From Mesorhizobium sp. M1D.F.Ca.ET.043.01.1.1 (GTDB taxonomy: Bacteria; Pseudomonadota; Alphaproteobacteria; Rhizobiales; Rhizobiaceae): a stretch of DNA of 64,000 bases. Made by a program: the position numbers and the translations under genes. The stretch covers positions 1-64,000 of the forward strand of contig NZ_CP034444.1 in assembly GCF_003952385.1 (NCBI RefSeq), in the 5' to 3' direction. Under the pieces are notes generated by a model. It worked only from the letters and a program-made list of their open reading frames with translations, was not told the origin of the DNA and ran no database searches. Below, in pieces: positions 1 through 64,000 of the stretch; the first letter of the stretch is position 1, and each line of letters starts with the position of its first letter.

Positions 1-236
1 CTTCCAGGCCTCGAATTGCGAGGCGCTGATATAGACCGGCGTGTCGCCGATCTGGCCCAGCCTGACGTCATTGTCGCCCACGATGAAATCGCCGCGCGGA
101 TAGCACATCGGCGAGGATCCGTCGCAGCAGCCGCCGGACTGATGAACAGCACCGGGCCATGATCGGCGATGATCTCTGCAAGCAGCGCCTCGGCTTCCGG
201 CGTGGCAGATACTTTGCCCAAGGATGTCTCGTCCAT
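1..236 (-). pseudogene. DUF779 family protein, frameshifted and cut by the window edge
   Basis: The reading frame starts at an ATG at 236 preceded by GGAGGA and gives MDETSLGKVSATPEAEALLAE followed by IIADHGPVLF. The frame then breaks near 143-145. Restoring one base there gives HQSGGCCDGSSPMCYP, the Cys-rich signature I associate with DUF779 proteins, followed by a frame ending in ISASQFEAW at the window edge. DUF779 genes commonly sit directly downstream of an aldehyde dehydrogenase gene, as here; their function is unclear and a metal-binding role is only a guess. The missing base could be a real mutation or a sequencing error, since the next gene carries the same type of defect. Confidence 0.7.
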
Positions 237-283
237 CGGATCTTCCTCCAGGAGCGGGAGGGCGCGACAGGCGCGCCCTCCCC

Positions 284-1814
284 CTACGGCCCTAGGAGGA
301 TCAGAGAAGCCGAGCTTCTCGGGCTGTAGCTGACCAGCATGTTCTTGGTCTGCTGATAATGGTCGAGCATCATCTTGTGCGTCTCGCGGCCTATGCCGGA
401 CTGCTTGTAGCCGCCGAAGGCGGCATGCGCCGGATAGGCGTGATAGCAGTTGGTCCAGACGCGGCCCGCCTGGATGGCGCGGCCGAAGCGATAGCAGCGG
501 TTCGCGTCGCGGCTCCAGATGCCGGCGCCGAGGCCATAGAGCGTGTCGTTGGCGATCGACACGCCTCGTCATCGTCCTTGAAAGTCGTCACCGACACCAC
601 CGGGCCGAAGATCTCTTCCTGGAAGATGCGCATCTGTTGTGACCCTTGAAGACGGTCGGCTTGACGTAATAGCCGCCGGCGAGATCGCCCGGCAGATGGT
701 TCTGCTCGCCGCCCGTCAGCACCTCGGCCCCTTCCTGACGGCCGATGTCAAAGTAGGACAGGATCTTCGCCAGCTGTTCGCTGGACGCCTGAGCGCCGAT
801 CATGGTGGCCGGATCGAGCGGATCGCCCTGGACGATCGCCTCGACCCGCTTCAGCGCGCGCTCGATGAACTTGTCGTAGATCTTCTCATGCACCAGCGCG
901 CGGCTCGGGCAAGTGCAGACCTCGCCCTGGTTGAGCGCGAACATGACGAAGCCTTCGATCGCCTTGTCGAAGAAATCGTCGTCTTCCGCCGTCACGTCCT
1001 GGAAAAAGATGTTGGGCGACTTGCCGCCGAGTTCCAGCGTCACCGGAATGAGGTTCTGCGAGGCATATTGCATGATCAGCCGGCCGGTCGTCGTCTCGCC
1101 GGTGAAAGCGATCTTGGCGATGCGATTGGAGGACGCCAGCGGCTTGCCGGCCTCGAGCCCGAAACCGTTGACGATGTTGAGCACGCCCTCCGGCAGAAGA
1201 TCGCCGATAAGGTCGGCCCACAGCATGATCGTCGCGGGCGTCTGCTCGGCCGGCTTCAGCACGACGCAGTTTCCGGCGGCAAGCGCAGGCGCCAGCTTCC
1301 AGCAAGCCATCAGCAGCGGGAAGTTCCAAGGAATGATCTGGCCGACGACGCCGAGCGGCTCATGGAAATGATAGGCGACGGTGTCGTGGTCGATCTCGGA
1401 AATCGAGCCTTCCTGGCTGCGCAGCACGCCGGCGAAATAGCGGAAATGGTCGATAGCCAACGGAAGGTCCGCCGCCGTCGTTTCGCGGATCGGCTTGCCA
1501 TTGTCCCACGTCTCGGCAAGCGCCAGCAGATCGAGGTTCTCTTCCATGCGGTCGGCGATGCGGTTGAGGATCAGCGCGCGGGCCGCCGGGCTGGTCCTGC
1601 CCCAGGCGTCCTTGGCCTTGTGCGCGGCATCGAGCGCCGCCTCGACGTCCTTCGCATCCGAGCGGGCGATCTCGCCCAGCGGACGGCCCGTGACCGGCGA
1701 GATGTTCTCGAAATATTTGCCCGAGTGCGGCGCTGTCCACTTGCCGCCGATGAAGTTGTCGTAGCGCTTGGCGAAAGGAACCTTGGCCGTGCGCGAGAAT
1801 TCCACCTTGTTCAT
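284..1814 (-). pseudogene. NAD-dependent aldehyde dehydrogenase, frameshifted
   Basis: Oxidises an aldehyde to the acid with NAD(P)+. The first ~400 codons are intact: [16 protein letters not shown] in the cofactor region, LELGGKSPN with the general-base Glu, and the nucleophile Cys in [11 protein letters not shown]. The start is the ATG at 1814 behind GGGAGGAA. Near 635 one base is missing, after which [15 protein letters not shown] is in another frame. Near 562 a second base is missing, before [19 protein letters not shown]. Two more seem lost near 318 and 304, just before the stop. The repaired product would be about 505 residues, normal for the AcoD/ExaC type of acetaldehyde or short-chain aldehyde dehydrogenase. 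The substrate is inferred from the linked AcoR-like regulator. Confidence 0.85.
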
Positions 1815-1920
1815 CACTTCCTCCCGAAGAAGCGCGCCGCGGGATGCGGCGCGTCAGGAGGAAAGGGTTGCGGATGGGTCGCGGTTTGTCAGCCGGGGGT
1901 CCATCGATCATGGGCGCGGA

Positions 1921-1940
1921 CTGTCGCAGATCTGCGACAG
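1921..1940. promoter_or_regulatory. Perfect 20-bp palindrome, likely operator of the Fis-type regulator
   Basis: CTGTCGCAGATCTGCGACAG reads identically on both strands. It lies 14 bases downstream of the regulator stop codon and about 107 bases upstream of the aldehyde dehydrogenase start, so it is in the promoter region of the dehydrogenase. Fis-type HTH regulators bind dyad sites of this kind. I see no convincing -24/-12 sigma-54 element beside it. The assignment to the neighbouring regulator is inference. Confidence 0.6.
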
Positions 1941-1954
1941 GTCAGATCGTGAAA

Positions 1955-3004
1955 TCAGTGCGGACGGCGAATTTCGAGGCGGGCGAGCTTGCGATGCAGC
2001 GTCGCGCGCGAAATGCCGAGGTTTTGGGCCGCCGCCGAGACATTGCCGCCGGCGCGCGCCAGCGCCCGCTGCAGCGCGCCGCGCTCGGCATCGTCGAGAA
2101 CTTGCGCGCCCTTTGCGGGATCGCCGAGGACGTCGGCAGCCAGCAAGCCCTTGGCCAACGTTTCGCGGGTTATGCCCAGAGCGAGGCGCGCGGAGCGCGT
2201 CGCGCCGATCACCAGATCGTCCGCGTCGACCGCGATGAGCGCGCCGGCGCTGCGCTCAGTGACCGGAGCGAGCAGGATGCGGGCGCCGGAAAATACCATG
2301 CGGAAATTCTCGGCCTCGATGCGGCGCGCGGCATCGCCCACGGCAACGGCGATGAGCTGGACGAAGCCTTCGGTCAGGTCCGAACGGCATGACGACACGT
2401 CGAGCGCGGCGGCCAGATTGCCTTCGTGGTCGTAGACCGGCGCCGTTGTGCAACTAAGCAGCGTGTTGCGGGTAAAAAAGTGCTGGTCGCGGTGGATGGT
2501 CAGCGCCCGCTGGTCGGCAATGCAGGTGCCGATGCCGTTCGTGCCTTCGCTGTCCTCGCTCCAGACCGTACCGGTCCACAGGCCCCAGTCGTCGAACGTC
2601 TCGTCGTCGGCGACTGCACCCCTGCGCTCCACCGGAATGCCGTTGCGATCGGCAAGCATCACGCAGCAACCCACGCCGCCGACCGCAAGATAGAGGCGGT
2701 TGAGGCTCGCCTCGGCGGCGCGGACCAACTGCTCCATGCGCTGCCGCGCCTCTCTCAGCTCGCCTTCGGTCAGCCGCCTGGGCGCCTTGCGCTCGGCGGG
2801 ATCGAGATGATGCAGTTGCAGGGACCGCCGCCACGAGGCGACCAGCGCCGAATGGGCCGCGTCGCTTTTCGCGATCGAGGCCTGAACCAGATCCGCATGC
2901 ACGGCGGCTTGCCGTCCGATCAACCTAGTCCTCCCGGTGAGCGGAACCTCCTCGCGCTCCGTCGCCATGCTCGCTAGAACATGTCCGACACCCAGAGCGG
3001 TCAC
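1955..3004 (-). CDS. GAF-domain transcriptional regulator with Fis-type HTH (AcoR-like, no AAA+ domain)
   Basis: The protein has 349 residues from the GTG at 3004, or about 337 from the downstream ATG at 2968; no ribosome site clearly decides. A GAF-like sensor domain covers about residues 70-220 (LYLAVGGVGCCVMLAD, EGTNGIGTCIADQRA, TTAPVYDHEGNLAAALD). The C-terminus is a Fis-type HTH_8 (LARAGGNVSAAAQNLGISRATLHRKL). AcoR and its relatives carry a sigma-54 activating AAA+ ATPase between these parts. Here only about 85 residues separate them, with no Walker A or GAFTGA motif, so it cannot activate sigma-54 in the usual way. It probably controls the aldehyde dehydrogenase downstream through the palindrome at 1921-1940. 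Confidence 0.85.
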   Translation of the reverse strand: MTALGVGHVLASMATEREEVPLTGRTRLIGRQAAVHADLVQASIAKSDAAHSALVASWRRSLQLHHLDPAERKAPRRLTEGELREARQRMEQLVRAAEASLNRLYLAVGGVGCCVMLADRNGIPVERRGAVADDETFDDWGLWTGTVWSEDSEGTNGIGTCIADQRALTIHRDQHFFTRNTLLSCTTAPVYDHEGNLAAALDVSSCRSDLTEGFVQLIAVAVGDAARRIEAENFRMVFSGARILLAPVTERSAGALIAVDADDLVIGATRSARLALGITRETLAKGLLAADVLGDPAKGAQVLDDAERGALQRALARAGGNVSAAAQNLGISRATLHRKLARLEIRRPH

Positions 3005-3170
3005 CTTCCATAAAATCGCTGACCGCGCAGGTATTTGATTTTGCGCAAATCCGGACGAAAAGCCGCTCCGAATTTTTCGCAGAAACGCTACGCGTTCTAA
3101 AGGACGCCGCTTGTCTGTGCCATTGGACGTTGGTTTTAGACGGGCAGCGCGAGCCGGAACTTCGGCAGGA

Positions 3171-4001
3171 TCAGTTGGCGGCGGCCTTCTTGGCCTTGGA
3201 CGAGCCGATCATCTTCCAGTTCTTGTAGAACATGGAATTGATGCGCTCGACGCTCACCGAGACGATGGCGAGAAGGCCGGCGATGAGGCCGGGGAATGGC
3301 GATGGACGGATGATGTCCATGAACACGCAATAGCGGCGTCCGTCATACTCGTTGACCGAACGGTGCAGCAGCGTGTCGTCGAAAATGTAGAGCGGATTGT
3401 CGTGCCAGTAATTCCTGGCGTTGTTGCACTCGACGAAAATCTCGGCCTTCACCGGCAACAGGTTGTAGAGGATGCGCAGGCTGAGCCGCAGCGGCCCGAA
3501 ATGCCAGGACGTCGATTCCTTGCCCCTGAAGACCGAGACCGCGATGGTTTTGATGTATTTGAAGTCCTTGTTGAATTCCGCGACGTTGTCGATCTTGTGC
3601 TTGCCGTACCACTGATAGACGTACATGCCGCGCCGGCCGGTGCCGAAATTGGCGTCGATATCGGCGATGATCTCCTCCTTGCGAGCCTTGAAGACGTCAA
3701 GGACCTCGTTGACCTCGCGCTGATAGTCGGCGGGAAACTGCTCCAGCTTCCACACGCCCGGGTTCCGGTAGCAAAGCAGATCGACCAAAAGATTGAAGGG
3801 CGACAACAGCCAGGTGAAGATGCCGTTGCCGAGGAAATAGCCGCGGAACAAGGACAGATCCTTGTTCGTGTTGCGCAGCACGTCGATCAGACCGCAGACG
3901 ATCCAGATCGTCGTCAGAATCGGGATGAAATAGAAGCCGAGCGCGAGAAGCGGGACTGCGATCGCAGTCTGACGAAGGGTCTTACGGGTTTGCTTTGTCA
4001 T
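3171..4001 (-). CDS. Aspartyl/asparaginyl beta-hydroxylase family protein (LpxO-like)
   Basis: A 276-residue protein with an N-terminal hydrophobic stretch (about residues 12-42) and a C-terminal jelly-roll dioxygenase domain. Visible family residues are YWHDN (198-202), IFDDTLLH (206-213) with the presumed iron-binding His213, and the closing FMDIIRPS motif with the 2-oxoglutarate-binding Arg. The nearest characterised relatives I can name are LpxO, which hydroxylates a lipid A acyl chain, and AspH. The membrane anchor favours an envelope lipid or protein substrate, but the substrate is not determined. The gene is alone, with rarA upstream on the same strand and a gap of about 154 bases. Confidence 0.75.
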   Translation of the reverse strand: MTKQTRKTLRQTAIAVPLLALGFYFIPILTTIWIVCGLIDVLRNTNKDLSLFRGYFLGNGIFTWLLSPFNLLVDLLCYRNPGVWKLEQFPADYQREVNEVLDVFKARKEEIIADIDANFGTGRRGMYVYQWYGKHKIDNVAEFNKDFKYIKTIAVSVFRGKESTSWHFGPLRLSLRILYNLLPVKAEIFVECNNARNYWHDNPLYIFDDTLLHRSVNEYDGRRYCVFMDIIRPSPFPGLIAGLLAIVSVSVERINSMFYKNWKMIGSSKAKKAAAN

Positions 4002-4155
4002 AGTCTTTCGCGCGGGAGCGCGATCCTGTTCGCATGAGCCAAATCACGGCGACCCCCGTCAGCCGTGCGCCTTCATAGGATTTTTCCTACTGCTGCACAA
4101 TCTGGGTCACAGTAGGTATGCTCACGAGTGCACAAGCATTGAGCGTGCCGCGCCG

Positions 4156-5463
4156 TCATTCGCGCTCTTTGCGCAGCTTCGCCCAGTATTCCAGCCGCTT
4201 GCGGATATCGCGCTCGAAGCCGCGCTCCGGCGGATCGTAAAAGGTGTGGCGGCCCATCTTTTCGGGGAAATAGTCCTGGCCGGAAAAGGCGTCCGGCTCG
4301 TCATGGTCGTAGCGGTAGCCGGCTCCGTAGTCCTCCTCTTTCATCAGCTTGGTCGGCGCATTGAGGATGTGCTTGGGCGGCAGCAGCGAGCCATACTCCT
4401 TGGCGGCTGAAGTCGCTGCCTTGAAGGCCGTGTAGACGGCGTTCGACTTGGGCGCGGTGGCGAGATAGACGGCGGCCTCGGCGAAGGCGAGCTCGCCCTC
4501 GGGCGAGCCCAGATAGTCATAGGCGTCCTTGGCCGCATTGGCGATGACCAGCGCCTGCGGATCGGCAAGACCGATGTCTTCCATCGCCATGCGCACCAGC
4601 CGGCGGCCGAGATAGAGCGGATCCTCGCCGGCGTCGAACATCCGCGCGAGATAGTAGAGCGCGGCGTCCGGGTCCGAGCCGCGCACCGATTTGTGCAGCG
4701 CCGAAATCAGATTGTAATGGCCGTCCTGGCCCTTGTCGTAGATCGGCGCGCGGCGCTGGATGACGCGCTGCAGGCCCTCCGGCCCGAACACCTCGCCCGG
4801 CTTGGCGGCGCGCCAGACTTCCTCGGCCAGCGTCAGCGAAGCGCGGCCGTCGCCATCGCTCATGCGGATCAGCATGCCACGCGCCTCGTCGTCGAGCGGC
4901 AGCGCCCTGCCCTCGGTTTCTTCCGCGCGCGCCAGAAGCTTGGCGATGCTCTCCTCGCCAAGCGAGCGGAACACCAGCACGCGCGCACGGGACAAGAGCG
5001 CGGCGTTCAGCTCGAAGGACGGGTTCTCGGTGGTGGCGCCGACCAGCACAACCGTTCCATCTTCCATCACCGGCAGAAAACCATCCTGCTGGGCGCGGTT
5101 GAAGCGATGGATCTCGTCGACGAAGAGCAGCGTCTGGCGGCCGTTGGAGCGCCTGAGCTTCGCCGTCTCGAACACCTTCTTCAGGTCGGCGACGCCGGAA
5201 AACACCGCCGATATCTGTTCGAAGGCAAGATGGGTCTCGCCGGCGAGCAGCCGCGCCACCGTCGTCTTGCCGGTGCCGGGCGGGCCCCAGAAGATCATCG
5301 AGCCGAGCGTGCCGGAATCGATCAGCCGTGTCAGCGCGCCGTCAGGCCCGGTCAGGTGCTCCTGGCCCACGACCTCGCCAAGGTTCTTCGGGCGCAAGCG
5401 ATCGGCCAGCGGCCGGCCGGGCGGCGCTTTCTCCGGTTCATCAGAACTGAACAGATCGGCCAT
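4156..5463 (-). CDS. rarA: Replication-associated recombination protein A, AAA+ ATPase
   Basis: RarA (MgsA) is an AAA+ ATPase of the clamp-loader/RuvB group that acts at stalled replication forks. The 435 residues match the usual length. Walker A is GPPGTGKTT at about residues 60-68, Walker B and the following motif are FVDEIHRFNRAQQD, and sensor 1 is VGATTENPSFE. The C-terminal tetramerisation region contains KSVRGSDPDAALYYLARM and GRRLVRMAMEDIGLADP, typical of RarA. It lies 47 bases downstream of the degQ-like gene on the same strand, so co-transcription is possible. The ribosome site is weak. Confidence 0.95.
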   Translation of the reverse strand: MADLFSSDEPEKAPPGRPLADRLRPKNLGEVVGQEHLTGPDGALTRLIDSGTLGSMIFWGPPGTGKTTVARLLAGETHLAFEQISAVFSGVADLKKVFETAKLRRSNGRQTLLFVDEIHRFNRAQQDGFLPVMEDGTVVLVGATTENPSFELNAALLSRARVLVFRSLGEESIAKLLARAEETEGRALPLDDEARGMLIRMSDGDGRASLTLAEEVWRAAKPGEVFGPEGLQRVIQRRAPIYDKGQDGHYNLISALHKSVRGSDPDAALYYLARMFDAGEDPLYLGRRLVRMAMEDIGLADPQALVIANAAKDAYDYLGSPEGELAFAEAAVYLATAPKSNAVYTAFKAATSAAKEYGSLLPPKHILNAPTKLMKEEDYGAGYRYDHDEPDAFSGQDYFPEKMGRHTFYDPPERGFERDIRKRLEYWAKLRKERE

Positions 5464-5510
5464 GCTTGTCTTTTGGTTGGAGCGCGATCTTCAGAGATGG
5501 GAAGATCGCC

Positions 5511-7004
5511 TCAATAACGCAACACCTGGCGCAGTGTCTGCCCGCCGCGCTCCACGGTAAAGCGCCACCAGCGCGTATCCTGCTGGGCAATCTGTGCCAG
5601 CGTCGCCGGCGTGTCGATGCTGGTGCCGTTCACCTCGCGCACGATATCGCCCGGCTGGAAGCCGAAATCGGCGGCGGGCGAATCGCGGTTGATGTCGACC
5701 ACGGTGACGCCCTTCAAATCGGTGCGCAGGCCAAGCCGCTGTGCAAGGCGCGGCGACAGTTCCGCCACCTTGGCGCCGGCGAATGGGCTGCGGCCATGCA
5801 GCGTCACCTCGGTCGGCTTGGCGCCTTCCGGCGCGCGCTCCAGCGCAATCTCCAGCGTCGCCTGCTGGCCCTTGCTCAGCACGGCGAAGGTCGCCTTGGA
5901 GCCGATCGACAACGTCGCCATGCGGTAGTCCAGCGCCTCGATGCTTTCGACCGGCGTGTTGTTGAGCGACAGCACGACATCGCCGGGCTTGAGGCCGGCC
6001 TTGCCGGCCGGTCCCGCCGCGTCGACCGACGAGACCAGCGCGCCGGTCGGCTTTTCCATGCCGAGCGATTCCGCGATCTGCGGCGTCACCGCTTCGAACT
6101 CGGCGCCGATATAGGGCCGCTCGAAGAAGTCGAGCCCGGCCTTGGCGGCGTCGGCGAAGGCGCGAACCATGTTCGCGGGAATGGCGAAGCCGATGCCGAT
6201 CGAGCCGCCGCTGCGGCTGTAGATCGCCGTGTTAATGCCGACCAGCTGGCCGCCCATGTTGATCAGCGCGCCGCCGGAATTGCCGGGATTGATGGCGGCG
6301 TCGGTTTGGATGAAGTAGCCCGAATCCGATACGCCGATATGGCTGCGGGCAAGTGCCGAAACAATGCCGCTGGTGGTGGTTTGGCCGACGCCGAACGGAT
6401 TGCCGATGGCGAGCACCAGGTCGCCGACCTCGAGCGCGTCGGAATCGCCGATGGCGATCACCGGGAACGGCTTGTCGGCCGCGATCTTGAGCACGGCGAG
6501 ATCGAGAGTCTCGTCCTTGAGCATGACCTTCGAAGTGAACTCGCGCCCGTCGGCGGTCGCGACCTTCACCTCGTCGGCATCCTTGATCACATGGTAGTTG
6601 GTAACGATGACGCCGCTCGGATCGACCAGAACGCCCGAGCCCAGCGAGGACTGCGCGCGCGGCCGCGCGCGGCCGAAGAACTCCTCGAAGAAGGGATCGC
6701 CCTCGAAGGGAGAGGTCACCTTCGCCGTCTGCGAGGCATAGACATTGACCACGGCGGGCGCCGTCTGCTTGACCAGCGGCGCGAAGGAAAGCTGCACCTC
6801 CTCGCGGCCGAAGGGCACCCGCTTGTCCGGACCGGAGGTGGCGTTCTCGCCTTCGACGCCATGCAGGAGATCGGTCAGCACATCGGAGAGGCCGGGGTCG
6901 GCCGGCTTGGCGGCGTCCTCAGCCAATGCCTGTCTGACGCCAGGTGCCGCGGCAAAGGCGGCGAGCGTGCAAACTGCAATGAGAAACAGCCGTTTGAGGT
7001 GCAT
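5511..7004 (-). CDS. Periplasmic serine endoprotease, DegP/DegQ (Do/HtrA) family
   Basis: An HtrA-type protease and chaperone of the periplasm with 497 residues. An N-terminal signal peptide (MHLKRLFLIAVCTLAAF, ending near QALA) is followed by a trypsin-like domain with His138 (TNYHVIKDADE), Asp168 (TLDLAVLKI) and Ser243 (NPGNSGGAL). Two PDZ domains follow, at about residues 290-385 and 400-490. The start codon follows CTGGAGGATTCGG. It lies 136 bases downstream of the ribosomal operon terminator, so it probably has its own promoter. DegP and DegQ cannot be separated by eye, so no symbol is given. Confidence 0.93.
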   Translation of the reverse strand: MHLKRLFLIAVCTLAAFAAAPGVRQALAEDAAKPADPGLSDVLTDLLHGVEGENATSGPDKRVPFGREEVQLSFAPLVKQTAPAVVNVYASQTAKVTSPFEGDPFFEEFFGRARPRAQSSLGSGVLVDPSGVIVTNYHVIKDADEVKVATADGREFTSKVMLKDETLDLAVLKIAADKPFPVIAIGDSDALEVGDLVLAIGNPFGVGQTTTSGIVSALARSHIGVSDSGYFIQTDAAINPGNSGGALINMGGQLVGINTAIYSRSGGSIGIGFAIPANMVRAFADAAKAGLDFFERPYIGAEFEAVTPQIAESLGMEKPTGALVSSVDAAGPAGKAGLKPGDVVLSLNNTPVESIEALDYRMATLSIGSKATFAVLSKGQQATLEIALERAPEGAKPTEVTLHGRSPFAGAKVAELSPRLAQRLGLRTDLKGVTVVDINRDSPAADFGFQPGDIVREVNGTSIDTPATLAQIAQQDTRWWRFTVERGGQTLRQVLRY

Positions 7005-7145
7005 TCCGAATCCTCCAGATCAGGCGCCATTGTCCCGACGATTGTGCAGAATGAAAGGCTAATGCACGGAAATGCGACGATTGTCGCGCAAAACCATGAG
7101 CTTGGCGGCAAAAAGGTCTTGCCCAAGCACCACCTCTCCAAATGC

Positions 7146-7170
7146 AAAAAGGGGCCCGAAGGCCCCTTGA
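7146..7170 (-). terminator. Rho-independent terminator of the ribosomal superoperon
   Basis: On the minus strand an AAGGGGCC stem, a TTCG tetraloop and GGCCCC are followed by a run of five Ts. It lies just downstream of rplQ, the last gene of the alpha operon, with the degQ-like gene beyond it. The GC-rich stem, tetraloop and T tract are a textbook intrinsic terminator. Confidence 0.9.
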
Positions 7171-7193
7171 AGTCATTGATGAAAACGCAGGCC

Positions 7194-7625
7194 TCAGGCA
7201 GCCGCGGCTTCCTCGTTGGCGCCCTCCGCCTCGAGGCGGGCGCGGTCGCCGGCGCCTTTGGCCGAGGTGTCGCGGTCGACGAATTCGATGACCGCCATGG
7301 CGGCATTGTCGCCCTTGCGGAAGCCCGCCTTCATGATGCGCAGGTAGCCGCCGTTACGGGTGGCGTAGCGCGGGGCGAGGGTCTCGAACAGGCGCTTGAC
7401 GACGCCTTCATTGCCGATCTGGGCGATGACCTGGCGGCGGGCGTGCAGGTCGCCGCGCTTGCCGAGCGTCACCAGCTTCTCGACGATCGGACGCAGGTCC
7501 TTCGCCTTCGGCAGGGTGGTGACGATCTGCTCGTGCTCGATCAGAGACACCGCGAGGTTGGCGAACATCGACTTGCGGTGGCTTACGCTGCGGGCGAAGC
7601 GACGGCCTTTGAAACCGTGGCGCAT
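7194..7625 (-). CDS. rplQ: 50S ribosomal protein L17
   Basis: L17 of 143 residues, starting [20 protein letters not shown], a slightly diverged form of the usual MRH...GR.LGR...HR.A.. start. A 25-residue tail rich in Ala and Glu (GANEEAAAA at the end) follows the core domain, as in other alphaproteobacteria. It is the last gene of the alpha operon, 104 bases after rpoA and directly ahead of the terminator. Confidence 0.97.
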
Positions 7626-7729
7626 GGCTCTTTTCCTTCTTCAGTTGTTCAAGAGGCCACGGCCTCTGATGGTTTTCCGCATGACCGTCGGATCGAGCGG
7701 CTCGCGCCGCCGATCCTTGGAATTCATGC

Positions 7730-8740
7730 TCAATATTGGTCTTCGTAACGTTTTGCGAGGTCTTCGATGTTTTCCGGCGGCCAGTCCGGCACTTCCATGC
7801 CGAGGTGGAGGCCCATCGCCGCCAGCACTTCCTTGATCTCGTTCAGCGACTTGCGGCCGAAGTTCGGGGTGCGCAGCATCTCGGCTTCGGTCTTCTGGAT
7901 CAGGTCGCCGATATAGACGATGTTGTCGTTCTTCAGGCAGTTGGCCGAACGCACCGAGAGCTCCAGCTCGTCGACCTTCTTGAGCAGCGCCGGGTTGAAG
8001 GCGAGTTCGGTGACGGCCTCGGTGGCGACTTCCTTCTGCGGCTCATCGAAGTTGACGAACAGGCCGAGCTGGTCCTGCAGGATGCGGGCGGCGAAAGCCA
8101 CCGCGTCCTCGCCCGAGATCGAACCGTCGGTCTCGATGGTCATGGTCAGCTTGTCGTAGTCGAGAACCTGGCCCTCGCGGGTGTTCTCGACCTTGTAGGA
8201 GACCTTCTTGACCGGCGAGTAGAGGCTGTCGACCGGGATCAGGCCGATCGGCGCGTCCTCGGCGCGGTTGCGCTCGGCCGGCACGTAACCCTTGCCGGTG
8301 TCGACGGTGAACTCCATGCGGATCTCCGCACCCTCGTCCAGCGTGCAGATGACGTGGTCGGGGTTGAGGATCTCGACGTCGCCGACGGTCTGGATGTCGC
8401 CGGCGAGCACGGCGCCCGGGCCCTGCTTGCGCACGACCATGCGCTTAGGACCATCGCCTTCCATGCGGATGGCGATTTCCTTGATGTTCAAGACGATGTC
8501 GGTCACGTCCTCGCGCACGCCGGCGATGGACGAGAATTCATGCAGCACGCCGTCGATCTGCACGGCGGTGACGGCCGCGCCGCGCAGCGAAGACAGAAGC
8601 ACGCGCCGCAGCGCGTTGCCGAGCGTGAGGCCGAAGCCGCGCTCGAGCGGCTCGGCCACCAGCGTGGTCAGCGTCTTCTTCTTCGACGAGAACTCGATCT
8701 TGTTCGGCTTGATCAGTTCCTGCCAGTTTTTCTGGATCAT
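7730..8740 (-). CDS. rpoA: DNA-directed RNA polymerase subunit alpha
   Basis: The 336-residue alpha subunit. The N-terminal assembly domain ([20 protein letters not shown]) dimerises and nucleates the core enzyme. The C-terminal domain ([24 protein letters not shown]) binds UP elements and activators. The start is the [12 protein letters not shown] methionine at 8740, preceded by AAGGAAGGAAG; an upstream in-frame ATG would add ten poorly conserved residues. It lies between rpsK and rplQ as in other alpha operons. Confidence 0.98.
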
Positions 8741-8838
8741 GGTGTCTTCCTTCCTTTGACCCGCCACCATCCAATCGTGGCGGGCAGCCTGGAATTGCCG
8801 CGCAGCAGCGCCTCGGCGCTCACGCGGCGTTCAAAATT

Positions 8839-9228
8839 TTAGACGCGGCGCTTCTTGCGCGGGCGGCAGCCATTGTGCGGGATCGGCGTCACATCGCGAA
8901 TCGAAGTGATGGTGAAGCCGGCGGCCTGCAGGGCGCGCAACGCCGATTCGCGGCCGGAGCCGGGTCCGCAGACCTCGACCTCGAGCATGCGCATGCCGTG
9001 TTCCTGCGCCTTCTTGGCAACGTCCTCGGCAGCCATCTGGGCGGCGAACGGGGTCGACTTGCGCGAACCCTTGAAGCCCTGGGCTCCAGCCGACGACCAG
9101 GCGATCGAATTGCCCTGCGCGTCGGTGATGGTGATCATCGTGTTGTTGAAGGTCGAATTGACGTGGGCAACGCCCGACGAGATATTCTTGCGTTCGCGAC
9201 GGCGAACACGAGCGGCTTCCTTGGCCAT
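8839..9228 (-). CDS. rpsK: 30S ribosomal protein S11
   Basis: S11 of 129 residues, platform of the 30S subunit. Conserved stretches are [31 protein letters not shown] and the C-terminal [18 protein letters not shown]. It lies 99 bases upstream of rpoA. The 126-base gap from rpsM holds the heptad-phased palindrome at 9285-9352. Confidence 0.98.
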
Positions 9229-9284
9229 GGTAGTCCTTTCAGTTGATCTCTACACCGCCGTAGTGCCAGCGGCTCCACCTTTGA

Positions 9285-9352
9285 GAGCGAGTAGTGAGTA
9301 GGGAATAGCGAATAGGGATCCCTACTCGCTAATGGCTACTCGCTATTCGCTC
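9285..9352. repeat. 68-bp imperfect palindrome built from seven-base units
   Basis: The two 34-base halves form an inverted repeat with six mismatches. Within each half the trinucleotide TAG recurs every seven bases (for example TAGTGAG TAGGGAA TAGCGAA), and the other half shows the complementary CTA phase. The centre is TAGGGATCCCTA. It begins two bases after the rpsM stop codon and precedes rpsK, inside a co-transcribed region, so the mRNA would carry a long hairpin there. A related element lies at 57248-57342. Confidence 0.85.
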
Positions 9353-9354
9353 AA

Positions 9355-9723
9355 TTACTTCTTCTTGCCGGCGATCGCCTTGGCCGGGCCCTTGCGGGTG
9401 CGCGCATTGGTGTGCGTGCGCTGGCCGCGGACCGGCAGCGAGCGGCGGTGACGCAGGCCGCGGTAGCAGCCGAGGTCCATGAGCCGCTTGATGTTCATCG
9501 AGACTTCGCGGCGCAGGTCGCCTTCGACCTGATAGTCGCGGTCGATCGTCTCGCGGATCTGCAGCACTTCGGCGTCGGTCAGCTGGTTGACGCGGCGGTC
9601 TGCCGGGATGCCGACCTTGTCGACGATTTCCTGGGCAAACTTCTTGCCGATGCCGTGAATGTACTGAAGCGCGATGACGACGCGCTTGTTGGTCGGAATG
9701 TTGACGCCGGCTATACGAGCCAT
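9355..9723 (-). CDS. rpsM: 30S ribosomal protein S13
   Basis: S13 of 122 residues, head of the 30S subunit, contacting tRNA and the 50S subunit. Starts [20 protein letters not shown] and has the conserved [20 protein letters not shown] region and a basic tail. It lies 207 bases downstream of adk. That gap contains a small hairpin around GCCCTTGCGGGC (9832-9843) and nothing else I can name. Confidence 0.98.
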
Positions 9724-9930
9724 TTCTTCTCATCTCCATGTGGGCCGGACGAGCCGGCGCTATCTAAGTTGCCCCGCGTCCGGTGGAGGCCGGCCCTTGC
9801 GGGAGTTTCCTGGTTCAAAACGACTGCCCTGCCCTTGCGGGCAAGCAAAGTCCATGCCTGACAGGAAGACGGGCCGCCATACCCCAACGGCTCCTTCCAG
9901 TCAAGCGCAATCTCTACTTGTCGGAACGGC

Positions 9931-10521
9931 CTACTCCACCGTCGCCGCGAGCACGCCCTCGATCTCCGCGGTCACGGCATCGATGCTAGCCATGCCGTCG
10001 ACGGTCTTCAGCTTGCCCTTGGCGTAGTAGTAGCCGGTCAGCGGCGCCGTCTTCTTGTAGTATTCGCGCAGGCGCTCCTCGAACACAGCCGGATTGTCGT
10101 CCTTGCGCACCGGCTGGCCGGCGGCCTTGGCGTCCTCGGCCCGCTTGACGATGCGCCCGACCAGCGCCTTGTCGTCCACGACGAGCTCGATGACGCTGTC
10201 CAACGCGATGTCGCGCTCGGCAAGCATGTCTTCGACGGCGTCGGCTTGCACCAGGGTGCGCGGGTACCCGTCGAGGATGAAGCCCCTGGCGCAATCGGGC
10301 TGGTCTATCCGCTCGGCGACGATCGCGTTCACGATCGCGTCCGACACCAGTTCGCCGGCATCCATCACCGCCTTGGCCCGCTTGCCGACTTCGGTTCCGG
10401 CCTGGACGGCGGCACGCAGCATGTCACCCGTCGAAAGCTGGGGTATGCCGTGTCTTTCTACCAGTCTCTGTGCTTGCGTCCCCTTGCCCGCTCCTGGCGG
10501 CCCAAGCAATATCAGCCTCAT
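9931..10521 (-). CDS. adk: Adenylate kinase
   Basis: Catalyses ATP + AMP = 2 ADP. The P-loop GPPGAGKGT is at residues 7-15, the AMP-binding STGDMLR follows, and DGYPRT is conserved. At 196 residues it is the short alphaproteobacterial form, with a reduced LID ([19 protein letters not shown]) and no zinc-binding Cys quartet. Its start overlaps the secY stop by four bases (ATGA), so the two are translationally coupled. Confidence 0.97.
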
Positions 10522-11858
10522 CTGCCCCTCTTCCCCCCGCGCAACTTCGACTTCTTGATCAGGCCCTCATACTGGTGCGCGATCAGGTGACCCTGAATCT
10601 GCGCCACCGTGTCGAGCGTGACACTGACCACGATCAGAAGCGATGTGCCACCGAGGTAGAAAGGTACGCCAGTCGCTGAAATCAGGAACTCAGGCAACAG
10701 ACACACCAGCACCAGGTAGACGGCGCCGATGACGGTGATACGCGTCAGAACATAGTCGATATATTCGGCCGTGCGCTCGCCCGGCCGATAGCCGGGGATG
10801 AAGCCGGAATGCTTCTTGAGCTGGTCCGCCGTGTCCTTCGGGTTGAAGACGATCGCCGTGTAGAAGAAGGCGAAGAAGATGATCATCGCCGCGTAGAAGG
10901 CCATGTAGAGCGGCTGGCCGTGGCCGAGGGAGGCCAGAACCGTGCTTGCCCAGGCCGGCAGGTTGGTCGTCTGCGAGAAGCCCGCGACGGTTGCCGGCAG
11001 CAGCAGCAGCGAGGAGGCAAAGATCGGCGGGATGACGCCCGAGGTGTTGAGCTTCAGCGGCAGATGCGAGGTATCGCCCTGGAACATGCGGTTGCCGACC
11101 TGCCGCTTCGGATACTGGATAAGCAGACGGCGCTGCGCGCGCTCGAAGAACACGATGACGCCGATGACGACGACGGCGAGCACGATGATTGCGAGAATCA
11201 GGCCGGTGGACAGCGCGCCCGTGCGGCCGAGTTCCAGCGTGCCGGAGATCGCACGCGGCAGGCCGGCGACGATGCCGGAGAAGATGATCAGCGAAATGCC
11301 GTTGCCGATGCCGCGCGCGGTGATCTGTTCGCCGAGCCACATCAGGAACATGGTGCCGCCGACCAGCGTGACGACGGTCGAGATGCGGAAGAACATGCCG
11401 GGATCGTTGACGATGCCGTTGCCGCCCTCAAGGCCGATCGAAATGCCGTAGGCCTGCACCAGGGCAAGCAGCACCGTGCCGTAGCGCGTGTACTGATTGA
11501 TGATCTTGCGGCCCTGCTCGCCTTCCTTCTTCAGCGATTCCAGCGACGGGATGACCGAAGTCATGAGCTGCATGATGATGGAGGCCGAAATGTAGGGCAT
11601 GATGCCGAGCGCGAAGATCGCCATGCGCTGCACGGCGCCGCCGGCAAACATGTTGAACATGCCGAGCACGCCCTTGCTCTGCGAGGAGAAGGCCTGGGCG
11701 AAAGCGTCGGGATTGATGCCGGGAAGCGGGATATAGGTGCCGAGGCGGTAGACGAGCAGCGCGCCGATGGTGAACCAGATGCGCTTCTTCAGATCCTCGG
11801 CCTTGGCGAAGGCCGCAAAATTCAGATTGGAGGCTAGTTGTTCAGCAGCCGAAGCCAT
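10518..11858 (-). CDS. secY: Preprotein translocase subunit SecY
   Basis: The channel-forming subunit of the Sec translocon in the inner membrane, 446 residues with ten predicted transmembrane segments. Recognisable segments are the start of TM1 ([22 protein letters not shown]), the plug region after it ([18 protein letters not shown]) and the cytoplasmic loops with [22 protein letters not shown]. Partners SecE (40728-40931) and the ribosome are encoded in the same window. It follows rplO after a 192-base gap holding a strong hairpin. Confidence 0.98.
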
Positions 11859-11953
11859 GCCTGATTCTCCGCTAGGTCACGCTCGATGCCCGCAGCTCAG
11901 GCGGCGCGTGTCACCGAAGCTCACGAGATAAGCTCCGGACCGTCAACATGCAA

Positions 11954-11975
11954 GCGGCCGCGTTGACGCGGCCGC
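11954..11975 (-). other. GC-rich hairpin in the rplO-secY gap
   Basis: GCGGCCGCGT and ACGCGGCCGC form a perfect 10-bp inverted repeat with two bases between the arms; the real loop would open to at least four bases. There is no T tract on the minus strand, so it is not a simple terminator. It could pause or attenuate transcription between the ribosomal genes and secY, or act as an mRNA processing or stabilising site. Confidence 0.6.
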
Positions 11976-12050
11976 CCAATTGATCAGATCGAAACGCGGA
12001 TTGCTGGCAAAAACGAAATCATTCCCGCCGGTCTGCGCTTCAAATCGCCG

Positions 12051-12524
12051 TTACTCGGCGGCGGCCGCTTCCGGCAGCTTCACCGAACCGCCGGCCTTCT
12101 CGATCTTCTCGATCGCCGCCTTGGAGGCGCCGGCGACGTCAAAGGAGAGCTTGGCCTTGAGCTCGCCGTCGGAGAGCACGCGCACGCCGTCCTTGGCGCG
12201 GCGGATGACGCCGGCGGCAATCAGGGCCTCGGCGTTGACGGTCGCCTTGGCGTCGAGCTTCTTGGCATCGATCGCAGCCTGGATGCGGGCGAGCGACACG
12301 ACGGTGAAGCTCTTGCCGAACAAGTTGTTGAAGCCACGCTTCGGCAGGCGCCGGTAGAGCGGCATCTGGCCGCCCTCGAAGCCGTTGATGGCGACGCCGG
12401 AGCGTGCCTTCTGGCCCTTGACGCCGCGACCGGCGGTCTTGCCTGAGCCGGAGCCGATGCCGCGACCGAGGCGCTTCCTGGAATGCGTGGCGCCGTCCTT
12501 GTCACGCAGATCGTTGAGTTTCAT
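12051..12524 (-). CDS. rplO: 50S ribosomal protein L15
   Basis: L15 of 157 residues, a late-assembly 23S-binding protein. Starts [20 protein letters not shown] followed by the [20 protein letters not shown] stretch, with [18 protein letters not shown] also conserved. Follows rpmD by 23 bases; the ribosome site GGAG is seen just upstream. Confidence 0.98.
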
Positions 12525-12547
12525 CGTTCTTCTCCTGCGCTTTCAGT

Positions 12548-12745
12548 TCAGCCCTCGTCCACGACGCGGACGAGATGCTGGACGGCAGCGATCATGCCGC
12601 GCACCGAAGGGGTATCTTCCAGCGTGCGCTGCTTGTGCATCTTGTTCAGGCCGAGGCCGACCAGCGTCGCGCGCTGCTCCTTCGGCCGGCGGATCGGCGA
12701 ACCGATCTGCTCGACGGTGATGGTCTTGGTAGCTTTCTTGGCCAT
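12548..12745 (-). CDS. rpmD: 50S ribosomal protein L30
   Basis: L30 of 65 residues, a small 23S-binding protein ([40 protein letters not shown]). Lies 25 bases downstream of rpsE in the usual rpsE-rpmD-rplO order. Confidence 0.97.
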
Positions 12746-12770
12746 GGTCGAAATCCCTGGTCAGAGCCGA

Positions 12771-13340
12771 CTATTCTTCAGTCGCAACGGCGGTGCCGCG
12801 GCGAGCCTGAAGGGTCGAATACTTGATGCCACGCGCGGCAGCCACATCCTTCGGATGCATCTGGCTTTTCAGCGCGTCGAAGGTGGCGCGGACCATGTTG
12901 TAGGGGTTCGACGATCCCATCGACTTGGCGACCACGTCATGCATGCCGAGCGTCTCGAAGACAGCGCGCATCGGGCCGCCCGCGATGATGCCGGTACCCT
13001 GCTTGGCGGCGCGCAGCAGAACACGTCCGGCGCCCCAGCGACCCTCGACGTCGTGATGCAGCGTGCGGCCCGAACGCAGCGGCACGAAGATCATGTCGCG
13101 CTTGGCCGATTCGGTCGCCTTGCGGATCGCCTCAGGCACTTCGCGCGCCTTGCCGTGGCCGAAGCCGACGCGGCCCTTCTGGTCGCCGACGACGACGAGC
13201 GCGGCAAAGCCGAAGCGACGGCCGCCCTTCACCACCTTGGCGACGCGGTTGATGTGGACGAGCTTGTCCACCATGCCGTCGTCACGCTCTTCGCGTTCAC
13301 GCTCGCGGCCGCGGCCGCCTTCCCTACGTTCCTGTGCCAT
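12771..13340 (-). CDS. rpsE: 30S ribosomal protein S5
   Basis: S5 of 189 residues, which helps form the mRNA entry tunnel and secures decoding accuracy. The N-terminus is extended and rich in Arg and Glu ([20 protein letters not shown]), as in other rhizobia. The double-stranded RNA-binding domain follows ([20 protein letters not shown]), then the C-terminal domain with [15 protein letters not shown]. The start follows AAGGACTAGG. The 152-base gap from rplR contains the palindromic repeat at 13429-13492. Confidence 0.98.
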
Positions 13341-13428
13341 ATCCTAGTCCTTGTTCTTTTCCGGAAGCACGGGTTGCTGAAATGCCGGCGCCTCTTAAGG
13401 TCGCCGGCGGTGAATGGTTTTCTCCTTT

Positions 13429-13492
13429 GCATGATCTTGTCCGAAAAGTCTGCAACTTTTCGCTGCGCTGACCTCTCGGTTCGGGATCATGC
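13429..13492. repeat. REP-like palindromic element after rplR, copy 1
   Basis: Outer arms GCATGATC and GATCATGC enclose inner arms CCGAAAAGT and ACTTTTCG plus a GCTGCGCTGACC segment. On the minus strand it begins immediately after the rplR stop codon and lies in the rplR-rpsE gap. The core is shared with the element at 13948-14012, and the outer arms with that at 56770-56819. It is a dispersed palindrome of the type common in Mesorhizobium intergenic regions. Confidence 0.85.
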
Positions 13493-13855
13493 TTAGAAGC
13501 TGAGACCGCCTTCGCGAGCGGCCTCGGCCAGCGCCTTGACGCGGCCGTGATAGATATACGGGCCGCGGTCGAAGACGACTTCCTTGACGCCGGCCTTCGA
13601 AGCGCGCTCGGCGATCAGCTTGCCGACGGCGGCGGCGGCAGCGGTGTCGGCTCCGGTCTTGAGCGAACCCTTGAGGTCCTTCTCCAGGGTCGAGGCGGCG
13701 GCCAGCGTGTGGCCGTTCGCGTCGTCGATGACCTGGACGTAGATGTGCTTCGAGGTGCGGTGCACCGAAAGCCGCGGACGCTCGCCGGCGACCTTCTTGA
13801 GCTGGCGGCGCACGCGCTGCGCACGGCGCTGGGTGGTTTCTTTGGGGCTAGCCAT
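13493..13855 (-). CDS. rplR: 50S ribosomal protein L18
   Basis: L18 of 120 residues, a 5S rRNA-binding protein of the central protuberance. Starts [20 protein letters not shown] and ends [26 protein letters not shown], with the conserved [15 protein letters not shown] tail. It has a palindromic repeat in the gap on each side. Confidence 0.98.
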
Positions 13856-13947
13856 AGTGTCTGTTCCTTGCCTTCAGAAAACGGGGGGCAACCCTGTGCG
13901 GTAGGCCAAGCCTCCCGCGGCCGCTCCCCGCGGCCTTTCACTACTCT

Positions 13948-14012
13948 GGCTTGGTCCCTTCCGAAAAGTCTGCAACTTTTTGCTGCGCTGACCTTCGGTT
14001 CGGGGCCAAGCC
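13948..14012. repeat. REP-like palindromic element after rplF, copy 2
   Basis: The core is the same as copy 1 (CCGAAAAGTCTGCAACTTTT, then GCTGCGCTGACCT and CGGTTCGGG), but the outer arms are GGCTTGG and CCAAGCC instead of GCATGATC and GATCATGC. The arms still pair. It ends two bases before the rplF stop codon on the plus-strand map, so in the transcript it directly follows rplF. Confidence 0.85.
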
Positions 14013-14014
14013 TA

Positions 14015-14548
14015 TTACTTCTTCTTGCCTTCCTTGCGGACAATCCGCTCATCGGCATAGCGCACGCCCTTGCCTTTGTAGGGCTCCGGACCGCGATATT
14101 CGCGGATCTCGGCGGCGACCTGGCCGACCTGCTGCTTGTCGATGCCGGAGACCGTGATTTCGGTCGGCTTCGGTACCGAGATCGTGATGCCCTGCGGCGT
14201 CTCATAGACCACGTCGTGGCTGAAGCCGAGCGCCAGCTGCAGGTTCTTGCCCTGCATGGCGGCGCGATAGCCGACGCCGGTGATCTCGAGCTTCTTCTCG
14301 AAGCCGTCCTTGACACCCTGCAGGATGTTGACGATCTGCGTGCGCGACATACCCCACTTGGAGCGCGCGGTCTTCGACTGGTCGCGCGGCTCGACAGCGA
14401 TCTCGCTGCCTTCCATCTTGACCAGCACTTCGTCGTTGACCACGAACTTCAGCTCGCCCTTGGGGCCCTTCGCCGTCACGGTCTGGCCGTTGACGGTCGC
14501 GGTCACGCCCTGCGGCAGCGAAACGGGTTTTTTTCCGATACGAGACAT
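14015..14548 (-). CDS. rplF: 50S ribosomal protein L6
   Basis: L6 of 177 residues, near the sarcin-ricin loop and factor-binding site. Starts [20 protein letters not shown]. The C-terminal half carries [20 protein letters not shown] and the end has [23 protein letters not shown], all conserved. Follows rpsH by about 89 bases. Confidence 0.98.
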
Positions 14549-14637
14549 TTTGTTGTCCTCGTCACTTCTTTCGTTTCAGGTTCCAGTTCCGGGCGCGATC
14601 CCGAGAACCGAAGCCCATTCATCAATCTCGCGCCGGA

Positions 14638-15036
14638 TCAGAAGATCTGGCAGAGGATCTCGCCGCCGACATTCTGCTCGCGAGCTTCGTGATCGGCCAT
14701 GACGCCCTTCGGCGTCGAAAGGATGGCGATGCCGAGACCGTTGGCGACGTGCGGGATCGACTTGGCCGAGACATACACGCGGCGGCCAGGCTTCGAGACG
14801 CGCTCGATTTCACGCACGACCGGCGCGCCGTCGAAATACTTCAGCTCGATCTCGATTTCCGACTTGCCGTTGTCGAAGTCGGTCTGGCTGTAGTCGCGGA
14901 TATAGCCTTCCGACTTCAGCACTTCGAGGACGCGGGCGCGCAGACGCGAGGCCGGGGTCGAGACGCTCGACTTCTTGCGGCCATAGGCGTTGCGGATGCG
15001 GGTCAGCATATCGCCGAGAGGATCGCTCAATGACAT
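14638..15036 (-). CDS. rpsH: 30S ribosomal protein S8
   Basis: S8 of 132 residues, a primary 16S-binding protein. In E. coli it also represses the spc operon by binding near rplE; whether that control exists here is not visible. Starts [20 protein letters not shown], with [20 protein letters not shown] and a C-terminal GGEILCQIF. Twelve bases downstream of rpsN. Confidence 0.98.
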
Positions 15037-15048
15037 CTCAGTGTCTCC

Positions 15049-15354
15049 TTACCAGCTCGACTTGACCAGGCCCGGGATCTGGCCGTTGTTGCCCAGATCG
15101 CGAAGCGCGATACGCGAAAGCTTGAGCTTGCGATAGTAGGCGCGCGGACGGCCGGTGACTTCGCAGCGGTTGCGGATACGGATCTTGGCCGAGTTGCGCG
15201 GCAGCGCCGAAAGCTTCAACTGGGCGCGGAAACGCTCTTCCATCGGCTTGGACTGATCCATGACGATTTCCTTGAGCGCCTTGCGCTTGGCGCCGTACTG
15301 GCCGGCGAGCTTGCGGCGCCGGTTGTTCTTCTCGACTGAGCTGGTCTTTGCCAT
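15049..15354 (-). CDS. rpsN: 30S ribosomal protein S14
   Basis: S14 of 101 residues, head of the 30S subunit. This is the zinc-independent form: only one Cys ([17 protein letters not shown]) and the long N-terminus. The start chosen is [16 protein letters not shown] at 15354; the frame stays open upstream but that stretch overlaps rplE and is not conserved. Confidence 0.97.
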
Positions 15355-15379
15355 TTCAGATTTTCCTTTTTCGCTGCCG

Positions 15380-15958
15380 TTACTGGCGGAAGGGGAAGTT
15401 GAAGGCCTTGAGCAACGCCCTGGCCTCGTCGTCCGTCTTCGCCGTCGTACAAACGATGACGTCCATGCCCCAGACCTGATCAACCTTGTCGTAGTTGATC
15501 TCCGGGAACACGATGTGCTCCTTGATGCCCATGGCGTAGTTGCCACGGCCGTCAAAGCTCTTCGGGTTCAGTCCGCGGAAGTCGCGGACGCGCGGCAGCG
15601 CGATGTTCACGAGGCGGTCAAGGAACTCGTACATGCGTTCCTTGCGCAGCGTGACCTTGGCGCCGATCGGCATCTTCTCGCGCACCTTGAAGCCCGCGAT
15701 CGAGTTGCGGGCGCGGGTGACGACGGCCTTCTGGCCGGCGATCAGCGCGAGATCCTCGGCGGCGACCGAGGGCTTCTTGGAATCGCCGGTCGCCTCTCCG
15801 ACGCCCATGTTCAGCACGATCTTGTCGATGCGCGGAACCTGCATCTCGTTGTCGTAGCCGAACTGCTCCTGCAGCGCCTTGCGGATGGTCTCCTGGTAGA
15901 CCTTCTTGAGGCGCGGCTCGTTCTTGGCAGTTGCCTGCTTGGTTTCAGCCTTAGCCAT
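15380..15958 (-). CDS. rplE: 50S ribosomal protein L5
   Basis: L5 of 192 residues, a 5S rRNA-binding protein that touches P-site tRNA and S13. Recognised by [36 protein letters not shown] and [20 protein letters not shown]. Its start overlaps the end of rplX by eight bases, so translation is probably coupled. Confidence 0.98.
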
Positions 15959-16265
15959 TGATGACTTCTCCCGAACGCTTGGCGACGCGCACCTTCTTGC
16001 CGTCCTTCTGGATGGCGAAGCCGACGCGGGTCGGCTTGCCGTCCTTGGGGTCGGCCAGCGCGATGTTCGACAGGTGGATCGGCGCTTCCTTGGTGATGAT
16101 CCCGCCCTCTTGGGACTGGGTCTGCTTCTGGTGGCGGCGAATGAGGTTCACGCCGCGAACGAGCGCGGTGTCTTCCTTCGGCTGCACCGACAGGACTTCG
16201 CCCGAACGGCCCTTGTCCTTGCCGGCAAGCACGACAACCTTGTCGCCTTTTCTGATCTTTTGCAT
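15951..16265 (-). CDS. rplX: 50S ribosomal protein L24
   Basis: L24 of 104 residues, an assembly initiator near the exit tunnel. The KOW motif is at the N-terminus ([20 protein letters not shown]), with [20 protein letters not shown] typical of L24. Overlaps the start of rplE by eight bases. Confidence 0.98.
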
Positions 16266-16277
16266 TGGTCCGGCTCC

Positions 16278-16646
16278 TTACAGCACTTCAGGCGCGAGCG
16301 AGATGATCTTCATGTGGTTCTTGGCGCGAAGCTCGCGCGGAACCGGCCCGAAGATACGCGTGCCGATCGGCTCTTTCTTGTTGTCGACGAGAACGGCCGC
16401 GTTCTTGTCGAAACGGATCACGCTGCCGTCCGGGCGGCGGATGTCCTTGGCTGTGCGAACCACGACCGCCTTCATCACATCGCCCTTCTTAACGCGGCCG
16501 CGCGGGATGGCCTCCTTGATCGACACCACGATGATGTCGCCAACGGAGGCGTACTTCCGCTTCGAGCCGCCCAGCACCTTGATGCACATGACACGACGGG
16601 CGCCGGAGTTGTCCGCGACGTCGAGGTTTGTTTGCATCTGAATCAT
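16278..16646 (-). CDS. rplN: 50S ribosomal protein L14
   Basis: L14 of 122 residues, part of an intersubunit bridge. Starts [20 protein letters not shown], close to the E. coli start, with [20 protein letters not shown] and the C-terminal [10 protein letters not shown]. Confidence 0.98.
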
Positions 16647-16718
16647 GACTGGCCGCCTTCTTCTTTTCTAACGGGACGGGTTCTTCACCCCTCCCCGGTC
16701 TGTCCAAAATTCGTTTGT

Positions 16719-16958
16719 TTACGCCTGGTCCGACGTGACGACGATCCAGCGCTTGTCCTTGGAAATCGGCTTCGATTCCTGGATAAACACCTGGTCGCCG
16801 ACCTTGTGGGCGTTGTTCTCGTCATGAGCCTTGTACTTCTTGGTCAGGCGCACGGTCTTCTTCATCACGGGATGCGTGAAGCGCCGCTCGACCTTGACGA
16901 CGACCGTCTTCTCGTTCTTGTCGCTGACGACGGTGCCCTGCAGGATGCGCTTTGGCAT
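16719..16958 (-). CDS. rpsQ: 30S ribosomal protein S17
   Basis: S17 of 79 residues, a primary 16S-binding OB-fold protein. Starts [20 protein letters not shown] and contains [20 protein letters not shown]. Located between rpmC (11-base gap) and rplN (72-base gap). Confidence 0.98.
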
Positions 16959-16969
16959 GGTTCTCGTCC

Positions 16970-17170
16970 TTAAGCCTTCTTGGCCGCGGCTTTTTCCGCG
17001 GCGATGGTCTTGATGCGCGCGATGTCCTTGCGGACCTGCTTCACGCGTGCGGTCTTCTCGAGCTGGCCGGTGGCCTTCTGGAAGCGCAGGTTGAACTGCT
17101 CCTTCTTGAGGGCGGCCAGGTCGTCGGCCAGCTGATCCTGGGTCTTGGTCCGGATGTCTTCGGCTTTCAT
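16970..17170 (-). CDS. rpmC: 50S ribosomal protein L29
   Basis: L29 of 66 residues, an alpha-helical protein at the exit tunnel. Contains [40 protein letters not shown] and DIARIKTI. Ends in a Lys/Ala tail. Twelve bases after rplP. Confidence 0.97.
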
Positions 17171-17182
17171 GATCGCCTGTCC

Positions 17183-17596
17183 TTATTCTGCGATGCGCTG
17201 CACGAAGCGCGTCTTGACCGAGAGCTTGGCGGCGCCGAGGCGCAGCGCTTCACGCGCGGTCTCCTCGCTGACGCCGTCGATCTCGAACATGATGCGGCCG
17301 GGCTTGACGCGCGCCGCCCAATAGTCGACGGCGCCCTTACCCTTACCCATGCGCACTTCGGTCGGCTTCGAGGTGACCGGCAGATCCGGGAACACCCGGA
17401 TCCAGACGCGGCCGGCACGCTTCATCTCGCGGGTGATCGCGCGGCGGGCCGCCTCGATCTCGCGCGCGGTGACGCGGTTCGGCTCAAGCGCCTTCAGCCC
17501 GAAACCGCCGAAATCCAGATTGGTGCCGCCCTTGGCGGTACCGTGGATACGGCCCTTGAACTGCTTGCGGAACTTTGTGCGCTTTGGCTGCAGCAT
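17183..17596 (-). CDS. rplP: 50S ribosomal protein L16
   Basis: L16 of 137 residues, organiser of the A-site and peptidyl transferase region. Starts [19 protein letters not shown], with [20 protein letters not shown] and [20 protein letters not shown] conserved. Confidence 0.98.
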
Positions 17597-17623
17597 CGTT
17601 CTAACTCCAAATTCTCAAATGTC

Positions 17624-18346
17624 TCAGGCGTTCTCGCGACGGCGACCGCGCTCGCGCTCGCCGGCGGCACCTGCGTGATCGCCCTCGGTGGCGCGACGCT
17701 CGGAGGCCATCGGGTCATGCTCGAGGATCTCGCCCTTGAACACCCACACCTTGACGCCGCAGATGCCGTAGGCCGTGTTCGCCTCGGCAACGCCGTAGTC
17801 GACGTCGGCGCGCAGCGTGTGCAGCGGCACGCGGCCTTCGCGGTACCACTCCATGCGCGCGATTTCGGCGCCGCCGAGACGGCCGGAGCAGTTGATGCGG
17901 ATGCCTTCGGCGCCGAGACGCATGGCCGACTGAACGGCACGCTTCATGGCGCGGCGGAACGCGATGCGGCGCTCGAGCTGCTGGGCGATCGACTGGGCGA
18001 TCAGCGTGGCGTCGATTTCCGGCTTGCGCACTTCAACGATGTTGAGGTGCGTCTCGGACTTCGTCATCTCCATCAGCTTCTTGCGCAGCTTCTCGATGTC
18101 GGCGCCCTTCTTGCCGATGATCAGGCCCGGACGCGCGGCGTGGATGGTGACGCGGCACTTCTTGTGCGGACGCTCGATCACGACCTTGGAGATCGCGGCC
18201 TGCTTGAGTTCCTTCTCAAGATACTTGCGGATCTTGATGTCCTCATGCAGCAGCTGGCCGTACTCGCCGGTGTTCGCGAACCAGCGCGAATCCCAGGTGC
18301 GGTTGATGCCGAGACGCAGCCCGATCGGATTGACTTTCTGGCCCAT
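17624..18346 (-). CDS. rpsC: 30S ribosomal protein S3
   Basis: S3 of 240 residues, at the mRNA entry site. It has the N-terminal KH domain ([20 protein letters not shown]) and C-terminal domain ([24 protein letters not shown] region, seen as [19 protein letters not shown]). A basic, Arg-rich tail follows. Its start shares one base with the rplV stop (TAATG), indicating tight coupling. Confidence 0.98.
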
Positions 18347-18735
18347 TATGCGGCCTCCCCTTTTTCCTCGACTTCACGAACGACGATCGTGAGGTGCGAG
18401 AACGGCTTTTCGATACGGCTGGCGCGACCGCGGCCACGAGCGTGGAAACGCTTCATGACGATCGACTTGCCGACATAGGCTTCCGCCACGATCAGCGCGT
18501 CGACATCGAGGTCGTGATTGTTTTCCGCGTTGGCGATCGCCGACTCCAGCGTCTTCTTGACCGTGCCGGAAATCCGCTTGGCCGAGAATTCGAGGTCGGA
18601 GAGCGCGGTCGCGACCTTCTTGCCGCGGATCAGCGCGGCAACCAGGTTCAGCTTCTGCGGGCTGATACGGATCGTGCGCAGCACGGCGCGCGCCTCGTTG
18701 TCAGCAAGCCTGCGCGGAGCTTTGGCCTTGCCCAT
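18346..18735 (-). CDS. rplV: 50S ribosomal protein L22
   Basis: L22 of 129 residues, whose long beta-hairpin lines the exit tunnel. Recognised by [40 protein letters not shown] and the [20 protein letters not shown] hairpin. Ends in TAATG shared with rpsC. Confidence 0.98.
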
Positions 18736-18737
18736 GA

Positions 18738-19016
18738 TTATTTCCTCTTCGCCTTCTTATCCGCGCCGTGACCGTAATAGGTCCGGGTCGGAGCGAATTC
18801 ACCGAACTTGTGGCCGACCATGTCCTCGTTCACCGAGACCGGGACGTGCTTCTGGCCGTTGTAGACACCGAAGGTGAAGCCGACGAACTGCGGCAGGATG
18901 GTGGAGCGACGGCTCCACATCTTGATCACCTCATTGCGACCGCCTTCACGAACCTTGTCCACCTTCTTGAGAAGGTAGCCGTCGATGAAGGGGCCTTTCC
19001 AAATCGAACGAGTCAC
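18738..19016 (-). CDS. rpsS: 30S ribosomal protein S19
   Basis: S19 of 92 residues, head of the 30S subunit, partner of S13. Starts [20 protein letters not shown], with [20 protein letters not shown] and [20 protein letters not shown]. Two bases separate it from rplV. Confidence 0.98.
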
Positions 19017-19032
19017 TTGGCGTTACCTCTTC

Positions 19033-19866
19033 TTAGCTCTTGCGCTGATGGCGCGAGCGCAGGATGAACTTGTCGGTCGCCTTGTTGGACCGCGTCTTCT
19101 TGCCCTTGGTCGGCTTGCCCCAGGGCGAAACCGGATGACGGCCACCCGAAGTGCGGCCTTCACCACCACCGTGCGGATGATCGACCGGGTTCATGGCCAC
19201 GCCGCGGTTGTGCGGGCGCTTGCCGCGCCACACCGTGCGGCCGGCCTTGCCGTCGTTGATGTTGCCGTGGTCGGGGTTCGACACGGCGCCGACGGTGGCC
19301 ATGCAGGAGCCGTGCACGACACGCTGCTCGCCCGAGTTGAGGCGCAGGATCGCCATGCCCTGGTCGCGGCCGACGAGCTGGGCGTAACCGCCCGCCGAAC
19401 GGGCGACCTGGCCGCCCTTGCCCGGCTTCAGCTCGATGTTGTGGACGATCGTGCCGACCGGCATCGAAGCCAGCGGCATCGCATTGCCCGGCTTCACGTC
19501 GACCGCTTCGCCGGCCACGATCTTGTCGCCGGCAGCCAGACGCTGCGGCGCCAGGATGTAGGACAGCTCGCCGTCGTCATACTTGATCAGCGCGATGAAG
19601 GCGGTGCGGTTCGGATCGTATTCGATACGCTCCACCGTGCCGACGACATCATACTTCTTACGCTTGAAGTCGATGATGCGGTACGAACGCTTGTGACCGC
19701 CGCCGATGAAGCGGGCCGTGATGCGACCGTAATTGTTGCGGCCGCCCGACTTGGTCAGGCCTTCGGTCAGACCCTTGACGGGCTTGCCCTTGTAAAGGCC
19801 CGAGCGGTCGACGATGACCAACTGGCGGGTGCTCGGCGTTACCGGGTTGAATTTCTTGAGTGCCAT
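19033..19866 (-). CDS. rplB: 50S ribosomal protein L2
   Basis: L2 of 277 residues, needed for subunit association and peptidyl transfer. Starts [20 protein letters not shown] and contains [20 protein letters not shown]. The conserved peptidyl-transferase His region is [20 protein letters not shown]. Confidence 0.98.
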
Positions 19867-19888
19867 TGTCCTGTCCTCGCGGCCTTGC

Positions 19889-20182
19889 TCAGAGACCCGT
19901 CGCGACGTCGATCGACTGGCCGTCGGCCAGCGTCACAACCGCCTTCTTGACGTCGCCCTGGCGGCCAACCGTGCCGCGGAAGCGCTTGATCTTGCCCTTG
20001 CGGACGAGTGTGTTCACGGCCGTCACCTTGACGCCGAAGAGCGCTTCGACGGCGGCCTTGATTTCCGGCTTCGACGCCTTCTTGGCGACGTTGAAGACGA
20101 CCTGGTTCTGCTCGGAAGCCATGGTCGACTTTTCAGTGATCGCCGGCGAGACGATCACGTCGTAGTGACGAAGGTCGGTCAT
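19889..20182 (-). CDS. rplW: 50S ribosomal protein L23
   Basis: L23 of 97 residues, docking site at the exit tunnel for trigger factor and SRP. Contains [20 protein letters not shown] and [20 protein letters not shown]. Its first four bases overlap the end of rplD (ATGA). Confidence 0.98.
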
Positions 20183-20799
20183 TTGAAGCGCTCCTCGAGA
20201 GCCTCGACGGCGGCCTTCGAAAGGACCAGCGTGCCGCGGCGCAGAATGTCGTAGACGTTGATGCCCTGGATGGGCAGCACGTCGATGTTCGGAATGTTGG
20301 TCGCCGCCAGCTTGAAGTTCTGGTCGAGCTCGGCGCCGCCGATCACCAGGGCGTTGGTGAGCCCGAGCGTCTCGAGGCTTGCCGCCAGCGCCTTGGTCTT
20401 GCCTTCGGCGAGCTTCAGCTCGTCGACGATGATCAGCGAAGCGCTCTTGGCCTTGGCCGAGAGAGCATGCTTGAGGCCCAGCGCGCGCACCTTCTTCGGC
20501 AGCTCGTGCTCGTGGCTGCGCACGACCGGGCCGTGTGCCTTGCCGCCGCCGCGGAACTGCGGAGCGCGAGCCGAATGGTGACGGGCGCGGCCCGTACCCT
20601 TCTGCTTGTACATCTTGGCGCCGGTGCGCGCGATCTCGGCGCGGCCCTTGGCCTTGTGCGTGCCCTGCTGCTTCTTGGCGAGCTGCCAGCGCACGACGCG
20701 CTGCAGGATGTCCTCGCGCGGATCAAGGCCGAAAATCTCCTCGGAGAGTTTCACCTTGCCGGCGTCCTTGCCGCCGAGCGTTGTGATCTTGAGGTCCAT
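20179..20799 (-). CDS. rplD: 50S ribosomal protein L4
   Basis: L4 of 206 residues, whose loop reaches the exit tunnel. In E. coli it also represses the S10 operon; no S10-leader equivalent is evident here. The tunnel loop appears as [20 protein letters not shown] followed by [10 protein letters not shown]. Shares the base at 20799 with the rplC stop (TAATG) and overlaps rplW by four bases. Confidence 0.98.
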
Positions 20800-21515
20800 T
20801 ATTCCGCTCCCTCGGTGGCCGGGGCTTCGTTCTTGGCGGTAGCAGCGCGGATCGCGGCAGGCTTCGGCGCGTTGGCCGGCAGCGCAACCTTGGCCGCGTC
20901 GCGGACCAGGATCCAGGCGCCCTTGACGCCGGGAACGGCGCCGCGGATCAGGATCAGGCCACGGTCGGCATCGGTCGAGACGACCTCGACATTCTGCGTG
21001 GTAACGCGGACGTCGCCCATGTGGCCGGCCATCTTCTTGCCCTTGAACACCTTGCCGGGGTCCTGGCGCTGGCCGGTCGAGCCGTGCGTGCGGTGCGAGA
21101 CCGAGTTACCGTGCGTGGCGCGGCCACCACCCATGTTGTGCCGCTTGATCACGCCCTGGAACCCCTTGCCGGTCGAGGTGCCGGTGACGTCGACCTTCTG
21201 GCCGGCGACGAAGTGCTCGACGGTGAGCTCGGCGCCGACGTCGATCATGTTGTCGGCGGAGACGCGGAATTCGGCGAGCTTCGCCTTCGGCTCGACGGAG
21301 GCGGCGGCGAAATGGCCGCGCATCGCCTTCGACGTGTTCTTCACCTTGGCAAGGCCAACGCCGAGCTGGACGGCGGTGTAGCCGTTCTTCTCCTGCGTGC
21401 GCTGCGCCACGACCTGGCAGTTCTCCATCTGAAGAACGGTGACGGGAACGTGTTCCCCGGCATCGTTGTAGATGCGGGTCATTCCCACCTTCTTTGCAAT
21501 CACACCTGAACGCAT
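20799..21515 (-). CDS. rplC: 50S ribosomal protein L3
   Basis: L3 of 238 residues, an assembly initiator near the peptidyl transferase centre. Starts [20 protein letters not shown]; the conserved loop contains [20 protein letters not shown] with the Gln that is methylated in E. coli. An Ala-rich C-terminal extension ([15 protein letters not shown]), common in alphaproteobacteria, follows the core. Confidence 0.98.
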
Positions 21516-21608
21516 CGGTTCAATTCCTTTAGAGTTCCCTGTCGGGGCTGACGCCCCTCCACGCCTCTTGTTCCTTCAGAGTTCCGGGTCGCCCCGCCCT
21601 CTTGTTCC

Positions 21609-21917
21609 TTAGAGCTTGATCTCGACGTCGACACCGGCGGCCAGATCGAGCTTCATCAGAGCATCGACCGTCTGCGGGGTCGGGTCGACGATGTCGAGCA
21701 GCCGCTTGTGGGTGCGCATCTCGAACTGCTCGCGGCTCTTCTTGTCGACGTGAGGCGACCGGTTGACCGTGAACTTTTCGATCCGCGTCGGCAGCGGAAT
21801 GGGGCCGCGGACGTTGGCGCCGGTGCGCTTGGCGGTCGACACGATTTCGCGCGTCGAGGCGTCGAGCACCCGGTGGTCAAACGCCTTAAGGCGGATGCGG
21901 ATATTCTGTCCGTTCAT
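21609..21917 (-). CDS. rpsJ: 30S ribosomal protein S10
   Basis: S10 (NusE) of 102 residues, a 30S head protein that also joins NusB and NusG in antitermination. Starts [20 protein letters not shown], with [20 protein letters not shown] and a C-terminal [13 protein letters not shown]. The 93-base gap to rplC contains two near-direct copies of CCTCTTGTTCCTT. Confidence 0.98.
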
Positions 21918-21940
21918 GCGTCAATTCCTTGTTCTGGCGC

Positions 21941-21959
21941 GGCGCGGGCAGCCCGCGCC
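21941..21959 (-). other. GC-rich hairpin in the tuf-rpsJ gap
   Basis: GGCGCGGG and CCCGCGCC form a perfect 8-bp stem with a CAG loop (plus-strand reading). No T tract follows on the minus strand. It separates the str genes (rpsL to tuf) from the S10 genes and could modulate read-through or mRNA processing. Confidence 0.5.
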
Positions 21960-21983
21960 CGCGACAGATCCGTTTCGTCCAAA

Positions 21984-23159
<1,176 letters not shown>

Positions 23160-23221
23160 GTGATGTCTCCATTCCTTGCCCGTGCGGGGCTCAAATTAAG
23201 GTCTCGTGCAACCCGCTCGAG

Positions 23222-25312
<2,091 letters not shown>

Positions 25313-25341
25313 GGGAGGTGCCTCTCAGTCTCGTTCGCGCT

Positions 25342-25824
<483 letters not shown>

Positions 25825-25874
25825 TCAATCTCGTGGCACGGCGCAGTCAAAAAAAGCGCCGAAGCCGGAAACCC

Positions 25875-26246
25875 TTACTTCGGACGCTTGGCACCGTATT
25901 TCGAACGGCGCTGCTTGCGGTTCTTCACACCCTGCGTGTCGAGCACGCCGCGGATGATGTGATAGCGGACGCCCGGCAGATCCTTGACGCGGCCGCCGCG
26001 GATCATGACCACCGAGTGCTCCTGAAGGTTATGGCCTTCGCCCGGGATGTAGCCGATCACTTCGAAACCATTGGTCAGGCGGATCTTGGCCACCTTGCGC
26101 AGCGCCGAGTTCGGCTTCTTCGGCGTCGTGGTGTAGACGCGCGTGCAGACGCCCCGCTTCTGCGGGTTCTGCTGCATGGCCGGGACCTTGTTGCGCTTCA
26201 CCGGCGCCAGGCGCGGCTTGCGGATCAGCTGGTTGACGGTAGGCAT
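25875..26246 (-). CDS. rpsL: 30S ribosomal protein S12
   Basis: S12 of 123 residues, at the decoding centre. The start is [20 protein letters not shown] at 26246, behind AGAGGG. The two streptomycin-resistance hot spots are wild type ([13 protein letters not shown] and [13 protein letters not shown]). First gene of the ribosomal superoperon; a candidate promoter lies about 245 bases upstream at 26493-26521. Confidence 0.98.
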
Positions 26247-26708
26247 TAAACCCTCTTGTCTCTCAATTCCGTGTCTCGCCCTGTCAGGGCCGCTCAAAGC
26301 GTCATTTCCATACGCAAATTCGGGCAACACACCGCGCCTCGCGGTCCTGCCCGAACAAATTGCAGAGGAAGCGGAAGCCGCTTCATGCGCGCCGGAGATG
26401 TCTTTTCGCTCGTAAAACGAACCCTGTTTGAGGCAAACTCCAAGGCGCGTCGCCTCGGAAAGGAAAGTCTCACATCGGTTCTGACGTGGCGGCTTCTACC
26501 CGCAAGGCCCCTGTCCGTCAACCCCGGAACGGGAAATATTGCGCGCCTTCCGAAGCTTGGCAGCCATGCGGAAAACGCATGTAATTTTCTTGCGTCTTTT
26601 TTCAAGGACGAGGAAGAAAGTGACCGGCTTTCACCTGTCATCCCGGCCGGCTTCGTGCAAAAAGCGGGCATGAATGGCAAAAAGCCGCTCTTCCGGAGGA
26701 ATCAGCCC
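26247..26708. other. Divergent spacer between rpsL and the 93-residue protein gene
   Basis: This 462-base stretch has no supported gene. It must hold the promoters for the leftward ribosomal superoperon and the rightward small gene. I see one sigma-70-like promoter on the minus strand (26493-26521) and no terminator. The frames open through it have unconserved, low-complexity translations. Confidence 0.6.
26493..26521 (-). promoter_or_regulatory. Candidate promoter of the ribosomal superoperon
   Basis: On the minus strand TTGACG (26521-26516) and TAGAAG (26498-26493) are separated by 17 bases. TTGAC matches the alphaproteobacterial -35 well; the -10 is weaker. A start here would give a leader of about 240 nucleotides before rpsL. 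The call rests on spacing and motif alone. Confidence 0.45.
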
Positions 26709-26990
26709 GTGAACGACAACGAAGAGCGCCCGGTCACAATCATCACTGGCCGGGTGTGGCGGCGAAAAGGCGGCAAGCCGGAGGGCGTGCATGTGATGCT
26801 GGTCGCGCCCGACGATGATTCCGCCGTGCGCCGCGCGCTCGAATCGCTGGCGGCGGAAGGATTCGCCGAAGCCGAGCTCGACCAGATCGGCGACATGGAA
26901 GGCGCGCCCGACGAAGAGCCGCATCTGTCGGCCTATCAGGGAGCGCTGGAAGGCGAGGTTTCGATCGTCACGTTCGACGAACCGATCTGA
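26709..26990 (+). CDS. Small acidic conserved protein of unknown function
   Basis: 93 residues from the GTG at 26709, which has GGAGGA eight bases upstream; the frame stays open to 26256 but no better start is seen there. The protein reads (M)NDNEERPVTIITGRVWRRKGG, then GVHVMLVAPDDDSAVRRALESL, and ends EGEVSIVTFDEPI. It is acidic, without signal peptide or membrane segment. The alternation of beta-like and helical stretches suggests a small alpha/beta fold. I cannot assign a family or function. It is divergent from rpsL and precedes the oxidoreductase gene by 99 bases. Confidence 0.7.
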   Translation: MNDNEERPVTIITGRVWRRKGGKPEGVHVMLVAPDDDSAVRRALESLAAEGFAEAELDQIGDMEGAPDEEPHLSAYQGALEGEVSIVTFDEPI

Positions 26991-27089
26991 TTCGAGACGC
27001 CGATCCCCGCGGCACGATGTCATCGCGGCTTGCCGGGCAGCTCTGTCCTGCCTAGAAACACCTGTCTCTTCCAATCCCTCGGAGCTCCC

Positions 27090-28019
27090 ATGACCAGCAA
27101 CCCCATCAGGCTCGGCATCGTCGGCGTGGGAAAGATCGTCCGCGATCAGCATCTCCCCGCCCTGGCGAAGGACGCCAGCTACCAGCTTGCGGCCGCGGCG
27201 AGCCGCCACGGCAAGGTCGACGGCATTCCGAATTATCCGACCATTGAGGCGATGCTCGCGGCCGAGCCCAGCCTGGAAGCCGTCTCGCTCTGCATGCCGC
27301 CGCAGTTCCGCTACGACGCGGCGCGCACGGCGCTCGAAGCCGGGAAGCAAGTCTTCCTGGAGAAGCCGCCGGGCGCCACCGTCAGCGAAGTCGAGGATCT
27401 GAAGGCGCTTGCCGCGAAGAGAGGCGTTTCGCTCTTTGCCAGCTGGCATTCGCGCTATGCGCCGGCGGTCGAGGCCGCGCGGGCTTTCCTGGCCTCGGCG
27501 AAAATCAGCTCGGCCGCCATCAACTGGAAAGAGGACGTGCGCCGCTGGCACCCGAACCAGGAGTGGATCTGGGCGCCGGGCGGCTTCGGGGTGTTCGATC
27601 CGGGCATCAACGCGCTGTCGATCGCCACCCATATCCTGCCGCCGATGTTCATCACCTCGGCCGTGCTCGACTTTCCGGAGAACCGCGCTTCGCCGGTCGC
27701 GGCGCATGTCGCTTTCCGGACCTCGAACGGCCTGCCGGTGACGATGGAGCTCGACTGGCTGCAGACCGGTCCACAGAGCTGGGACATCCTGGCCGAGACC
27801 GACAAGGGCAAGATGGTGCTCTCGGGCGGCGGCGCAAAACTCGCCGTCGACGGCAAGATCATCCATGACGAGCCGGAGGCCGAGTATCCGATGCTCTACA
27901 AGCGCTTTGCGGAGATCGTGCGGGCCGGCGTCTCCGACGTCGACCTGGCACCGCTGCAACATGTCGCCGATGCCTTCATGCTCGGCAAACGAAACGTGGT
28001 CGAGGCGTTCTTCGACTGA
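27090..28019 (+). CDS. Gfo/Idh/MocA oxidoreductase, galactose/arabinose 1-dehydrogenase-like
   Basis: An NAD(P)-dependent oxidoreductase of 309 residues. The start ATG at 27090 has GGAG six bases upstream. The Rossmann motif is LGIVGVGKIVRDQHLPAL and the catalytic Lys is in FLEKPPGATVSE. The stretches LFASWHSRYAPAVE, WKEDVRRWHPNQEWIW and GGFGVFDPGINALSI closely follow the L-arabinose 1-dehydrogenase of Azospirillum brasilense and the related D-galactose 1-dehydrogenase, including the Asp and Asn of FDPGIN. It probably oxidises such a sugar to its lactone, the first step of a non-phosphorylating route. No other sugar-pathway genes are nearby, so the exact substrate is open. Confidence 0.85.
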   Translation: MTSNPIRLGIVGVGKIVRDQHLPALAKDASYQLAAAASRHGKVDGIPNYPTIEAMLAAEPSLEAVSLCMPPQFRYDAARTALEAGKQVFLEKPPGATVSEVEDLKALAAKRGVSLFASWHSRYAPAVEAARAFLASAKISSAAINWKEDVRRWHPNQEWIWAPGGFGVFDPGINALSIATHILPPMFITSAVLDFPENRASPVAAHVAFRTSNGLPVTMELDWLQTGPQSWDILAETDKGKMVLSGGGAKLAVDGKIIHDEPEAEYPMLYKRFAEIVRAGVSDVDLAPLQHVADAFMLGKRNVVEAFFD

Positions 28020-28040
28020 GGTGACGGGACTGGCGGGCCG

Positions 28041-28706
28041 TCAATCCACGATCGCGATCGCGAAGCCGTCATAGCCCTTGGCGCCGACGGTCTGGATGGC
28101 GGTGCCGTCAAGCCGCTTCTCGCCGCCGATGAATGAGAAGGCGGCGCGAGCCCCTTCGACATTCACGTCGCCGCTCCTTTCGTCCACCACGGCGCCGTCG
28201 CGGATGACGTTGTCGCAGACGATGACCGTGCCTGAGCGCGCCAGCTTCATTGCCCAATCGAGATAGTTCGGGTTGTTCGGCTTGTCGGCGTCGATGAAGA
28301 TCAAGTCGAACGGACCGGCATTTTCATTCGCCAGCGCGGCAAGGGATTGAAGCGCGGGACCGATCCGCAGGTCGACCTTGTCGGAAACCCCTGCCCGCTC
28401 GAAATTCGAGCGCGCAATCTTGGCGTGGTGTGGGTCAAGCTCAAGCGTCACGACCTTGCCGTCGGCAGGCAGGGCCCTTGCCATCCAGACGGTCGAGTAG
28501 CCGCCGAGCGTGCCGATCTCGAGCACTTTTTTCGCGCTGCCAATCCGCACCAGCAGCGAAAGCAATTTGCCTTGCGCGGCGGAAACATCGATCGCCGGCA
28601 GGCCCTGCTCGCGGTTGGCTGCAAGCACCGCGTCAAGTGCCGGATCCGCATCGAAAAGAGAGGAAACGATATAGTCGTCGACGGCCGTCCAAGTCCTGGC
28701 GCTCAT
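28041..28706 (-). CDS. Class I SAM-dependent O-methyltransferase
   Basis: 221 residues of the caffeoyl-CoA/catechol O-methyltransferase family. The SAM motif I is VLEIGTLGGYSTVWMARAL, an acidic end of strand 2 is VVTLELDPHHAK, and the metal-binding part is FIDADKPNNPNYLDWA followed by VIVCDNVIRDG. The substrate is unknown. It converges on the oxidoreductase gene (21-base gap), and its upstream side faces the rpoC terminator. Confidence 0.85.
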   Translation of the reverse strand: MSARTWTAVDDYIVSSLFDADPALDAVLAANREQGLPAIDVSAAQGKLLSLLVRIGSAKKVLEIGTLGGYSTVWMARALPADGKVVTLELDPHHAKIARSNFERAGVSDKVDLRIGPALQSLAALANENAGPFDLIFIDADKPNNPNYLDWAMKLARSGTVIVCDNVIRDGAVVDERSGDVNVEGARAAFSFIGGEKRLDGTAIQTVGAKGYDGFAIAIVD

Positions 28707-28754
28707 GGTTCTCCTCGTCCTTAGCGGGAATGCAAAGAGGCGTAACCGGAATGC

Positions 28755-28782
28755 AAAAAGGGGCCACGCGGGCCCCTTTTTC
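28755..28782 (-). terminator. Rho-independent terminator after rpoC
   Basis: GGGGCC and GGCCCC pair around a five-base loop (ACGCG on the plus strand), flanked by A5 on the left and T5 on the right. On the minus strand the stem is followed by a T tract, so it ends the rplJL-rpoBC transcript. The symmetric flanks mean it could also work in the other direction. Confidence 0.9.
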
Positions 28783-28803
28783 TTTCTCTCATCCCATCCG
28801 CGC

Positions 28804-33000
<4,197 letters not shown>

Positions 33001-33148
33001 GCCGTTCTCCTTTTCGGGGTCCTCGAAAACCCCTTGCATCGTTCGCGGGCCGAATGCCCGCAGACTGGCCGGCCTGACCGGCCGAAGAATTTGAGGGGCG
33101 CGCCGCGTCTTGGGTTGCGGCGCGCCATTGCCTTACTCGGCCGCGCCC

Positions 33149-37285
<4,137 letters not shown>

Positions 37286-37422
37286 CGTCGCTCCTTAGCT
37301 CGATTCTCGGGGCAAACCTCGCCGCGGTTCGCCTTGCACTGCGGGCCGCTTCGGCAGCCCCTGTCTGTTTCTCCGGACCGCCCTTGCTTGGCGGCAGCCG
37401 GTTAAAACGGGAGAAAAACCCG

Positions 37423-37454
37423 TTTCCTGAAGGCCGTTTCCGGCCCTCAGGAAA
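37423..37454 (-). other. Long hairpin between rplL and rpoB
   Basis: TTTCCTGA pairs with TCAGGAAA and, inside it, GGCCG pairs with CGGCC around TTTC, giving about 13 pairs with one interior mismatch. A short weaker hairpin, AACGGG paired with CCCGTT, follows at 37406-37425 on the rpoB side. In other bacteria this gap carries an attenuator or RNase III site that sets the ribosomal protein to polymerase ratio; that role here is inferred from position and structure. Confidence 0.6.
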
Positions 37455-37505
37455 GAGGTTTTCAAACGTCTCGCGCAACGTGAAGCCTCCCTTCGTCAAG
37501 GGAGG

Positions 37506-37532
37506 GGGCGGACGGCGCGAGACCGTCCGCCC
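37506..37532 (-). other. Perfect 10-bp hairpin just after rplL
   Basis: GGGCGGACGG and CCGTCCGCCC are separated by seven bases. It starts eight bases beyond the rplL stop codon. A second hairpin (CTCCCTT and AAGGGAG, 37492-37509) follows. No T tract follows the first stem, so partial termination or a processing and stability role is more likely than full termination. Confidence 0.65.
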
Positions 37533-37539
37533 TCGCCTG

Positions 37540-37920
37540 TTACTTCAGCTCGACTTTGGCGCCAGCTGCTTCCAGCTGAGCCTTGAACTTGTCGGCGTCG
37601 GCCTTGGAAACGCCTTCCTTGACCGGCTTCGGAGCCGCCTCGACCAGGTCCTTGGCTTCCTTGAGGCCAAGACCGGTGATGGCGCGGACTTCCTTGATGA
37701 CGTTGATCTTCTGGGCGCCGGCGTCGGCGAGAACGACGTCGAATTCCGTCTTCTCTTCAGCCGGAGCAGCAGCAGCGGCAGCGCCACCGCCAGCAGCGGC
37801 AACCGCCACCGGAGCAGCGGCCGAAACGCCCCACTTCTCTTCCAGGAGCTTCGACAGCTCGGCCGCCTCGAGGACGGTCAGCTTCGAAAGGTCGTCTACG
37901 ATCTTTGCGAGATCAGCCAT
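37540..37920 (-). CDS. rplL: 50S ribosomal protein L7/L12
   Basis: L7/L12 of 126 residues, the multimeric stalk protein that recruits translation GTPases. It has the N-terminal dimerisation part ([20 protein letters not shown]), an Ala-rich hinge ([20 protein letters not shown]) and the C-terminal factor-binding domain ([20 protein letters not shown]). The start at 37920 fits the family; two extra codons upstream are possible. Confidence 0.98.
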
Positions 37921-37974
37921 TTGCATATTCCTTCGTAAGGTTCGAACGTGTGTTTGTGATAGCGAGGAACGGCC

Positions 37975-38493
37975 TCATGCCGCCTCGTCCTTCCGGGCGT
38001 AAGCGCCGATGACGCGCGCGACCGAAGCCGCGGGTGCATTGACGATCTGGGCGATCCGGGTTGCCGGCGTGGCGATCATGCCAACCAGCTTGGCGCGCAG
38101 CTCGTCGAGCGACGGCAGTGTGGCGAGTGCCTTCACACCGTCGGCGTTGAGCGAGGTGGTGCCCATTGCGCCGCCGAGAATGATCAACTTGTCATTCCCC
38201 TTGGCGAAATCGGACGCGACCTTCGGCGCCGCAACCGGATCCTCCGAATAGGCGATCAGCGTCTGTCCCTTGAACAGGTCGACGATCGATGCGGAGTCCG
38301 TGCCCTGAAGAGCGATTTTGGCGAGACGGTTCTTCGCGACTTTGACGGTGCCACCGGCGGCGCGCATTTTCGACCGAAGGTCGTTCATTTGCGCGACGGT
38401 GATACCGGCGTAGTGGGCCACGACGACTGAACCCGCGCTCGTGAACGCTTCGTTCAGGCCCGTGACGAGTTCGCGTTTTTCCGCTCTGTCCAC
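37975..38493 (-). CDS. rplJ: 50S ribosomal protein L10
   Basis: L10 of 172 residues, base of the L7/L12 stalk and, in E. coli, repressor of its own operon through its mRNA leader. Starts [40 protein letters not shown] is the conserved rRNA-binding stretch. Followed by rplL after 54 bases and preceded by a structured 386-base leader. Confidence 0.98.
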
Positions 38494-38879
38494 TGCCTAT
38501 CTCCAGTTGACCCCTGCCCCATCGATGGGAACATTCCCATTTAGAGGTCAGGCGTCGGGTTGCCTTTTGCCGGCCGGGCCATCCAAAACGGATCTCCCGA
38601 ACGGCGCTCGAGGATCCTGCCCCCTTTCGCCACACCTACGGCAAAGCCGGCGATGCGCTGACAAAAGGCAAACACGGTTCGAACCTTTCATTGGAGCTTG
38701 TCGCTCCTTTGTCGGGTCTTCACCCGTCTCATGCAGGCCCATTCGAATTAAGGCTTTGGGCCGCCTGCAATCTCGGACAGGATATCCGGAAACCCTTCGG
38801 CTTCCGGGATACCGGGCCGCCGACGGATCGGCGGTCCGGAATTCTTGATGCGACCGGCCTGAAGCCGGTCAAGCGACAC
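38494..38879 (-). promoter_or_regulatory. Structured rplA-rplJ gap, candidate L10 leader
   Basis: No gene is supported in these 386 bases. On the minus strand, in order, it can form GACCGGCTTCAGGCCGGTC, a hairpin around GGACCGCCGATCCG, a CCGGAAGCC/GGGTTTCCGG structure, CGGGTGAAGACCCG, and GGAGCGACAAGCTCC. A long-range pair between TTGCCTTTTG and CAAAAGGCAA encloses the last part before rplJ. This layout resembles the autoregulatory L10 leaders of other bacteria. A promoter may also lie here but none is convincing. Confidence 0.5.
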
Positions 38880-39578
<699 letters not shown>

Positions 39579-39582
39579 GATC

Positions 39583-40011
39583 TTAGCCCACCACTTCCAG
39601 GCCCATCGAGCGGGCGGAGCCCTCGACCATGCGCATGGCCGCCTCGACGTCGTTTGCGTTCAGGTCCTTCATCTTCTGCTCGGCGATCTGGCGCACCTTG
39701 TCGCGCGAGATCGTGCCGGCCTTGACCTTGCCCGGCTCCTTCGAGCCCGACTTCAGGTTGGCGGCCTTCTTCAGGAAGTAGCTCACCGGCGGCGTCTTCA
39801 TGACGAAAGTGAACGACTTGTCCTGGTAGTAGGTGATGACGACCGGGATGGGCGAGCCCTTCTCCAGCTCCTGAGTCTGCGCGTTGAACGCCTTGCAGAA
39901 CTCCATGATGTTGATGCCGCGCTGACCAAGCGCCGGGCCGATCGGGGGCGACGGCGTGGCCGAGCCCGCGGCAACCTGGAGCTTGAGCTGGCCTGCAACT
40001 TTCTTAGCCAT
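39583..40011 (-). CDS. rplK: 50S ribosomal protein L11
   Basis: L11 of 142 residues, part of the GTPase-associated centre and the thiostrepton-binding site. Starts [20 protein letters not shown], with [20 protein letters not shown] and [18 protein letters not shown] at the end. The 161-base gap from nusG has no gene; a small CCGGTTTTTCCCGG hairpin lies near its rplK end. Confidence 0.98.
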
Positions 40012-40172
40012 CTCTATTCCTGCCTTTTCTCATGCCGGGAAAAACCGGCGGTTGCAGTCTGGTGGTGCGGTTCCAGCGGCCGGCTAAACCGCTTTCGCCT
40101 CCCACCCGTTCATGACAGCGCGCTTCTTCGCGCCGCCGATCCCTCTCGCCCGCGGCTCAAGGGATCTCCGGA

Positions 40173-40700
40173 TCAGCCCTTTTCGACCTGTCCGAATTCA
40201 AGATCGACGGGCACCGCGCGCCCGAAGATCGAAACTTCCACCTTGAGGCGCGCCCGCTCCTCGTCCACTTCCTGGACGAAGCCGTTGAAGGATGCGAACG
40301 GACCGTCCGAGACGCGGATCGCCTCGCCGATCTCGAAGGTGACCGAGGGCTTCGGCCGCTCGACGCCTTCCTGCACCTGGTTCAGGATGCGCTGCGCCTC
40401 GGTTTCGGTGATCGGCACCGGCTTGGAATCGCCCAGGAAGCCGGTGACCTTCGGCGTGTTTTTGACCAGCGAGAACACGGCGTCCGTCAGGTTGGCCTTC
40501 AGAAGCACATAGCCCGGGAAGAACTTGCGCTCGGCATCGACCTTGCGGCCACGGCGGATCTCGACGACCTTCTCGGTCGGCACCACGATCTGCTCGATCT
40601 CACCGGACAGGCCCTTCTGCTTGGCCTTGTTCTCGATGTCCTCGGCGACCTTCTTCTCGAAGTTCGAATAAGCGTGGACGATGTACCAGCGCGCAGTCAT
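40173..40700 (-). CDS. nusG: Transcription termination/antitermination factor NusG
   Basis: NusG binds RNA polymerase and links it to Rho or to the ribosome through S10. The 175 residues comprise the NGN domain (RWYIVHAYSNFEKKVAEDIE, FFPGYVLLKANLTDAVFSLV) and the C-terminal KOW domain (IRVSDGPFASFNGFVQEVDE). Lies 27 bases downstream of secE. Confidence 0.98.
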   Translation of the reverse strand: MTARWYIVHAYSNFEKKVAEDIENKAKQKGLSGEIEQIVVPTEKVVEIRRGRKVDAERKFFPGYVLLKANLTDAVFSLVKNTPKVTGFLGDSKPVPITETEAQRILNQVQEGVERPKPSVTFEIGEAIRVSDGPFASFNGFVQEVDEERARLKVEVSIFGRAVPVDLEFGQVEKG

Positions 40701-40727
40701 TTCACGACCTCTCCGTAATCGCCGAAC

Positions 40728-40931
40728 TTAATGTCCGAGGCCCAAAACCAACTCGATCGCATAGCCCATGGCTATGTCGGCGGCGAAGAAGAAAATCATG
40801 GCGATGACCGCGAACACCAGAACCATCACCGTCGAGATCATGGTCTCGCGGCGCGAGGGCCATGTCACCTTGGCCGTCTCCGCACGAACCTGCTGGAGAA
40901 AGGTGAAAGGGTTTGTGGTTTTCGAAGCCAT
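40728..40931 (-). CDS. secE: Preprotein translocase subunit SecE
   Basis: A 67-residue single-span subunit that clamps SecY. Contains FLQQVRAETAKVTWPSRRET, the conserved amphipathic part, then a transmembrane segment (VMVLVFAVIAMIFFFAADIA). Located between tRNA-Trp and nusG, the standard order. Confidence 0.97.
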   Translation of the reverse strand: MASKTTNPFTFLQQVRAETAKVTWPSRRETMISTVMVLVFAVIAMIFFFAADIAMGYAIELVLGLGH

Positions 40932-41292
40932 GTGCCGCCTGTCTTCAAGACCCGTTGGCCGGGTCTCCTGGATGATCCCGCTGGCCGGGACGTGCCGCCT
41001 GGGTTCCGTGTCGGCGCCGAATCAGCGCCACCATTTCGCCCACGCAAATCAGACGCGTAAAGCCGGCTTCCCAGCTCCACGCGTCGCGTGTCTGTTCAGT
41101 CTACATAAAACCGATTCTTGGTCCACGCAAGTGGCAAGTGTTCCGCTTTATGTTCGAGCGCCGCCTCGGAACCATCCAGTCGTTCCGTCCCGGCTATGCG
41201 GGGCCTTATGCCCCAGATTTCCCAATATGGCAAGCCACCCGCCTGTTTTCAACGGCTGAGCGCCCGTGATCTTCGTTTTGCCACTTGGGAAA
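40932..41292. other. tRNA-Trp to secE spacer
   Basis: A 361-base stretch without a supported gene. Near secE there are two similar hairpins: AGACCCG with CGGGTCT (40948-40966), and one of the same shape around GATCCCGCTGGCCGGGAC. A candidate promoter on the minus strand lies at 41102-41130. An upstream TTGCCA/CATAAG pair is a weaker alternative. Confidence 0.55.
41102..41130 (-). promoter_or_regulatory. Candidate promoter for secE-nusG and following genes
   Basis: On the minus strand TTGCGT (41130-41125) and TATGTA (41107-41102) are spaced by 17 bases. It is about 170 bases upstream of secE and downstream of tRNA-Trp, so the operon could be read separately from the tRNA. Motif evidence only. 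Confidence 0.4.
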
Positions 41293-41368
<76 letters not shown>

Positions 41369-41404
41369 ATACGGGCGCTGCTATTTCACAAAGCCGATGA
41401 GAAC

Positions 41405-41914
41405 TCAAGTGCCCATTTGAGGCGTGTCGGCCGGAAGTGGCGGTCGCAGCCATCCAAGCCACAAGGCCCAGGCGCATATCACGAGTTCAAGCCCGAAGGT
41501 CCAGTGCAGCATGAAGCTGAGCACCCAGTTCCCATACCTGGCGGGGACGGCCACGAGCTCAACGGGATGATGACTGAACGGCGCCAGCCACATGATCGGC
41601 GATGCCACCGTGTCGAGCGCCATATGCAACACGGCTCCGGCAAAGAAGGCGGCGATCGAAGGCTGATGCGGCAAACCGAGCAACCGACTGACCAGCAGGC
41701 TTACCGCTCCGATCGCCGCCCAGAACAACGGCCAATGCGTGACGTAGGCGTGATGGTGGGTGCGACCGCCATCGATCAGGTGAAAATAGAGCATGTCGAT
41801 GTCCGGGATGACGCTGCCGAGCATCGCGGCAGCCACGATGCCGGACGCTTTGCGCCAGCGTTTTCGCGCGAATCTTCCCAGAATATAGCCCGACGGGAGA
41901 TGGGCGATCAGCAT
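41405..41914 (-). CDS. YdjM-like metal-dependent hydrolase family membrane protein
   Basis: 169 residues from the ATG at 41914, with GAGG nine bases upstream. His-rich motifs alternate with membrane segments: MLIAHLPSGYILGRF, GSVIPDIDMLYFHL, RTHHHAYVTHWPLFW, FAGAVLHMALDTVASPIMW and FSHHPVEL. This arrangement fits the YdjM (DUF457-type) family of inner-membrane proteins annotated as metal-dependent hydrolases. The E. coli member belongs to the SOS regulon, but I see no LexA site here. The activity is unproven for the family. It lies between the haemoglobin gene and tRNA-Trp, on the same strand. Confidence 0.75.
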   Translation of the reverse strand: MLIAHLPSGYILGRFARKRWRKASGIVAAAMLGSVIPDIDMLYFHLIDGGRTHHHAYVTHWPLFWAAIGAVSLLVSRLLGLPHQPSIAAFFAGAVLHMALDTVASPIMWLAPFSHHPVELVAVPARYGNWVLSFMLHWTFGLELVICAWALWLGWLRPPLPADTPQMGT

Positions 41915-42002
41915 GCAAGGTCGCCTCACGTTGATGCAACGACCCTGCCGTTTCTTTGCGGCGTCATCTTTTCGGAATTTTGCAGAAACCCAGCATCTTC
42001 CG

Positions 42003-42488
42003 CTACGACTTCCCGGCCGGCGGCCTGTAAGGCCCGCCCGGCACACCCCAGCCCCAGGCGGGCATCGGTTCGGTCTCCGGGTCGCAGGTCTCGCCTAGAT
42101 TGGAATTCAGCTTGGCCAGCCGCGATCCCCATTCGACATAGCCCATGAAGGCGGAACGGAATTCGGGATCGTCGGGCAGGCCGACCTCGTCCGCCGCATC
42201 GGCGAGAAGATTGATCCAGCGCCGGCGCTGCTCCTCGGTCAGGTGCTTGCCGAGATGGTGCATGACCATCTCGCGGTGGCCGCCATGCTTTTCGCTGTAG
42301 GTCTTTGGTCCGCCGAAGACCTCAGCGATGAAGGCGGCGACATGCGCCGGATGATCCGGCGACATGTGCCTGAACACCGGGCCGACGATCGGATCCACAG
42401 CCACCTTGTCGTAGAAAGTCCGCGTCAGGCGGTTGAGCGCCTCTGCACCACCGGCCCATTCGAACAAAGTCGGGATATCCTCGCTCAT
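42003..42488 (-). CDS. Truncated haemoglobin (group II)
   Basis: 161 residues of the 2-on-2 globin fold, which binds haem and usually O2 or NO. Seen are TLFEWAGGAEALNRLTRTFY (helices A/B), PIVGPVFRHMSPDHPAHVAA, the proximal-His region KHGGHREMVMHHLGKHLTEE, and a Trp at the G8-like position in GYVEWGSRLA. The start ATG at 42488 has GGAAGGATC upstream. A Pro/Gly/Trp-rich tail (MPAWGWGVPGGPYRPP) follows the globin core, as in several rhizobial members. No partner reductase is nearby. Confidence 0.88.
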   Translation of the reverse strand: MSEDIPTLFEWAGGAEALNRLTRTFYDKVAVDPIVGPVFRHMSPDHPAHVAAFIAEVFGGPKTYSEKHGGHREMVMHHLGKHLTEEQRRRWINLLADAADEVGLPDDPEFRSAFMGYVEWGSRLAKLNSNLGETCDPETEPMPAWGWGVPGGPYRPPAGKS

Positions 42489-42588
42489 TGTTGATCCTTC
42501 CGGTACGATCCTGCTCGGGCAGGCTGCGGAGGATAACGCAAGCCCTACCCGGCTCAACCTGCCTCGATGGCCAGTCGGCGCTTCCGCG

Positions 42589-44265
42589 CTACAGCTTCGC
42601 CGGAGCCTCCGCCTCGGCATTGGCCGACGGCAGAAGCCGGCAGTTGTCGGGCTTGGGCGACGATTTGCAGACAGTGGCGCCGGTCAGCGCGTCCACCGAT
42701 TGCGGCCCGGTCGTCAGCCCGAATTTCTGCAATTCGTCCCGGCTGAGTTCCCGGTGGCTCGCATACTGGGCTGACTGCATCGCGGCGAACAGGCCCGGGC
42801 CGATGGCCATCTCGTCGAGATACGCCCTGACCTTTTCCTCCATGCCCATCGAGTGCACCCGGAAATGCGCGTCGGCACCAACCAAGCGCCTGGCGCCGCC
42901 GGCGACCATCACCGCGCAGGCGGCGTCGCATTCGGCGCCTGCATCGACGGTGAGGCCGTCATGGGGTCCGTCCTTAACGATGCATCCCGCCGCGCCGGGA
43001 TCGCAGTCGAGAAAGTCCGTGCGGGCCACCGCGACATCCAGCCTGCGCTCGCGGATCAGCCGGCCGGCGGCGAGCGCGCCTTGTATGTCGCCGCCCGGTG
43101 AATTGACGACGATGGGCAGCCTGCGCCCGCCGACCGTGTCCAGCAATTCGCGCAGCCTGTCGGGCGTAGCCGCAACAATCGTCCCCTCTGCCGCAATCCA
43201 TTCCGGGCAGTCGGGGTTGCAGAGCGGATTGGTGCCGCGAACCAGCACGAAGCGCATCTCCTGTTCCGACCTGGAGGGCAATGCGGCCCCTGTCGGTTGA
43301 GCAGAGGCCGGCTTGACCTCGACCGATGCGACCTCGGCCGGTCTGGCATTGCCGTTCGTCGGTATCTCGCGACAGTTCGCCGGCACGGGACCGTGCCGGC
43401 AGATGGTCTTTCCGGTCATCAGGTCCAGCGAATCGAGGCTGGTGACAAGCTTCATCTCCAGCATGTCGTCGGGCCCGATCTGCCTGATGTCGCTCGCGGG
43501 CGTCGCCTTCATCACGTCCAGCACGTCCTGGTCGACACCCATTTCCTTCAAATAGCCGGACAGCCGCTTCTCGACCGCCTTGCTCATCTCATAGGTCTTG
43601 TAGCTGCCGGCGTTCCGGCGGCTGACGATCCTGGTGCTGAGGACTTTCTTCTTGCCGTTCACGACCTTGTAGGTGGTGCGGTAGAGCAGCTTTTCCCTGT
43701 GGTACGTGGTGGTGATCTGGTGGACGCCGAGAAAGGCCCACTCGCCGACCACGCGGCGGAGGCCGCCGGCAAACATCAGCGGACAGGCCGAGTTGCACAT
43801 GGCGCCGCTGTCATAGGCGACGCCGGCATAGGGCGTGTTTTTGCTTTCATTGTCCCGGCAGTTCTTCATCTCGGGCGAGCAACCGGAAAACTCCGTCGTG
43901 CCGACGGCGATGTCGAGCTTGTTCTTGCGGATCATGCGGCCGAGCTGGAGCGCGGCGTCGACATTGCCGCCCGGGGAATTGACGACGATCGGCAGCTGCC
44001 GGCCGCCTAGCGTCTTCAGCAGGCGCCTGAGGAGCGCCGGCGTTCCGGCTTCGATAGTGCCTTCCGCCGAAATCCATTCCGGGCAATTGGGCTCGCAGCC
44101 CGGCGCGCTATTGCGCACAACGGCAAAGCGCATGGTCGGGCCGAGATCGGGCGCCTCTTCCTTGGCGCTCGCGGCGAAGCCGGCCAGGCCGACCGCAGCG
44201 GCCAGCGCCAGCCTGATCAGCCCGCGCCACCATTGAATGCTGTCTGAACCGCGTTCCGGAACCAC
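42589..44265 (-). CDS. Secreted protein with two tandem ClpP-fold (COG3904-type) domains
   Basis: About 558 residues. The start is uncertain: GTG 44265 has GAGGGG upstream, while a TTG at 44289 is also open. An N-terminal signal peptide (LIRLALAAAVGLAGFAASA) is followed by two homologous domains of about 240 residues. Each begins with a C-x3-CPEW motif (CEPNCPEWISAEG, CNPDCPEWIAAEG) and has the ClpP-like oxyanion loop VVNSPGG. Domain 1 has the Ser of AMCNSACPLMFAGG and the His of FLGVHQITTTY, aligning with the ClpP nucleophile and His. Domain 2 has Ala in place of the Ser (AECDAACAVMVAGG) but keeps a His (FRVHSMG). Probably a periplasmic peptidase or pseudo-peptidase; function unknown. Confidence 0.8.
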   Translation of the reverse strand: MVPERGSDSIQWWRGLIRLALAAAVGLAGFAASAKEEAPDLGPTMRFAVVRNSAPGCEPNCPEWISAEGTIEAGTPALLRRLLKTLGGRQLPIVVNSPGGNVDAALQLGRMIRKNKLDIAVGTTEFSGCSPEMKNCRDNESKNTPYAGVAYDSGAMCNSACPLMFAGGLRRVVGEWAFLGVHQITTTYHREKLLYRTTYKVVNGKKKVLSTRIVSRRNAGSYKTYEMSKAVEKRLSGYLKEMGVDQDVLDVMKATPASDIRQIGPDDMLEMKLVTSLDSLDLMTGKTICRHGPVPANCREIPTNGNARPAEVASVEVKPASAQPTGAALPSRSEQEMRFVLVRGTNPLCNPDCPEWIAAEGTIVAATPDRLRELLDTVGGRRLPIVVNSPGGDIQGALAAGRLIRERRLDVAVARTDFLDCDPGAAGCIVKDGPHDGLTVDAGAECDAACAVMVAGGARRLVGADAHFRVHSMGMEEKVRAYLDEMAIGPGLFAAMQSAQYASHRELSRDELQKFGLTTGPQSVDALTGATVCKSSPKPDNCRLLPSANAEAEAPAKL

Positions 44266-44285
44266 GCTTTGCAAACCCCTCGGAT

Positions 44286-44303
44286 ACAACTCATACTAGT
44301 TGC
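44286..44303. repeat. Inverted repeat upstream of the first ClpP-like gene
   Basis: ACAAC and GTTGC flank TCATACTA. The same arrangement occurs upstream of the broken paralogue at 46092-46109. It overlaps a possible -10 (minus strand TAGTATGA), so it may be a promoter/operator retained from the gene duplication. It also overlaps the alternative TTG start. Confidence 0.5.
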
Positions 44304-44426
44304 GGCGTCGGTGCTTGCAACAGCTTTGAACGACGTGGTCCAAACGAACAAGGGGCGGCCTGGCGAAGCGCATTTCTCTTCGATCGCGATCGGCGATCAG
44401 CTCGACCTTGGGCCAGTCCGATCGCT

Positions 44427-46069
44427 TTAGAGCTCCGGTGGCGCGTTCGCCTCCGCACTGGCGGCCGGCGGCAGCCGGCAGTTGTCCGGCTTGGGCGCTG
44501 ATTTGCAGATGGTGGGGCCCGTCAGCGCATCCGCCGACTCCGGCCCGGTCGCCAGTCCGACTTTGAGCATCATGTCTGGTTCGAGCCGGCGCTCGACCGA
44601 GCTCTGCTCCATCGCGGCGAACAGGCCTGGGTTGATCGCCATCTCGTCCAGATAGGCTTTAACGACCCTCTTCTGACCCATCGAGGACACGCTGAGCCGC
44701 GCCTTGGGATTGACCAGTCGCTTGGCGCCGGCGGCGAGCACGAGCGCGCAGGCTGAATCGCACTCCACTCCAAACTGGCTTATCAGTCCGACATAGGCAC
44801 CGTTGTCGTCCAGGCAACCTGCTCCGGGCGGGTTGCAGCCCAAAACATTGGTCCGGCCGACGACGACGTCGAGCTTCCGCTCATGGACAAGCCGCCCCGC
44901 TGCCAAAGCGCCGAACAAGTCGCCGCCTCGCGAACTGATGACAATGGGAAGCCGCGGATTGCCGAGCGCTGCGAGCAGCCGGCGAAGCCTTTGCGGAGTT
45001 TGAGGCGTGATCGCGCCTTCCGCCGAGATCCATTCCGGGCAGTCGGGATCGCAGAGCGGATCGCTGCCGCGAACGACCACGAAGCGCATCTCAGGCGCCG
45101 CGTTTCCTGCCGCTCCCTGGAATGGTTCGACGGCCGGAGCCTTGGCCGACTGAGAAATTGGGACTTCAGCCTGTTGGCGAGGTGCCGGCTTTGCCGTTGT
45201 TAGGGGGGCCAGCCGGGTATCCTTCGATATTTCACGGCAATTTGGAGCCGCTTTGTCCCCCATGCACAGGGTTACTGCGGTAAACAGGTCCACGGTGTCC
45301 GTGCTGGTTGCCAGTTTGATCGTCAGCATATCGTGGAGGGTGATCTGCTGAATGTCGCTCGCCGGCGTGGCCTTCATTTTGTCGAGTACACCCTGCCCCA
45401 CGCCCATCTCCCTGAGATAGGCCGAGATTTTCCGCGCGAACCGCTTGCTCATCTCATAGGTCTTGTAGCTCTCGCCTTCGGTGACGGTCTCCGTCGTGAC
45501 GCGATATCTTTTGCCTCGGATCGTTTGATAGGTGGTTCGAAAATGCCTTGTAGAGGGGAAATAAGTGGTGGTGATCTGATGAACGCCCAGATAGGCCAAG
45601 CCACCGGCGACGCGGCGAACGCCACCCGCGAACATCAGCGGACAAGCGGAATTGCACATTGCGCCGCCATCCGACGCGACGCCGACATAGGCGGCACCTT
45701 CGCCATCGTTGGCCCGGCAATCGTCCATTCCTGGCTGGCAATCGGAAAACTTTGGTGACGCCAACGGCAACATCGAGCTTATTGTTGCGAATTATCCGAC
45801 CAAGCTGGAGCGCCGCGTCGACATTGCCGCCAGGAGAGTTGACGATGATCGGCAGTTGGCGCCGACCCAGCGTCTTCAATATACGCTTGAGTTTGGCCGG
45901 CGTGCCGGGCTCGATGGCACCTTCGGCCGAAATCCATTCCGGACAATCGGGTCGGAGATGTCGCCAGCCCTCGCGGCGAAAGCAGCCATCGTCATCGCAA
46001 GCACCGGCAGCAGGCGAACCAGCCCACGCCACAACGCTGCTGTATTGTTTAAACGCACTCCGAAATCAC
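44427..46069 (-). pseudogene. Broken tandem paralogue of the double ClpP-fold protein
   Basis: Signal-peptide-like sequence (GLVRLLPVLAMTMAAFAARA) is in one frame; DCPEWISAEGAIEPG to VDAALQLGRIIRNNKLDVAV is in another. From about 45757 (KFSDCQPGMDDC) the first frame resumes to the end. Against the first copy, about 61 bases are missing around 45950 and one base is extra near 45757. The two changes nearly cancel, but a stop at 45876 in the signal-peptide frame interrupts the gene. Domain 1 keeps MCNSACPLMFAGG and GVHQITTTY. Domain 2 keeps its Ser (VECDSACALVLAAG) but has Ser instead of His (LSVSSMG). An internal start could still give a 448-residue product lacking a signal peptide. Confidence 0.8.
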
Positions 46070-46091
46070 GCTGGCGAAGCCCCCCCTCGAC

Positions 46092-46109
46092 GCAACCTAT
46101 AATAGTTGC
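46092..46109. repeat. Inverted repeat upstream of the broken ClpP-like paralogue
   Basis: GCAAC and GTTGC flank CTATAATA, matching the element at 44286-44303. On the minus strand it contains TATTATAGG, a plausible -10 region. The similarity continues on both sides, showing that the duplication included the promoter region. Confidence 0.5.
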
Positions 46110-46173
46110 GGCAATGGTACATGCAATAGCTTCGAAACAAGCGCGCAAGACTTGTTCTGCAAGACGCAAGTAA

Positions 46174-46204
46174 ACGAAAAAGGGCGGCCCGAAGACCGCC
46201 CTTT
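46174..46204 (-). terminator. Rho-independent terminator after the second tuf
   Basis: On the minus strand AAGGGCGG and CCGCCCTT pair around a TCTTCGGG loop and are followed by a T-rich tract. It separates tuf from the ClpP-like paralogues, so those need their own promoter. Confidence 0.85.
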
Positions 46205-46234
46205 CCGTATCGAGCCGGCAAAAAGCCGGATCGA

Positions 46235-47410
<1,176 letters not shown>

Positions 47411-47555
47411 AGTCTCTTTCCTTGGGCGGCCTTGACCTTCAGTTCAGTCGAATGCGGGGCGATTAGCGACAACGGCCGAAAAAAACAAGTGCCTTGTGGC
47501 TGAGCCTTCTTTTGCTCGACCCGAACCAACGATCCGATTTCAGGGATATAGCGCG

Positions 47556-47583
47556 GATATAGGATCGCGACAGGCGAATTCAA
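47556..47583 (-). promoter_or_regulatory. Candidate promoter of the second tuf
   Basis: On the minus strand TTGAAT (47583-47578) and TATATC (47561-47556) are 16 bases apart; a second CTATAT follows ten bases downstream. It lies about 150 bases upstream of the tuf start. The rest of the tuf to transporter gap (47411-47696) shows no gene. Confidence 0.55.
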
Positions 47584-47696
47584 ATGGTCGCGGCTTGACC
47601 GCCCGGCAACCTCATCGACAGCTTCGCGCGGATAGACGCCCGATCGGCCGGAACTGGCCCATTGCCGCCGCGACACGCCTCTGATTTCTTCGGCGA

Positions 47697-48584
47697 ATGC
47701 AGTTCATTCCAGCAAATATCCGCGGCCCGCTGTTCATGATCGTCTCGACGGGATCCTACCTCGTCAACGACACGATGATGAAGCTCGCGACCGCGGGGCT
47801 GCCGCCTTATGAGGTGCTGCTGTTGCGCGGCGCGGCCGCCACGCTCTGGGGCATGCCGCTGCTTTTCATGCTGGGCTATGGCAGGAAGCTGCCGCTGCTT
47901 TTCGAGCGCAAGGTGCTGCGCCGGAACCTTTGCGAGCTGGCCGCTATCCTTTGCTACGTCGTGGCCTTGGCCAACATGCAGATCGCCGATTCGACGGCGC
48001 TCGGGCAGATCACGCCGCTTATCGTGCTGGTCGGATCCTCGATCCTGTTCGGCGAAAAGATCGGCGCCGCGCGCATGGCGCTGATAGGCCTCGGCTTTGC
48101 CGGCGCCGTCATGGTCGCGCAGCCGACGATGGAAGGCATTTCCGTCTATGCCTTGCTGGCGCTTGGCAACGCGGCCCTGGCCGCGGCGCGTGATCTCGCC
48201 GGGCGCAAGGTGGACGCCGAGGTGCCCGGGATGATCGTGGCCATCTCCGCCGTCGTGGTCGTGCTGGCCGGCTCAGGCGTCGCGCATCTCGTTTCCGAGC
48301 AGTGGGTGGTGCCGGAAGGCCGCCATCTGTTGCTGATTGGCGGCGCAGGCCTGTTCCTGATCTTCGGCCATTTCTTCATCTTCATGGCCTATCGCGTCGG
48401 ACCGACGAGCGCGGTGGCGCCGTTCTACTACTGCTTCACCGTCTGGGCGGTGATCTCCGGCCTGCTGGTGTTCGGCCAATTCCCGAACGCGCTCGCCGTC
48501 TGCGGCATCCTGCTGGTCATCGGCAGCGGCCTGGCGATCGTGTCGCTCGACGAAAGGCGGCGGCGCCTGGCGGTCGTCGCCTGA
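47697..48584 (+). CDS. DMT-superfamily (EamA) transporter
   Basis: 295 residues with about ten hydrophobic segments in two EamA halves. Landmarks are MIVSTGSYLVNDTMMKLATA and PPYEVLLLRGAAATLWGMPL at the front, ADSTALGQITPLIVLVGSSI in the first half, and GPTSAVAPFYYCFTVWAVIS in the second. Related proteins export amino acids, metabolites or drugs across the inner membrane, and the substrate cannot be told here. There is no good ribosome site at 47697; starts a few codons in (near MIVSTG) are possible. It stands alone, divergent from tuf. Confidence 0.85.
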   Translation: MQFIPANIRGPLFMIVSTGSYLVNDTMMKLATAGLPPYEVLLLRGAAATLWGMPLLFMLGYGRKLPLLFERKVLRRNLCELAAILCYVVALANMQIADSTALGQITPLIVLVGSSILFGEKIGAARMALIGLGFAGAVMVAQPTMEGISVYALLALGNAALAAARDLAGRKVDAEVPGMIVAISAVVVVLAGSGVAHLVSEQWVVPEGRHLLLIGGAGLFLIFGHFFIFMAYRVGPTSAVAPFYYCFTVWAVISGLLVFGQFPNALAVCGILLVIGSGLAIVSLDERRRRLAVVA

Positions 48585-48696
48585 GGCTGCCGGATCGCGC
48601 CGATCCGATGCCGATATCGCCATCGCGATCGCACGCCGCGACCGGCCCCAACTGGCGCCTGCGCGGCGGAAGCGGCTGCGGGTTTCGTCTGTGCTG

Positions 48697-48954
48697 CTAC
48701 AGCGTGCGCTTGCCGGAGAACTGGTGGTAGGCCCAGAGCACGACGACCGAGCCGACGACGGCGACGATCAGGCTCCAGATGTTGAGGCCGGTGACGCCCG
48801 ATGCGCCGAAGGCGCTGAAGATCACTCCGCCAACGATGGCGCCGACAATGCCGAGCACGATATCCATGATCATGCCCTGGCCGGACTTATTGACGATCTT
48901 GCTGCCGATGAAGCCGGCGACGACGCCGAGAATGATCCAGCTGATGATGCCCAT
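48697..48954 (-). CDS. GlsB/YeaQ/YmgE family stress-response membrane protein
   Basis: 85 residues with three hydrophobic segments: IISWIILGVVAGFIGSKIV, DIVLGIVGAIVGGVIFSAFG and IWSLIVAVVGSVVVLWAYHQ. The start at 48954 has GAGGG just upstream. Members are small inner-membrane proteins induced by stress in some bacteria; the molecular role is unknown. Converges with the transporter gene. Confidence 0.88.
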   Translation of the reverse strand: MGIISWIILGVVAGFIGSKIVNKSGQGMIMDIVLGIVGAIVGGVIFSAFGASGVTGLNIWSLIVAVVGSVVVLWAYHQFSGKRTL

Positions 48955-49081
48955 TTTTTCCCTCCAAATCCCCGCCGTGCCAATCATTTTCATATGATTG
49001 TCAAAAGCTCAAGACAGCTTGAAATTCCCCCCGGTTGGGCCATTCTGGCGCCGGGCGGACTTGGTTGATAGGAGATCCACG

Positions 49082-49534
49082 ATGGGCCTTTTTGACAACG
49101 CCGTTCCCGGCGGCAACATCACCAAACCCCTGATGATCGCGCTCGGCGCGCTGCTCGTCGGCAAGATGCTGAGCGGCAGGAGCGAGGAACAGCCGGCCGA
49201 ACCGCAAGCTCCGGTCCCCACGCCCGCCGGAACCTCCGCCGATGGCGGCCTGCTCGGAGGGCTGGGCGGCCTGCTCGACAAGTTGAAGGACGCCGGGCAC
49301 GGCAACGTCGCCGATTCCTGGGTCGGCACCGGTCAGAACCAGCCAATCAACGCCAACGATCTCGGCGCCGCGATCGGGCCGCAGGTCATCCGCGAAATCG
49401 CGCAGCGCACGGGTTTGAACGAACAGGAGCTGCTGCAGCAACTGTCGGCGGCACTGCCCGGCATCGTCGACAAGCTGACGCCGAACGGCCAGATCCCGCA
49501 GAACCATCAGGTCGCCTCGGCCTTCAACAGCTAG
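49082..49534 (+). CDS. YidB family protein (DUF937-like)
   Basis: 150 residues from the ATG at 49082, behind TAGGAG. An N-terminal hydrophobic patch (TKPLMIALGALLVGKML) is followed by a Pro/Ala linker, a Gly-rich segment (GGLLGGLGGLLDKLKDAGHG), then SWVGTGQNQPINANDLGAAI and a helical C-terminal part (AQRTGLNEQELLQQLSAALP). The motif WVGTGQN...I.....GPQ is typical of YidB. Function is unknown. It is divergent from the YeaQ-type gene, 127 bases apart. Confidence 0.88.
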   Translation: MGLFDNAVPGGNITKPLMIALGALLVGKMLSGRSEEQPAEPQAPVPTPAGTSADGGLLGGLGGLLDKLKDAGHGNVADSWVGTGQNQPINANDLGAAIGPQVIREIAQRTGLNEQELLQQLSAALPGIVDKLTPNGQIPQNHQVASAFNS

Positions 49535-49611
49535 GCGGCAGGACCAAACGGAATGCGCTGCGCGCCGCGGCGCGCGGCGTTTTCGTGCGACTGGCGATGC
49601 GGATGGAAATC

Positions 49612-49685
49612 TGGAGCGGGTAGCGGGAATCGAACCCGCATATTCAGCTTGGAAGGCTGCTGCTCTACCACTGAGCTATACCCGC
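49612..49685 (-). tRNA. tRNA-Gly (TCC anticodon)
   Basis: A 74-base cloverleaf on the minus strand. Acceptor arms GCGGGTA and TACCCGC pair, the D-arm has AGCTCAGTGGTAGAGC, the anticodon loop holds TTCCAAG with TCC, and the T-arm is GGGTTCGATTCCC. CCA is encoded. Confidence 0.96.
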
Positions 49686-49753
49686 CTGCTACAGCATCGG
49701 AAAACAGCGGCACACTTCCGGTGCTTTTTCGTTTCAGGCTTCCGGGCCGGCAG

Positions 49754-49838
49754 TGGTGGAGAGGGTTGGATTCGAACCAACGTAGGCTAAGCCAACGGAT
49801 TTACAGTCCGTCCCCTTTAACCACTCGGGCACCTCTCC
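49754..49838 (-). tRNA. tRNA-Tyr (GTA anticodon)
   Basis: An 85-base class II tRNA on the minus strand. Acceptor arms GGAGAGG and CCTCTCC pair, the anticodon loop CTGTAAA contains GTA, and a long variable arm (TTGGCTTAGCCTACG) and T-arm with GGTTCGAATCC follow. CCA is encoded. It lies 68 bases upstream of tRNA-Gly, so the two are probably co-transcribed. Confidence 0.96.
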
Positions 49839-50037
49839 AGTCTGCCGCCGGAGCCATGCAACGAGGCATTCACGCTGATCCGGAGCCCGAGTAAGGATCT
49901 TCTCCGAAATCAGCGAAGCGCCTTATGGCGGCAAGGCCGGTGGGTGTCAACCGGCGCGGCCAGGGTTTTTCGAGGATGGTCGGCATTCATTTTCGCAGCC
50001 GGTATCCTTAGCCGGACGGGACAGCTATAGAAGCCGC

Positions 50038-50898
50038 ATGAGCGACACAAAAAGCAACAAGCCGGGCACGCCCAAGGATACCCACTACGCCAAGCTTCGG
50101 CGCGCGCATCGCGACCAGAAGGCGGGCGGCGCGCCCACTTTCCGGCCGCGGCAGCCGGTGCCGCCGGGCGAGGCTGCGGCCGACGGTCTGGTGCGGCTTT
50201 ACGGACTGCACACGGTGCGGGCGGCGCTCGACAATCCCCGGCGCAAGATCCGAAAAATGCTGGTGACGCGCAATGCCGCGGAGCGGCTTTCGATCGGCGA
50301 CCTCGCCGTCCTGCCTTTCAAGGCCGAGCTGGTCGAACCGAAGGACATCGACAGGATCACCGGCTCGGACGCGGTGCACCAGGGCGTGCTGATCGAAGCA
50401 GAACCGCTCAAGCCGAAGCGGCTCGACGCGCTCGGCGACACCAGGCTGGTGCTGGTGCTCGACCAGGTGACCGATCCGCACAATGTCGGCGCGATCCTGC
50501 GCTCGGCGGTCGCCTTCGGCGCCGGCGCGCTGATCACCACGGCCCGCCACAGCCCGCAGGAATCCGGCGTGCTGGCGAAATCGGCATCGGGGGCGCTGGA
50601 GCATATCGACCAGATCGAGGTGAAGAACCTGGCTGACGCGCTGGGACAGTTGCACGAGGCCGGCTTCCAGACAATCGGGCTCGATTCGGACGGGCCAGCC
50701 GAGCTTGAGAACACATTCGCTGGCGACAAGATCGCCCTGGTGCTTGGGGCCGAGGGCAAAGGGCTGCGCCAGAAGACGCGCGAGACGGTGACAACGCTTG
50801 CCCGGCTCGACATGCCCGGCGCAATCCGCTCGCTCAACGTGTCGAATGCGGCGGCGGTAAGCCTTTATGCGGCGCGCGCATTCCTGAAGCGCGGCTGA
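50038..50898 (+). CDS. rlmB: 23S rRNA (guanosine-2'-O-)-methyltransferase RlmB (TrmH family)
   Basis: A SPOUT methyltransferase of 286 residues. The N-terminal substrate-binding domain starts at LYGLHTVRAALDNPRR. The SPOUT motifs are LDQVTDPHNVGAILRSAVAF (motif 1), ALVLGAEGKGLRQ (motif 2) and IRSLNVSNAAAVSLYAAR (motif 3, part of the knot that binds SAM). A basic, low-complexity N-terminal extension of about 50 residues precedes them. RlmB modifies G2251 of E. coli 23S rRNA; the exact site here is inferred. Divergent from the tRNA pair. Confidence 0.9.
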   Translation: MSDTKSNKPGTPKDTHYAKLRRAHRDQKAGGAPTFRPRQPVPPGEAAADGLVRLYGLHTVRAALDNPRRKIRKMLVTRNAAERLSIGDLAVLPFKAELVEPKDIDRITGSDAVHQGVLIEAEPLKPKRLDALGDTRLVLVLDQVTDPHNVGAILRSAVAFGAGALITTARHSPQESGVLAKSASGALEHIDQIEVKNLADALGQLHEAGFQTIGLDSDGPAELENTFAGDKIALVLGAEGKGLRQKTRETVTTLARLDMPGAIRSLNVSNAAAVSLYAARAFLKRG

Positions 50899-50939
50899 GA
50901 CCGAAGCGGCAGTCCGCGTTAGCCGGGAAAATCAAGGAC

Positions 50940-50978
50940 GAGAAACGGATTCCAGCAACAACGCTGGAACCCGTTCTC
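50940..50978. terminator. Hairpin between convergent rlmB and glxR
   Basis: TTCCAGC and GCTGGAA form the core around AACAAC, extended by GAGAA/TTCTC and CGG/CCG with two mismatches. It lies between two converging genes and probably terminates or protects one or both transcripts. There is no strong T tract. Confidence 0.45.
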
Positions 50979-51029
50979 CGACAGGAAAAGAACAGGCGGC
51001 TTGGTAACGTTGCGCCGCCGTCTCCTGAC

Positions 51030-51947
51030 CTATGCTGCCTTGCCCTTGGCCTCGGTTGCTCCTTTGCCGACCTCGAAATTGGCCATCCGCTCCAGCGCGC
51101 GAACCAATGCCGAGTGATCCTCCTTGGCGCCGCCATTGGCCGCGCAGGAATTAAACAGCTGCTGCGTCGTCGAGGTGTTGGGGAGCGAGACACCGAGCGC
51201 CTTGGCGCCCTCCAGCGCCAGGTTGAGGTCCTTCTGGTGCAACTCGATGCGGAAACCAGGCGCGAAGGTGCGCTTGATCATGCGCTCGCCATGCACTTCG
51301 AGGATGCGCGAGGCGGCGAGCCCGCCCATCAGCGCCTGCCTGACCTTGGCCGGATCGGCGCCGGCCTTCGAGGCAAAGACAAGGGCTTCGCCGACCGCCT
51401 CGATGGTGAGCGCCACGACGATCTGGTTGGCGACCTTGGTCGTCTGGCCGACGCCATTCGGCCCGACAAGCGTGATGTTCTTGCCCATCTTCTCGAACGC
51501 CGGCCTTGCGCGCTCGAAGGCTTCTTCCTCGCCGCCGACCATGATCGTCAGCGAGGCCGCCTTGGCGCCGACCTCGCCGCCCGACACCGGGGCGTCGAGA
51601 TAGTCGCAGCCAATATCGTTGATCTTCTTCGCAAATTCCTTGGTGGCGATCGGCGAGATCGAGCTCATGTCGATGACGAGCTTGCCCTTGGTCAGGCCCG
51701 AACCAACGCCGCTCTCGCCGAACAGCACGTCGGCAACCTGCGGCGTATCGGGCACCATAGTGATGATGATATCGGCGGCCCTGGCCACCGCGTCATGGCC
51801 GGTGACGGTCTTCAGTCCTTTGGCGACAAGATCGGCCGGCGGCTTCGAGCGATGGTCGCTGGCGACGACCGGGTAGCCGGCGTCGAGCAGATGCCCCGCC
51901 ATCGGCGCGCCCATGATGCCGAGTCCGATGAAGCCGATGGTTTCCAT
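51030..51947 (-). CDS. glxR: 2-hydroxy-3-oxopropionate (tartronate semialdehyde) reductase
   Basis: Reduces tartronate semialdehyde to D-glycerate with NAD(P)H. 305 residues of the beta-hydroxyacid dehydrogenase family. The cofactor motif is GFIGLGIMGAPMAGHLLDAG, the substrate-binding motif is DAPVSGGEVGAKAASLTIMV, and the catalytic Lys is in GQTTKVANQIVV. The start METIGFIG at 51947 has GGAGAAC upstream. Third gene of the gcl-hyi-glxR set, 104 bases after hyi; that gap holds a palindromic repeat. Confidence 0.93.
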   Translation of the reverse strand: METIGFIGLGIMGAPMAGHLLDAGYPVVASDHRSKPPADLVAKGLKTVTGHDAVARAADIIITMVPDTPQVADVLFGESGVGSGLTKGKLVIDMSSISPIATKEFAKKINDIGCDYLDAPVSGGEVGAKAASLTIMVGGEEEAFERARPAFEKMGKNITLVGPNGVGQTTKVANQIVVALTIEAVGEALVFASKAGADPAKVRQALMGGLAASRILEVHGERMIKRTFAPGFRIELHQKDLNLALEGAKALGVSLPNTSTTQQLFNSCAANGGAKEDHSALVRALERMANFEVGKGATEAKGKAA

Positions 51948-52000
51948 TTGTTGTTCTCCGTAGTTTGTTAGGTCGCGATCCTTCGCGCCCCCCTCTGCCT

Positions 52001-52036
52001 TGCCAGGCATCTCCCCCACGTGGGGGGAGATTGGCA
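52001..52036. repeat. Palindromic intergenic repeat between hyi and glxR
   Basis: ATCTCCCCC and GGGGGAGAT flank a central ACGTG, giving a 23-base near-perfect palindrome at 52009-52031. It is extended by TGCCA and TGGCA with a three-base bulge. The sequence TGCCAGGCATCTCCCCCACG looks like a dispersed intergenic repeat I associate with Mesorhizobium and relatives. It splits the hyi-glxR gap and would form an mRNA hairpin between the two. Confidence 0.7.
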
Positions 52037-52051
52037 GCTTCAGCACCGGCT

Positions 52052-52849
52052 CTAAGCCGCAGCACTCCCCTGCCCGGCGAATTGCCCGAACCAACCGAGC
52101 CCCGCCTCCGTGCCGGCCTTCGGCTTGTATTCGGCGCCGATCCAGCCGGAATAGCCAAGGCGGTCGATGTGCTCGTAGAGGAAGGGGTAGTTGATCTCGC
52201 CCGTCCCCGGCTCGTGACGGCCGGGATTGTCCGCAAGCTGGATATGGGCGATGCGGCCGAGGTTGGCCTCGATGGTACGGGCGAGATCCCCCTCCATGAT
52301 CTGCATGTGATAGATGTCGTATTGCAGGAACAGGTTCTTCGAACCGATGCGGTCCATCAGCGCCAGCGCCTGGTCGCTGTGGTTCAGGAAGAAGCCCGGA
52401 ATGTCGCGGGTGTTGATCGGCTCGATCAGCAGCCTGATGCCGGCCTGCTCCAGCTTCTCGGCCGCGAAGGCAAGGTTTTCGGCAAAGACGTTCTCCAGCA
52501 CGGCGCGATCGGCGCCTTGCGGCGTGATGCCGGCAAGGCAGTTGATCTGCTCGCAGCCCAGCGCATGCGCATAGGTGATCGCCTTGGCGACGCCCTGGCG
52601 GAATTCCGGCACCCGGTCAGGCAGCGCGGCAATGCCGCGCTCGCCCTTTGCCCAGTCGCCCGCCGGCAGGTTGAAAAGAACCTGGGTCAGGCCGTTTTTC
52701 TTCAGGCGCGCGGCAACGACGTCCGGCGCATGGTCGTAGGGCCCGATATATTCGACGCCCTTGAAGCCGGCGCGGGCGGCGGCATCGAAGCGGTCAAGGA
52801 AATCATGCTCGCCGAAGAGCATCGAAAGATTGGCTGAAAAGCGCGGCAT
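52052..52849 (-). CDS. hyi: Hydroxypyruvate isomerase
   Basis: Interconverts hydroxypyruvate and tartronate semialdehyde. A 265-residue xylose-isomerase-like TIM barrel. Starts MPRFSANLSMLFGEHDFLDR, with FDAAARAGFKGVEYIGPYDH, LLIEPINTRDIPGFFLN (a metal ligand Glu) and LFLQYDIYHMQIMEGDLA conserved; HIQLADNPGRHEPGTGEINY is a family signature. The ribosome site AAGGAG lies nine bases before the start. It is 26 bases downstream of gcl. Confidence 0.93.
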   Translation of the reverse strand: MPRFSANLSMLFGEHDFLDRFDAAARAGFKGVEYIGPYDHAPDVVAARLKKNGLTQVLFNLPAGDWAKGERGIAALPDRVPEFRQGVAKAITYAHALGCEQINCLAGITPQGADRAVLENVFAENLAFAAEKLEQAGIRLLIEPINTRDIPGFFLNHSDQALALMDRIGSKNLFLQYDIYHMQIMEGDLARTIEANLGRIAHIQLADNPGRHEPGTGEINYPFLYEHIDRLGYSGWIGAEYKPKAGTEAGLGWFGQFAGQGSAAA

Positions 52850-52875
52850 TCTTTTTCTCCTTCTTTCCGCAGAAT

Positions 52876-54657
52876 CTAATCCAACATCATGATGGCCGTC
52901 GGAGCATCCTCGTTGCGTTCTGCAAGCTCCTCGAATTCGGTGATCTTGTCGATTTCCGTGCCCATGGAAATGTTCGTGACGCGCTCGAGGATGAATTCGA
53001 GAACCACCGGAACCTGATGCTCCTTCATCAGCCGCTGCGCCTCCTTGAAGGCGCCGGCGAACTCTTCCGGCTTACGCACCCTAACCGCCTTGCAGCCCAT
53101 CGCCTCGGCGACCGCGACGTGGTCGACGCCGTAGCCGGCGTCGGGATCGTCTGCACGGTTGACGTTCTCGAAGGCGAGGCTCACCTCGTAATCCATCGAA
53201 AAGCCGCGCTGCGCCTGACGGATCAGGCCGAGATAGGCGTTGTTCACGACGACATGGATGTAGGGCAGCTTGTGCTGCGCCCCGACGGCCAGTTCCTCGA
53301 TCATGAACTGGAAGTCGTAATCGCCGGAGAGCGCGACGATGTCCCGGTCCGGATCAGCGGCCCGCACGCCAAGCGCGGCCGGCAGCGTCCAGCCGAGCGG
53401 GCCGGCCTGGCCGCAATTGATCCAGTTGCGCGGCTTGTAGACGTGCAGGAACTGCGCGCCGGCGATCTGCGACAGGCCGATCGTGGTGACATAGGTGGTG
53501 TCGCGGGCGAAAGCCTTGTTCATCTCCTCATAGACGCGCTGCGGCTTCAGCGGCACCTGTTCGAAATGCGTCTTGCGCTTCATCGTCTTCTTGCGGCCCT
53601 GGCATTCCTTGGCCCAGCCCGACCAGTCGCGCAGCTTGCCGGCCGTCCGCCACTCGGTGGCGACATCGAGCAAAATCTTCAGCGCAGCACCGGCATCCGA
53701 GACGATGCCGAGATCCGGCGCGAAGACGCGCCCGATCTGCGTGGGCTCGATGTCGACGTGGATGAATTTCTTTCCCTTGGTATAGACGTCGACGGAACCG
53801 GTGTGGCGGTTGGCCCAGCGGTTGCCGATGCCGAAGACGAAGTCGGCTTCAAGCATCGTCGCATTGCCATAGCGATGCGAGGTCTGCAGCCCGCACATGC
53901 CGGCCATCAGCCGGTGGTCGTCGGGGATCGCGCCCCAGCCCATCAGCGTCGGGATGACCGGCACGCCGGTGACCTCGGCGAGCTCGATCAGAAGGTCCGC
54001 CGCATCGGCGTTGATGATGCCGCCGCCGGCGACGATCAGCGGCTTTTCCGCCTCGTTGAGCATCGCCAGCGCCTTTTCGGCCTGGGCGCGCGTCATCGCC
54101 GGCTTGAACGGGATGAGCGGCTCGTAGGCGTCGATGTCGAATTCGATCTCGGCGAGCTGCACGTCGACCGGCAGGTCGATGAGAACCGGACCCGGCCGCG
54201 ACGAGCGCATCAGGTGGAACGCCTTCTGCAGCGCCATCGGCACCAGGTAGGGCTCCATGACGGTGACGGCCCATTTGGCGACAGGCGCTGCGATAGCGGC
54301 GATGTCGACGGCCTGGAAATCCTCCTTGTTGAGGCGCGCGCGGGGAGCTTGGCCCGTTATGCACAAGATCGGAATGGAATCGGCCGACGCCGAATAGAGG
54401 CCAGTGATCATGTCGGTGCCGGCGGGACCGGAGGTGCCGATGCAGAGCCCGATATTGCCGGCCTTGGCCCGCGTGTAGCCTTCGGCCATGTGCGAGGCGC
54501 CCTCGACATGGCGCGCAAGCACGTGGCGGATGCAGCCGCGCGCCTTCAGCGCCGAATAAAGCGGGTTGATCGCCGCGCCCGGCACGCCGAAGGCATTGGT
54601 GATGCCTTCCTTTTCGAGAACGAGAACCGCAGCGTCGACAGCGCGCATCTTGGCCAT
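52876..54657 (-). CDS. gcl: Glyoxylate carboligase (tartronate-semialdehyde synthase)
   Basis: Condenses two glyoxylates to tartronate semialdehyde and CO2 using thiamine diphosphate. 593 residues, very close to E. coli Gcl throughout: [40 protein letters not shown] with the Val that replaces the usual catalytic Glu, [20 protein letters not shown], and the ThDP motif [20 protein letters not shown]. The start ATG at 54657 follows GGAGG. It leads the gcl-hyi-glxR operon, divergent from the IclR regulator; no allantoin genes are in view, so the glyoxylate source is unknown. Confidence 0.96.
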
Positions 54658-54734
54658 GTCCAGCCTCCAATTCGTTGGTTGGCTTGAGAATGCCAGCGAG
54701 CTTCCGATTTTTCAACTTTTTCAGAATATTTTTT

Positions 54735-54749
54735 CATTTCTAGGAAATG
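54735..54749. promoter_or_regulatory. Dyad in the gcl-IclR gap (candidate operator)
   Basis: CATTTC and GAAATG are perfect inverted arms with TAG between them. It lies about 80 bases upstream of gcl. On the minus strand, gcl-side, three TGAAAAA motifs follow in TGAAAAAATATTCTGAAAAA and onward (54709-54735). IclR-type regulators bind such AT-rich dyads. Confidence 0.5.
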
Positions 54750-54810
54750 GCACTTATTCATTGATTTTGCGGCGCTTTCCGTTTTCCAGAAAAGCGTCAC
54801 AGGAAAGCAG

Positions 54811-54825
54811 TGAAAAACTTTTTCA
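54811..54825. promoter_or_regulatory. Perfect 15-bp palindrome in the gcl-IclR gap (candidate operator)
   Basis: TGAAAAACTTTTTCA is symmetric around its central base. It lies 28 bases upstream of the IclR start codon and shares the TGAAAAA half-site with the gcl-side cluster, so one regulator could bind both promoters. Inference from symmetry and position. Confidence 0.55.
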
Positions 54826-54853
54826 TTGCGTCACGCGGGAAATCGGCCAGAAT

Positions 54854-55681
54854 ATGCGCATGGAAACCACGGAAAAGCGCCAGCGCGGGCGGCCGCGCGC
54901 CTTCAACGGCCCGTCGGAGGCGGCCTCGGTGCAGTCGCTCGACCGGGCGCTGCGCATCCTGGCGATCGTGGCGGAAGCCAGCGGCCTGTCGCTAAGCGAG
55001 ATCGCGGCCCGCAGCGGCATCGCCGCCTCCACCGCCTATCGCATGCTGACGACGCTGGAGAACCACGGCATGGCCGAATTCGATACGACCGACCAGCTTT
55101 GGTCGATCGGCGTCGAGACCTACCGCATGGGCGCTGCCTTCCTGCGTCGCAGAAAACTGGTCGACCGCGCCCGCATCGTCATGCAGGAACTGATGGAGAA
55201 GACCGGCGAGACCGCGAATCTGGGCGTCGCCGAGGACGATTGCGTGGTCTTCGTCAGCCAGGTCGAGACGCATCAGGCGATCCGCGCCTTCTTCCGGCCG
55301 GGCACGCGCAGTTCTTTTCATGCTTCGGGCATCGGCAAGGCGGTGCTGGCGCATCTCGAGCCGGAACGCGTCGCCGCCATCCTGCGCAAGGCCGGCCTGC
55401 AGCGCTACACCGACAGGACGCTGTCCGACATTTCGGCGCTAGCCCATGATCTCGCGACCATCAAGCATCGCGGATGGTCGGTCGACGACGAGGAACGCCA
55501 TCCCGGCATGCGCTGCGTGGCCGCAGCCATCTTCAACGAGTTCGGCGAGCCGATCGGCGGCGTTTCGGTCTCCGGCCCGACGGTGCGGGTGACGCCGGAG
55601 CGTTTGGCCGAGATCGGCCCGCTGGTGCGCGAGGCGGCGGCCGAGGTGACCAAGATGATTGGCGGCGTGGTGGCAGGCTGA
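54854..55681 (+). CDS. IclR-family transcriptional regulator
   Basis: 275 residues from the ATG at 54854 (a second ATG two codons later is as good; no strong ribosome site). The winged HTH covers SVQSLDRALRILAIVAEASG and SLSEIAARSGIAASTAYRML. The effector domain has HQAIRAFFRPGTRSSFHASG, GIGKAVLAHL and DDEERHPGMRCVAAAIFNEF, all typical of IclR. The E. coli gcl operon is controlled by AllR, an IclR member that responds to glyoxylate and allantoin. By analogy this protein probably controls gcl-hyi-glxR. Confidence 0.92.
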   Translation: MRMETTEKRQRGRPRAFNGPSEAASVQSLDRALRILAIVAEASGLSLSEIAARSGIAASTAYRMLTTLENHGMAEFDTTDQLWSIGVETYRMGAAFLRRRKLVDRARIVMQELMEKTGETANLGVAEDDCVVFVSQVETHQAIRAFFRPGTRSSFHASGIGKAVLAHLEPERVAAILRKAGLQRYTDRTLSDISALAHDLATIKHRGWSVDDEERHPGMRCVAAAIFNEFGEPIGGVSVSGPTVRVTPERLAEIGPLVREAAAEVTKMIGGVVAG

Positions 55682-56041
55682 TCAGGAGGCGCCCGGCAGG
55701 GCGCTTTTGGTCGCAATGTCGAAGAAATCGAGCAGGATCGCCAGCCCGACACCGCTGGCCGTGAAAACGAGCCCGCTGATGAAGATGCGGTTGGCACGCG
55801 CATAGACCGGGCGCTGCAGCGATTTCGTGTCGAGCAGCATGGCCAGCGCCCGCATCTGCAGGGCGATGCCGGCCAGGATCGGGAGAACCGCGATCAGGTG
55901 ATAGGTCTGCCAGGGGATCGGGTTGGCGGCCCAATGGGTGATGAAGCCCAGCGAGAAAGCCAGCAGGATGCCGACAGTGGTGACCGTGCCGTTGCGAAAA
56001 ACCGGCTCGATCAGGTCGTCCTTCGGATCGTGATTGTCCAA
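55682..56041 (-). CDS. Small membrane protein of unknown function
   Basis: 119 residues from the TTG at 56041, preceded by GGGAGGGAG; the frame continues to an ATG at 56095 without a ribosome site. The sequence has three hydrophobic segments: VTTVGILLAFSLGFITHWAA, YHLIAVLPILAGIALQMRAL and FISGLVFTASGVGLAILLDF. The first residues are acidic ((M)DNHDPKDDLIEPVF). I do not recognise the family. Its stop codon directly abuts the IclR stop codon, on the opposite strand. Confidence 0.65.
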   Translation of the reverse strand: MDNHDPKDDLIEPVFRNGTVTTVGILLAFSLGFITHWAANPIPWQTYHLIAVLPILAGIALQMRALAMLLDTKSLQRPVYARANRIFISGLVFTASGVGLAILLDFFDIATKSALPGAS

Positions 56042-56164
56042 GGCTCCCTCCCCTGATTGCCCATCGGGCACCAGACTAAACGTTCCCAAAATCACTGTAC
56101 ACCAGAGGCTGCATGGGGCCTGAGCGTCTTGCCGCGGCGTTCGAATGCATGCGAAAGGGCCTGG

Positions 56165-56572
56165 ATGCGGAAAACGGTTCTACTCTTGCTGGCCGCTTCA
56201 CTTTGCGGATGCGTGGCGGCAACACCCAAACCGGATGCCGGCAGCCAGCGTGTCGATCCCGTACCGATCTCGCTCGCGCTCGAGGAGATCATCACCGCCG
56301 GGGTCCGCCAGCACTTGAAGGATCCTGTCTCCGCCAAGTTCGGGATGATGCTTGCCGGTGAGCGGACGCTGAACGGCCGCCGGGAGATCGTGGCGTGCGG
56401 CCATGTCGACGCCAGCCGTTCGTCTGGCGGCTCCGGCGAACCGTTCATTGCCAAGATCTACCCGGATGCCGGAAACAGCTTCGAGTTCGTCGCGATGGGC
56501 GATGAAGCGCCGAATGCCGGGCTTGCCGTTGCCGCCGCCTGCCGCGCCGCCGGATTGGCGATCGAGACATGA
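56165..56572 (+). CDS. Putative lipoprotein of unknown function
   Basis: 135 residues beginning MRKTVLLLLAASLCGCVAAT; the Cys at residue 16 sits in a lipobox-like LCGC context, so the mature form is probably a lipoprotein of about 120 residues. The remainder (VDPVPISLALEEIITAGVRQ, HLKDPVSAKFGMMLAGERTL, ACGHVDASRSSGGSGEPFIA) has a conserved-looking DPVSAKFG motif of small rhizobial lipoproteins, but no function is known to me. A palindromic repeat begins just after its stop codon. Confidence 0.7.
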   Translation: MRKTVLLLLAASLCGCVAATPKPDAGSQRVDPVPISLALEEIITAGVRQHLKDPVSAKFGMMLAGERTLNGRREIVACGHVDASRSSGGSGEPFIAKIYPDAGNSFEFVAMGDEAPNAGLAVAAACRAAGLAIET

Positions 56573-56583
56573 TCCAACTCTTC

Positions 56584-56659
56584 GTTGAAGCACGATCTTC
56601 TCCGAAAACCGGTTCCCGCCTTTGCTTTTGCTGACCTTCGGGCCAGGATCATGCTCCAC
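56584..56659. repeat. REP-like palindromic element, copy 3
   Basis: A degenerate copy: GTTGAAGCACGATCTTCTCC, the CCGAAAACCGGTTCCCG core, then a GCTTTTGCTGACCTTCGG segment and closing GATCATGCTCCAC. Arms GCACGATC and GATCATGC still pair with one mismatch. It starts about 12 bases after the lipoprotein stop codon. Confidence 0.75.
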
Positions 56660-56668
56660 CGCTGAACG

Positions 56669-56693
56669 AAAAAGGGGGCCGCTAAGGCCCCTC
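56669..56693 (-). terminator. Rho-independent terminator, probably of the BA14K gene
   Basis: On the minus strand GGGGCC and GGCCCC pair around TTAGC and are followed by a T5 tract. It lies beyond the repeat pair that follows the BA14K-type gene. The plus-strand lipoprotein gene ends on the other side, but the T tract favours the minus direction. Confidence 0.7.
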
Positions 56694-56721
56694 TTCCGAT
56701 TGCTGGGACGGTCGCCGTGTT

Positions 56722-56756
56722 GATCAGGATGGCGTCGTTGAATCGCCATCCTGATC
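56722..56756. repeat. Perfect 13-bp inverted repeat
   Basis: GATCAGGATGGCG and CGCCATCCTGATC are separated by nine bases. It is directly followed by TAACTCTTTGTTGGAGCATGATC and the next repeat, so the two form one composite module at 56722-56819. Confidence 0.8.
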
Positions 56757-56769
56757 TAACTCTTTGTTG

Positions 56770-56819
56770 GAGCATGATCTTCTCCGAAAACCGGTTCCCA
56801 CTTTTCGGGATCATGCTCT
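56770..56819. repeat. REP-like palindromic element, copy 4
   Basis: GAGCATGATC and GATCATGCTC are perfect outer arms around CTCCGAAAACCGGTTCCCAC and TTTTCGG. This is the cleanest copy of the family in the window. Its end overlaps the stop codon of the BA14K-type gene, so in that transcript it follows the coding region immediately. Confidence 0.85.
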
Positions 56820-57129
56820 AGAGGCGGCAGTAGTGCGGATAACCGTCGTAGCCGATATAGGTGTCCGAGCCCGGATCGTAGCTGTCGTAGCGGGCGAGGC
56901 AGCGGCGGACATGCCAGGAACCGCCATCTTCCTCGAGATAGACGGTGCGCGGCTGCTGCTGGGCGAGCAGGCTGCCCAAGACGAACCCGCCGACGCCGGC
57001 GGCGATGCCGATGCCGAGTTCGCGGCGGTGATGATGGCCGTGGGCGGCCGAGGGCTGGACGGTACCGGCCAGAGTGCCGGCGGCGACGGTAGTGGCGATA
57101 AGGGTCGAAACGAGCGTGCGCTTGAACAT
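56818..57129 (-). CDS. BA14K family secreted protein
   Basis: 103 residues. A signal peptide (MFKRTLVSTLIATTVAAGTL, cleaved near QPSAA) is followed by a His-rich stretch (HGHHHRRE), a Gly-rich hydrophobic segment (LGIGIAAGVGGFVLGSLLAQ) and the C-terminal BA14K motif HVRRCLARYDSYDPGSDTYI-GYDGYPHYC. The Brucella founding member is an immunoreactive protein with lectin-like activity; in rhizobia the role is unclear. The two Cys residues flanking the repeat are kept. The start at 57129 lies behind GGAG. Confidence 0.88.
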   Translation of the reverse strand: MFKRTLVSTLIATTVAAGTLAGTVQPSAAHGHHHRRELGIGIAAGVGGFVLGSLLAQQQPRTVYLEEDGGSWHVRRCLARYDSYDPGSDTYIGYDGYPHYCRL

Positions 57130-57247
57130 GATGATCTCCTTGGTTTCGCGACCGAGGCGATCCATCCGCCTCTTGACCGTGTGTCGTCGCGGCCAAGAAA
57201 AAGGTTCGAGGATTTTTCGTTTTTTGAGCGACCGGGAAAGTCGCGTG

Positions 57248-57342
57248 AATAGTCAGTAGTGAGCAGTCAGTAGTCAGTAGGGCCTGGTCAGCGCAGGGGG
57301 CATGCCATCCTACTCACTACTGACTATTCCCTACTCACTCAC
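57248..57342. repeat. Heptad-phased palindrome, second copy
   Basis: The left arm (57248-57282) and right arm (57309-57341) are inverted and share an AGTCAGTAGTNAGTAGG core, with units such as TAGTCAG and TAGTGAG every seven bases. A 26-base GC-rich segment separates the arms. It ends two bases before the stop codon of the small membrane protein on the map, so in that transcript it follows the gene directly. Related to the element at 9285-9352. Confidence 0.75.
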
Positions 57343-57343
57343 C

Positions 57344-57511
57344 TCACCCCATCCCCGTGATGTGCCTCAGCCAGAAAGCCAGCGCGATGAAGCCGATGAT
57401 GGCGGTGACGCCGGTCCAGTCGATGTTGGCCTTCTTTAGGTCGCTGACGGCCTTGACCAGGAGAAGCCAGGTCACGACGATGATCGGCAGGATGATGACG
57501 AATCTGATCAT
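57344..57511 (-). CDS. Small membrane protein of unknown function
   Basis: 55 residues starting MIRFVIILPIIVVTWLLLVK, a first membrane segment, followed by AVSDLKKANIDW and a second segment (GVTAIIGFIALAFWLRHI). The upstream open frame runs into tRNA-Thr, so the start at 57511 is the sensible one. No known family is recognised. It probably resides in the inner membrane. Confidence 0.6.
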   Translation of the reverse strand: MIRFVIILPIIVVTWLLLVKAVSDLKKANIDWTGVTAIIGFIALAFWLRHITGMG

Positions 57512-57585
57512 GCGGCACCCCGTATGGTGCAATTGCCCTGACAGAGATGTAGGAAGCGTCGCGCGGCTTTTCAGCATGTACAGAC

Positions 57586-57661
57586 TGGTGCCCCCGGCAG
57601 GGATCGAACCCGCGACCTTCGGTTTACAAAACCGCTGCTCTACCAGCTGAGCTACAAGGGC
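57586..57661 (-). tRNA. tRNA-Thr (TGT anticodon)
   Basis: A 76-base cloverleaf on the minus strand. Arms GCCCTTG and GGGGGC pair imperfectly at the acceptor with a G-T pair, the D-arm has AGCTCAGCTGGTAGAGC, the anticodon loop is TTTGTAA with TGT, and the T-arm contains GGGTTCGATCCC. CCA is encoded. Confidence 0.93.
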
Positions 57662-57862
57662 ACGGCGCTCCGGTAGCACATCTGATGCGCCAGTAAAGAC
57701 AAAACTAATGTTTTGGGTTGCTAATGGACCCCGCGGCTTGGCCGGCAGAGTTGCGAACCTCGGGGCGTCATCCCGATCGCTCGTTCGACGCTAATGTCCC
57801 GCGCGACAAACCGTTCAGCCGTAGATTGTGCGACGCCTCGAATATGCGGCATCGGCGGCCGC

Positions 57863-58174
57863 TCATGAAGGAAGTTCATCCCGCCATTTGATAGCCTCCA
57901 TCTCGACGCGGACCGCGTCCTGAATGTCGATGACTTGATGGACGTCGAATTGGAGCGCCGGGAAGGTCGAACACGTTTTGTGGACTACGAGCGGGTCATC
58001 TGCCTCGCAGAGCATGCTACCACCCCATTCGCCCACGCGCACCACGAAGGCATGCACCTTGACTTCGCTCGGTATCTCCCAGTGCTGGAAGATTTTCAGG
58101 ATGCGCTTTTGGACGTTCTCGTATTCGATCGCCGATCCCTGTGGCCGCTCGTGCCAATTTACCAGGTATTTCAT
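57863..58174 (-). CDS. DUF3303 family protein
   Basis: 103 residues starting MKYLVNWHERPQGSAIEYEN, with a ribosome site GAGGGAGGAG. The compact ferredoxin-like pattern (KILKIFQHWEIPSEVKVHAF-type strand and helix, VVRVGEWGGSMLCEADDPLV) matches DUF3303, small cytoplasmic proteins without a known function. It is divergent from the DUF2905 gene. Confidence 0.75.
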   Translation of the reverse strand: MKYLVNWHERPQGSAIEYENVQKRILKIFQHWEIPSEVKVHAFVVRVGEWGGSMLCEADDPLVVHKTCSTFPALQFDVHQVIDIQDAVRVEMEAIKWRDELPS

Positions 58175-58359
58175 AATCTCCTCCCTCTCGGGTGACCGCG
58201 AATGCCGGAGCGGCATTGTAGCTCCCGAGGCGAGCTTCCGATCGTCTCCTCGTCTGCTCCAATAGAGGTAGGCATCACGCCACGAAGGTGGGAGCGCTGC
58301 CTGCAAGGCGCGTTGCCACTATATTTCGGGCAGATGCCATTTTCCGGCAGGATGCTGCC

Positions 58360-58560
58360 ATGTCGCGAACGCTGATCGTCGTTGGTCTCAGCATAGTTGC
58401 CGTAGGGCTGCTGTGGCCCTGGGTGGCCCGGATCGGCCTTGGCAGGCTGCCAGGCGATATCGTGATCGAGCGTGAGAACTTCAGACTCTACGTTCCCGTC
58501 ACCACCGGAATACTGATCAGCGTCGCGCTCTCGGCGATCCTATGGCTGATCAACCGTTAG
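58360..58560 (+). CDS. DUF2905 family small membrane protein
   Basis: 66 residues starting MSRTLIVVGLSIVAVGLLWP, followed by WVARIGLGRLPGDIVIEREN, FRLYVPVTTGILISVALSAI and LWLINR. Two membrane segments flank a conserved GRLPGDI motif typical of DUF2905. Function unknown. It converges on the TetR gene, 29 bases apart. Confidence 0.8.
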   Translation: MSRTLIVVGLSIVAVGLLWPWVARIGLGRLPGDIVIERENFRLYVPVTTGILISVALSAILWLINR

Positions 58561-58589
58561 GGGATGCTCCGACTCCGGCCTCGTTCGCC

Positions 58590-59204
58590 TCACACCCCGA
58601 TCGCCGCCACCAGCACCCGGTTCTGCCGCCTAATCGCCGCGCGCAGTTCCGGTATCCTCGCCTCCTCGCGCTTCACGAACTCGATGAACATCATGTTCAT
58701 GTTGTTGAAGACGAGCTCACCCACGGCCGGGCCGTCGATGTCGGCGCGCACCAGGCCGATCTCCTGCAGGCGGGCAATCAGCGCGCGGATCTGTTCGGTC
58801 AGCGCGCGATCGAGGGCCGTATAGGCCTGGCCGAACGGGCTGTCGGGCAGTTGCGTCGATATCGCCATCGCCTGGCGCCACATCTCCTTGCTGAGATAAT
58901 TCAGCGAATGCTCGATATAGATGCCGATCAGCGTGTCCAGCGCATCGCCGACATTGACGGGTGGGCTGGCGAGCACCCCTCGCCCGGCGTTCAGCACCTC
59001 GTTGACCTCCATCGAGACGATGGCGCCGAGGATGTCGCCCTTGTTCTGGTAGTAGTTGTAGATGGTGCCGATCGAAACCTCGGCTTGGGCTGCGATCGCC
59101 TCGATCTTGGCGCCCTCATAGCCGGCCTCGCGGAACAGCGCCGTCGCCGCATCGATGATGCGGCGGTGCCGGTCCGCCTTCTGTCGTTCGCGCAATCCGC
59201 TCAT
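58590..59204 (-). CDS. TetR/AcrR-family transcriptional regulator
   Basis: 204 residues. The N-terminal HTH is RHRRIIDAATALFREAGYEG, AKIEAIAAQAEVSIGTIYNY and YQNKGDI. The C-terminal ligand domain is helical and not classifiable. It is transcribed away from the ABC operon, and the 93-base gap contains an inverted repeat, so it probably represses its own gene and the operon. The ligand may be the transported compound. Confidence 0.9.
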   Translation of the reverse strand: MSGLRERQKADRHRRIIDAATALFREAGYEGAKIEAIAAQAEVSIGTIYNYYQNKGDILGAIVSMEVNEVLNAGRGVLASPPVNVGDALDTLIGIYIEHSLNYLSKEMWRQAMAISTQLPDSPFGQAYTALDRALTEQIRALIARLQEIGLVRADIDGPAVGELVFNNMNMMFIEFVKREEARIPELRAAIRRQNRVLVAAIGV

Positions 59205-59231
59205 GTCGGCCTCTCTGCCATAAAATCATAA

Positions 59232-59257
59232 TTGACTCAATTTTAGAATTGGTTCAA
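59232..59257. promoter_or_regulatory. Candidate TetR operator
   Basis: TTGACTCAATT and AATTGGTTCAA form an imperfect dyad (nine of eleven positions pair) separated by four bases. Inside it AATTGACTCAATT (59230-59242) is a perfect odd palindrome. It lies midway between the TetR start and the first ABC gene, the usual operator position. Confidence 0.6.
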
Positions 59258-59297
59258 CTTTTCTTCCAACAAGCCAGCAAGGCAGGGAGAACACTCG

Positions 59298-60380
59298 ATG
59301 ACCGTCAATGCCCGCAATCCGCTTTCCGCCCTGAAATCTCACCTCGCCGCCGCCTGCGCGGCCGCAGCGCTGCTCATCGCGGCGAGCGGCGCTCAGTCCG
59401 CCGATCTCAACGCGCTGATCTGGTGCGATCACTCCGATCCGGCGCTGCTGCAGCCCTTCGAGGAGGCCAACAACGTCCAGGTCAACGTCAAGGAATTCGA
59501 GGGCACCGGCGCCGGTCTCGCCATCGTCGACCAGTCGCAGCCGGGCGACTGGGACGTGATGGTGATCGATAGCATCGACGTGCCGCGCGGCGTCGAGAAA
59601 GGCCTGTTCGAGCCGCTGCCCGAGGACAAGCTGCCCTTCGCCGACCTCTTCGCGGAAGTGAAGATGGACAAGTCCACCATCGTCGACGGCAAGCGCTACG
59701 GCATCACCGAAAAGTTCGGCTACAACACGATCGGCTTCAACAAGACCAAGGTCGATCCGGCCGACATGCAGTCGCTGGCCTCGCTCACCAGCGACAAATA
59801 CAAGGGCAAGATCGCGATCTACGACTACTACCTGCCGGTGATCGGCATGGCCGCGCTTGCCATCGGCAAGAAGACGGCCGACCTCACCGAGGCCGACCTT
59901 CCCGCCCTCAAGGCGGAGCTCCTCAAGATGAAGGCCAATGCCAAGCTGGTCGGCGAAGTCACCGCCAGCCAGACTGCCTTGGCCACCGGCGAGGTGGATG
60001 TGCTGGTCGGCGGCGGCGAGTGGGTGACGGCCGGCCTCGCCAAGGAGAACCCGGCGCTCGACTTCTCGATCCCGAAAGAGGGTGCTGTGCTCTGGTCGCA
60101 GTCGCTCGCCATGTTCAAGGATTCCAAGAACAAGGACATGGCGCTGAAGTTCATCCAGTACGTTCTGAGCCCTGAAGGCCAGGCTCGGCTCGCCACCTCG
60201 GCCTGCTATTGGGGCATGCCGGCGAACAAGAAGGCGGCGCTCTCCGACGAGCAGAAGAAGATCCTGCGCTTCGACGAGCAGCCGGGCTTCCTCGCCCGTG
60301 CCCAGGCCTATCCGGCGCCGAATGCCGATCTCGACAAGAAGATGCAGGACATGTGGACCGAAATGCTGCAGGCGCAGTAA
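59298..60380 (+). CDS. ABC transporter substrate-binding protein (polyamine-type)
   Basis: 360 residues. A signal peptide (SHLAAACAAAALLIAASGAQSA) precedes a mature protein of the spermidine/putrescine-binding class: LNALIWCDHSDPALLQPFEE, GEVDVLVGGGEWVTAG and YWGMPANKKAA. The pattern of aromatic and acidic residues suggests a cationic or small organic substrate, but the identity is not certain. First gene of the operon, behind AGGGAGA. Confidence 0.85.
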   Translation: MTVNARNPLSALKSHLAAACAAAALLIAASGAQSADLNALIWCDHSDPALLQPFEEANNVQVNVKEFEGTGAGLAIVDQSQPGDWDVMVIDSIDVPRGVEKGLFEPLPEDKLPFADLFAEVKMDKSTIVDGKRYGITEKFGYNTIGFNKTKVDPADMQSLASLTSDKYKGKIAIYDYYLPVIGMAALAIGKKTADLTEADLPALKAELLKMKANAKLVGEVTASQTALATGEVDVLVGGGEWVTAGLAKENPALDFSIPKEGAVLWSQSLAMFKDSKNKDMALKFIQYVLSPEGQARLATSACYWGMPANKKAALSDEQKKILRFDEQPGFLARAQAYPAPNADLDKKMQDMWTEMLQAQ

Positions 60381-60388
60381 ATCGGCCG

Positions 60389-61234
60389 ATGACTTTCACC
60401 GGACACAACGGGCGCGCCCTGCCCTGGGCGCTGGTCACGCCGGCGCTGGCATGGACATTGCTCTTCTTCGTGCTGCCCTTCGTCGCCATGGGGCTGTCGA
60501 GCCTGACGGCGCATGAAGGCGATGGCTTCACCTTAGCCAACTACAGCCAGTTCTTCACCGATTCGTCCTACTGGCGGGCGATGGTGAATTCGCTGGAGGT
60601 GACGGCGATCGTCACCGTGATCTCGATCCTGCTCGCCTACCCGTTCGCCTGGATCCTGGCCGAGATGGTCCCGGAGCGCTGGCAGCGGCTGGCGCTGATG
60701 CTGGCCGTGCTGCCGTTCTGGACGTCCTACGTCGTGCGCTCCTATTCATGGCTGCTGGTGCTGGCGCAGAACGGCGTCATCAACCGGGCGCTCACCGGCA
60801 TCGGCCTGACCGCCGAACCGCTGCAACTCGCCAACACGCGGTTCGCCACCGTCACCGGCTTCGTGCATTTCTTCGTCATGCTGCTGACGCTGACGATCTT
60901 CGCCAATCTCAAGCAGCTCAGCCCGAGCTATCGCAAGGCCGCCGCCGACCTTGGCGCCGGGCCGGTGCGCACCTTCCTGCACGTCGTGCTGCCGCTCACC
61001 TTGCCCGGCATCATGGTCGGCGCCTTCCTCACTTTCGTGCTCTGCATCGGCGACTACATCACGCCGCAGATCCTCGGCGGCAACAACGAGCTGGTCATGC
61101 CGCAGCTGGTGATGATGCAGATCGGCCGCCGCGGCGATTTCCCGCTGGCTTCGGCACTGTCGATCATCCTGATGGCGGTCGTCACCGTTGCCTATCTCGC
61201 CTGTGCCCGCTGGCTGAAGATCGAGCGGGCCTGA
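60389..61234 (+). CDS. ABC transporter permease, PotB/first-position type
   Basis: 281 residues from the ATG at 60389, eight bases after the binding-protein stop codon. Six membrane segments, starting LPWALVTPALAWTLLFFVLP. The EAA loop that contacts the ATPase is YRKAAADLGAGPVRTFLHVV followed by LPLTLPGIMVG. Forms the inner-membrane pore with the next gene product. Confidence 0.92.
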   Translation: MTFTGHNGRALPWALVTPALAWTLLFFVLPFVAMGLSSLTAHEGDGFTLANYSQFFTDSSYWRAMVNSLEVTAIVTVISILLAYPFAWILAEMVPERWQRLALMLAVLPFWTSYVVRSYSWLLVLAQNGVINRALTGIGLTAEPLQLANTRFATVTGFVHFFVMLLTLTIFANLKQLSPSYRKAAADLGAGPVRTFLHVVLPLTLPGIMVGAFLTFVLCIGDYITPQILGGNNELVMPQLVMMQIGRRGDFPLASALSIILMAVVTVAYLACARWLKIERA

Positions 61235-61236
61235 CC

Positions 61237-62019
61237 ATGCGCGCCGTCATCCGCATCGCCGCCTGGCTCTATGCCATCGCCGTCTACGGCTTCATCTTCC
61301 TGCCGGTGGTCGTGCTGGTGCTTTTTTCGCTGCAGGCGACGTCCTTCCCAATCCCGCCCTTCACCGGCCCGTCGCTGCGCTGGTACCAAGCGGTGCTGTC
61401 CGATGCGCGGCTCACCTCGGCGCTGGTCAACTCGCTGCTGGTGGCGGTGCTGTCCTCGCTCGCCTCCGTCACGCTCGGCTTCCTCTCCGCCTGGGGTTTC
61501 GCACGCTTTGTCCTGCCGGGCTCGGCCGTGCTGCGCGGGCTGATCACGCTGCCTCTCACCGTCAGCTACCTGATCATCGGCATGGGCCTTCTGGTGCTGT
61601 TCAACTGGGCCGGCGTGCCGAAATCGCTTTTAGCCGCCGGCATCGGCCATGTGGTGATCAACCTGCCGCTCTGCTTCGCCATCATCTACAGCCAGATGGG
61701 CGACCACCAGATCAACATCGAGCGGGCCGCGCGCGACCTCGGCGCGCCGGAATGGAAGGTGCTTTTGATGATCACCGTGCCGGTGATGGCGCCGGCGATC
61801 TTCGCCGGCTTCTTCCTGTCGATGACCTTCTCGTGGGACGAGTTCGTCATCTCCTTCCTGCTCACGCGTTTCGAGACGACGCTGCCCGTCGAAATCTGGA
61901 ACCTGTTGCGCTCCGGCCTGAACCCCAAGACCAACGCCGTCGGGTCGCTGGTCTTTGCGGTCTCTATCGTGCTGGTGGTGTTTTTCGAACTGACGCTGCT
62001 GCGGAGAAAGCCGGCATGA
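61237..62019 (+). CDS. ABC transporter permease, PotC/second-position type
   Basis: 260 residues starting MRAVIRIAAWLYAIAVYGFI, two bases after the first permease. Six membrane segments; EAA loop INIERAARDLGAPEWKVLLM. The stop codon overlaps the next start (ATGA). The pair of permeases with separate genes is typical of polyamine and related importers. Confidence 0.92.
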   Translation: MRAVIRIAAWLYAIAVYGFIFLPVVVLVLFSLQATSFPIPPFTGPSLRWYQAVLSDARLTSALVNSLLVAVLSSLASVTLGFLSAWGFARFVLPGSAVLRGLITLPLTVSYLIIGMGLLVLFNWAGVPKSLLAAGIGHVVINLPLCFAIIYSQMGDHQINIERAARDLGAPEWKVLLMITVPVMAPAIFAGFFLSMTFSWDEFVISFLLTRFETTLPVEIWNLLRSGLNPKTNAVGSLVFAVSIVLVVFFELTLLRRKPA

Positions 62020-63080
62020 GCTCGCCTTTGGTCGACATCCGCAACGTCTCGCATCGCTTCGGCCAGCTCCCGGTGCTGAAGAACGTCTCGCTCGCCATCG
62101 AGCCCGGCAGCTACACGATCCTGCTCGGGCCGTCCGGCTCCGGCAAGACAACGCTGCTTTCGATCCTTGGCGGTTTCGTCACGCCCAGCGAAGGCAATGT
62201 GTTCATCCGCGGCCAGGACTGCACATTCGTGCCGCCGGCGAAGCGCCCGACAACGACGGTGTTCCAGGACTATGCGCTGTTTCCGCATATGAGCGTCGGC
62301 GCCAATGTCGGCTTCGGGCTCAGGATGCAGGGCGTCGACGGTGTGACGCGGGCAGCCAAGGCGCGCGAGGCGCTGGCTCTCGTCGGGCTGGCGGCGGCCT
62401 TCGACAAGAAGCCGCATCAGCTCTCCGGCGGCCAGCGGCAGCGCGTGGCGCTGGCCCGCGCCCTGGTTATAGAACCGGCTGTGCTGCTGCTCGACGAGCC
62501 GCTCGGCGCGCTGGACCTCAAGCTACGCCGGCAGATGCAGGACGAGCTGAAGGCGATCCAGAAGCGCGTCGGCACCGCCTTCGTCCATGTCACCCACGAC
62601 CAGGAAGAAGCGATGGCGCTGGCCGACCATTGCGTGGTGATGAATGACGGGCGCATCGAGGACGAAGGCCCGCCCGAGCGCGTCTATGCGCGGCCGAAGA
62701 CACGCTTCTCGGCCACTTTCATGGGCGAGAGCACGATCCTTGCCGGCAAGGCCGGCGATTCCGGGGATGGGCGCGCCACGGTCACGACTGAGATCGGCCC
62801 GATATCCCTGGCCTGCACGTCGCCGGCCGGCGCGGCTCTGGCGCTCGCCATCCGGCCCGAGCACCTTGTCCTTGGCGATGCCGAAGGCGATGTCTCGCTT
62901 GGCACCGCCAGGATCAGCGACGTAGTCTTCCAGGGAAGCTTCAAGCGCGTGCTGGCCGTCTCGGTCCAGGACCCGGCGCTGCAGTTCATCGCCAAGGCGC
63001 CGGCATCGGCCGCCGTCCAGGCAGGCGACACAACAGCGGTTTCATGCAACGCTCAAGACATCATCCTGCTGGCGGACTGA
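62016..63080 (+). CDS. ABC transporter ATP-binding protein (PotA-like)
   Basis: 354 residues. Walker A is GPSGSGKTT near residue 40, the Q-loop is VFQDYALFPHMSV, the signature is LSGGQRQRVALARAL, Walker B is LLLDEPLGALD, and the switch His is in VTHDQEEAMALAD. A C-terminal TOBE-like domain (ALAIRPEHLVLGDAEGDVSL) follows, as in PotA. The start overlaps the second permease stop (ATGA). Confidence 0.94.
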   Translation: MSSPLVDIRNVSHRFGQLPVLKNVSLAIEPGSYTILLGPSGSGKTTLLSILGGFVTPSEGNVFIRGQDCTFVPPAKRPTTTVFQDYALFPHMSVGANVGFGLRMQGVDGVTRAAKAREALALVGLAAAFDKKPHQLSGGQRQRVALARALVIEPAVLLLDEPLGALDLKLRRQMQDELKAIQKRVGTAFVHVTHDQEEAMALADHCVVMNDGRIEDEGPPERVYARPKTRFSATFMGESTILAGKAGDSGDGRATVTTEIGPISLACTSPAGAALALAIRPEHLVLGDAEGDVSLGTARISDVVFQGSFKRVLAVSVQDPALQFIAKAPASAAVQAGDTTAVSCNAQDIILLAD

Positions 63081-63084
63081 GCAA

Positions 63085-63846
63085 ATGGGCATGCTTCCGG
63101 TTATCGAGGCTCCGGACTGGTACGAGACCATCCGCATGGGCGAGGACGTCACGCTCATCCACGAGCCGTGGATAAAACCGTTCTTCCGCTGCAACATCTG
63201 GCATGTGCGTGGCCGCGACCGCGATCTTCTGTTCGACAGCGGCCTCGGCCATTTCAGCCTGCGCCGTCACGTGCCGCTGGTCACCGGGCGAAAGCTCGTC
63301 TGCGTCGCCAGCCATACGCATTTCGATCACATCGGCTGCCACCACGAATTTGCGGACCGCTGCGTGCATAAAGCCGAGGCGGAAATCCTCGCCGATCCGC
63401 GCAATGAATGGACGGTCGCCGACCGCTATGCCAACGAGGAGATGTTCGACGGGATTCCCGAGGGCTGGGACTCGGCGCGCTACCACATCCTGCCCGCGCC
63501 TGCCGACCGGCTGCTCGGGCATGGAGACGTGGTCGATCTTGGCGATCGTGCCTTCGAGGTCATCCATACGCCTGGCCACTCACCGGGCGGCATCGCGCTC
63601 TACGAGAAGAAGACCGGCATCCTGCTGTCCGGCGACATCGTCTATGACGGGCCGCTGATCGACGACGTCTACCACTCCGATATCGACGATTATGTGGAGA
63701 CGCTGCTTGCCATGCGCGACATCGACGTGTCGGTCGTGCATGGCGGCCATTTTCCGAGCTTCGGCAAGGTGCGCTACCGCCAGCTCATCGACGAGTATCT
63801 GGCGCAGAAGCGCGAGGCCGGCTGCCACCTGCAGCCGAGCCGCTGA
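63085..63846 (+). CDS. MBL-fold metallo-hydrolase
   Basis: 253 residues of the metallo-beta-lactamase fold. The metal motif HxHxDH appears as ASHTHFDHIGCHHEF; the later His is in VIHTPGHSPGGIALYEKKTG and the Asp in LLSGDIVYDGPLID. Another His lies in VVHGGHFPSFGKVRYR. It starts four bases after the ATPase stop codon, so it is the last gene of the operon and probably acts on the imported compound or a derivative. The substrate is unknown. Confidence 0.9.
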   Translation: MGMLPVIEAPDWYETIRMGEDVTLIHEPWIKPFFRCNIWHVRGRDRDLLFDSGLGHFSLRRHVPLVTGRKLVCVASHTHFDHIGCHHEFADRCVHKAEAEILADPRNEWTVADRYANEEMFDGIPEGWDSARYHILPAPADRLLGHGDVVDLGDRAFEVIHTPGHSPGGIALYEKKTGILLSGDIVYDGPLIDDVYHSDIDDYVETLLAMRDIDVSVVHGGHFPSFGKVRYRQLIDEYLAQKREAGCHLQPSR

Positions 63847-63861
63847 GGCGACGGGGTCGGC

Positions 63862-63999
63862 TTAAAGCGCCCTTTGCGGACAAGGCGTTCCGGCGGCATC
63901 GCCGCAGCGGGAGACCGTGGGCTGCGGCCGCTGGCTCATCTCTTCCGAATGACGCACCAATTCGGCGAACATGAGAGCGAAACTTCCCATCATCAGGAA
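63862..63999 (-). CDS. Possible partial small membrane protein
   Basis: A reading frame open to the window edge reads FLMMGSFALMFAELVRHSEE then MSQRPQPTVSRCGDAAGTPC and ends PQRAL. The first part is hydrophobic and could be the end of a membrane segment. It could equally be a 44-residue small protein starting at either Met of the MMGS. No homology is recognised and the support is weak. The remaining plus-strand bases from 63847 show nothing else. Confidence 0.35.
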   Translation of the reverse strand, partial: FLMMGSFALMFAELVRHSEEMSQRPQPTVSRCGDAAGTPCPQRAL

Positions 64000-64000
64000 G

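Follow-up and report, generated by a model that had tools for sequence, protein, structure and literature searches.

A putatively exported two-domain ClpP-fold protein of Mesorhizobium with one conserved and one mostly broken Ser-His pair

The window analyzed here is a stretch of 64,000 nucleotides at the start of contig NZ_CP034444.1 of Mesorhizobium sp. M1D.F.Ca.ET.043.01.1.1, a soil-dwelling member of a nitrogen-fixing genus, within a genome of 7.13 Mb. Between tuf and nusG (40173-40700), and like both of them on the minus strand, lies a gene for a protein with two related domains (Table 1). Its reading frame comprises 566 codons when counted from a TTG at 44289. The frame and the GTG start at 44265 proposed in the first-pass annotation are both present, and this GTG, preceded by GAGGGG, is more likely than the TTG to be the start codon. 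The upstream tandem paralogue is broken into open pieces; its second domain keeps the Ser and has a Ser at the His position. Intact second copies of the paralogue occur in other Mesorhizobium, and by reading of the loci a second copy was counted in 15 of the 80 named loci. These are the best 80 of 216 loci encoding a relative and their counts thus lean to close kin; those for tuf, the globin gene and nusG (found in 67/80) are also limited by contig ends. A functional link to the globin was considered and dropped, as the flank is common to tuf and nusG. Among 20 wider regions around relatives, a globin gene was found in only two, both of the same genus, and recurring neighbors were each common to at most four loci, mostly within one family. 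A gene for a YdjM-like membrane protein (41405-42046, minus strand, 48.1 bits) adjoins the globin gene; it is found in 18 of the 80 named loci and hence seems to be gained and lost at this position.

Table 1. Positions of the features in the window and the evidence for them.
Feature	Positions	Strand	Evidence or remark
Gene of the two-domain protein	42589..44265	-	GTG start 44265; frame open to TTG 44289
Signal-peptide-like N-terminus, residues 9-42	44164..44265	-	Hydropathy; putative cut after ASA
Domain 1, residues 53-310, predicted ClpP fold, Ser-His pair kept	43360..44133	-	Conservation, predicted model, fold search
Ser167, presumed nucleophile, inside C165-N-S-A-C169	43789..43791	-	Kept in 79/79 full proteins and 121/121 rows
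His190, presumed base	43720..43722	-	Kept in 79/79 full proteins and 121/121 rows
Long beta hairpin after His190, residues 194-232	43594..43710	-	Absent from domain 2
Variable linker, residues 311-343	43261..43359	-	Median dN/dS 0.601; pLDDT <50 at 312-339
Domain 2, residues 345-552, predicted ClpP fold, Ser-His pair broken, without hairpin	42634..43257	-	
Ala456 at the Ser position of domain 2	42922..42924	-	Sequence, 121-row alignment
His479 at the His position of domain 2	42853..42855	-	Sequence, 121-row alignment
Bacterial-like globin gene, downstream flank	42003..42488	-	Bac_globin 57.2 bits; 75/80 named loci
Upstream tandem paralogue, broken	44430..46040	-	Open pieces in different frames
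tuf (EF-Tu), upstream flank	46235..47410	-	59/80 named loci

The N-terminus contains a hydrophobic stretch (residues 24-38, 44176-44220) followed by ASA and resembles a Sec signal peptide, while after residue 50 every 15-residue stretch stays at or below 1.33 on the Kyte-Doolittle scale. The protein had initially been described as secreted; hydropathy bears out the signal-like N-terminus, and export itself, with a cut after ASA, would be the likely consequence. Both domains carry exact copies of the C-x3-CPEW motif (C65/C69 and C357/C361) and of NSPGG (residues 104-108 and 396-400), as noticed at first pass, and domain 2 shares 54% identity with domain 1 over about 140 residues, which is far beyond chance. 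The predicted model has the ClpP fold according to Foldseek, and likewise that of the 1510-N (NfeD-type) protease domain. On the whole model 1510-N was ranked first and SppA fourth, with large Foldseek rmsd values. The earlier proposed kinship to ClpP and SppA is supported at the level of the predicted fold, in a model where the position of the domains relative to each other is unsure (pTM 0.52).

When solved structures were searched by sequence, the full protein gave no match at E 10, and the profile of alignment A5 gave four ClpP sequences only (E 0.15-0.83). The Pfam profile CLP_protease (PF00574) scored 15.2 bits, below its cut-off of 20.2; in alignment A2, a diverse set of 23 rows with 31-45% identity to domain 1 of the window, it matched 4/23 members at E 0.01 or better (best 5.2e-6). 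NfeD1b_N (PF25145) reached 18.4 bits with a cut-off of 40, Peptidase_S49 (PF01343) gave no match at E 1 or better, and none was found either when profiles were compared with one S49 protein from the same genome. The Foldseek match to E. coli SppA extended over both domains (E 2.7e-5 over 578 columns). SppA likewise has two such domains in one chain, with the Ser-Lys pair shared between its halves. ClpP resembles our protein in fold, NSPGG and HQ, but differs from it in that the two-domain protein has a signal-like N-terminus, paired Cys motifs that are absent from the ClpP of the same genome, and no Asp. The signal-like N-terminus also argues against a cytosolic Clp ATPase as partner.

Conservation was followed in a set of 121 rows, consisting of the window and the 120 matches listed of 593; the rows are related, and counts across orthologues are not independent events. 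The Ser and His of domain 1 that had been aligned with the ClpP pair proved to be invariant in the orthologues (Table 1). They were also kept in 193/193 first domains of a domain census, in 22/23 rows of A2 (the exception, L037, has neither) and in 19 of 20 more distant proteins, of which L183 lacks both. A further protein, P0235, kept the Ser and lost the His; hence, loss of the two residues is not strictly coupled. Of the Ser-His-Asp triad of ClpP (S14), the Ser and the His are present and the Asp is not: its position aligns with Ile268, which is I in 121/121 rows and I, M, L or V in 74/74 rows of alignment A4, 70/70 of A5 and 23/23 of A2. The standard triad is therefore absent, and if the protein is an enzyme it would use Ser-His without the usual acid, or a hairpin Lys.

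A hairpin Lys would serve in a Ser-Lys enzyme built like 1510-N, with a Lys within residues 213-215 as base, His190 in a structural role, and the fold and the live domain 1 unchanged. 1510-N (Pyrococcus PH1510) has a Ser97-Lys138 dyad with the Lys at the base of a loop (PMC3795559). In line with this, 1510-N and SppA stand high in the Foldseek list, and residue 214 is K in 69/74 rows in A4 and in 61/70 rows in A5, with R in all the others. In the diverse set A2, however, it is K in only 12/23 rows and K or R in 16/23, against 22/23 for His190, and several of the distant members, 19/20 of which keep Ser and His, have no Lys after the His (by eye). We therefore consider a Ser-Lys mechanism unlikely. 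The missing acid could also speak for an esterase or thioesterase, or for a non-enzymatic binding protein on a ClpP/crotonase fold, rather than for a peptidase. An enoyl-CoA hydratase is indeed in the Foldseek list (E 1e-4), P0235 has lost only its His, and no substrate or partner is known. We nevertheless regard this alternative as improbable, since the best fold matches of the model are peptidases and the pair is kept through A2 and the distant set, where L037 and L183 lost both residues together.

The protein contains 16 Cys, eight in each domain and none elsewhere. All eight of domain 1 are kept in 121/121 rows; in domain 2 this holds for six, while C436 and C550 are kept in 120/121. In a mixed set of 147 rows, from which one without a recognized motif was left out and in which L037 and P0230 look like the same protein, Cys number 0 or 2 in the N-terminal stretch of 142/146 rows and in the stretch just before CxSxC of 145/146, as expected of local disulfides. 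All 20 distant proteins retain the two Cys of CxSxC, and by eye several of them are without the N-terminal pair; the CxSxC Cys may therefore form a disulfide with each other around the nucleophile. The possibility of a Cys nucleophile was discarded, as C454 and C458 remain in 121/121 second domains, most of them without the Ser-His pair. The wider set L180-L199 of alphaproteobacterial and other proteins has the GG loop and CxSxC in common and the His in 19/20; on visual inspection, the N-terminal Cys pair is missing from roughly half of them.

Domain 2 behaves differently at its presumed active site. The Ala456 and His479 reported at first pass are correct for the window, but do not represent a fixed state in the orthologues: across the 121 rows, residue 456 is S in 72, A in 46 and T in 3, and residue 479 is H in 70, Y in 32, S in 12, Q in 4 and G in 3. 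Both S and H occur together in 24/121 rows and in 10/79 full proteins, a set holding the best copy from 78 of the 80 named loci (two loci gave no full double-domain frame). On a tree of 79 full proteins in which both columns were masked, at least 9 changes fell on residue 456 and at least 10 on residue 479. The domain census, from which matches with 40 or more gaps in 142 columns were excluded and in which identical proteins were merged, found the pair in 30/193 second domains, a figure less exact than 10/79 because several of the 149 single rows are fragments of double proteins and because letter 479 is masked by gaps in many second domains. Domain 1 would accordingly be the only dependable active site of the protein.

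The second difference concerns the segment behind the active site. Where both patterns could be found, the distance from the second Cys of CxSxC to the YLxxMG helix was in the 70s of residues in 157/158 first domains and in the 30s in 155/156 second domains, which means that the hairpin of the model (strands 194-210 and 213-232) is gone from domain 2. Among pairs with dS 0.1-0.8, median dN/dS was nevertheless 0.220 for domain 2 (1571 pairs) and 0.256 for domain 1 (1571 pairs), and the linker was more variable (1489 pairs, Table 1). Both Gly of the domain 2 GG loop are kept, in 120 and 121 of 121 rows. These patterns indicate that domain 2 is retained even though it mostly has no live site.

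In a tree of 117 domains, the second domains of Mesorhizobium formed one group with P0123 and P0133 (99/98), and those of the non-genus loci L030, L032-L034, L038 and L039 and of P0121 were placed elsewhere. A single origin of all 38 second domains was rejected (p-AU 0.012) in a test with long branches, 142 columns and a group chosen after the tree was known. All eight second domains listed in the census for non-Mesorhizobium loci and second-search proteins lack the Ser-His pair. Owing to the rejection and to these second domains without the pair, doubles of one active and one dead domain seem to have more than one origin.

Three genomes (G053, G054 and G071; loci L151, L153 and L171) carry two genes, A and B, at the same tuf-globin-nusG site. 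A has the Ser, the His and the long segment; B has a broken pair and a shortened segment, of 37 residues in both B genes measured. All six A and B genes encode a hydrophobic N-terminus (best 15-residue Kyte-Doolittle mean 1.95-2.69), and B starts within the stop of A (ATGA) in two of the loci and 4 nt after it in the third. A fused form occupies this site in G115 (L173), and its second domain clusters with B genes (94/88). A single clade of the B genes and every second domain in this second tree was not rejected (p-AU 0.417), although the best tree places them apart; the value is no proof of a single lineage. In a few relatives the halves are thus encoded separately by genes in tight linkage, which suggests that the two halves work as a pair.

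The partner domain is not always needed. L087 matches residues 4-314 only and thus has a live domain without domain 2, L172 is a lone A, both in the same genus, and 17 of the 23 non-genus loci examined encode single-domain proteins. Such forms, the many changes in the domain 2 pair and the visibly decaying neighboring paralogue would also fit a domain 2 that is functionless and degenerating after duplication, its fusion being incidental. Against this stand a dN/dS as low as that of domain 1, the retention of its eight Cys and GG loop, and separate B genes that stay coupled to A and keep hydrophobic N-termini, and we find decay quite improbable as an explanation. The tail of the lone-A frame in L172 (6256-6474) resembles the C-terminus of the window globin (35.6% over residues 138-201, E 2.9e-7), as if a deletion had joined a live-domain gene and a globin gene. 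In L052, an 802-residue frame, a relative stands behind tetratricopeptide-like repeats (by eye).

Taking together the predicted fold, the conservation, the selection and the split two-gene form, we lean toward reading the protein as a serine hydrolase that is exported, has the fold of the ClpP, SppA and NfeD-type proteases and forms a covalent pseudo-dimer; most likely it would be a peptidase. We consider this reading probable. In domain 1, Ser167 would be the nucleophile and His190 the base, the GG of NSPGG would form the oxyanion loop, and the long hairpin would lie over the substrate groove. Domain 2 would be a kept pseudo-subunit without hairpin, its pair lost in most orthologues, and is probably the second face of a substrate tunnel, or else holds domain 1 in a working assembly, and the two domains presumably touch. 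The enzyme with a regulatory pseudo-domain proposed at first pass is supported in part, in its predicted fold, its kept domain 1 pair and its mostly broken domain 2 pair; catalysis, a peptide substrate and export are inferred.

An analogy is offered by 1510-N. Its dimer takes up one pseudo-palindromic peptide, which it cleaves at a single point, and a variant with loop L2 deleted gave no detected product; unlike the protein described here, 1510-N has a Ser-Lys dyad and is membrane-bound (PMC3795559). By this analogy, one live and one hairpin-less dead domain could be a built-in version of the one-cut dimer. A wider proposal, in which exported ClpP-fold peptidases of the order repeatedly evolve such live/dead pairs, jointly with the CxSxC disulfide, is tentative and on balance doubtful. 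The pair, made as coupled genes or as one chain, would consist of a live subunit and a hairpin-less pseudo-subunit; the dead half would convert a homodimer with two sites into a machine with a single site, which cleaves one bound chain in one place, and the CxSxC disulfide around the nucleophile would tie the active site to the oxidizing periplasm.

Mixed ClpP rings with inactive subunits (ClpR) combine active and inactive subunits as a matter of design, and our reading would carry this principle, an inactive partner of ClpP fold, over to a system that is soluble and periplasmic. As what seems to be one and the same active-plus-dead pair exists in a one-gene and a two-gene version, the role of the pseudo-subunit is testable in cis and in trans. 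The family already has a name: among the 120 matches listed, orthologues with 79-86% identity and the same two-domain length are labeled COG3904 in UniRef/NCBI, an uncharacterized label without attached function, whereas many non-genus relatives have one domain. In the literature accessible to our search, COG3904 appeared as a Vibrio gene in a table of a Vibrio genome study; within that scope we found no functional study of the family and no description of the live/dead double, the hairpin loss, the repeated origin or the split form.

Counting any relative, beyond this gene alone, this functionally blank family is found in 106/119 genomes of the genus at E 1e-5 and, with another query, in 130/146 at E 1e-20. 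With domain 1 as query, a relative was found in 115/397 genomes of the order at E 1e-4, and across the phylum 45/398 genomes contain a relative at E 1e-6.
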